Below are positions 1 through 37,078 of a DNA stretch of 37,078 nucleotides, in pieces. The first letter of the stretch is position 1, and every line of letters begins with the position of its first letter. Under the pieces are notes generated by a model. The model was not told where the DNA came from. It was given only the letters and a program-made list of their open reading frames with translations, and did no database searches. Made by a program: the position numbers and the translations under genes. Origin of the DNA: Rhizobium sp. Q54. Its GTDB lineage: Bacteria; Pseudomonadota; Alphaproteobacteria; SMXQ01. The stretch is taken from assembly GCA_945861615.1 (NCBI GenBank), contig CAMAVH010000013.1, positions 1 to 37,078 on the forward strand. Direction: 5' to 3'.

Positions 1-1074
1 GCTCTTCTCCGAAGCGCCTGGCTCGGCGATGCCCAGCAGCAGCGTCTTGAGATCGAAGCGGTCGAGATCGACATCGACGGAGGCCGCATCGGGCTGGCCG
101 CGCGCGCCTTCCGTGAACAGGAAACTGCCGGCGATGCGGCTGTCCTGAAAGACGCCCTGTAGCGACGCCAAGGCCCAGCGGTCGCCCTCATGGTCGAGAT
201 CGCCCTGCAGCGTCACGGGAAAATCGAGCGGGCGCGCATAGCCGAACAGTTTCAGAAAGGCGGCAAAATTCCCGATGTCGAGCGTGAGCCCTCCCCTGAC
301 GCCGTCGAAGTCCAGCGGCTCGTCGATGGCGCCCTTGAATGCGATTTCGGCCGAGCCGCTCGTCGCGGTGAATTCGGCGGGATAAGCCTGCGTGGCATCG
401 CGCATTTGGGCATAAGAGCCGCCCGCGACGTCGAGCTGCAGCGGGATGTCGTTGTAAGCGCCCTCTGCCGTGAAGCGCGCGCCGCCCGACACATCGGGCG
501 CAAGCGTCGCCTCGTCGAGGTCGATACGGATGTCCTGTCGCCCCTCCGAGCGATAGATAATGAGCAGATCGCTCAGCAGCAGATCCTTCACATCGGGAAA
601 TTGCCGGCGATTCTGCGGCACCAGCGCGAGACCGGCGGCCTTGGCCGTCTCCACGGACGGCGCATCTCCGCCGAAGCGCCAATTGCGCTCGCCGTCCTCG
701 CGCCGCTCCAGCAGCATTTCGCTGCCTTCCAGCCGCAGCACGTCGTACTGCACGACGCCGCGCGCCAGCGCCGGCAGATAGACGACGGCCGTCAAGCGGC
801 CGATGCGCATCATATTGGGCGAGGCGCCCCACTCGGCGTTGGCGACGCTGAGGTCGCGAATTTCGAGCTTCAGGTAACGGCCCCAGGCAAGGCGTAGATC
901 GCCGACCGTGACCTCGCGCCCGAGCGAACCGCTCGCCACGCGCTGGATCAGGGGCCGCAGATCGGCGGTGAAGAGATAGACCAGGCCGGCAGCCGGCAGG
1001 AGGAAGAGGACGCCGAGCACGGCCCCGACGATCCACCAGATCTTGCGCCGACGGGAGCGGTCACCCCTTCTCAT
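1..1074 (-). CDS. AsmA family protein, C-terminus beyond the left edge
   Basis: Reading the minus strand from the ATG at 1072-1074, one frame stays open for 358 codons to the window edge. It starts with a basic stretch (MRRGDRSRRRK) and one membrane anchor at about residues 12-36. A repetitive beta-rich periplasmic part follows, with the AsmA-type pattern 'LGREVTVGDLRLAWG...LEIRDLSVAN' at about 51-78. AsmA-like proteins are inner-membrane anchored, face the periplasm and are linked to outer-membrane biogenesis and lipid transfer. That role is family knowledge, not visible here. The gene diverges from the LysE gene across a gap of about 130 bp. The Arg-rich reading of the same strand inside this region is an out-of-frame shadow. 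Confidence 0.85.
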   Translation of the reverse strand, partial: MRRGDRSRRRKIWWIVGAVLGVLFLLPAAGLVYLFTADLRPLIQRVASGSLGREVTVGDLRLAWGRYLKLEIRDLSVANAEWGASPNMMRIGRLTAVVYLPALARGVVQYDVLRLEGSEMLLERREDGERNWRFGGDAPSVETAKAAGLALVPQNRRQFPDVKDLLLSDLLIIYRSEGRQDIRIDLDEATLAPDVSGGARFTAEGAYNDIPLQLDVAGGSYAQMRDATQAYPAEFTATSGSAEIAFKGAIDEPLDFDGVRGGLTLDIGNFAAFLKLFGYARPLDFPVTLQGDLDHEGDRWALASLQGVFQDSRIAGSFLFTEGARGQPDAASVDVDLDRFDLKTLLLGIAEPGASEKS

Positions 1075-1204
1075 AATCGGTTCAAGCCTTTACGGGTGCG
1101 GACAGCGTCATTATGCGCCGTCATGCCTGGGTTGCAAACGCCGGCAGTTGCACCGACGTTCCGAGCGATGCACTCTGCGGCCGGTCCTTGCCGCAGGATT
1201 TGAC

Positions 1205-1849
1205 ATGCTCGCCGTTTCCGTTCCCACGCTCGCCGCCTTCGCCCTCGTCGCCCTCGGCATGGTGCTAACGCCCGGCCCGAACATGATCTATCTGCTCAGC
1301 CGCGCGATCCTGCAGGGCCGCGCCGCCGGCTTTATTTCCCTGCTGGGCGTGCTACTCGGCTTCGTCGCCTACATGCTCGCCGCCGCCTTCGGTTTGACCG
1401 CCCTGCTGATCGCGGTTCCCTTCGCCTATGAGACGCTGCAATGGGCGGGCGCCGCCTATCTGCTGTGGCTGGCCTGGAACGCCGTGCGCCCCGGCGCTCG
1501 GTCCGTTCTGCAGCCGCGCCGCGATCTCGCCGTCGACGGCTCGGGCAAGCTGTTCGTCATGGGGCTGCTGACCAATCTGCTCAATCCGAAGATCGCTGTG
1601 CTCTATCTGTCGCTGTTGCCCCAGTTCATCGATCCGGCGCGCGGACAGGTTCTTTTGCAAGGCGTCACGCTCGGCCTGACGCAGATCGCCATCAGCTTCA
1701 CGGTCAACGCGCTCATCGTGCTCGCCGCCGGCTCGATCTCCGCTTGGTTCGCCACCCGTCCCTCCTGGCTGAAGGCGCAGCGCTGGCTGATGGCCGGCAT
1801 CCTCGCCGGCCTCGCCGTGCGTCTCGCGATGGAAAAGCGCGCGGCTTAA
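1205..1849 (+). CDS. LysE/RhtB family amino-acid exporter
   Basis: The protein has 214 residues, the usual size for the LysE/RhtB translocators, inner-membrane exporters of amino acids and their analogues. The family signature TPGPNMIYLL lies at residues 22-31, directly after the first hydrophobic segment. 'GLLTNLLNPKIAVLYLSLLPQFI' near the middle is the second conserved block, and about six membrane segments are visible. The frame is open from 1043, but the ATG at 1205 is preferred: GCAGGA precedes it at ribosome-binding distance and the family N-terminus (MLAVSVPTLAAF) begins there. The substrate cannot be told from sequence. The alpha/beta hydrolase follows 83 bp downstream on the same strand, so the two may be cotranscribed. 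Confidence 0.9.
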   Translation: MLAVSVPTLAAFALVALGMVLTPGPNMIYLLSRAILQGRAAGFISLLGVLLGFVAYMLAAAFGLTALLIAVPFAYETLQWAGAAYLLWLAWNAVRPGARSVLQPRRDLAVDGSGKLFVMGLLTNLLNPKIAVLYLSLLPQFIDPARGQVLLQGVTLGLTQIAISFTVNALIVLAAGSISAWFATRPSWLKAQRWLMAGILAGLAVRLAMEKRAA

Positions 1850-1932
1850 AAGCTGTTGGCGGCGATAGACCATCTCCCTAATATCGCCGCGCATAACAAA
1901 CGCGACACGCGTATCGCAGGGAGAAATACACC

Positions 1933-3216
1933 ATGGCCAGTTCTGCCATTGAACGCCGCACGACCCGTTGGCAACAGCAGCGCTGGGTGCTCGACGCCGT
2001 CATCAAAGCCGTCGGCCCGGAATGGGACCAAGGCCGCATCGCCTCCAAGAGCAAGCCGGGCGGCGAAACCGCCGAGAAGGATTTCCGCGCCGCGGCGCGC
2101 CGTATGCGCAAGTTCGACGACATGCACCGCGAATTCGCCAGCGCCGCGCGCAAGCGCCAGGCGCGCGCCAAGGCCTTCGAGGATCAGGGCCGTTTCGTCT
2201 CGGCCGGCGAAAGCTATATCGCCGCCGCGCTGCTCTGGGCCTCGGCCTGCTGGCCGATCTTCGAGGCGAACGAGACGCTGCACGCCTACGAAGAACAGAT
2301 GAACGCCTGCTACGCCAAGTTTATCAAATATGCGCCGCATCCGATCGAGAAGGTCGAGGTGCCGTTCGGCAAGTCCTCGCTGCCCGGCTATCTGCACTTG
2401 CCGCGCAAGCCGGCCCCCGGCGAAAAATTCCCCTGCGTTATCTCGATCGGCGGCATGGACGGCAGCAAAGAGAACATGGTTTCGATCTACGGCGACCGGT
2501 TTCTCGCGCGCGGCCTCGCCGTGCTGGCGATCGACGGCCCCGGCCAAGCCGAATCGGCGTCGCGCAACATCTTCTTCACGCCGACGAATTTCGGCGCAGC
2601 CGGCCTTGCCATCCATAAATTCCTGTCGGGCAAGAAGAACATCGACATCGACAAGCTCGCCATTCGTAGTTCAAGTTTTGGCAGCTATTTCGGCAGCGTC
2701 GCGTCCGCCGCCCTCGGCGACAAGATCAAGGGCTATGCCGTCGCCGGCGTGTGCCACGAACCTGGCTGCCATACGATCTTCAACATGGCCTCGCCGACCT
2801 TCAAGGCGCGCTTCATGTTCATGTCGGGCTATGACGACGAGGCGGCCTTCGACCGCTTCTGCAAGACCATCGATCTCAGGCCCTTCGCGCCGAAGATCAA
2901 GGCGCCCTACATGGTGGTGGCCGGCGAGAACGACCAGTTGTCGCCGATCGAGCATACCGAAGAGCTGTTCGAGCGGATCACCGCGCCGAAACGCCTGGTG
3001 ATCTACGAAGGCGCCAACCACAGCGTCGCCGATGCGCCGAGCGTCGACAATGGCGATGAGAAGAACAGCCTGATCGCCGACTGGCTGCTCGACCGTATCA
3101 ACGGCAAGCCGTTCCAATCCGAGCGGGTCTGGGTGACGTCCTCGGGTCAGGCCGTGGTGACGCCTTATGGCAAGGTCCAGCCGAGCAAAGCCAAAACCAA
3201 GCGCCGCAAGGCCTGA
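1933..3216 (+). CDS. alpha/beta hydrolase, FrsA/dihydroxypseudooxynicotine-hydrolase-like
   Basis: This 427-residue protein has a helical N-terminal part (about 1-135) followed by an alpha/beta-hydrolase domain. That layout fits the FrsA/DUF1100 group, which includes C-C bond hydrolases such as 2,6-dihydroxypseudooxynicotine hydrolase. The likely triad is Ser248 in 'RSSSFGS' (a variant nucleophile elbow whose first Gly is Ser), Asp334 in 'AGENDQLSP' and His363 in 'EGANHSV'. The oxyanion region 'SIGGMDGSKE' is at 171-180. The start is supported by GGGAGA about 8 nt upstream of ATG 1933. There is no signal peptide, so it should be cytoplasmic. The C-terminal tail is Lys/Arg-rich. A strong terminator follows the stop. 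The substrate is unknown; the family match is by pattern. Confidence 0.85.
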   Translation: MASSAIERRTTRWQQQRWVLDAVIKAVGPEWDQGRIASKSKPGGETAEKDFRAAARRMRKFDDMHREFASAARKRQARAKAFEDQGRFVSAGESYIAAALLWASACWPIFEANETLHAYEEQMNACYAKFIKYAPHPIEKVEVPFGKSSLPGYLHLPRKPAPGEKFPCVISIGGMDGSKENMVSIYGDRFLARGLAVLAIDGPGQAESASRNIFFTPTNFGAAGLAIHKFLSGKKNIDIDKLAIRSSSFGSYFGSVASAALGDKIKGYAVAGVCHEPGCHTIFNMASPTFKARFMFMSGYDDEAAFDRFCKTIDLRPFAPKIKAPYMVVAGENDQLSPIEHTEELFERITAPKRLVIYEGANHSVADAPSVDNGDEKNSLIADWLLDRINGKPFQSERVWVTSSGQAVVTPYGKVQPSKAKTKRRKA

Positions 3217-3220
3217 ACAA

Positions 3221-3251
3221 AAAAGCCCGCGACGATCTCGCGGGCTTTTTC
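3221..3251. terminator. bidirectional Rho-independent terminator
   Basis: A perfect 12-bp stem (AAAAGCCCGCGA at 3221-3232 pairing with 3238-3249) encloses a 5-nt loop. An A-run lies on one side and a T-run on the other. It lies between the stop of the alpha/beta hydrolase (+) and the stop of the M24 gene (-), so it can end both convergent transcripts. Confidence 0.9.
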
Positions 3252-3273
3252 TTGGCGTGCCGCTCGTCCGCCG

Positions 3274-4479
3274 TTAGGCGCTGCGCCGGAACCCGCGCGG
3301 CGCCTTATGCAGGCGCTCGATGCCATCCTTCTTGATCAGCACCAGCTCGCCGGTCTGCACGCCGGCCTTGGCATCCTTGGTCATGACCGACGGCTGCACG
3401 ACGATGGTCATGCCTTCGGCCAAGGTCATGTTCGGCACCGATGCCGATGGCCGCTCGCGGGTGCCGAGGATCGGCTGCATATAGCCGCCGACATAGCCAT
3501 GGACCAAATCGTCGCAGACCGTGTAGCCCGCGGCGGCGATGCTGGAGGCAACGTCGAGAATCTCGTCCATCGTCGTGCCGGCGCGCATCACCTTGAGGAT
3601 GCCGAGGAAAGCCTCCTCGGCGGCGTCATGCAGATCGGCATAGAGCGGGGTCGGGTCGGCGGCGACCGAGATGGTGCGCTGCAATTGGCCGGGATAAGAC
3701 CAGTAAGAGGCGGCGATCTCGGTGAAGACCACGTCGCCCGCCTTGACCTTGCGATTGCGCGCCACTTGCGACGGCACGCAGCAGGACGGATCGGCCATTG
3801 AGGTGACGCCGGTGTAATGGATCTGCGTCATCCCGCCCCACGGCACATAAGCGCGTTCGATGACGTCGGCCAGTTGATATTCGGTCAGCCCCGGCTTGAG
3901 TTCGCGCTCCAGCGCCTCGACCGCCGCGTCGGTCATGGCGCAGCCGACGCGCAGGAATTCCAGTTCCTCGGCCGATTTGATCGAACGTTCCTTAGTATAG
4001 GCCTTGCTCATATCGACCGGCGTGATGCCGGCGGCGACGAAGCGCTCATGCAGCGCATGACCGTAGGAGCCGATAATGCCGACCGATTTGCCCTTGGCGC
4101 CGCGCTTCAGCAATTCCTTGATCATCAGCGACGTGCTGCCCTCCGCCGCCCAATCGACCATGGTCTTGGGCGCCAGGATGCGCGCCAGGGCTGCGTTGTT
4201 GGGATTCTTGACGAACAGCGCGTCGGTCTGGCCCGGGGTGAAGACGACGTAATGGCCGCCGCCCGGCGGCCAGCCGGTGAGCCATTGAATCGCCGAGCCT
4301 TTGCGGTCGCCGCCCGACATCAACACATGATCGACGCCGGCTTCGGCCATGGCGGCCGACAGCGCCTTGCGCCGCCGCTCCATTTCGGCGGCCGAGAAAA
4401 CCGGCACCTCGGCCTCCAACAGGGCGCGCTGCGCCGCCGTCAGGCGCGCGGGAAAATCGTCGAGAACGCGGGTCGTCAT
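3274..4479 (-). CDS. M24-fold (creatinase/aminopeptidase P-like) protein without the metal ligand set
   Basis: The protein has 401 residues: an N-terminal creatinase-like domain (about 30-165) and a C-terminal 'pita-bread' M24 domain (about 175-390). ATG 4479 is chosen over an in-frame ATG seven codons upstream because GGGAGA stands just before it. The M24 metal ligands, usually Asp-Asp-His-Glu-Glu, align to Glu254 ('FTEIAAS'), Gln265 ('PGQLQRT'), His327 ('LVHGYVGGY'), Gln362 ('VVQPSV') and Gln375 ('AGVQTGE'). Only the His remains. A dinuclear metallopeptidase is therefore unlikely. A metal-free C-N hydrolase like creatinase, or a binding protein, fits better. The gene lies downstream of the TctAB permease on the same strand, separated by 336 bp, and may process its substrate. 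Confidence 0.85.
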   Translation of the reverse strand: MTTRVLDDFPARLTAAQRALLEAEVPVFSAAEMERRRKALSAAMAEAGVDHVLMSGGDRKGSAIQWLTGWPPGGGHYVVFTPGQTDALFVKNPNNAALARILAPKTMVDWAAEGSTSLMIKELLKRGAKGKSVGIIGSYGHALHERFVAAGITPVDMSKAYTKERSIKSAEELEFLRVGCAMTDAAVEALERELKPGLTEYQLADVIERAYVPWGGMTQIHYTGVTSMADPSCCVPSQVARNRKVKAGDVVFTEIAASYWSYPGQLQRTISVAADPTPLYADLHDAAEEAFLGILKVMRAGTTMDEILDVASSIAAAGYTVCDDLVHGYVGGYMQPILGTRERPSASVPNMTLAEGMTIVVQPSVMTKDAKAGVQTGELVLIKKDGIERLHKAPRGFRRSA

Positions 4480-4815
4480 ACAGTCGTCTCCCTGGATCAT
4501 AAGCGATTGATTTTCGCAGGAATGCCCGGAGGCCCGCAGGAACGGCTGGAGATGCAGCCTGCAGGGCGCATCACGCGAGACGCGACGGCCGCAATGTACT
4601 CCCCTGGTCCGGCGGGCTTGAGCCTGCTCTTGCTTGCATCATGCACCGTCGCCGTGACCGAGACAACCGACGGCGCGTATCGCCAGATGAACCCTCATCC
4701 GTCCGCTGGGAAGAAGGGCCCTCCGCGGCCTCGCAACCTTCTTGGCGGCGGCCATAGGCATGGCCGCGGAGGGGGGGGCCGTCGCCCGCTGCGGCGGGCG
4801 ACGGAGTCTCGTTCG
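4480..4815. other. intergenic stretch with two hairpins
   Basis: No convincing gene is seen between the permease stop and the start of the M24 gene; the frames here are Arg-rich shadows. Next to the permease stop, 4781-4802 forms a perfect 9-bp stem with a 4-nt loop. A longer hairpin pairs about 4719-4730 with 4762-4773 around a loop of about 31 nt and is followed by a run of G. Neither has a T-run on the minus strand, so they could be attenuating or Rho-type ends of the permease transcript. The M24 promoter should lie in the part near 4500, but I cannot place it. Confidence 0.5.
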
Positions 4816-6909
4816 CTATACGGTCGGAATCATGCGCAAGGCCGGGATCCATTCGCCGATATAGGTCTGCGGCCAGGGAATTGTGAGCAATTGATCGAAG
4901 ACGAAGTAGATGAACGCGACCAAGGCGATGACCTGCGGAATGACCAGTTTCCAAGGCTCGCGATTTTCGATGCGCATGAACAGGACGACGAAGATCGCCA
5001 CGGTCGGCAACACGCCGATCAGCGCCATGGATGCGAGGAAGCCGAGCACCCAGCCGAAGAAGAATATCGCGGCGCGGCGCAGCACCATGGACCGCGGGAT
5101 ATCCGACATATCGGTCGCTAGGTCCATATGGATGCGCGCCTGCAACTCTTTCTTCGGTTTCGTCCCCGGAGGCAAGTCCTTCACCGGCTCCGGCGCCGGG
5201 CGCGTCACCGGTTTGGCGCGCTGGAAGACCTGATAGACGAAGCTGATCGCGGCGGCGCTGAAGGCCATGACGCCGACGATCATCGGCGCGATTTTAGCAT
5301 CGTCGTTCCAGCCTGATGCTTGGTAGAGCATGACCCCGACCAGCAGCAGGAAGAATACGTAGAACCCCTGCTCCGCTTTCAGCTTCGGCGCGCCCAGTCC
5401 CATGAGCATGTTTTTGACGCCGCCATGATACTTCACGTCGCGCAGGAAAGGCCCCAACAGGCTCATCGCCGCGAGAGCGAGTAGAGCGACCACGACTGGG
5501 CGTAGCAGCCAATCGGCGCCGTAGCGTTCGATCGAGATGAACATGTAGCGTTCGACGATCGAGCCCAGCACGACGCCGAGGATGAGGGGCGGACGCGGCC
5601 ACCGCAGATGCTTCATCGTCCAACCGAGCATGCTGAAGGCAAGCAGCGCGTAGAGATCGCCCCATTGGCGCGTCGCCTGAAACGCGCCGATATAGACGAC
5701 CGCGAGAACGCCCGGCAGCAGCAGCGTATAGCGCAGCAGGGCGAGCTTGGCGAAATAGCCGCTGAACATGAAACAGAGGCCGGCGCCCAAGACATTGGCG
5801 ATCGCGACCGACCACACCATCGAATAGGTGACTTGCAAGTCTTTGCCCAACATGTCCGGTCCGGGGACCAAGCCGTGGATCAAGAACGCGCCGAGCAGGA
5901 TGGCCATGCTGGCCGAGCCCGGCACGCCGAACGCCACCGTCGGCACCAGTGCGCCGCCGTTGATCGAGTTGTTGGCGCTTTCCGGCGCGATGACGCCACG
6001 CACGTCGCCAGTGCCGAACGTTTTGTCGGCGCCCTTCACGGTCTGCAGAGCGTGGCTATAGGCGATCCAATCGACGACCGAGGAACCGAGACCCGGGATC
6101 GCGCCGATGCCGGCGCCCATCGCACCGCAGCGCATGACAAGGCCCCAATTGCGCAGCGTGTCCCGCATGCCCTGAATCATGCCCTTGCGCATGTCGAACT
6201 TGGTGTCCGGCGGCGCGATCGACGTGCGCTTGATCATCAAGTCGGTCAGTTCCGGCAAGGCGAACAGGCCGAGCACCATAGGAACGAGCGGCAAGCCGTC
6301 CCATAGATAGAGACTGTCCATCGTCCAGCGCAGCGTGCCGGTTTGCGGATCGGAGCCGATCATCGACAGCATCAGGCCGAAGCCGGCCGCCGCCAAACCG
6401 CGCAGCGGCGCGCTGCCGGACAGCACCGCCACCATGGAAATGCCGAAGATCGAAAAGGCCAGCAACTCCGGCGAACCGATGTAAAGCATGACCGGACGCA
6501 ACAGCGGAATCGTCAAGGCGAGCAGAGCCGCGCCGCATAGGCCGCCGAGTAGCGATGCGGTATACGCGGCGCTCAAGGCGCGCCCTGCTTCACCATTTTT
6601 CGCCATCGGAAAGCCGTCCATCACCGTCGCCTGCGCGCCTGACGTGCCGGGGACGCCGAACATGACGGCGGGAATCGTATCACTGGTGTTGGTCACCGCG
6701 CTCATGCCGAGCAACATCGCGAACGCGGCGTATCGATCCATGTCGAACGTGAAGGGCAGCAGCAACGCCATGCCGACAAGACCGCCGATGCCCGGAATGA
6801 TACCCAGCGCCAATCCCATGACAACGCCAAGGAAGAGGAAGCCCAATCGGCTCGGATCGACAATGATAAAGAAGGCCTCGATCGCCGCATCCAACATCGA
6901 CACGTCCAT
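4816..6909 (-). CDS. tctA: tripartite tricarboxylate transporter permease, TctA-TctB fusion
   Basis: The protein has 697 residues, against about 500 for TctA alone. Residues 1-500 are TctA, the large membrane subunit, with both conserved repeats: 'GIIPGIGGLVG' at 36-46 and 'GAIPGLGSSVVDWIAY' in the second half, plus 'FGVPGTSGAQATVMDGFP'. From about 510 a new hydrophobic unit ('FYVFFLLLVGVMLYQASGW') and several further membrane helices match the small TctB subunit. The linker between them has a Pro/Lys-rich stretch near 570-585. Such permeases import carboxylates using a periplasmic BUG/TctC receptor. None is adjacent; the only BUG gene in the window starts 6 kb away. The gene diverges from the two-component pair, which probably controls it. 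Confidence 0.93.
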   Translation of the reverse strand: MDVSMLDAAIEAFFIIVDPSRLGFLFLGVVMGLALGIIPGIGGLVGMALLLPFTFDMDRYAAFAMLLGMSAVTNTSDTIPAVMFGVPGTSGAQATVMDGFPMAKNGEAGRALSAAYTASLLGGLCGAALLALTIPLLRPVMLYIGSPELLAFSIFGISMVAVLSGSAPLRGLAAAGFGLMLSMIGSDPQTGTLRWTMDSLYLWDGLPLVPMVLGLFALPELTDLMIKRTSIAPPDTKFDMRKGMIQGMRDTLRNWGLVMRCGAMGAGIGAIPGLGSSVVDWIAYSHALQTVKGADKTFGTGDVRGVIAPESANNSINGGALVPTVAFGVPGSASMAILLGAFLIHGLVPGPDMLGKDLQVTYSMVWSVAIANVLGAGLCFMFSGYFAKLALLRYTLLLPGVLAVVYIGAFQATRQWGDLYALLAFSMLGWTMKHLRWPRPPLILGVVLGSIVERYMFISIERYGADWLLRPVVVALLALAAMSLLGPFLRDVKYHGGVKNMLMGLGAPKLKAEQGFYVFFLLLVGVMLYQASGWNDDAKIAPMIVGVMAFSAAAISFVYQVFQRAKPVTRPAPEPVKDLPPGTKPKKELQARIHMDLATDMSDIPRSMVLRRAAIFFFGWVLGFLASMALIGVLPTVAIFVVLFMRIENREPWKLVIPQVIALVAFIYFVFDQLLTIPWPQTYIGEWIPALRMIPTV

Positions 6910-7222
6910 TTCGCGACTCCCGCTTTTAGGTTCCGTGCGCCCGCGACAGACGCCGGAGTTTTATATCGGCCCGCGCGTGGAGCGCGAATGCAAGAGCGTC
7001 ACCTTGAATGGTCCTGGCGAAGGCTCAACTTTTTTCTGACAATACTCGTGAAAAAATTAACGCTGCGGTACGCCGGCTCTGCGTGCGGTTCATCTCCATA
7101 AACATAGACGTTAAAAAGCGTTTTCTTTTTTGAACACTTCGCGCGCGTGGCCGCAGCGCGCCGATATGTTAGAAGCAAGGCGGCGGCTGTTGCGAGAGCC
7201 GCATCTTAGGAATGTGGTCGCC

Positions 7223-8650
7223 ATGATCGATTGGATACGCCGCGTGCCCATGACCATTCGTCTGCCTCTTCTGGCCGGCGCGATGATCTTCGGCGTCGCG
7301 ATTACATCGACGCAGATAGCCATCCACGCGCTCTCTGGGCGCTTCGAAAAACAGATCGAGACGGTCGGTCGCGTCTACCTCGACGGCTTGGCGGCCGCCT
7401 TACTGCCGGACCTGCAGCGCGACGACGAGGCTGCGGCGCGGCGCGCGCTCGATCATGCCTTCGCCTTCCATGAGGGCATCGCCGAACGCCGCATCATCGT
7501 GCTCGACGGCACGGGCCGCATCATCGCGCAAGCCGCGCGCGGCGATCTCGGCGGCCGGCCTTTCGGCGTGCCCGACGGCATGCGCGCCGGCGGTTCCGGC
7601 CTCGCCTTCGACGACGATGGCATGGCGATCTGGACCTGGCGGCCGATTGAAGATAACGGACGGCGGCTCGCCGTTGTCGGCGCCCATCTCGATATCGCCG
7701 AATTCGCCATCGACATGCGCCGCCTGCGCTGGCTTCTGATTTTCGGCGATCTGCTGTTCAGCAGCGTACTGGCAATCGCGGGGTTCCTTCTCGCGCGCCG
7801 TCTGCAACGCCCTCTCGATATCCTCACCGGACGATTGCGCGATGCCGCCGACCAGCCGCCGCAGCGAATCGGCGAACGCGACATCCCGATCGACGACGGC
7901 GAAGTCGCCCGCATGCTGCGCGCCTACAACAGCATGGTGGACGCGAGCCGAGAGCGCGAGGAAATCGTGGTGCAGGTCGTCAAGCAGGAGCGCGAGGCCG
8001 TGCTTGGACGCCTTATCGCGACCATCGCGCATGAGGTCCGCAATCCGCTGGCAGGCATCCTCACGGCCGTCGGCACCGCGCGCAAATTCGGCGAGCGGCC
8101 AGAAGCCCGCACCTCGTCTCTCGACTTCATCGAACGCGGCATCCTCGCCTTGCAAGCGGTCGTCGAAGCGACTCTCGACACTCACCGCGCGCAGGCATCA
8201 TGGCGCGATCTTCGCCAACAGGACATTGAGGATATGCGCGTGCTGGCCGCGGCTGAGGCTAAGTCGCGCGGCGTCGCCGTCGACATCGCGGTCGACATCG
8301 CCGAAAACGTTCCGGTCGGAGCGACCGAGGTGCGCCAGATATTGTTGAATCTTCTGCTCAATGCCGTGGCCGCGAGCCGGTCGGGCGGCATCGTAAAGTT
8401 GCGCGGACAAGCCGGCTCCGACGCGGTAGAATTCGACATATGGGACGAGGGCTCCGGCATGACACCTGACATGACGCAGCGGCTGGAAGGCAATGACGAC
8501 GCGCGCCGCAGCGCCGGCCTCGGCATCGAGATGATCGCCAAGCTCGTCAAGCGCCTGCACGGCCATCTCACCGTCGAATCGACCTCAACGGCGGGCACGC
8601 ACGTCAGCCTCAACTTTCCCTACCGCCTTCCGGCGACGCCCGTCGAATGA
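7223..8650 (+). CDS. membrane sensor histidine kinase
   Basis: A 475-residue kinase is read from ATG 7223. The frame is open from a TTG at 7130, with another ATG at 7166. 7223 is preferred because AGGA lies upstream and a short N-terminus then leads straight into the first membrane helix (12-32). A periplasmic sensor region (about 40-168) is followed by the second helix (171-191), a HAMP-like segment, and the H-box 'IATIAHEVRNPLAG' with phospho-His270. The ATPase part has the N-box (Asn380), 'DEGSGM' (408-413) and 'GLGIEM' (432-437). Its 3' end overlaps the response regulator by four bases (ATGA). It diverges from the TctAB permease, so carboxylate sensing is a reasonable inference. Confidence 0.92.
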   Translation: MIDWIRRVPMTIRLPLLAGAMIFGVAITSTQIAIHALSGRFEKQIETVGRVYLDGLAAALLPDLQRDDEAAARRALDHAFAFHEGIAERRIIVLDGTGRIIAQAARGDLGGRPFGVPDGMRAGGSGLAFDDDGMAIWTWRPIEDNGRRLAVVGAHLDIAEFAIDMRRLRWLLIFGDLLFSSVLAIAGFLLARRLQRPLDILTGRLRDAADQPPQRIGERDIPIDDGEVARMLRAYNSMVDASREREEIVVQVVKQEREAVLGRLIATIAHEVRNPLAGILTAVGTARKFGERPEARTSSLDFIERGILALQAVVEATLDTHRAQASWRDLRQQDIEDMRVLAAAEAKSRGVAVDIAVDIAENVPVGATEVRQILLNLLLNAVAASRSGGIVKLRGQAGSDAVEFDIWDEGSGMTPDMTQRLEGNDDARRSAGLGIEMIAKLVKRLHGHLTVESTSTAGTHVSLNFPYRLPATPVE

Positions 8651-9945
8651 CCCGCCGTTTGCATATCCTCCTGGTCGAAGACGACGGCATACTCGGCGGC
8701 GCCGTGGTTCAGCGCTTCGAACTTGAAGGCATGGCGACCGTCTGGGCGAAGTCTTGCGCCGAAGCGGCCCGCGCCCTCGCCGGCGGAAAATTCGACTTCG
8801 TACTCGCCGACATTCGCCTTCCCGATGGCTCCGGAGAAACGCTGTTCCGCCAAGCTCTGCCGCATCTCGGCGAAACGCCCATCGTCTTCGTCACCGCCTT
8901 CGGCGAGATCGAACAGGCGATACGGCTCATGCGTGCCGGCGCCGACGATTACCTGACTAAGCCGTTCGACATCGACGCGTTGGTCAAATATATCGGCCAG
9001 CGCATCGTCGGACGCGACGCCGCCGGCATTGCCGTCGTCGAGGAATTTGGCAGCTCGCCCGCCGCGGCCGCTTTCACCGAAAACTTGAAACGCGCGGCAG
9101 CCAGCGATTTGCCGATTTTGCTAACGGGGGAGACGGGGAGTGGCAAGGAGGTCGCCGCCCGCGCGCTGCACAGGCTATCGCCGCGCGGCGGCCGGGCGTT
9201 CGTCAGCGTCGACTGCGGCGCTTTGGCTCCAGACCAGATGAACGTGCGGCTATTCGGTCGCGCCGGCATCCAATTGTCCAGCGGCGAAACGGCCGGGCTG
9301 CTGGCGGACTGCGGCGATGGAACCTTGTTCCTCGACGAGGTCAGCGCGCTGTCGCCGATCGTGCAGGCCGCCTTGCTCGGCGTGCTGGAAAACGGCGCCT
9401 TCAGGCCGGTGGGCGGCATGCAGGACAAACAGTTTTGCGGCCGTGTCGTCGCCGCCACCAATGCCGATCTGCGCGAGCGCATCGCCGGACGGGCCTTTCG
9501 CGAAGACCTCTATTACCGCCTCGCTGTCATCGATCTTGCCATCCCGCCGCTCCGCGATCGGCTGGGCGACATCCCGGCGCTATCGGGCGATTTTCTGGCG
9601 GCAGCGCAGGAACGGCACGGGCGGCAAGGCCTCGGCCTTTCCGATGCCGCATCGGCCGCCCTGTTGCGCCACGATTGGCCCGGCAATCTGCGCGAATTGC
9701 GCAACCGGATCGAGCGCGCCGTCGTGCTCGCCGACGCCCCCGAGATCTCGGCCGACGACCTGTTTCCCGAACGCCGGCTGAACGAGCCGGCGCCGCAGGA
9801 CCTGAAGCAGGCGCGGCTCGACGCTGAACGGCGCGAGATCGAGTTCGCGCTTGCAGAATCGCACGGTAAAATCGGCGAAGCTGCCAAGAAGCTCGGCGTC
9901 TCCCGCACCACCCTATGGAAAAAGCTCAAGAAGCCCGAATCTTGA
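8647..9945 (+). CDS. NtrC-family response regulator lacking the GAFTGA loop
   Basis: This 432-residue regulator has three parts. The receiver domain (5-118) has Asp11/Asp12, phospho-acceptor Asp55, Thr83 and Lys105. The AAA+ domain (about 135-370) has Walker A 'GETGSGK' (161-167) and Walker B 'GTLFLDEV'. A Fis-type helix-turn-helix closes the protein ('KIGEAAKKLGVSRTTLWKKL'). The sigma54-contacting loop that should read GAFTGA after 'LFG' is replaced by 'RAGIQLSSGETAG' (205-217). NtrC relatives without GAFTGA, such as Rhodobacter capsulatus NtrC, work with the housekeeping sigma factor instead. The ATG overlaps the stop of the kinase gene (ATGA), so they are translationally coupled. The likely target is the divergent TctAB promoter. 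Confidence 0.92.
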   Translation: MTRRLHILLVEDDGILGGAVVQRFELEGMATVWAKSCAEAARALAGGKFDFVLADIRLPDGSGETLFRQALPHLGETPIVFVTAFGEIEQAIRLMRAGADDYLTKPFDIDALVKYIGQRIVGRDAAGIAVVEEFGSSPAAAAFTENLKRAAASDLPILLTGETGSGKEVAARALHRLSPRGGRAFVSVDCGALAPDQMNVRLFGRAGIQLSSGETAGLLADCGDGTLFLDEVSALSPIVQAALLGVLENGAFRPVGGMQDKQFCGRVVAATNADLRERIAGRAFREDLYYRLAVIDLAIPPLRDRLGDIPALSGDFLAAAQERHGRQGLGLSDAASAALLRHDWPGNLRELRNRIERAVVLADAPEISADDLFPERRLNEPAPQDLKQARLDAERREIEFALAESHGKIGEAAKKLGVSRTTLWKKLKKPES

Positions 9946-10023
9946 CGGCCAGATTGATTCGAAAGCGTCGCCAGACGCAGCGCCAGAGGCTAGACTGCGA
10001 CGCCGTCGCTTGAGGAGATTCGC

Positions 10024-10383
10024 ATGAGTGCCCGCATCGCCGCTTATCGGGGGATAAGCATTGTCGCCGCCGTTTGCCTCGCCTTGCTTGCGGCCTGTTC
10101 GTCCTCGTCCGAGGAGGCAAGCAACAGCGTCCCCACCGACGCCCTGTTCGATTGTGGCGGCAGCCGCGTCGAGACCAATTTCATGCATCGCCGCATGGCC
10201 ATGATTTTCGATGGCAAGGCCTACGCTTTAGCGCAAGCGGAGTCGGGCTCCGGCGCGCGCTATATCGGCAGCGACGGCGCGCGCAAGATCGAGTTCTGGA
10301 ATAAGGGCGACGAGGCGACGTTGACCTTCGGCGAAAAGACCTACCCGACCTGCCGCCAGACCGAAGCGGTCGCCAAGCCTTAA
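10024..10383 (+). CDS. MliC-like lipoprotein (lysozyme inhibitor family)
   Basis: The 119-residue precursor has a lipoprotein signal: a basic start, a hydrophobic core and the lipobox LAAC ending at Cys25. The mature part matches the MliC/PliC fold, small periplasmic or outer-membrane lipoproteins that inhibit c-type lysozyme. It has two cysteines that could pair (Cys44 and Cys110), the 'SGSGARY' block at 74-80 and 'FWNKGDEATL' at 91-100. GAGGAG stands just before ATG 10024. The TAA stop overlaps the stop of the convergent sulfatase gene. Lysozyme inhibition is a family inference; other MliC-domain proteins have no known activity. Confidence 0.8.
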   Translation: MSARIAAYRGISIVAAVCLALLAACSSSSEEASNSVPTDALFDCGGSRVETNFMHRRMAMIFDGKAYALAQAESGSGARYIGSDGARKIEFWNKGDEATLTFGEKTYPTCRQTEAVAKP

Positions 10384-11978
10384 GGACCGTGATGGGTCGC
10401 CAGCGGGCTGGCGTCCGCCAGGGCCATCATCTTGCGCGCCAGGCGCTCCATCATCTCGTCGCGCAAGTCGCGGGCGGGCGGCGCATCCCATAGATTGACC
10501 AACTCGTCGGGATCGTTCGCCAGATCGTAGAGCTCGCCCTCGGCCATGCCTTCGTAGATCGTTAAGCGATGCTCGCGCGTAATCAGGCTGCGGGCGCGGA
10601 AATTGTTCGCCATGCCCATATAGCCGCGCCGCTGATGCTCCTCGATCAGCATACCGTCATGCACCTCGCTCTTGTCCGCCGTCGCCGGCAACAGGTTCGC
10701 GCCCTGGATGCCATTGTGTGCGGCGATGCCGGCACGCGAGAGCACGGTCTGCGAAATATCGATGGTGCCGCTGAGAGCATCGGAGGCTGCCTGCTGCTTT
10801 TGCGTCGGGTCCGACCAGATGAAGGGCACGCGCACCAGGCTCTGATAATGCAGCGCGCCTTTCAGCATCAGCTGATGATCGCCCATGAAGTCGCCATGGT
10901 CGGCGGTGAACATGACGACCGTATTGTCCGATTGTCCCGTGCGCTGCAGCGCGGCGAGCACGCGGCCGACGGCATCGTCGATCATCGAGATCATGCCGTA
11001 GGTCAGCGCGGTCGCTTCCTTGGCTTCGCGTTCGGTCACGGCGATGACGCGCTGTCCGTTGCGGTTGGCCTTGCCGTCCTTGCGTTCTTTCAAGATGTGC
11101 GCAAGCGGGGCCGGCAGCTTGCCGTCCGGCAGGTTGAACGAGCGCGGCAGTTCGATGTCGTCCGGATCGTACATGTCCCAATAACGGCCGGGCGGCGTGA
11201 AAGGATGGTGCGGATCGGGAAAGGCGCATTGCAGGAAGAACGGCTCATCGCCGCCCTTGGCCGCCCGCTCTTCCAGATAGGCTTCGCTGCGTTCGGCGAT
11301 ATAAGCCGTGGGGTAAAGTTCGGCAGGAACCGCCGTGCGCCAAGCCTGCGGCGCGACATAGGCGTTGCCAGGCAGCTGATTGTCCGGCCCGCGCAGCGAT
11401 TTCCAATCGGGCCGCCGCTCGGCCAGCCAGCGGCTGTAATGGCCGACCACTTTGTCGCCGTGATTGACGCAGAGTTCGACATGCTGAAAGCCGTAATAAG
11501 GCAGATCGAGCTCGTGCGACGGATCGGCCCAGTTCGGCGCCAGCTCTTGGTCGTAGCGCCCGTCGCTCGGCCAACTTTTGTCGGCCTCGCGTAACTCCGC
11601 CGGCGCCGGTGTCAGGTCCGGATCGGTCTCTGGCATGCCGATCGTCGGCGCCGCCGGCGACATGCTTTGCAGATGGGATTTTCCGATCAGCGCCGTGCGA
11701 TAGCCCGCCGCCGCCAACAGATCGACGAAGGTCGTCGCGCTGAGCGCCAGGGGCGTGCCGTTCTGCCGCGCGCCATGCAGTGACGGCATGCGGCCCGTCA
11801 TCAGGGTGGCGCGGTTGGGCATGCAGATCGGCGTCGCCACGTAGAATCGGTCGAAGCGTGTGCCGCGCCTCGCCAGGCCGTCGATATGCGGCGTCCGGAC
11901 GACGCGATTGCCGTAACAGCCGAGATGATCGGCCCGATGCTGATCGGTGATGAACAGGATGAAATTCGGACGGGCCAC
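10380..11978 (-). CDS. type I sulfatase (formylglycine-dependent)
   Basis: The 532-residue protein has the sulfatase signature at Cys52: 'ICMPNRATLMTGR' (C-x-P-x-R), where the Cys is converted to formylglycine by a maturase not found here. Metal ligands Asp11/Gln12 sit in 'ITDQHRADHLG', and the second metal block is 'FTADHGDFMGDH'. There is no signal peptide, so it should act in the cytoplasm, as choline-sulfatase-like enzymes do. The start is a GTG at 11978 preceded by AGAGGA. The gene begins 11 bp after the BUG receptor stop, so the two form an operon. That suggests the receptor binds a sulfated or related organic anion that this enzyme then desulfates. A phosphonate-ester hydrolase of the same superfamily is an alternative. 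Confidence 0.9.
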   Translation of the reverse strand: MARPNFILFITDQHRADHLGCYGNRVVRTPHIDGLARRGTRFDRFYVATPICMPNRATLMTGRMPSLHGARQNGTPLALSATTFVDLLAAAGYRTALIGKSHLQSMSPAAPTIGMPETDPDLTPAPAELREADKSWPSDGRYDQELAPNWADPSHELDLPYYGFQHVELCVNHGDKVVGHYSRWLAERRPDWKSLRGPDNQLPGNAYVAPQAWRTAVPAELYPTAYIAERSEAYLEERAAKGGDEPFFLQCAFPDPHHPFTPPGRYWDMYDPDDIELPRSFNLPDGKLPAPLAHILKERKDGKANRNGQRVIAVTEREAKEATALTYGMISMIDDAVGRVLAALQRTGQSDNTVVMFTADHGDFMGDHQLMLKGALHYQSLVRVPFIWSDPTQKQQAASDALSGTIDISQTVLSRAGIAAHNGIQGANLLPATADKSEVHDGMLIEEHQRRGYMGMANNFRARSLITREHRLTIYEGMAEGELYDLANDPDELVNLWDAPPARDLRDEMMERLARKMMALADASPLATHHGP

Positions 11979-11989
11979 GACGAATCCTC

Positions 11990-13036
11990 TTAACGCGCAC
12001 CTACCGCCAAAGCCGCCTTAGCGGCCGCCTTGGCTTTGGCCAGTATGTCGGCCGGCAGATCCATCATGCCGACGACGAGGGCTTGGAGCTTTTCGCCCGA
12101 CATGGCGTCCACCTCGACATTGCGCTTTTTTGTGTCGGCGACGAATTCGGGATCCTTGATCATTGCGTCAAATGCCGCGCGCAATGCCTTGATGCGCTCG
12201 GGCGCGACGCCGGGCGGCGCGGCGACGGCACGGCCAATGGCCGAATCGGCGACGAAGAAGTTGAGAATTTTACGCTCTTCGTCGGTCCGGGCAAGTTCCA
12301 CCGAGGCCGGCACGTCCGGGACGGAGGGATGACGCTCCGGCGAATATTGCACCAGTATCTTGATCTTGCCGTCCTTCAACCAGGGGGCCAGCTCGCTCTG
12401 CAGCAGCGACAGCGGTGCGACGCCGGCCTGCACCTCGCCCGATTCGACGGCGAGGCGCACCTTGGCGCCCGAGCCATAGCCGTTGATGATGTTGAACTTG
12501 GTGCCGGCGATCAGATTGAGGATGCGCGGATTGGTCGTCTGCGTGCTTGTCGGCGTGTCGGCGCCTGAGAGCAATTCCTTGGTCTTGAGATCATCGAGGG
12601 TCTGCACCGCCGCCGTGTGCCAGACATAATGAGCGGGCGTGTTGGAATTGACGCGGCCGATCCAGGCGAACTTGACCGATTCGAAGATCGCGGCGGGATT
12701 GCCGAGGGCTTCTTCCGTCGGCGCGTTCTGCGGCACCGTCCCGATATTCAAGCCGTCCTTCGGCGCCGCCGCATAGAGCCATTGGCTCATGACGAAACCG
12801 CTGGCCCCCGGCTTGTTCTGGGCGATGACATTGGGCTGGCCGGGGAGATGCTTGCCGATGAAACGCGCGACCAGCCGGCCATAAAGATCATAGCCGCCGC
12901 CGGGGCCCGAGCCGATGAAGACATTGAGGGTTTTGCCCTTGAAGGCGCTTTCGACGTCTTGCGCCAAGGCGCTGTTGGGCAAGCTGACGACAGCGGCGAT
13001 AAACGCCGCGACGGCGGCGATGGAACGTCCGGACAT
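11990..13036 (-). CDS. BUG/TctC-family periplasmic solute receptor
   Basis: The 348-residue precursor has a Sec signal peptide (MSGRSIAAVAAFIAAVVSLP...ALAQ, cleavage near 25). The mature part has the family blocks 'VFIGSGPGGGYDLYGRLVARFIGKHLPG' and 'VIAQNKPGASG'. BUG/TctC proteins bind carboxylates in the periplasm and hand them to TctAB permeases. ATG 13036 is preferred to an in-frame start 11 codons upstream because GGGAGA stands 8 nt before it and the signal peptide then starts correctly. It shares an operon with the sulfatase downstream. The lysR gene lies 108 bp upstream on the same strand. It may serve the TctAB fusion 6 kb away or another permease elsewhere. Confidence 0.9.
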   Translation of the reverse strand: MSGRSIAAVAAFIAAVVSLPNSALAQDVESAFKGKTLNVFIGSGPGGGYDLYGRLVARFIGKHLPGQPNVIAQNKPGASGFVMSQWLYAAAPKDGLNIGTVPQNAPTEEALGNPAAIFESVKFAWIGRVNSNTPAHYVWHTAAVQTLDDLKTKELLSGADTPTSTQTTNPRILNLIAGTKFNIINGYGSGAKVRLAVESGEVQAGVAPLSLLQSELAPWLKDGKIKILVQYSPERHPSVPDVPASVELARTDEERKILNFFVADSAIGRAVAAPPGVAPERIKALRAAFDAMIKDPEFVADTKKRNVEVDAMSGEKLQALVVGMMDLPADILAKAKAAAKAALAVGAR

Positions 13037-13144
13037 GGCAGTCTCCCAGATGAGCGGTTGGCTCCGCATTCCTCCGCACTCTGCGAGGCCGCGACCTACC
13101 CGTAAAGTGAAAGCGGCGACCTTTCCATAACCAGACGGTTATGC

Positions 13145-14077
13145 CTAACGCGACGGCATGGCCTCGCCGCGCCGTAGCGCGCCGGCAACGGCGCGGATGC
13201 GTTTGATCATCTCCTCCGCCGCGGGCGTAAAATCGACATCCTTACGGCGGATGATCCCGATCGGCCGCTTGTTGCGCGTCAGCTTGGCCTTCAACTCGAC
13301 GAGCAGGCCGTTTTGCAATTCGTAATACACGCGGTTGCGCGATACGAAGCCCAGGCGGTCGCTTTCCAGAATCATGCCGCGCATGACTTCGAGCGATGTG
13401 GTGACGACGGGGTGTGCCGGCGACGCTAGTCCGCCTTCGCGGAAGGACAGTTCGAACAGGCGTCGCACCGGCGAATCGACGGGCGGCACGATCCAAGTCT
13501 GCCGCGCCAGCTCGCGCAAAGAGAGATTGGCGCGCTTGGCCAAGGGATGATCGCGCCGCGCGACGGCAATCACCGGATCGTCGAACAGCCGATCTTGCAC
13601 GACATCCGGCGACAGCGGCGTCTCGCGCAGCGCCCCGACGATGAAGTCGAGGCGCCCGTCCCGCAAGGGCTCGATCAGGCTTTCGAATTCGCCGTCGAAC
13701 ACGGCGACGTCGTCGAGCGGACGCGAGGCCGTGAACGCCACGAGGGCGCGCGGCAACAGGACCGAGCGCGCGAAGGCCAGCGCGCCGATGGCGATCTTGC
13801 CTTGGGCGATGCCGCGAAGCTCGCGCAACTCCTCTTGCGCCTGGTCCAATTCGTTCAGGGCCAGGCGTGCGCGGCGAATCATCGCCAGGCCAGCCGGCGT
13901 CGGCGTCACGCCGGAGCGGGCGCGGATGAACAGCTCGGCATCGCAGTCGCGTTCGAGCTGGCGAATGGCCTTGGTGACCGCTGGCGCCGTGATGTTGAGC
14001 TTGCGCGCCGCGGCGGCGATGCTGCCGTTGTCGGCGACGACCAAGAGCGCCTGCAATCTGAAGAAATTTGGTCTCAT
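13145..14077 (-). CDS. LysR-family transcriptional regulator
   Basis: This 310-residue protein has the LysR winged helix-turn-helix at 1-60 ('FRLQALLVVADNGSIAAAARKLNITAPAVTKAIRQLE') and a periplasmic-binding-like effector domain from about 90. ATG 14077 is preferred to a GTG seven codons upstream because a GAGG-type site precedes it and the family N-terminus begins there. It is on the same strand as the BUG receptor and sulfatase genes, directly upstream. It is the natural regulator of that pair, probably responding to the transported anion. It also diverges from the small XRE gene. Confidence 0.92.
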   Translation of the reverse strand: MRPNFFRLQALLVVADNGSIAAAARKLNITAPAVTKAIRQLERDCDAELFIRARSGVTPTPAGLAMIRRARLALNELDQAQEELRELRGIAQGKIAIGALAFARSVLLPRALVAFTASRPLDDVAVFDGEFESLIEPLRDGRLDFIVGALRETPLSPDVVQDRLFDDPVIAVARRDHPLAKRANLSLRELARQTWIVPPVDSPVRRLFELSFREGGLASPAHPVVTTSLEVMRGMILESDRLGFVSRNRVYYELQNGLLVELKAKLTRNKRPIGIIRRKDVDFTPAAEEMIKRIRAVAGALRRGEAMPSR

Positions 14078-14240
14078 CTTCGCCCCGCCCTCTTCCACCG
14101 GTCCGCCGCTTGGCCGGCAGACCTCACGATATAAGAAAACCGCCGCCCCGGCTGCCGCTGCCCATGCGTTTTACCCGGGCCAAGGCGGCAAACCGGAGAC
14201 CCATAGCATCAGGCATGCTTGCAAGATATTCACGTCATAG

Positions 14241-14280
14241 TTAAAGTATTTACCATCACTTATAACGGTAATACCTTTAA
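14241..14280. promoter_or_regulatory. imperfect palindrome upstream of the XRE gene, probable operator
   Basis: Arms 14241-14254 (TTAAAGTATTTACC) and 14267-14280 (GGTAATACCTTTAA) are inverted copies matching at 11 of 14 positions. The 12-nt spacer contains TATAAC, a possible -10 element. The AT-rich patch ends 26 bp before the XRE start codon, a usual place for autoregulatory binding of a small helix-turn-helix protein. Confidence 0.45.
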
Positions 14281-14306
14281 CTCTCTCCTTAGCCTGCGAG
14301 TTTGCC

Positions 14307-14579
14307 ATGATCACCGCTGCCCAGATGCGCGCCGCTCGCGCCCTGTTGGATATCGACCAAAAGAAATTGGCCGAGTTGGCCGGCGTGTCCTGGCCGACGA
14401 TCCAGCGCATGGAGGCAAGCGACGGCAATGTGCGCGGCGTCGTCGACACCCTGACCAAGGTCGTCGAGGCGCTCAACCGCGCCGGAATCGAATTGATCGG
14501 CGACGAGGCCGTCAGCGGTGGCGGCGGACGCGGCGTGCGTTTCGTGCGCCCGAAGCCGCCGGCGCGGCGGAAAGTCTAG
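14307..14579 (+). CDS. small XRE-type helix-turn-helix regulator
   Basis: The protein has 90 residues, most of them one helix-turn-helix domain ('QMRAARALLDIDQKKLAELAGVS' then 'PTIQRME'), with a short Gly/Arg-rich tail ('GGGGRGVRFVRPKPPARR'). The SulP gene follows 75 bp downstream on the same strand. Such small XRE genes often stand directly before SulP transporters in alphaproteobacteria, so control of that transporter and of itself is likely. No toxin-like gene is beside it, so an antitoxin role is not favoured. Confidence 0.8.
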   Translation: MITAAQMRAARALLDIDQKKLAELAGVSWPTIQRMEASDGNVRGVVDTLTKVVEALNRAGIELIGDEAVSGGGGRGVRFVRPKPPARRKV

Positions 14580-14654
14580 GAGCTTTCATTGCGATGGTGC
14601 TCGCCCTTTCCGGGCGGGCCATCCGCCGATGAAACAGGCAAAGGCAGGATCATC

Positions 14655-16346
14655 ATGAGCATGCGGCCGAGCGAACCGAGTTTCATCGCGCTTTACACCC
14701 CGAAGCTCGTCACCGTGCTGCGCGAGGGTTACGGCCTTGCCGGCCTGCGTGCCGACATCGTCGCCGGCCTCACCGTCGCCATCGTCGCCCTGCCGCTCTC
14801 CATGGCGATCGCCATCGCGTCGGGCGTATCGCCCGACCGCGGGCTCTACACCGCCATCGTCGGCGGCTTTCTCGTCTCGCTGCTCGGCGGCAGTCGTTTT
14901 CAGGTCGGCGGCCCTGCCGGCGCCTTCATCGTGCTGGTTGCCGCCACGGTGCAACAGCACGGCATCGACGGGTTGCTGCTCGCCACGCTGATCTCCGGCC
15001 TCGTTCTCGTCATCGGCGGCTTTCTGCGGCTCGGCGATTTCATCAAATACATCCCCTTTCCCGTTACCGTCGGCTTCACCGCCGGCATCGCCGCCATCAT
15101 CTTCGCCAGCCAGATGAAGGAAGCCCTGGGCCTGACCTTGGCCGGCGACGAGCCGGGGCCTTTCCTGCCCAAGCTGCTGGCTCTGGAAGCGGCCCTGCCG
15201 ACGGTCAATCTCGCCGCCGTCATGATCGCAGGCCTGACCATCGGCCTCATTCTCATCGTGCGCGCCGTCAATCAGCGCTGGCCGGCGCTGCTCATCGCCA
15301 TTGCCGCCGCCAGCCTGGCCGCCGCCCTGTTCGATCTGCCGGTGGCGACTATCGCCAGCCGCTTCGGCGGCATTCCGCACGCCCTGCCGTTGCCGCGCCT
15401 GCCGGCAATGGACATGCCCTTATTTCTCGCCGTGCTGCCCAACGCACTGGCCTTCGCATTGCTCGGCAGCATCGAAAGCCTGCTGTCCGCCGTCGTCGCC
15501 GACAGCATGACCGGCCGGCGTCACCGCTCCAATTGCGAACTGGTGGCGCAAGGCGTCGCCAATATCGGTACCTCGCTCTTCGGCGGCATTTGCGTGACAG
15601 GTACCATCGCGCGCACCGCGACGAACGTACGCGCCGGCGCGCGCGGCCCGGTCGCCGGCATGATGCACGCGCTGTTCCTGCTGCTGTTTATGCTGCTGGC
15701 GGCGCCGCTCGCCGGCTACATCCCGCTCGCCGCGCTTGCCGGCTTGTTGATGGTCGTCGCCTGGAACATGATCGAGAGGCATCAGATCATGATGCTGCTG
15801 CGCACATCGCGCGGCGAGGCGCTGGTGCTGGTCGTAACCCTGACATTGACCGTGTTCCGCGATCTGATCGAGGGCATCGTCGCCGGCTTCGCCCTCAGCG
15901 CCCTGCTCTTCATCCACCGCATGGCTCAATCGGTGGCCGTCGAGACCGGCATGCCGGTCGCCACGGCCGACCGTGCCGACGACGCGGGCGGCGAACGCAA
16001 GCCGTACGATTCGGGCATCGCAACCGACCGCGACATCGTCGTCTATCGGATTTCTGGCGCGTTTTTCTTCGGCGCGGCGGCGTCGGTCGGCGCGGCGCTG
16101 GAGGACATCGGCGTCTCGCCGAAAGCTTACGTGATCGACTTCGCCGCCGTCAGTGTGATCGATTCGACGGCAGCCAGCGCCATCGGCGCCTTCGTCCGCA
16201 AAGCGCAGGGGCAGAACGCCAAGGTCTTCATCTCGAGCGCGCGGCCGGCCGTAGAGCGCATCCTCGCGGGGCACGACATCCATCCGCCGAGCACCGTCTT
16301 CGCGCCGACGCTGGATGCCGCTTTAGCCGCGGCGCGCAGCGGCTAA
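14655..16346 (+). CDS. SulP/SLC26 family anion transporter with STAS domain
   Basis: The 563-residue protein has the SulP membrane domain, with 'LRADIVAGLTVAIVALPLSMAIAIASG' near the N-terminus and 'GGSRFQVGGPAGAFIVLVA'. A cytoplasmic STAS domain covers about 450-560, with 'VIDFAAVSVIDSTAASAIGAF'. SulP proteins move sulfate, bicarbonate or other anions across the inner membrane; the ion cannot be told here. ATG 14655 is chosen because GCAGGA precedes it and the upstream in-frame extension is not conserved-looking. The XRE gene precedes it. The nearby sulfatase makes sulfate an attractive but unproven substrate. Confidence 0.92.
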   Translation: MSMRPSEPSFIALYTPKLVTVLREGYGLAGLRADIVAGLTVAIVALPLSMAIAIASGVSPDRGLYTAIVGGFLVSLLGGSRFQVGGPAGAFIVLVAATVQQHGIDGLLLATLISGLVLVIGGFLRLGDFIKYIPFPVTVGFTAGIAAIIFASQMKEALGLTLAGDEPGPFLPKLLALEAALPTVNLAAVMIAGLTIGLILIVRAVNQRWPALLIAIAAASLAAALFDLPVATIASRFGGIPHALPLPRLPAMDMPLFLAVLPNALAFALLGSIESLLSAVVADSMTGRRHRSNCELVAQGVANIGTSLFGGICVTGTIARTATNVRAGARGPVAGMMHALFLLLFMLLAAPLAGYIPLAALAGLLMVVAWNMIERHQIMMLLRTSRGEALVLVVTLTLTVFRDLIEGIVAGFALSALLFIHRMAQSVAVETGMPVATADRADDAGGERKPYDSGIATDRDIVVYRISGAFFFGAAASVGAALEDIGVSPKAYVIDFAAVSVIDSTAASAIGAFVRKAQGQNAKVFISSARPAVERILAGHDIHPPSTVFAPTLDAALAAARSG

Positions 16347-16352
16347 ACGCCG

Positions 16353-16769
16353 TTACGACGGGTCGGCCGTCGGCGATTCGCCCTTGGCGAAGCGCTTCTG
16401 CTTCACGCCGCGGATGTCTTTGCGCGTAGCGTGATCGATGATCATCACATTCTCCTGCGAGCCCGAACGGGCCGCCATCATGATCATCGGGCCGGAGCCG
16501 CTATTCTCCAATTTGTAGAACGAGCCGCCGGTGATCAGCGCCGCCATGCCGACGCCGAGCACGGCCTTGCCGCCATCGGGGAAATGCATCGTGCATTCGC
16601 CGTCGAGGCAGATGAAGGTCTGGTCCTCGTTGTGGCAATGCATCTCGTCATGATCGCCGGGATCGGGATAATAATGCACCCAGCTGTGCAGCTTGCGGGT
16701 GTTCATCACCACCGTGCGCTTCTTGGTTTTCAGCGCGATTTCGATGGGATTGATGATTTCGATCGCCAT
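16353..16769 (-). CDS. cupin-domain protein
   Basis: The 138-residue protein is a single cupin barrel. Motif 1 contains 'DEMHCHNEDQTFICLDG' with the two His and the Glu/Gln side chains expected to hold a metal. Motif 2 lies in 'GVGMAALITGGSFYKLENSG'. ATG 16769 is supported by GGGAGA upstream; the longer open frame above it is Arg/Cys-rich and not coding. No substrate can be assigned. It is convergent with the SulP gene (6 bp apart) and divergent from the VIT1 gene. Confidence 0.85.
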   Translation of the reverse strand: MAIEIINPIEIALKTKKRTVVMNTRKLHSWVHYYPDPGDHDEMHCHNEDQTFICLDGECTMHFPDGGKAVLGVGMAALITGGSFYKLENSGSGPMIMMAARSGSQENVMIIDHATRKDIRGVKQKRFAKGESPTADPS

Positions 16770-16960
16770 GACGTTCTCCCTGGGCGGCTTCTTCGTTCTT
16801 GGCCAAATCCTCTGCCTACAGCCTCTTGCTGTCAACCGGATGCGCATCGTTCGCAAGGCGAACGCGAGGCGCTTGCACCTTGATAAATTGAGCTTTTTCG
16901 GAACCGGTGCTAGAGCATGAGGCGGCATGACCGATGCCCGGCAGAGCGCAAGGCGACGAC

Positions 16961-17989
16961 ATGAGCAGCATTGAAGAACAGTGGCGCGACGAGGCGAATG
17001 CCGCATGGCTTTACAAGGCGGTGCATGACGCCGAACCCAATCCGCGCCTGCAGGAAATGTTTCTCGACCTCGCCAAGGCGGCCGAACGCCAAGCGGCGAT
17101 CTTCGCGCGCGATCTCGGCCCGGCCCTACCGACTTTCAAACCCGACATGCGCTCGCGGCTCGTCGCCGCCATCGTCCGCCTGACCGGCCCGAAGCGCGCC
17201 CGCCCGTTGCTGGCCGCCATGAAGATTCGCGGCCTATCCGTCTATGCCAGCGCCAGTCCGCGCCCCGCCCACGCCATGCCGCATGCGGTCGGCGAATTCG
17301 GTCAGGAACATCGCGCGACCGGCGGCGGCACGCTGCGCGCCGCAGTGTTCGGCGCCAATGACGGCGTCGTCTCCAACACCTGCCTGATCCTCGGCGTCGC
17401 CGGCGCGGCGGCCGAACCGCGCACCGTGCTGCTGACCGGCGTCGCCGGCCTGCTCGCCGGCGCCTTCTCCATGGCGGCGGGCGAATATGTCTCGGTGCGC
17501 TCGCAGCGCGAGCTCTACGAACATCAGATCGCCCAGGAGCGCGCCGAGCTCGACCGCTACCCCGAGGAAGAGGCCGAGGAGCTGGCGCTGATCTATGCCG
17601 CGCGCGGCGCGCCGATCGAGGAGGCGCGGGTGATGACGCGCGCCATGCTGAGCAATCGCGAGGAAGCGCTCAAGACGCTGGCGCGCGAGGAGCTTGGCCT
17701 CAACCCCGACGATCTCGGCTCGCCCTGGGGCGCGGCGATCTCCTCCTTCATCGCCTTCAGCATCGGCGCGATCATACCGCTACTGCCTTTCCTGATCGGC
17801 CACAGCGCCAACAGCCTGGTCATGGCCTGCGCGGTTAGCGGCACTGCGCTCTTCGCCATCGGCGCTACTCTCAGCCTGTTTTCCGGCCGTAGCGCCCCGC
17901 TCGGCGGCCTACGCATGCTGCTGATCGGCGCCGCCGCCGGCGCCGCCACCTATTTCATCGGCGGCCTGCTCGGCGTCGGCCTAAGTTAG
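16961..17989 (+). CDS. VIT1/CCC1-family protein with N-terminal ferritin-like region; islet integration target
   Basis: The 342-residue protein has a helical, rubrerythrin-like N-terminal part (about 1-125). A VIT1/CCC1 membrane domain follows, with 'LRAAVFGANDGVVSNTCLILGVAGA', 'GAFSMAAGEYVSVRSQRELYEHQI' and three C-terminal membrane helices. The family exports Fe2+ or Mn2+. The N-terminal part is shorter and poorer in Glu/His than in MbfA, so iron oxidation there is uncertain. ATG 16961 is preceded by AAGG; an in-frame ATG at 16934 is the alternative. The last 40 bp before the final codons recur at 20990-21029, where they again end in an in-frame stop (GVGLA instead of GVGLS). The gene end present here was therefore supplied by the inserted element. 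Confidence 0.88.
   Translation: MSSIEEQWRDEANAAWLYKAVHDAEPNPRLQEMFLDLAKAAERQAAIFARDLGPALPTFKPDMRSRLVAAIVRLTGPKRARPLLAAMKIRGLSVYASASPRPAHAMPHAVGEFGQEHRATGGGTLRAAVFGANDGVVSNTCLILGVAGAAAEPRTVLLTGVAGLLAGAFSMAAGEYVSVRSQRELYEHQIAQERAELDRYPEEEAEELALIYAARGAPIEEARVMTRAMLSNREEALKTLAREELGLNPDDLGSPWGAAISSFIAFSIGAIIPLLPFLIGHSANSLVMACAVSGTALFAIGATLSLFSGRSAPLGGLRMLLIGAAAGAATYFIGGLLGVGLS
17940..17979. repeat. left 40-bp direct repeat (attL-like)
   Basis: This is identical over 40 bp to 20990-21029. It lies inside the last codons of the VIT1/CCC1 gene (encoding ATYFIGGLLGVG) and marks the left boundary of the AT-rich islet. Sequence beyond it (17980 on) differs from the right copy although both reach an in-frame stop, as expected for a site-specific recombination junction at a gene end. 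Confidence 0.9.
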
Positions 17990-18004
17990 CAAGCTAAAAC
18001 TAGA

Positions 18005-18847
18005 TCATCTCTTTACGGCATACTTAGACAAAAACTCTTCGTATGTGCGCAAGGCCTTCATGTGGCTATGCATAGGCTGGTCTGCATGACAGCCCAGACA
18101 AAGAACTTTTAAATTTTCACACGATACATTGTTCTTTTGTCCATCAAGATGGTGCACGTGAACAAAGTATTTATCGTGACTTAGATTAAGACTGCAGTCT
18201 TCACACTGATAATTTTTTTCCCTCTTTAAAGCTTCAGAAATTGGACCCCAATTATCCGGGTAATCATTTAAGGGGGCATTATCAGAGTTGTAGTGCGGAT
18301 CTATTGAAATCAAATCTTTGGGATATATTTCAAAGAAGGCCTTCAACGAAAATTCTCTGCGAATTCTTTCGCGTAAAGCGGATAATGCTGGCTGATAGCT
18401 AAAACCGTTCCATCGCATGTGATCCAAACAGTTCTGGCAAACCATGAGCTTCTCCGTTGACGATCTACGCTGATCAACAACATTAATCACGAAGAACCCA
18501 TCGTCTCTTGACGCCGCGACATAACGCTGCCATCGATTTTTACGGTGCATCGAGTCTAAAGTACGGCAGTAAGAAAGATGATACCGAGGTAATTCATAGC
18601 TTCCACCATACGAAGAAACGTCGCGAATATAAGCAATAACTCGCCTACCTTTGACGCTAAGTGTGCCATCGCTTTCAACCTTGATATCGCCTAAATCAAG
18701 GTCAATTCCCTCTCTCCCCAGTCGCTGAATAAAATCAGGATCCAGGAAACTAGATTTACGACTTACAAAGGCTTCAATTAGCGGAGCCTTCATATCAAAA
18801 CGCAGCCCGTTAAACAGAGAGTCTGCGAGAAAATTTATCAATTTCAT
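18005..18847 (-). CDS. zorE: HNH endonuclease, Zorya type II ZorE-like effector
   Basis: The protein has 280 residues. The C-terminal HNH domain is clear: zinc pair 'CEDC' at 215-218, catalytic 'HVHHLDGQKNN' at 230-240, 'ENLKVLC' and the second pair 'CLGCH' at 250-254. An extra C-x2-C ('CQNC', 137-140) suggests another metal site. I do not recognise the first 130 residues. The start overlaps the zorB stop by four bases (ATGA), so translation is coupled. In type II Zorya the effector beside ZorA and ZorB is the HNH protein ZorE, which attacks invading DNA. Assignment here rests on that context plus the HNH motif. A new HNH effector on a ZorAB chassis is possible. Codon use is AT-rich, unlike the flanks. 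Confidence 0.72.
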   Translation of the reverse strand: MKLINFLADSLFNGLRFDMKAPLIEAFVSRKSSFLDPDFIQRLGREGIDLDLGDIKVESDGTLSVKGRRVIAYIRDVSSYGGSYELPRYHLSYCRTLDSMHRKNRWQRYVAASRDDGFFVINVVDQRRSSTEKLMVCQNCLDHMRWNGFSYQPALSALRERIRREFSLKAFFEIYPKDLISIDPHYNSDNAPLNDYPDNWGPISEALKREKNYQCEDCSLNLSHDKYFVHVHHLDGQKNNVSCENLKVLCLGCHADQPMHSHMKALRTYEEFLSKYAVKR

Positions 18848-19527
18848 TTTGTCGCCAGCTGAGCCGAGATTGAATTCAACTGCTCGTCGGCATTTGTCAC
18901 TATTCGGAACTCGACTCTCTGTGAGGCAAGCTCATCTAATTCGCCGTCATTTTTTGTGATGGGTCGGGATGAAGACAATCCATTCGCCGTCATGTGTTGA
19001 ATAAGCCAGGTTTGGCTATCCGATACTTCTGACAATTTAAGAATGTACTCAAGCGCCGCCCGCGTTCTCGACTGTGATAAGTCCATATTTCTAATATATG
19101 CGTCTTGTACGTTGGTCGCGTTTCTCCAGAAACTTGATGTATGACCTTCGATTCTAATTTCTTTCACTACTGGCCTAAATTTTTCCGATGTGAGAATTGC
19201 AAGATAGCGCGGGAAAAAACTTGAAAGAATTTCTTGAAAACGCGGCCTCAGGACAGCCGATCCAGTTGCAAACAATACTTCTGGATTACGAAATCTAAGG
19301 GTCATATCCCCCAAAAAATCAGCATCCCACTGCTTCAAATCCTTCTGGAATTCCTCTTGAAGTGCCCTTAATAAATCCTCGCGAGTGACTTCATATTCGC
19401 GAACTACCAATGTCGTGGTTTGCTCGACTCGCAGCATATACACGGCTGCAAGCAACATAAAAATCATCATAAGCCCGGTCATAAGATCACTTAAGGGTAT
19501 CCAATGACTTTGGCCTGACTGCTCCAT
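18844..19527 (-). CDS. zorB: ZorB-like MotB/OmpA-family stator protein
   Basis: The 227-residue protein has a short cytoplasmic tail, one membrane helix (about 12-32, 'SDLMTGLMMIFMLLAAVYML') and an OmpA/MotB peptidoglycan-binding domain (about 78-212). That domain has 'LFATGSAVL', 'IRIEGHTSS', 'LSQSRTRAALEYI' and 'ASQRVEFRI'. Asp14, at the mouth of the membrane helix after 'WIPLS', is in the position of the ion-carrying Asp of MotB and ZorB. ZorA and ZorB form an inner-membrane, ion-driven complex anchored to the cell wall. The gene starts 2 bp after the zorA stop, with a GGAAGGGGG ribosome-binding site inside the zorA end, and its own stop overlaps the HNH gene. Confidence 0.82.
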   Translation of the reverse strand: MEQSGQSHWIPLSDLMTGLMMIFMLLAAVYMLRVEQTTTLVVREYEVTREDLLRALQEEFQKDLKQWDADFLGDMTLRFRNPEVLFATGSAVLRPRFQEILSSFFPRYLAILTSEKFRPVVKEIRIEGHTSSFWRNATNVQDAYIRNMDLSQSRTRAALEYILKLSEVSDSQTWLIQHMTANGLSSSRPITKNDGELDELASQRVEFRIVTNADEQLNSISAQLATK

Positions 19528-19529
19528 TT

Positions 19530-20888
19530 CTACCCCCTTCCAACTTGGACCAAATCACGGAGACGCTCGGTTAGGGGTGTGTAATCCTCTACGAACTTTT
19601 GACTGAGCGAAGCCAACTGACGACCTAATGTTTCGAGGCTATCGTTCAGCTCTTTCTGCAATGCTTTGTCGAGGGCGAGAACGCCTTCTTTGATAATTCT
19701 GGAATTCTCAGATAATCCCTCCCCCAAATCTTTCTGGGCGCTTTTTAAAACGTCGGCCAACATATTCTTCATTTCGGCATTTGCTGATTGCACCTGAACA
19801 CCGAAATTTTTAGTACTTGCCGCCATTTCAGTATGGACCTGTTTAAAGCTTTCCCCGGCGTCCTTAGTGATTTTCTGAACTTCAGCTTGCAAGTTTGCTG
19901 CATTGTCAGAGAAGTCTTTTGTGAGCACCTTCAGCGTGTCCTGCGTCTTCTGCATGCCGTCGCGTAGCTCGCTGAGCATCTGAGAAACTTTATCCCCAAA
20001 CGTAGGGGTCACATCTTTCATTGTAGAAAGAACATCTGCCAGACTTCGTTCTTGTTGATAAAGCGTTTCACCATGTGCTTTCAGCAAATCTAGCTGTTGG
20101 CGCAGGTGATCAGCAATTTCGCTGAATGACTCGGCCTTATTAAGCAAGTCTCTGAAGCTTTCTGCAGCACTACGCATATCCTCGGACGTCGATTTTTGAA
20201 ATATTTTAAGCGCCTCAAGCTCCTCCTTATATTGCAGCTGCCAAACAACAAGCTTCTCGACCGCCTGATTAAGTTGTTTGAAATTCTCCCCAAACTGCTC
20301 AGTAAGATTCTTATTAAAGTCGGAAATCACTTGTTGAAGCGCTTCTATGATCGCTTTTTGATTATTCTCGACCATGTGAGCCGCAAAATTTTTAAACTCG
20401 TGTATCAACTCATCGAGTTTGTCTTTGCTTTCTTGTCTCTGCAGTTTGAATTGTGAAAGCAATGTACCCTGCTCTTCGCCTACCAATCCTCGGCGAAGCG
20501 CCACCATGGATGAGACAACATCTTCAAGTGATGCTGCTTTTACCTCCTCTCCGCTGGGAGTAGGACTTCGTCTAACGTGATGAAGAAAGCGGATATAAAG
20601 AGCGCCACCCACACCAGCTACAGATGACCAGAAGGCAGTTTTGACACCGCCTAGTAGGATAGGAACACTAGTTTGAATTTTTGTGGTGTCGAACTCTAGA
20701 AGCGCTAAGGCAATGCCCAGAAAACAACCCAAAATTCCGAGGGTTGTTAGCACTTCCGGACCATGCGAAATGGCGAAGCGATTAAACCGCAAATGACCAA
20801 AGTAAATGGTCACAAAAAAAATGATGATCAGAAAGATAAGTGTTTCTCGCGACGCCAGAATGATGTCGAGCGCAGGCCAATAAGACAT
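19530..20888 (-). CDS. zorA: ZorA-like MotA/ExbB-family protein with long coiled-coil tail
   Basis: The protein has 452 residues. Three membrane helices are seen at about 15-31, 47-65 and 78-101. The last carries the MotA/ExbB-type block 'ILLGGVKTAFWSSVAGVGGAL'. From about 140 to the end it is almost wholly helical, rich in Glu, Gln, Lys and Leu with heptad spacing: the cytoplasmic tail that distinguishes ZorA from flagellar MotA. The tail is shorter than in type I ZorA proteins. ATG 20888 is preceded by a run of six G on the coding strand, an unusual but serviceable ribosome-binding site. It is the first gene of the three-gene unit. No flagellar or Tol/Exb genes are nearby, which argues against those roles. 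Confidence 0.8.
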   Translation of the reverse strand: MSYWPALDIILASRETLIFLIIIFFVTIYFGHLRFNRFAISHGPEVLTTLGILGCFLGIALALLEFDTTKIQTSVPILLGGVKTAFWSSVAGVGGALYIRFLHHVRRSPTPSGEEVKAASLEDVVSSMVALRRGLVGEEQGTLLSQFKLQRQESKDKLDELIHEFKNFAAHMVENNQKAIIEALQQVISDFNKNLTEQFGENFKQLNQAVEKLVVWQLQYKEELEALKIFQKSTSEDMRSAAESFRDLLNKAESFSEIADHLRQQLDLLKAHGETLYQQERSLADVLSTMKDVTPTFGDKVSQMLSELRDGMQKTQDTLKVLTKDFSDNAANLQAEVQKITKDAGESFKQVHTEMAASTKNFGVQVQSANAEMKNMLADVLKSAQKDLGEGLSENSRIIKEGVLALDKALQKELNDSLETLGRQLASLSQKFVEDYTPLTERLRDLVQVGRG

Positions 20889-20929
20889 AATATCCCCCCG
20901 TGTAATTCCCGGCCGATAGTGACCGAGAG

Positions 20930-20959
20930 ATTATGAGAATGTCTACTAGTTGCTCGCAA
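20930..20959 (-). promoter_or_regulatory. candidate promoter of the Zorya-like unit
   Basis: On the minus strand, TTGCGA (20954-20959) and CATAAT (20930-20935) are spaced by 18 bp, 41 bp before the zorA start. These match sigma70 consensus at 4/6 and 5/6 positions. The promoter lies inside the islet, so the unit carries its own transcription start. Confidence 0.35.
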
Positions 20960-20989
20960 ACCCATTCGTAAACGGTGGTGCTTATAATA

Positions 20990-21029
20990 GCGCCGCCACC
21001 TATTTCATCGGCGGCCTGCTCGGCGTCGG
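20990..21029. repeat. right 40-bp direct repeat (attR-like)
   Basis: This is a perfect copy of 17940-17979. It is followed by GCTCGCTTAG, which completes the codons GVGLA and a stop in the VIT1/CCC1 frame. It is therefore best read as the original end of that gene, displaced about 3 kb by the islet. Confidence 0.9.
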
Positions 21030-21047
21030 GCTCGCTTAGGTCCGGGC

Positions 21048-21085
21048 AAAAAACAGGCGTCGTACGGAAACCCGCGCGACGCCTG
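21048..21085 (-). terminator. Rho-independent terminator of the amidohydrolase
   Basis: On the minus strand, a stem of at least 9 bp (21077-21085 with 21054-21062) is followed at once by six T (21048-21053), 12 bp past the amidohydrolase stop. It lies just outside the islet. Before insertion it stood immediately after the VIT1/CCC1 gene end. Confidence 0.85.
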
Positions 21086-21096
21086 CCTTGACGCGA

Positions 21097-22173
21097 TTAC
21101 AGCTTCAGCTTGTAGAGATCGATGACGTTCTGGCTCAGCAGGCTCTTCTGCCGCGCCGGATCGAGATCGCCGATCTGCTTGGCGAGGAAAGTGCGCGAGT
21201 TCGGCCAGGTCATGTTGGCGTGCGGATAATCGCTCGACCACATGCAGTTCTTATCGCCCCAATATTTCAACGCCTGGGCGCCGACGAAATCGTCCATGAA
21301 CGTCGCATAGAAATGTTCGCTGAAGATTTCGCTCGGCAGACGGTCGATTTCGAATTTCTCCTGGGCCGGGCCGGGCTTGGAGAAGCGCTTGTAGTAGTAG
21401 TCCCACTGCTGGATCACGAAGGGGAGCCAGCCGATCTCGCTCTCGACGATCTCGACCTTGAGTTTTGGATGGCGGTTGAACACGCCCGACCAGATCAAGT
21501 CGTAAACCGTGGTGACGGCGTCCTGGGTCTTGATATTGACCGAGCCGCGGATCTTTTCCATGCCCTTGGCGGTGGGACCGACCTTGTAATTGAAGCCGCT
21601 GAGGATGTGGAAGTTCATCACCGCGCCGGCTTCCGCCGCCGCCGCCCACAGCTTCTCATAATGGCCCGAAAGAATCGGCAGATCGGGATGCGGCACCTGC
21701 CAGATCAGGCCGCCGATCAGGCCCATGTCGAGGCAGCGGTGCAGTTCCTTGATCGCCACGTCGATGTCGTAGACCGCGAGACAAGGCACGCCGAACAGGC
21801 GCTTGGGCGCGGTGGCGCAATATTCCGCCAGCCAATCGTTGTAGAGGCGGAACGCCGGCTCCTGCACTTCCTTCTTCGTGGCGAAGGCGCGCAGGGTCAC
21901 CGTCGGATAGAGCACTTCGGCGGCGACGCCGTCGCGATCCATGTCGAGCAGACGCTGCTTGGGATCGAGGCCGCCCTGCGGACGCTTGTCCGGCGGATAG
22001 GACATCAGCTGCGGCAGCTGCTCGCGCAGGTTCGCCGGCATGCTGTCCCACAAGGTGATCGGCTCATCGACATGCGAGTCGGCCGAAACGATCAGCGACG
22101 GCAGCGACTTGGCTTTCTCGACGTATTTCGCGTCGGCCGTGCGGGCCGACATTTCCTCGATGGCGATGGCCAT
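21097..22173 (-). CDS. amidohydrolase family 2 (ACMSD-like) metal-dependent hydrolase
   Basis: The 358-residue TIM-barrel protein belongs to the amidohydrolase-2 group, which includes decarboxylases and lactonases of aromatic degradation. The N-terminal 'SADSHVDEP' (30-38) supplies the first metal ligands, 'NFHILSG' an inner His, 'HPKLKVEIVESEIGWLPF' the conserved beta strand, and 'WSSDYPHANMTWPNS' the catalytic Asp. ATG 22173 has GAGGGAG upstream; an in-frame start 19 codons earlier lacks support. The reaction is unknown. The gene stands alone, with its own terminator. Confidence 0.88.
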   Translation of the reverse strand: MAIAIEEMSARTADAKYVEKAKSLPSLIVSADSHVDEPITLWDSMPANLREQLPQLMSYPPDKRPQGGLDPKQRLLDMDRDGVAAEVLYPTVTLRAFATKKEVQEPAFRLYNDWLAEYCATAPKRLFGVPCLAVYDIDVAIKELHRCLDMGLIGGLIWQVPHPDLPILSGHYEKLWAAAAEAGAVMNFHILSGFNYKVGPTAKGMEKIRGSVNIKTQDAVTTVYDLIWSGVFNRHPKLKVEIVESEIGWLPFVIQQWDYYYKRFSKPGPAQEKFEIDRLPSEIFSEHFYATFMDDFVGAQALKYWGDKNCMWSSDYPHANMTWPNSRTFLAKQIGDLDPARQKSLLSQNVIDLYKLKL

Positions 22174-22587
22174 ACTTTTCACTCCCTCTCTGTGAATCCG
22201 GGCCGCAGCGTTGCGAGGACGCGCGGTCATTGGCGAAGATCATCCTCCCCCGCCCGGGCGACTTCAAGCCTCGCCCATGACAGGAAGCTGTTAAAATGTC
22301 GATTTGCGCCCTGCGGAATGCCGCGTTTCAAAATTCCTATTGGGTTTTGCCGATCGCCGCCGTCACCTTGGCGATGACCTCTTGCGGTGTCGCGGCGAGC
22401 GCCTGGATCATGGCCGTCATCTCGTCGGCCAGCACCACATCTTCGCCGGCTCGTCATTGTCGGCGCTCAAATAGCTCCTGATAACGCTCAGGACAGGGCA
22501 ATCATATCCGCTCCGTAAGCGATACTTAGCGCAACGGGCGATCGTATAGCCGTGCGGAACGCTGCCGCGCACCATCTGGCGATTGCG
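22174..22587. other. intergenic stretch between amidohydrolase and MFS genes
   Basis: No intact gene is seen in these 414 bp. The left part carries the amidohydrolase leader. The middle part contains a short minus-strand remnant listed separately. The frames around it are broken. No hairpin terminator was seen next to the MFS stop at 22588. Confidence 0.5.
22337..22453 (-). pseudogene. possible C-terminal gene remnant
   Basis: On the minus strand a short frame reads 'VVLADEMTAMIQALAATPQE' and on through 'VIAKVTAAIGKTQ' to a stop at 22337. Its amino-acid use looks coding, unlike the Arg-rich frames around it. Upstream, the same style of sequence ('VIRSYLSADNDEPAK') continues only in another frame, and an in-frame TGA stands at 22454-22456. 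It looks like the frameshifted tail of a lost protein. The family is not recognised; a transporter receptor tail is one guess. Confidence 0.25.
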
Positions 22588-24015
22588 TTAAGTTCGCCCC
22601 GCCATCTCGGCGCCGTCGGAGGGTTTCAGACGCACGAAGCCGAGCACCGACAGCACCGGGAACAGGCCAATGATGACGAAGGCCCAGTGGAAATCCGTCG
22701 CCGTCAAAATCTCGCTGCCACCCGCCACCAAGCCGATGACGGTGGCCGCAAGGGCGACGCCGAAGCTGCTCGACAACTGCTGCATCACGCTGGCGAGGCT
22801 GGTGCCGCGGCTCAGGTTCTGCGACGTCAGGTCGGCGAAGGCGAGCGCATTGACGTTGGTGAATTGCACCGACCGGGCGACGCCGTAGAACAGCAGATAG
22901 ACGAACATCATCCAATGCGGCGTGTCGGGCTGGAACAGCGCCATGCCCATGGTGAACAGGCCGAGCACGCTGGCGTTGTAGAGCACGAGATTGCGAAAAC
23001 CGAAGCGCCGCGCCAGCGGCTTGGCGATGGTTTTGACCCCAATGGCGCCGACATTCATCACGAAGGTGATGAGGCCGGAAGCGATCGGCGAAAGGCCGAA
23101 GGCCACCTGCAGCATCAAGGGCAGCAGGAACGGCACGGCGCCGATGGAGATGCGGCAGAGACTGCCGGCCAAGGTCGAAGCGCGGAAGGTACGCAGTCGG
23201 AAGAGCGTCAGGTCGAGCACCGGATTGGCGCTGCGCAAGGCATACCAACCGTAAATGCCGAGCAGAACGGCCGCTAGCGCGAACAGCGCGACCGTCACCT
23301 GCAGGGCGACGATGCGGTGGCCGAGAAATTCGATGGCCAGTTGGAGGCAGGCGAGGCCGAAACCGACGACGACGAAGCCCTTGATGTCGAAGCGGGGCGG
23401 ACGCGGCGTGTCGAAATTCTTGACGTATTTCAGCGCCAGCAGAATGCCGACGATGCCGAAGGGAATATTGACGAAGAACACCCAGCGCCACGACAGATAG
23501 GTCGTGATCAGGCCGCCGACCACCGGGCCGAGGCTTGGGCCGATGAGGGCGGGAATCGAGACGAAGGCCAACGCGGCGTACAGCTGCTCTTTGGGAAAGC
23601 TGCGCCCCAATATGATGCGGCCGACCGGCGTCATCAGGGCGCCGCCCAAGCCCTGCAGCACGCGGGTCGCCACCAGCATGCCGAGGCTGTCGGCGAAGCC
23701 GCAGGCGGCCGAGCTCAAGGTGAAGATGGCGATAGCCCAGCAGAAGACGCGGCGCGGGCCGAAACGATCGGCGATCCAGCCGCTGATCGGAATGAACACC
23801 GCCAGAGTGATGAGATAGCTGGTGATGGCGAGCGACAGCTTAAGCGGGCTCTCGCCTAAGCCCTCAGCCATCTGCGGCAGGGAGGTGGTGAGAATCGTCG
23901 AGTCGAGCTGGCTGATGAACATGCCGCTGGCCACGACCCAGGGCACCATGCCCCGGTGCGGAGCGGGCGGCAGCATGGCGGCTTCAGCCGGGGCGGACGG
24001 TAAGGTGTCGGGCAT
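22588..24015 (-). CDS. MFS transporter, DHA2 (EmrB-like) family
   Basis: The 475-residue protein has the 14-helix pattern of DHA2 multidrug exporters. The first helix has 'MFISQLDSTILTTSLPQMAEGLG'. Motif A is 'GWIADRFGPRRVF', and the antiporter motif C-like region is 'IGPSLGPVVGGLITTYLSWRWVFFVNIPFG'. It should export hydrophobic compounds using the proton gradient. No EmrA-type adaptor gene accompanies it, so it may act alone. A divergent or local regulator is not seen. Confidence 0.92.
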   Translation of the reverse strand: MPDTLPSAPAEAAMLPPAPHRGMVPWVVASGMFISQLDSTILTTSLPQMAEGLGESPLKLSLAITSYLITLAVFIPISGWIADRFGPRRVFCWAIAIFTLSSAACGFADSLGMLVATRVLQGLGGALMTPVGRIILGRSFPKEQLYAALAFVSIPALIGPSLGPVVGGLITTYLSWRWVFFVNIPFGIVGILLALKYVKNFDTPRPPRFDIKGFVVVGFGLACLQLAIEFLGHRIVALQVTVALFALAAVLLGIYGWYALRSANPVLDLTLFRLRTFRASTLAGSLCRISIGAVPFLLPLMLQVAFGLSPIASGLITFVMNVGAIGVKTIAKPLARRFGFRNLVLYNASVLGLFTMGMALFQPDTPHWMMFVYLLFYGVARSVQFTNVNALAFADLTSQNLSRGTSLASVMQQLSSSFGVALAATVIGLVAGGSEILTATDFHWAFVIIGLFPVLSVLGFVRLKPSDGAEMAGRT

Positions 24016-24127
24016 GTCGCAGAGGCAATAGCCCTATCCGCTGTCGCGGTAAATAGGGCCGTGGCGGCGGCAAGTTCGCGCCCCGAAAAGGCGAAATTCT
24101 ATAAGACCGTGCGCACGCGGCCCGCGA

Positions 24128-24961
24128 TCAAGCCATGACGTCGAGCAGCGCCGGCTTGATCCCGAGCTGATCGATCAAACGCTGCAATTCGCTTTTTGCC
24201 TGGGCATTGCCCTGCTGGTGGCGCTCGGCGAGGATCAGTTCGTTCTTCAGCGAATGTTCAAGACCAATCAGCTCAGTGACCCTCACCTTATAGCCATGGG
24301 CTTCGAGCACCAGGCCGCGAATGACATTGGTGATATGCGCGCCGAATTCGCGCCGCTGGATCGGATGGCGCCACAGCTGATGCAGCGCGCCCTTCTCGGT
24401 CTTGAGCAGTTGCGCGACCTCCGCCTGGCAACAGGGCACCAGGGCGATGACCTTCGCCTTGTGGCGCAAAGCGAAGCGAATGGCATCGTCGGTCGCCGTA
24501 TCGCAGGCATGGAGTGCCGTGACCATGTCGACGGAACCGGGCAATTGCGCTTCGGCGATCGGCGCAGAAACGAACTCCATGCGGTCAAATCCCATCTCCG
24601 CCGCCAGCCGGCGCGATGCCTCGACCAGTTCGGCGCGCGTTTCGACGCTGACGACGCGGCCGCGACCGGCGGGACCGAGGATCAGTTCATAGAGCACGAA
24701 GCCGAGATAGGATTTGCCGGCGCCGAGATCGGCGAGGACCGGCACTTCAATCTCGGCCAGCAGGGCGTCGAGCGACGGTCGCAGGGCTTGCGTCAAATGC
24801 AGCACCTGCTTGAGCTTGCGCCGCGAATCGGCGTTGAGCTGGCCGTCGCGCGTGAGGATATGCAGCGCCTTCAGCAGCGGAACGGACTTGGCGGCGTCCT
24901 GACTCGGCCAGAGCTCCGCGATCACGTCCTGTTCCGGCGCCTTCTTGCCATGGCGCGGCAT
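24128..24961 (-). CDS. SAM-dependent methyltransferase (Methyltransf_32-like)
   Basis: The 277-residue protein has a helical N-terminal part. A Rossmann methyltransferase core follows, with SAM motif I 'VLADLGAGKSYLGF' (near 75-88), an acidic residue after strand 2 ('VVSVETRAE'), 'ALHACDTATDDAI' and 'VIALVPCCQAEVAQLL'. The HACD and PCCQ blocks are typical of the Methyltransf_32 group, whose substrates are mostly unknown, with RNA suspected. There is no signal peptide. It precedes the exported methyltransferase-like gene by only position, since the two are 24 bp apart on the same strand (the exported one upstream), so an operon is likely. Confidence 0.85.
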   Translation of the reverse strand: MPRHGKKAPEQDVIAELWPSQDAAKSVPLLKALHILTRDGQLNADSRRKLKQVLHLTQALRPSLDALLAEIEVPVLADLGAGKSYLGFVLYELILGPAGRGRVVSVETRAELVEASRRLAAEMGFDRMEFVSAPIAEAQLPGSVDMVTALHACDTATDDAIRFALRHKAKVIALVPCCQAEVAQLLKTEKGALHQLWRHPIQRREFGAHITNVIRGLVLEAHGYKVRVTELIGLEHSLKNELILAERHQQGNAQAKSELQRLIDQLGIKPALLDVMA

Positions 24962-24985
24962 ATCCTCGTCTCCCGTGCGGCGCGG

Positions 24986-25783
24986 CTACTTGCGCGTCGC
25001 CGACCAGTTGGCGCCCTTCATGCTCTTGCCATCCACCGTGCCGCTATATTTGGCGCTGCCGGCGGTGAAGGAAATCTCCGTGCCCTTCATCTTGGCGTCG
25101 GTGATCGGCGTCGTGCCCAGCGTGCCGCTCAGCATCTGGTACTGCTGCGTCAGCTTGAGTTCCTGATTGCCCATCTGCCAGGTGCCGGCGACCTCCGCCG
25201 GGACGATCCACAGCAGCGCGCGGCACCAGCTGTTGCAATCCTGCGCGCTGACGGTAGTCGTCTCGTCAGGCTCCCAATCGCCCATCGGGAAGGTGTTGGA
25301 GACGACGCGCGTGCCCGGCTTCTGCTTGAGGATGGTCGGACGCAGCCGCTCGTTGAGCGACGGCAGCAGGAAGAGCGTGATGACCGTCGCCTTGGAATAA
25401 TCGCTCTCGAAGATGTCGGCCTTTTCGAAGGTGGCGAGGTTGCTGACGCCAGCCGCGGCGGCGTTCTTCTTCGACAGTTCGACCAGGTCCGGGTTGTATT
25501 CGATACCGTAGGAGCGCGCGCCGCGCTTGGCCGCTGTGATTACTGTCCGGCCATCGCCCGAGCCGAGATCATAGACGATGTCGTCCTTCGTCACCTTGGC
25601 CATGTCGAGCATCTTCTGGACCAGTTCGTCGGCGGTCGGCACCCAGACGACATCCTTGCCGGCCTGGAACACTTCGGGCTTATACCCGGCATCCTGCGCC
25701 AAGGCGGGGGTCGAGAACGCGACGAAGGAAGCCAGAACGGCCGTGGTCATGAATTTTGCTGAAGAAACACGAGAAAGGGTCAT
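24986..25783 (-). CDS. methyltransferase-fold protein with a Sec signal peptide
   Basis: The 265-residue precursor starts with a clear signal peptide (MTLSRVSSAKFMTTAVLASF, ending ALAQ near residue 30). A class I methyltransferase core follows, with motif I 'VYDLGSGDGRTVI', 'GIEYNPDLVELSKKNA' and 'ADIFESDYSKATVI'. About 95 residues of small beta-rich C-terminal domain ('GTWQMGNQELKL...YSGTVDGKSMKGANW') complete it. AGGAG precedes ATG 25783. SAM is normally cytoplasmic, so a periplasmic methyltransferase would need SAM supply or have changed function. The two Cys in 'DCNSWC' could form a disulfide outside the cytoplasm. Upstream partner of the 24128-24961 gene in a likely operon. Confidence 0.85.
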   Translation of the reverse strand: MTLSRVSSAKFMTTAVLASFVAFSTPALAQDAGYKPEVFQAGKDVVWVPTADELVQKMLDMAKVTKDDIVYDLGSGDGRTVITAAKRGARSYGIEYNPDLVELSKKNAAAAGVSNLATFEKADIFESDYSKATVITLFLLPSLNERLRPTILKQKPGTRVVSNTFPMGDWEPDETTTVSAQDCNSWCRALLWIVPAEVAGTWQMGNQELKLTQQYQMLSGTLGTTPITDAKMKGTEISFTAGSAKYSGTVDGKSMKGANWSATRK

Positions 25784-26016
25784 GCTTTGCTCCTGTGGAA
25801 AAACCGGTCGGCATTATAACCGAGCGCCCTGGCGGCGGCTGATCACAGTCTAGACAGAATTCCGAGGAAACTGAACGGTCACGCAGGCGCAAACCGGCCT
25901 CCGGGCGGCGGCGGCCCGACAAAAGAAGGCCGCCGGTCAAGCCCAAAGATCGCTTGGCATTTGCCCGCGCTTATTCTTATTTCACGCTCCTCTCGTGGGG
26001 CAGCCTCAAGGACGAC

Positions 26017-28338
26017 ATGACCGCCAACAGCAGTAGCGACATCGCGCGCATCGCCGCCATCATCGCCAAGGACATCAACGCCAAGCCCGAACAGGCGGCG
26101 GCGGCCATCGAACTGCTCGACGGCGGCGCGACGGTTCCCTTCGTCGCGCGCTACCGCAAGGAAGCGACCGGCGGTCTCGACGACACGCAGCTCCGCACCC
26201 TCGCCGAACGGCTGGTCTATCTGCGCGACATGGACAGCCGGCGCGCGGCGATCCTCTCCTCCATCGAGGAGCAGGGCAAGCTAACCGACGATCTGAAGAT
26301 CAAGATCGCTCTTGCCGTCACCAAAGCGGAACTTGAGGACATCTACCTGCCCTATAAGCCCAAGCGCCGGACCAAGGCGGAAATCGCCCGCGAGCGCGGC
26401 CTCGGACCGCTGGCCGAGGCGATCTTCGCCGACCGCGCCGCCGTGCCGGCCGAACTGGCCGCCGCCTATATCACGGGCGAGGTGCCGGACGCGAAGGCGG
26501 CGCTCGAAGGGGCCCGCGACATCCTGTCCGAGCAGTTCGCCGAAAACGCCGACCTCGTCGGCCGTCTGCGCGGCTACATGAAGGAGCGCGCCATGCTGCG
26601 CGCCCGCGTCGTCGAGGGCAAACAGACCGAGGGTGCGAAATTCTCCGACTATTTCGACCATGCCGAGCGTTGGGCCGTCGTCGCCGGCCATCGCGCCCTC
26701 GCCATGCTGCGGGGCCGCAACGAGGAGGTTCTCTCGCTGGACCTCGAGCTCGACGCCGACGATCCAGCGCCGATCAAACCGGCGCAGCGCATGGTCGCCG
26801 CCGCCTTCGAAATCGGCGGCGACCTGCCTGGCAACAAATGGCTGATGGATGTCGCCGGCTGGACCTGGCGGGTGAAACTGTCGCTGCATCTCAACCTCGA
26901 TCTGATGCGCGAACTGCGCGAGCGTGCCGAGGAAGAAGCTATTCAGGTGTTCGCCCGCAACCTCAAGGACCTGCTGCTCGCCGCGCCGGCCGGCTCACGC
27001 GCCACCATGGGGCTCGATCCCGGCATCCGCACCGGCGTGAAGGTTGCCGTGGTCGACGGCACCGGCAGGCTGCTCGCCACCAGCACCGTCTATCCCTTCC
27101 CGCCGAAGAACGATCTGCGCGGCACGCAGGCCGAACTAGCCAGCCTGGTGCACAAGCATGGCGTCGAGTTGATCGCCATCGGCAACGGCACCGGCAGCCG
27201 CGAAACGGAAAAGCTGGTGGCCGACATGCTGGCCCTGTTGCCCGCCGCGGCTGGCGCGCAAAAGCCGACCAAGGTCATCGTCAGCGAGGCCGGCGCCTCG
27301 GTTTATTCCGCCTCGGAAACGGCGTCGCGCGAATTTCCCAATCTCGACGTGTCGCTGCGCGGCGCTGTCTCAATCGCGCGCCGCCTGCAGGATCCGCTCG
27401 CCGAGTTGGTGAAGATCGAGCCGAAATCCATCGGCGTCGGCCAATATCAGCATGACGTCGACCAGTATCGCCTCGGCAAATCGCTCGAGGCCGTGGTCGA
27501 GGATGCGGTGAATGCCGTCGGCGTCGATCTCAACACGGCGTCGATCCCGCTGCTGGCGCGCGTCTCCGGCCTCGGCACCTCCCTGGCCGAAGCCATCGTC
27601 GCCCACCGCGACGCCACCGGGCCCTTCGCCAGCCGCAAGGAATTACTCAAGGTCGGCCGGCTTGGCCAACGCACCTTCGAGCAATGCGCCGGCTTCCTCC
27701 GCATTCCGGGCGGCGCCGAGCCGCTCGACGCCTCCGCCGTCCATCCGGAAGCCTATGGCGTCGCCGAAAAAATCGTCGCCGCCTGCGGCCGCGACCTGCG
27801 CGCGCTGATGGGCGACAGCGCCGCCCTCAAGGCGCTCGATCCGCGCGCCTTCGTCGACGAGCGCTTCGGCCTGCCCACCGTGCGCGACATCATCGCCGAG
27901 CTGGAGAAGCCCAGCCGCGACCCGCGCCCCGGCTTCAAGACCGCGACCTTCGCCGACGGCATCGACGAGATCAAAGATCTCAAGCCCGGCATGATGCTCG
28001 AAGGCACCGTGACCAATGTCGCGGCCTTCGGCGCCTTCGTCGACATCGGCGTGCACCAGGACGGATTGGTCCATGTGTCGCGGCTCGCCGACCGCTTCGT
28101 GAAGGACCCGCATGAGGTGGTCAAGGCCGGCGACGTGGTGAAGGTGCGCGTCGTCGAAGTCGACATTCCGCGCAAGCGCATCGCCCTCACCATGCGCAAG
28201 GACGGCGGCAGCGAAGCCGCGCCGCGCGCGCCGATGCGCGATTCTGGCAAGCCCAACCGCCTGCCGCCGCAGCGCAGCACACCGCCGACGCAAGGCGCCT
28301 TCGGCGCCGCTCTCGCCGAGGCGCTGAAGCGGAAGTAG
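26017..28338 (+). CDS. tex: Tex, RNA-binding transcription accessory protein
   Basis: The 773-residue protein has the full Tex order: an N-terminal helical/HTH region ('[20 protein letters not shown]'), a YqgF-like RNase H-fold domain from about 325 ('[18 protein letters not shown]'), helix-hairpin-helix segments (about 503-565, '[14 protein letters not shown]') and an S1 RNA-binding domain (about 655-730, '[21 protein letters not shown]'). Tex binds nucleic acid and acts with RNA polymerase in transcription. ATG 26017 is chosen because AAGGA precedes it; the frame is open 21 codons further upstream without support. The C-terminal tail is Pro/Arg-rich and low in complexity. Confidence 0.96.
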
Positions 28339-28344
28339 CCGAAC

Positions 28345-28378
28345 TTAGCGGGATTACGCCGCTAATTGGATAATCCCG
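28345..28378. terminator. hairpin after tex
   Basis: Two mutually exclusive 7-bp stems are seen 7-40 bp past the tex stop: TTAGCGG/CCGCTAA (28345-28351 with 28359-28365) and GGGATTA/TAATCCC (28350-28356 with 28372-28378). There is no long T-run, so termination is plausible but not certain. Confidence 0.4.
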
Positions 28379-28449
28379 ATACCGTCGCGCGGCACCTTGT
28401 CGCTCCCGTTCACTCAGCCTATTCGTCGAGGCCGTCGCCGGCCATCGCC

Positions 28450-28929
28450 TTATAAGCCGAGCGCCGTCAGGCCTGCGTGGTCGTCAGGTCGCCGGCCGAG
28501 CGGCCAGTGAAACTTGCGGTCTGCGGCGGCAATCGGCAAATCGTTGATGCTGGCGATGCGCTGACGCATACGGCCCGTCTGGTCGAACTCCCAGTTCTCG
28601 TTGCCGTAGCTGCGATGCCATTGCCCGTTGGCGTCGTGCCATTCATAGGCGAAACGCACGGCGATGCGGTTTTGATGAAAGGCCCAGACCTCCTTGACGA
28701 GACGGTACTCCCGTTCGCGTTCCCACTTCGTCTTTAGGAACGTGCGAATGGCATCATGTCCGACGATAAATTCAGCGCGGTTGCGCCATGCCGAGTCGGC
28801 CGTGTAGGCCAATACCACGCGGTCCGGATCGCGGCTGTTCCACGCGTCTTCCGCCATGCGCGCCTTTTCGGCTGCCGTCTCGAATGTAAAGGGAGGCAGG
28901 GGCGGCTTGTCGGTTGTCGCTACATTCAT
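28450..28929 (-). CDS. DUF1348/NTF2-like (SnoaL-type) protein
   Basis: The 159-residue protein has the NTF2-like fold of the DUF1348 family: '[40 protein letters not shown]', '[27 protein letters not shown]' and 'ASINDLPI'. The pocket residues (Trp, Asp, His, Asn) are kept, but the family has no agreed reaction. ATG 28929 is preferred to a TTG at 28995. It is the last gene of the cyanate unit, 62 bp after cynS, which suggests an accessory role there. Confidence 0.85.
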
Positions 28930-28991
28930 GACGGTGCTTTCGTTTCGCCTCGGTCCACCCGACGCCTGCGGCGCACGCCTGGCGTTTTGGA

Positions 28992-29441
28992 TCAATAGCG
29001 CCGATAGGGCAGGAACTTGCCGCTCATCACCAGCTTGACGCGATCGCCCTTCGGGTCGGGCAGACGTTCCATCGTCATATCGAAGTCGATGGCGCTCATA
29101 ATGCCGTCACCGAACTCTTCCTGGATCAACTCTTTGAACGTCGTGCCATAGACCTGCACCAACTCGTAGAAACGATAGATAAGCGGGTCGGTCGGCGGGC
29201 CCGGCGGCAGCGAGCCGCGATAAGGGATTTCCTGCAGGATTTGAATTGCCTCTGCGCCGAGACCGAGCAACTTGCCGGCCTTCTTAGCCTGCTCCTCGGT
29301 GAGCACCATTTGGCCCAGCAACGCGCATGTGATAACGATCGGCGAAGTTTTCGGATCGACCTTCTTGGCGATCGTGTTCCAGCCCAGTTTCTTCGCCCGC
29401 TTCGCGGACAGCACCGCCTCGGTCACATCGGCACGTTTCAT
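28992..29441 (-). CDS. cynS: cyanate hydratase (cyanase)
   Basis: The 149-residue protein converts cyanate plus bicarbonate to carbamate and CO2, and thence ammonia. The catalytic residues Arg90 and Glu93 ('[12 protein letters not shown]') and Ser116 ('IMSAIDFDM') align with E. coli Arg96, Glu99 and Ser122 at a constant offset of six. The N-terminal helical domain ('[11 protein letters not shown]', '[16 protein letters not shown]') is complete. ATG 29441 is chosen because GGAG lies 9 nt upstream; an ATG five codons earlier lacks such a site. It lies 28 bp after the ATPase gene of the ABC importer, so uptake and breakdown of cyanate are in one operon. Confidence 0.96.
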
Positions 29442-29469
29442 AGCGTTGGTCTCCATTGGTAGGGGATAA

Positions 29470-30366
29470 TCATTTGCCGGGATTGCGCCCGTTCGCCGCG
29501 AGGGGCACCACGCCGGCCTCGCGCGCGCCGGGATGCACGAAAGGACGATGGCGTGCGTCGAACGGCCGGGCGGCGATCTCGTCATTGAAGACGCGCGATC
29601 GGTTGACCAGAAATTCGATGAGATGGTTGCGCATCGGGTAATAGGCCGGATGCCGGTGAACATCGCTGCGCGAGCGATCCATCGGCAAGGTATTGACGAC
29701 GATCTCGGCGAGCTTGGCCTCGGGCCCGTTCGTCATCAGCAGCACCTTATCGGCGAGCAAGATTGCCTCGTCGACGTCGTGGGTGATCATAAAGACGGTT
29801 TGGCGCGTCTCGCGGCAGATGCGCAGCACTTCATCCTGCAGAACGCCGCGGGTCAGCGCGTCGAGCGCGCTGAACGGCTCGTCCATCAGGAGAATCTTCG
29901 GCTCAATCGCGAGCGCGCGGGCGATGCCGACGCGCTGCTTCATCCCCCCCGACAAAGCCGCCGGCCGCTTGCCCTCGGCGCCGGTAAGATTAACCAAATC
30001 GATATATTTTTGGCAATGCGCGCGGACTTTCGCCTTGTCCCATTTCGGCCAGCGCGAGCGCACCGCGAAGGCGAGATTGCCCATCACCGTCATCCAAGGC
30101 AGCAGGGCGTGGCCCTGGAAGATGACGGCGCGATCCAGACTCGGCCCGACGATCTGCGTTCCGGCGACGATGACTTCGCCGCCGCTTTGCTGCTCCAGGC
30201 CGGCGAGCACGTTGAGGATCGTCGTTTTGCCGCAGCCCGAATGGCCGATCAGGCAGACGAATTCGCCGGGCTCGACGTTGAACCACAGATCCCCGAAGAC
30301 CGTGGTCGGCCCATAGCTCTTGGCCAAGCCTTGAACCTGGATCATCGGCGGAGACGTCGCTTTCAT
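29470..30366 (-). CDS. ABC importer ATPase, nitrate/cyanate type (NrtD/CynD-like)
   Basis: The 298-residue ATPase has Walker A 'GHSGCGKT' (41-48), signature 'LSGGMKQR' (138-145), Walker B 'ILLMDEP' (158-164) and the switch His in 'MITHDVDEA'. The NrtD/SsuB/TauB group is indicated by 'GQ/GHALLPWMTVMGNL' and the C-terminal 'HPAYYPMRNHLIEFLV' extension. The start is 4 bp past the permease stop. It powers uptake of cyanate, inferred from cynS immediately downstream; nitrate or a related anion is possible. Confidence 0.93.
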   Translation of the reverse strand: MKATSPPMIQVQGLAKSYGPTTVFGDLWFNVEPGEFVCLIGHSGCGKTTILNVLAGLEQQSGGEVIVAGTQIVGPSLDRAVIFQGHALLPWMTVMGNLAFAVRSRWPKWDKAKVRAHCQKYIDLVNLTGAEGKRPAALSGGMKQRVGIARALAIEPKILLMDEPFSALDALTRGVLQDEVLRICRETRQTVFMITHDVDEAILLADKVLLMTNGPEAKLAEIVVNTLPMDRSRSDVHRHPAYYPMRNHLIEFLVNRSRVFNDEIAARPFDARHRPFVHPGAREAGVVPLAANGRNPGK

Positions 30367-30370
30367 CGTC

Positions 30371-31198
30371 TCACTCCGGATAGGTAACGAGCCGCGCGAG
30401 CCGCGCGAGCAGTTGATCGAATATCAGACCGATCAAGCCGATGAACAGGATTGCCGTGATGATATTGGTGATCGAAAGGTTGTTCCACTCGTTCCACACG
30501 AAGTAACCGATGCCCGTGCCGCCGACGAGCATTTCGGCGGCGACGATCACCAGCCAGGCGATGCCGATAGAGATGCGCATGCCTGTCATGATTGTCGGCG
30601 CGGCGGCCGGCAGGATGACGAGAAATGCCTTGCGGATCGCATTGACCTCCAGCGTGCGCGCCACATTGAGCCATTCGCGACGCACCGCCATGACGCCGAA
30701 CGCGGTATTGATCAGCATCGGCCAGATCGAACAGACGAAGATGACGAAGATCGCCGAGGTGTCGCTGTCCTTGATCGTGTAGAGCGCGAGCGGCGAGATC
30801 GGCTTCAGAAGCTGGATGAATGGATCCAGCGCCTTATAGACCAACGGCGACATGCCGATGAGAAAGCCGAGCGGTATGGCGACGAGCGCTGCGAGGAGGT
30901 AGCCGACCAAGACGCGCAGGATAGAGAATCCGAGCTGGATGCCGATGCCCTTGTCGTTCGTTCCGTTGACGTAGAACGGGTCGAGAATATGCCGCCAAAT
31001 CGTCGTCGCGACGGCGAGCGGCGTCGGCATCGAGCTTTTTTGCCCCGTCGACGCCGCGGCGCCGAGAAGCTTGGCATATTCCGGGTCCATCGTTTCCGTG
31101 CCGGCGCTGGGCAGCGTCGCCAGCTGCCAGGCCAGCACGAAAACGGCGAACAACGCGACGGAGAGAATGGCGGCGCGCAAGGAGAGGCTTTTCTTCAT
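30371..31198 (-). CDS. ABC importer permease, NrtB/CynB-like
   Basis: The 275-residue protein has an N-terminal membrane helix, a periplasmic segment ('DPEYAKLLGAAASTGQKSSMP') and about five further helices. The EAA-like coupling loop is 'VRREWLNVARTLEVNAIRKAFLVILPAAAPTIMTG', and 'GGTGIGYFVWNEWNNLSITNI' is typical of NrtB/SsuC-class permeases. Its ATG overlaps the receptor stop by one base (TGATG), and the ATPase gene follows after 4 bp, so the three are translationally linked. Confidence 0.93.
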   Translation of the reverse strand: MKKSLSLRAAILSVALFAVFVLAWQLATLPSAGTETMDPEYAKLLGAAASTGQKSSMPTPLAVATTIWRHILDPFYVNGTNDKGIGIQLGFSILRVLVGYLLAALVAIPLGFLIGMSPLVYKALDPFIQLLKPISPLALYTIKDSDTSAIFVIFVCSIWPMLINTAFGVMAVRREWLNVARTLEVNAIRKAFLVILPAAAPTIMTGMRISIGIAWLVIVAAEMLVGGTGIGYFVWNEWNNLSITNIITAILFIGLIGLIFDQLLARLARLVTYPE

Positions 31199-32589
31199 CA
31201 GGTGCGGCGGATCGCGAAGCTGGCAATATATTCTTCGGGCTTCTTGGGATCGAACGCCTTGCCCATCACCGAGAACGTCTTGCTCGTCGCGGTCGGCGGA
31301 GTCAGGCCCGATTCTTTCATCAGCTTGGTCGCGTCCGTCGCGAGGAAGACCTCGCGCGCGACCTTGTCATAGTCGATATCGCCCTTGATCTGACCCCAGC
31401 GCTTCATCTGGGTCATGATCCAGATGGCGAAGCTCTCCCACGGGAACGGGTCGAAATCGATGCGCTTAGGATCTCGCTTTACGTTGCCCAAACCGTCGGC
31501 ATAGGTGCCGGTCAGCACCTGTTCGACCACCGTGACGGGCTGGTTCAGATAGTTGGCCGGCGCGATGGCTTCGGCGATTTGCTTGCGGTTCGCGTCCTTC
31601 GTCGCGAAAGCGGTCGCGTCGATGATCGCCTTGAGCAGCGCCTGGTACGTGTTCGGCATCTGCGTGACGAATTCCTTGCTCGCGGCGAAGGCGCAGCAGG
31701 GATGGCCGTCCCAAATCTGCTTCGACAGCGTGTGGATGAAGCCGACGCCGTCGTAGACAGCGCGCTGGTTCACCGGATCGGGCGCCAAGAATCCGTCGAT
31801 ATTGTCGGCGCGCAGGTTGGCCACCATTTCCGGCGGCGGCACCGAGCGGATCTGCACGTCCTTGTCCGGATCGATGCCGTTCTCGGCCAGGAAATAGCGC
31901 AGCAGATAGTTGTGCATCGAATAGTCGAACGGGACGGCGAACTTCATGCCCTTCCACGACTTCGGATCCATCTTGTCCTTGTGCTTCATCGCCAAGGTGA
32001 TGGCCTGACCGTTGATGTTTTCGACCGCCGGCATGGTGTAGGGAATCCGGCTTGAGCCGGCGCCCAGGGTGATGGCGATCGGCATCGGCGACAGCATGTG
32101 CGCCGCGTCATATTCCTTGTTCATCGTCTTGTCGCGCACGATGGCCCAACCGGCCGTTTTGACCACTTCGACGTCGAGACCGTGTTTCGTATAGAAGCCC
32201 ATAGGATGCGCCATGATGATCGGCGTGGCGCAAGTGATCGGAATGAAGCCGACCTTTAGGCTTTTTTTCTCGATCGCGCCCATGCCTTGCGCAAAGGCCT
32301 CGCGGGCAAAGCCGAGGGGCAAGGCTTCGGCCAGCGCGGCCATGGCGGTCGAAGCGCCGACGGTGCGCAAGAAGTTGCGGCGCGTGACGTCGTTCGGAAT
32401 AACCGCGCGCAGAATGGCGGATTCGACGACGCGGTTGTAACGCGCCTCTTCATCGCCTGCGACGGCGAGCGTCTCCTCGCGGCGCGCGGCCGCATCATGG
32501 GCGTTCTGGTCGGCATGAGCCCCGCAGGAACAACCGCCGCGATTGAGTTGGATGTCCGAGTCGAATGGATTGTCGAAGGAAGACGCCAT
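31198..32589 (-). CDS. NrtA/CynA-like substrate-binding protein with Tat signal
   Basis: The 463-residue protein has an N-terminal cytoplasmic extension of about 68 residues containing 'RGGCSCGAHADQNAHD' (Cys20 and Cys22). A twin-arginine signal 'TRRNFLRTVGAS' (69-80) and hydrophobic 'AMAALAEALPLGF' follow, then the binding domain: 'LKVGFIPITCATPIIMAHPMGFYTKHGLDVEVVK', 'GFLAPDPVNQRAVYDGVGFIH' and 'HPCCAFAASKEF'. This is the NrtA/CmpA/CynA class for nitrate, bicarbonate or cyanate. Export via Tat implies folding before transport. ATG 32589 has GGGGG upstream. A near-consensus sigma54 promoter lies about 52 bp before the start. It is the first gene of the cyanate operon. Confidence 0.93.
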   Translation of the reverse strand: MASSFDNPFDSDIQLNRGGCSCGAHADQNAHDAAARREETLAVAGDEEARYNRVVESAILRAVIPNDVTRRNFLRTVGASTAMAALAEALPLGFAREAFAQGMGAIEKKSLKVGFIPITCATPIIMAHPMGFYTKHGLDVEVVKTAGWAIVRDKTMNKEYDAAHMLSPMPIAITLGAGSSRIPYTMPAVENINGQAITLAMKHKDKMDPKSWKGMKFAVPFDYSMHNYLLRYFLAENGIDPDKDVQIRSVPPPEMVANLRADNIDGFLAPDPVNQRAVYDGVGFIHTLSKQIWDGHPCCAFAASKEFVTQMPNTYQALLKAIIDATAFATKDANRKQIAEAIAPANYLNQPVTVVEQVLTGTYADGLGNVKRDPKRIDFDPFPWESFAIWIMTQMKRWGQIKGDIDYDKVAREVFLATDATKLMKESGLTPPTATSKTFSVMGKAFDPKKPEEYIASFAIRRT

Positions 32590-32640
32590 AAGTGCCCCCG
32601 CAAATGAGCTGCGCCGCAGTGCGGCAGTACCTTCAGCCTT

Positions 32641-32655
32641 GCAACCCCCGTGCCG
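32641..32655 (-). promoter_or_regulatory. sigma54 (-24/-12) promoter of the cyanate operon
   Basis: The minus strand reads CGGCACGGGGGTTGC followed by A. This matches the consensus TGGCACG-N4-TTGC(A/T) except for the first base, with GG and GC at the required 10-nt spacing. Transcription would start near 32630, giving a leader of about 40 nt before the receptor ATG at 32589. Confidence 0.85.
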
Positions 32656-32739
32656 CATCTAAAAGTTGCATTTTTTATCAACAGAATAAGATAGTTAGGG
32701 AAATTTGGGTTCAGGCTGAGAATCACGAAAAATCGTGTT

Positions 32740-32777
32740 ATACGTATTCTCGTAATCTCAACTACGAGAATTCGTAT
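32740..32777. promoter_or_regulatory. palindrome, probable activator binding site
   Basis: Arms 32740-32754 (ATACGTATTCTCGTA) and 32763-32777 (TACGAGAATTCGTAT) are inverted copies with one mismatch in 15, around an 8-bp spacer. The centre is about 117 bp upstream of the -12 element of the cyanate promoter, a normal enhancer distance. Its right end stops one base before the activator's start codon, so occupation would also affect the activator's own expression. Confidence 0.75.
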
Positions 32778-32778
32778 T

Positions 32779-34692
32779 ATGGATGACTATCGATCCCTGC
32801 CCTCGCAGGATCAAGATTGGCTCTTTCGCCAGGTCTTCGTCGCCTGCACCGAGGCGATTTTGATCGTCGATCCACTTGTCGACCGGATCGTCGCGGCCAA
32901 TCCTGGGGCCTGCCGCCTGCTCGGTTACGACGAAGCCCGCCTCAAGGACGTACGCTTCAGCGCGCTGCATCCCGGCCAATTGCCGAGCCTGATCGTATTC
33001 AGCGAAAACGCATTGACCAAAGGCGAGGCCTGGACGCGGACGCTCTCGCCGCAACGGGCCGGCGGCGGTGAGTTGAAGGTCGAATATGCCGCCACCCTGA
33101 TGCGGCTCGGCGAGCGTGAGCTCTTGCTGTTCACGCTCAGCGATCTCGATACCCGCCAGCAGCGCGATCTCGATGCCAAAGCGCAGGATTATCTGCAGAG
33201 CGGCATCGCCCAGTGGCAGCGGGTCGAGCGCTTCTTTCAGGAGATCGAGCAGGAGAACCGACTGATTCTCAGCGCCGCCGGCGAAGGCATTTACGGCGTC
33301 AACGCCGAAGGCCGCACCACCTTCGTCAATCCGGCCGCGGAGCAGATTCTCGGCTGGCCTGCCGACGAACTGATCGGCCGCGACATCCACGGCATCGTCC
33401 ATCATAAGCGGGCCGACGGCAGCCATTATCCCGCCATCGAATGCCCGATTTATGCGGCCTTCCGCGACGGGGCGGTGCACAAGGTCGATGATGAAGTGTT
33501 CTGGCGCCGCAACGGCACTCCAGTCTGGGTCGAATATACCTCGACGCCGATCCGCGACCGCGGCGAAGTGGTCGGCGCGGTGATCGTGTTTCGCGACATC
33601 AGCGAACGGCGCGAGGCGCAGGACAAGCTGCGCGCCGCGCTTGCCGAAGTCGACAGCCTGCGTCAGCGTCTCGAGCTGGAGAACGCCTATCTGCAGGAAG
33701 AAATCCGCGGCGAATCGAACCACCATGAGATCATCGGCCGCAGCGCCGTCATCCAGGCGGTTTTGCGCCAGATTGAATTGGTCGCGCCGACCGATGCTAC
33801 GGTGCTGATCACCGGCGAATCGGGCACCGGCAAAGAACTGATCGCGCGCGCCATCCATGAAGCCAGCGGCCGGCGCGACCGCCCGCTCATCCGCGTCAAC
33901 TGCGCGGCCATTCCACGCGAGCTATTCGAAAGCGAGTTCTTCGGCCATGTCAAAGGCGCCTTCACCGGCGCTATCCGCGACCGTATCGGGCGCTTCGAAT
34001 TGGCCGACGGCGGCACCTTGTTCCTCGACGAGGTCGGCGAAATCCCCCTTGAATTGCAGGGCAAGCTGCTGCGCGTATTGCAGGAAGGGCATTTCGAACG
34101 CGTCGGCGAAGAGCGTACGCGACAGGTCAACGTACGCCTCATCGCCGCGACCAATCTCGAACTCAAACAAGAGGTGCGGCGCCGCCGGTTTCGCGAAGAT
34201 CTCTATTTTCGACTCAATGTTTTTCCGATCGAATCGGCGCCGTTGCGCGAACGGCTCGACGACGTGCCGCTACTCGCGATGCATTTCATCGGCACCATCG
34301 GTCGCCGGCTCAATCTACCGCATCTGCGATTGACTCAAGGCGACATCCAGGCGCTCGGCCGCTACGATTGGCCGGGCAACGTGCGCGAATTGGAGAATGT
34401 CATCGAGCGCGCCGCCATTCTCGCGCGTGACGGCCGCCTGCGCTTCGACTTGCCCGACGCGCGCCATCCGGCCCCCGCCAAGGCGCCCCCGAAGGCACAA
34501 TCGCAACAGGGAGGACTGCTGACAGAAGATGCGCGACGCGCGCGCGACCGCGCCAATATCCTGGCCGCCCTCGAAGCCTGCAGCGGCAAAGTCTTCGGCG
34601 CCGGCGGCGCCGCGGAATTGCTCGGCGTGAAGCCGACGACTCTGGCCTCGCGCATCAAGTCGCTCGGGCTGAAAGGCGTGCGGACCCCCTGA
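32779..34692 (+). CDS. PAS-PAS sigma54-dependent transcriptional activator
   Basis: The 637-residue protein has PAS domain 1 (about 15-125), PAS domain 2 (about 160-275), a short coiled coil (280-310) and an AAA+ domain. The AAA+ domain has Walker A 'GESGTGKE' (346-353), intact GAFTGA (393-398), Walker B 'GTLFLDEV' (412-419) and '[17 protein letters not shown]'. A Fis-type helix-turn-helix closes the C-terminus ('[22 protein letters not shown]'). No membrane helix is seen, so PAS sensing is cytoplasmic. ATG 32779 is kept because PAS 1 begins shortly after it. It diverges from the cyanate operon, whose promoter is sigma54-type, so it is the expected activator. Confidence 0.93.
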
Positions 34693-34921
34693 TAAAGCTC
34701 GGCCCGCGACGAGGTCGATTTCGAATTGCACACCCATGGCGCAAATCCACCCCTCACCGATTTCTCTGTTAATTCAACTACCTATAGATCCTCCAGCCCG
34801 GAAAATTGTGAAATTTTCGACGCGCTTTTGATAGCGATTGCGCGATACTCCCTCTCCAATAGGGAGCAACGACGACCCACGCGCGAAGCCTGGGCGCAAT
34901 AGAACGAGCGGGCGGCAACGG

Positions 34922-36439
34922 ATGCACGACGATCCCCAGGAACACGGCCATTTCGGCATCAATGACGAAGCGATTTTCGGCCCGGTCGCCGAAGACGGCT
35001 TCCCGAGCAATCCGGACTGGCTGCGCCTGACCAGCGTCGGCATCGACATCGGCTCGTCCACCTCCCATCTCATGTTTTCCCGCCTGATCCTGCGCCGGCG
35101 CAGCCAAGAGATGTCGAGCGAGTTCGAGGTCGTCTATCGCGAGGTGCTGTACCGCTCGCCGATTTTGCTGACGCCCTATGCCAGCCAAGACTCCATCAAC
35201 ATGGAGGCCCTCGCCGCCTTCATGCGCCGCAGCTACGAGGCGGCCGGCATCGCCATCGACGACGTCGACACCGGCGCCGTGATCTGCACCGGCGAGGCCG
35301 TCCGCAAACAAAACTCCGAAGCTATCATCCGGATGCTGGCTGCGGCGGGCGGAAAATTCGTCTGCGCCACGGCAGGCCCCAACCTGGAGGCCGTGCTCGG
35401 CGCCCATGGCTCCGGCGCTGTGGCCAGATCGCGCGAAAATGGCGTTTGCCTGCATGTCGACATCGGCGGCGGCACCGCCAAGCTGGCGGTGATCAAGGCC
35501 GGCGTCATCGTCGAGACCGCGTCGGTTAACGTCGGGGCGCGATTGCTGGCGTGGGACAACGACAACCGGATCGTCCGCATGGAAGCTGCCGGCCAAACGA
35601 TCGCGCGCGCCAGCGGCCATCCCCTCGCTCTCGGCGACCAGATCAACGAGGCGGAGAAGCAGGCCCTGGCCGAACGCTTGGCGGACGTTCTCTGCGAGGT
35701 CATGCAGCGCCAGCACCTATCGCCCCTCGCCGCCGGCCTGATCGTGTCGGGACCGCTCAAATATAGCGGGCAGATCGACGAGATCAGTTTTTCCGGCGGC
35801 GTCAGCGAATATATCTACGGCCTCTACGGCCGCGAGCATGGCGATCTCGGGCCTCTGCTCGGCACCGCCATCCGCCAACGCGTACCGGCGCTCGGCCTAT
35901 CACTGGCGGGCAGCCTCGAACGCATCCGCGCCACCGTCATCGGCGCCTCGCAATATACCGTGCAGCTCTCGAGCAGCACCGTCTTCATCTCGCGCGCCGG
36001 CCTGCTGCCACAGGCCGATCTGCAGGTCGTGCCGGCACATCTGCCGGCTGATCCGACGCTGCTGAGCGCGGCCACGGTCAAGGAGGCGATCCTGCAGGGC
36101 TTCGAGCGCCTCGACATCGCACCCGACAGCCTGCAGCGGCCTGTCGCGCTGGCGCTGCTCGGCCCGGTGATCCCCAACCGCGCCTCGATTAAGGCGCTAT
36201 GCAGCGGCATCCGCCAGACGCTTGGGCCGGTCACCGACTTTCCCTGGATCGTCATCCTCACGGCGGATGTCGCCGGCCTCGTCGGCTCCATCCTCAAGGA
36301 GGAGGAAAAGGTGGCGCAGGACATCATCGTCCTCGACGGCATCAAGGTCGGCGAGTTCGATTTCATCGACCTCGGCCAGCCGATCAAAGCGGTCGATGCG
36401 ATTCCGGCGGTCGTCAAATCCCTGGTGTTTGAAGGCTAA
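34922..36439 (+). CDS. eutA: EutA-like ethanolamine ammonia-lyase reactivase family protein
   Basis: The 505-residue protein has the actin/Hsp70-type ATPase fold of EutA, which exchanges inactivated adenosylcobalamin in ethanolamine ammonia-lyase. It has phosphate-1 loop 'SVGIDIGSSTSHLMFS' (38-53), phosphate-2 loop 'LHVDIGGGTAKLAVI' (177-191), 'FSGGVSEYIYG' and 'GPVIPNRASIKALCSGIRQTL'. ATG 34922 is preferred; an in-frame TTG at 34838 adds a basic, unconserved-looking tail. No eutB/eutC genes lie in the window, so its partner is either elsewhere or different. It converges with a cupin gene, 18 bp away. Confidence 0.88.
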   Translation: MHDDPQEHGHFGINDEAIFGPVAEDGFPSNPDWLRLTSVGIDIGSSTSHLMFSRLILRRRSQEMSSEFEVVYREVLYRSPILLTPYASQDSINMEALAAFMRRSYEAAGIAIDDVDTGAVICTGEAVRKQNSEAIIRMLAAAGGKFVCATAGPNLEAVLGAHGSGAVARSRENGVCLHVDIGGGTAKLAVIKAGVIVETASVNVGARLLAWDNDNRIVRMEAAGQTIARASGHPLALGDQINEAEKQALAERLADVLCEVMQRQHLSPLAAGLIVSGPLKYSGQIDEISFSGGVSEYIYGLYGREHGDLGPLLGTAIRQRVPALGLSLAGSLERIRATVIGASQYTVQLSSSTVFISRAGLLPQADLQVVPAHLPADPTLLSAATVKEAILQGFERLDIAPDSLQRPVALALLGPVIPNRASIKALCSGIRQTLGPVTDFPWIVILTADVAGLVGSILKEEEKVAQDIIVLDGIKVGEFDFIDLGQPIKAVDAIPAVVKSLVFEG

Positions 36440-36457
36440 GGCCCGGCGTCGTCCCGC

Positions 36458-37078
36458 CTAAGTGTCGCGCTCGCTGGTCGGCCCGACCTCGCCGTTGCAG
36501 CAAGAGACGAAAGCTTTCATGCGGCAGGGCGCGCCATGGCGGGCCAATTCGGCTTCGAACAGCTCGTGGATCCGCGGATGCTCGTCGGTATATTCGATCT
36601 GCCCGCCGCCATCCTTGGTGCTCGTCTCGATCATGGCGGCGCGGCCGGTTGGGGGCAGGAAGCCCGCCGTGCCGGGCCGCATCGCGAGATAGCGCGCGCG
36701 GGTCGTGCCGGTGTTGAAATGCTGATGGAAGCAGCCGTCGCTCGGGATGATGACCATGCCGTTTTTCTTCCAGTCGCAACGGCGCAGATCCGACAGGTCG
36801 TCTTTCGTCCACAGCAGCGAGAAGCCGACGCCGCTGAGAACGACGAGATGCGCGCCGGGCCCATGGCGGTGGGCCTTCTTGTAAGTGCCGACGGGAAACT
36901 CGGAAATATGAGCCTTTTGCGAATTCTTCGCCATTTCCAGCATGACGTTGATGCCGCCGGCGCCGCGCGCTTTCCAGCCGTACAGCGCCATGTCCGGCGC
37001 GTTGGGCACGAAGTTAGTTTCCCAGACGCGCCGGTTATAGAGCTTGCCGCCGGCGAACTGGCTGCCGCCCGGCCGGTA
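36458..37078 (-). CDS. cupin-domain protein, N-terminus beyond the right edge
   Basis: The minus-strand frame is open from the right edge (reading 'GGSQFAGGKLYNRRVWETNF' onward) to the stop at 36458, 207 codons with no start needed inside. A GTG at 37009 is internal to the conserved-looking sequence. The cupin barrel has 'VGTYKKAHRHGPGAHLVVLSG' (metal His pair) and 'IPSDGCFHQHFNTGTTRARYLAM' (second motif). A C-terminal tail has two adjacent Cys ('VSCCNGE'). The substrate is unknown. It may be half of a bicupin, since sequence continues past the edge. Confidence 0.85.
   Translation of the reverse strand, partial: YRPGGSQFAGGKLYNRRVWETNFVPNAPDMALYGWKARGAGGINVMLEMAKNSQKAHISEFPVGTYKKAHRHGPGAHLVVLSGVGFSLLWTKDDLSDLRRCDWKKNGMVIIPSDGCFHQHFNTGTTRARYLAMRPGTAGFLPPTGRAAMIETSTKDGGGQIEYTDEHPRIHELFEAELARHGAPCRMKAFVSCCNGEVGPTSERDT

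Follow-up and report, generated by a model that had tools for sequence, protein, structure and literature searches.

A predicted sigma54 control region with three helically phased CynF boxes upstream of a cyanate operon in Rhizobium sp. Q54

INTRODUCTION

How are cyanate uptake and breakdown controlled in Rhizobium sp. Q54? The 37,078-bp stretch of DNA analyzed here (the window; contig CAMAVH010000013.1) carries a cyanate operon that faces a divergently transcribed regulatory gene. The cyanase operon of Escherichia coli, cynTSX, also has a divergent regulator, CynR; that system uses a LysR-type protein and a sigma70 promoter and has no ABC transporter. For the locus studied here, an initial examination of the DNA without database searches (the sequence-only reading) had proposed control by sigma54.

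Pseudomonas pseudoalcaligenes (oleovorans) CECT5344 carries a cynFABDS cluster with the sigma54-dependent activator CynF, and its cynA gene is preceded by a putative sigma54 promoter (PMC6627978). A CynF mutant of this species had no cyanase activity under any nitrogen source, and the operon was induced by cyanate, repressed by ammonium, and partially expressed without cyanate under nitrogen starvation (PMC6627978). We conclude that the region in Rhizobium sp. Q54 very probably controls a cyanate operon of the CynF type, in which CynF on three dyads activates the sigma54 promoter of cynABDS-DUF1348.

RESULTS AND DISCUSSION

Gene content of the locus

The divergent gene, cynF (32,779 to 34,692, plus strand), encodes a 637-aa sigma54 activator with a PAS-PAS-AAA+(GAFTGA)-Fis HTH arrangement (Pfam/NCBIfam matches: PAS, PAS, Sigma54_activat, AAA lid, and a weak Fis-type HTH_8), as the sequence-only reading had stated in describing a GAFTGA-bearing PAS activator. 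The GAFTGA motif, Walker A (GESGTGKE), and Walker B were kept in 98 CynF orthologues, and the protein was 60% identical to the orthologues of Pseudomonas chengduensis and P. sediminis (L090 and L091). No divergent LysR-type regulator was found at the locus by Pfam/NCBIfam.

The genes on the minus strand are cynA (31,198 to 32,589; substrate-binding protein, NMT1_2/NrtA-like), cynB (30,371 to 31,198; ABC permease, NtrB-like), cynD (29,470 to 30,366; ABC ATPase, NtrCD-like), cynS (28,992 to 29,441; above the NCBIfam cutoff for cyanase), and a DUF1348 (SnoaL-like) gene (28,450 to 28,929), which is likely the last gene of the operon. The cynABD transporter and cynS thus lie in one operon, and the same gene order was seen in most orthologous loci. 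The mechanically called cynA open reading frame starts at 32,658, upstream of the promoter described below; we preferred the ATG at 32,589 (after GGGGGCACTT), which fits both the promoter and the aligned orthologue starts. CECT5344 and the host share a divergent Fis-type sigma54 activator CynF, the cynABDS order, a putative sigma54 promoter before cynA, and cyanase, whereas the host operon ends with the extra DUF1348 gene and the host belongs to a class holding Bradyrhizobium-like relatives.

A conserved -24/-12 element faces cynA

The near-perfect -24/-12 element reported to face the operon was confirmed as CGGCACGGGGGTTGCA (minus strand, 32,655 to 32,640), which has one mismatch to TGGCACG-N4-TTGCW and ten bases from GG to GC. 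Its weighted-consensus score (24.0) was the highest on either strand of the window (runner-up, 22.0), and it places the predicted start of cynA transcription at ~32,629. By pattern count alone, the 37 kb contained four matches at ≤2 mismatches against 6.8 expected by chance, which is not significant. Given that a lone match with one or two mismatches carries so little weight in a sequence of this length, the deciding evidence is conservation among orthologues. A score of ≥20 toward cynA was obtained in 96% of 96 orthologous regions (opposite strand, 20%; shuffles, 5%). The GG of the -24 element was kept in 95 of 95 regions, and the G and C of the -12 element were kept in 94 and 92 of 95, respectively.

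The sigma54 gene, rpoN, is encoded in the genome. Furthermore, cynS is among the genes whose expression was reduced under RpoN-deficient conditions in Bradyrhizobium sp. DOA9 (PMC13207237). A consensus search for a sigma70-type promoter of cynF found none. In two gammaproteobacterial metagenome-assembled genomes (L056 and L094), the cynF-cynA region was very long, with >750 bp before the aligned portion of cynA, and the promoter lay far from the aligned cynA start.

Three 14-bp dyads upstream of the promoter

A palindrome with 15-bp arms and one mismatch had been noted about 117 bp upstream of the promoter. It is present at 32,740 to 32,777 (ATACGTATTCTCGTA-N8-TACGAGAATTCGTAT), with ~117 bp from its center to the -12 base. 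When a set of 96 cynF-cyn intergenic regions of alpha- and gammaproteobacterial origin was scanned for inverted repeats, the recurrent unit was a 14-bp dyad, YACGA-N4-TCGTR. The palindrome, which had been read as a single site, comprises two of three such dyads in the host; the third had been overlooked. The right arm corresponds to predicted CynF box 1 (TACGAGAATTCGTA; 32,763 to 32,776), with the cynF start codon 2 bp beyond its end, and the left arm corresponds to predicted box 2 (TACGTATTCTCGTA; 32,741 to 32,754; one mismatch). Predicted box 3 (CACGAAAAATCGTG; 32,724 to 32,737) is promoter proximal and a perfect dyad. No strand is assigned to the boxes. Counted from the promoter outward, the predicted box centers lie at about -101, -118, and -140 relative to the predicted transcription start.

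Boxes with ≤1 mismatch occurred 219 times in the 96 regions, whereas dinucleotide shuffles gave 2.9 on average and no more than 8 (a ~75-fold difference from the mean); exact boxes occurred 104 times, compared with 0.18. At least one box with ≤1 mismatch was present in 87 of 96 regions. The full triplet was found in 86 of 95 regions with nearly fixed geometry: the first center spacing was 21 to 22 bp in 81 triplets and 23 bp in 5, and the second was 17 bp in 83 and 18 bp in 3. In approximately 9 of 95 orthologous regions (e.g., L013, L104, L058, L070, L076, L088, L080, and L094), the boxes were weak or absent by consensus, suggesting that the array has diverged or been reduced in some lineages.

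The long, near-perfect arms in the host genome could also be taken as a single 38-bp operator of an unrelated repressor or of a LysR-type protein resembling CynR, as in the E. coli cyn operon. We consider this exceedingly unlikely. The divergent neighbor is a sigma54 activator and not a LysR-type protein, the box pair follows CynF across genomes (see below), and the orthologues show no long palindrome and instead keep three separate 14-bp dyads at spacings of 21/22 and 17 bp; on the latter ground we rejected the long palindrome as the unit. Many of the loci come from Bradyrhizobium and its kin, so that conservation might also stem from common descent after a recent spread of the region and not from function. 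The probability of this is likewise very small, given that 59 dissimilar alpha- and gammaproteobacterial regions (CynF identity down to 54 to 57%) keep the boxes and their spacing while the flanking bases differ.

The sequence of the box is itself compatible with recognition by CynF. The closest models to the AAA+ and HTH parts of CynF are FhlA and NorR; the best NCBIfam similarity was to FhlA (385 bits, below the cutoff). The FhlA site CATTTCGTACGAAATG contains the half-site TTTCGTA/TACGAAA (PMC4987338), which is common to the CynF boxes. Because the half-site is that of FhlA and the AAA+/HTH part is closest to FhlA and NorR, the box fits CynF, although the FhlA half-sites are in the reverse arrangement and closer together and the sensor domain of FhlA is different.

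Box 3 and the promoter are helically phased

Among 95 regions, the distance from the center of box 3 to the start of the -24 element was 52 to 54, 62 to 67, 73 to 78, or 88 bp, with nothing between these classes, which are thus separated by about one helical turn. In the 59 dissimilar regions, the vector length at the best period (R = 0.83) exceeded every value from 5,000 jittered nulls (≤0.43). On the CynF protein tree, the turn class changed at least nine times; every change was by about one turn, and none was out of phase or at a half-turn. This amounts to a natural series of enhancer-promoter distances shifted repeatedly by approximately whole turns.

A weak IHF-like match, TATCAACAGAATA (32,676 to 32,688, plus strand; one mismatch), lies between box 3 and the promoter, and this exact site is not conserved. 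One-mismatch IHF sites were found 26 times in the 96 regions against 12.6 expected; the exact IHF consensus was present in only 1 of 96, and no IHF site was conserved in the enhancer-promoter interval. We therefore rejected IHF-assisted looping; so short a loop seems to depend on the phasing itself. The series of distances makes a clean comparative case for sigma54 activation being constrained by the face of the helix, and it apparently does so with no IHF site being conserved.

The phasing bears on a further alternative, in which the boxes serve chiefly for autorepression of cynF or for another regulator, and a different sigma54 activator (e.g., NtrC) drives the -24/-12 element upon nitrogen starvation. 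The position of box 1 against the cynF start codon is in line with this, as are the ammonium repression of the P. pseudoalcaligenes operon and its partial expression without cyanate in nitrogen starvation (PMC6627978). However, the CynF mutant lacked cyanase on every nitrogen source (PMC6627978), the phasing of box 3 with the -24 element ties the boxes to the promoter, and full NtrC-type sites were not enriched (7 of 96 regions; 5.7 in shuffles). We regard this alternative as improbable. Control by NtrC was rejected because the full TGCAC-N5-GGTGCA pattern was at background in the 96 regions; an excess of one-mismatch GCAC-N5-GTGC matches is probably an artifact of matching the -24/-12 element itself. 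NifA-type TGT-N10-ACA sites were below background in the same regions and were also rejected.

The box pair follows CynF across genomes

The sequence-only reading had called sigma54/PAS control of cyanase unusual, and this part did not hold. Among 385 genomes of the host's class, a CynF orthologue (E < 1e-160) was found in 18 and cyanase in 43; 18 of the 43 cyanase genomes carried CynF, and all 18 CynF genomes had cynS. Together with the published Pseudomonas case (PMC6627978), these counts correct the view that cyanase is only rarely under sigma54 control.

The box 2-box 3 pair (≤2 mismatches) was present in 18 of the 385 genomes, i.e., in 13 of 18 genomes with CynF and 5 of 367 without it (Fisher P = 1.3e-16). 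This P value is optimistic because the box consensus was partly drawn from genomes in the test, which leaves the near-absence of the pair elsewhere unaffected; since the orthologous regions are phylogenetically related, nominal P values also overstate independence. Each of the 13 genomes with CynF and the pair had it in one place, adjoining cynF. The number of CynF-negative genomes with a two-mismatch pair was similar to that for a reversed-pattern control, and all pairs with ≤1 mismatch were in CynF genomes. In the 2.98-Mb host genome, the exact box occurred in this region only (reversed control pattern, 15 occurrences). This distribution makes CynF look like a single-target regulator.

The searches found no CynF in the single same-genus genome or in any of the same-family genomes that they covered (G001 to G010, compared with the host, G000). 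Given this patchy distribution, the cluster may have been horizontally acquired or repeatedly lost. In six loci from Methylobacterium/Methylorubrum and Skermanella (L049, L055, L058, L061, L066, and L068), the gene directly faced by CynF and a sigma54-like element is cynS, with no detectable cynABD. At least one recognizable box remains in each of the five Methylobacterium-group loci; the Skermanella locus (L058) has none by consensus.

Sensor domain and proposed mechanism

The two PAS domains of CynF differ in their conservation. Across 98 orthologues, 1 of 113 columns of PAS1 was conserved at ≥97%, compared with 45 of 131 columns of PAS2 (33,241 to 33,633). The PAS2 residues H204, H208, H209, and C222 were conserved in ≥97% of the orthologues, and H208, H209, and C222 were not kept in a PAS paralogue from the same genome (L006). 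The near-invariance of H204, H208-H209, and C222 while PAS1 drifts freely suggests that PAS2 is the sensor, and these four residues could possibly form a metal site. A further step, by which CynF would sense cyanate directly, with cyanate binding a metal or heme site of these residues and freeing a scaffold-held AAA+ ring much as NO acts on the iron of NorR, is in our judgment rather unlikely. The closest solved structures gave weak matches to mixed PAS proteins only (the uncharacterized PA0861, DosP, and histidine-kinase PAS chains) and were not diagnostic of a ligand. The proposal that the locus ties cyanate use to nitrogen or redox state stands for nitrogen, which fits the published ammonium repression (PMC6627978); the redox part had no basis beyond the word "PAS."

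Sequence and comparison establish the elements, their conservation, spacing, and phasing, the co-occurrence with CynF, and the presence of rpoN, and these findings support a regulator dedicated to cyanate. In the mechanism that we propose, three CynF dimers would bind the three tandem YACGA-N4-TCGTR dyads; three dyads would hold three dimers and therefore one hexamer, so that the bound array may act as a scaffold for active CynF. The PAS region would be relieved by cyanate or a cyanate-derived signal, and the AAA+ ring would reach sigma54-RNA polymerase at the -24/-12 element via a short, helically phased loop and open the polymerase for transcription of cynABDS-DUF1348. Box 1 directly adjoins the cynF start codon, and for this reason CynF bound there probably also restricts expression of its own gene.

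The hexamer step has a precedent in E. coli NorR-norVW, for which three enhancer sites are essential and serve as a scaffold for the hexamer (PMC2941729). NorR and CynF are both single-component sigma54 activators with a divergent target operon and three enhancer sites (predicted for CynF). They differ in that NorR senses NO through a GAF/iron domain and uses GT-N7-AC sites, whereas two PAS domains and YACGA-N4-TCGTR boxes are characteristic of CynF. By analogy with P. pseudoalcaligenes, for which they have been demonstrated, the need for CynF, induction by cyanate, and repression by ammonium may be expected in the host.

The activator, its mutant, and the putative sigma54 promoter are already published; the box code, triplet geometry, and phasing appear to be newly defined here, in that the main text of PMC6627978 (i.e., outside its Figure S1) does not contain enhancer boxes, their spacing, or their phasing, which falls short of proving priority. 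The result is a testable binding code, three fixed copies of the dyad, for the cyanate regulator of many proteobacteria, by which cyanate-responsive promoters would be recognizable from sequence alone.

Other genes near the operon

An EutA-like gene (ethanolamine ammonia-lyase reactivating factor; 34,838 to 36,439) lies just downstream of cynF; it was found in none of 70 long orthologous cyn loci. The DUF1348 gene was linked to cyn genes in 11 of these 70 loci, making it a recurrent, unexplained partner of cyanase, and in some loci (L033 and L035) it lies between cynA and cynB.
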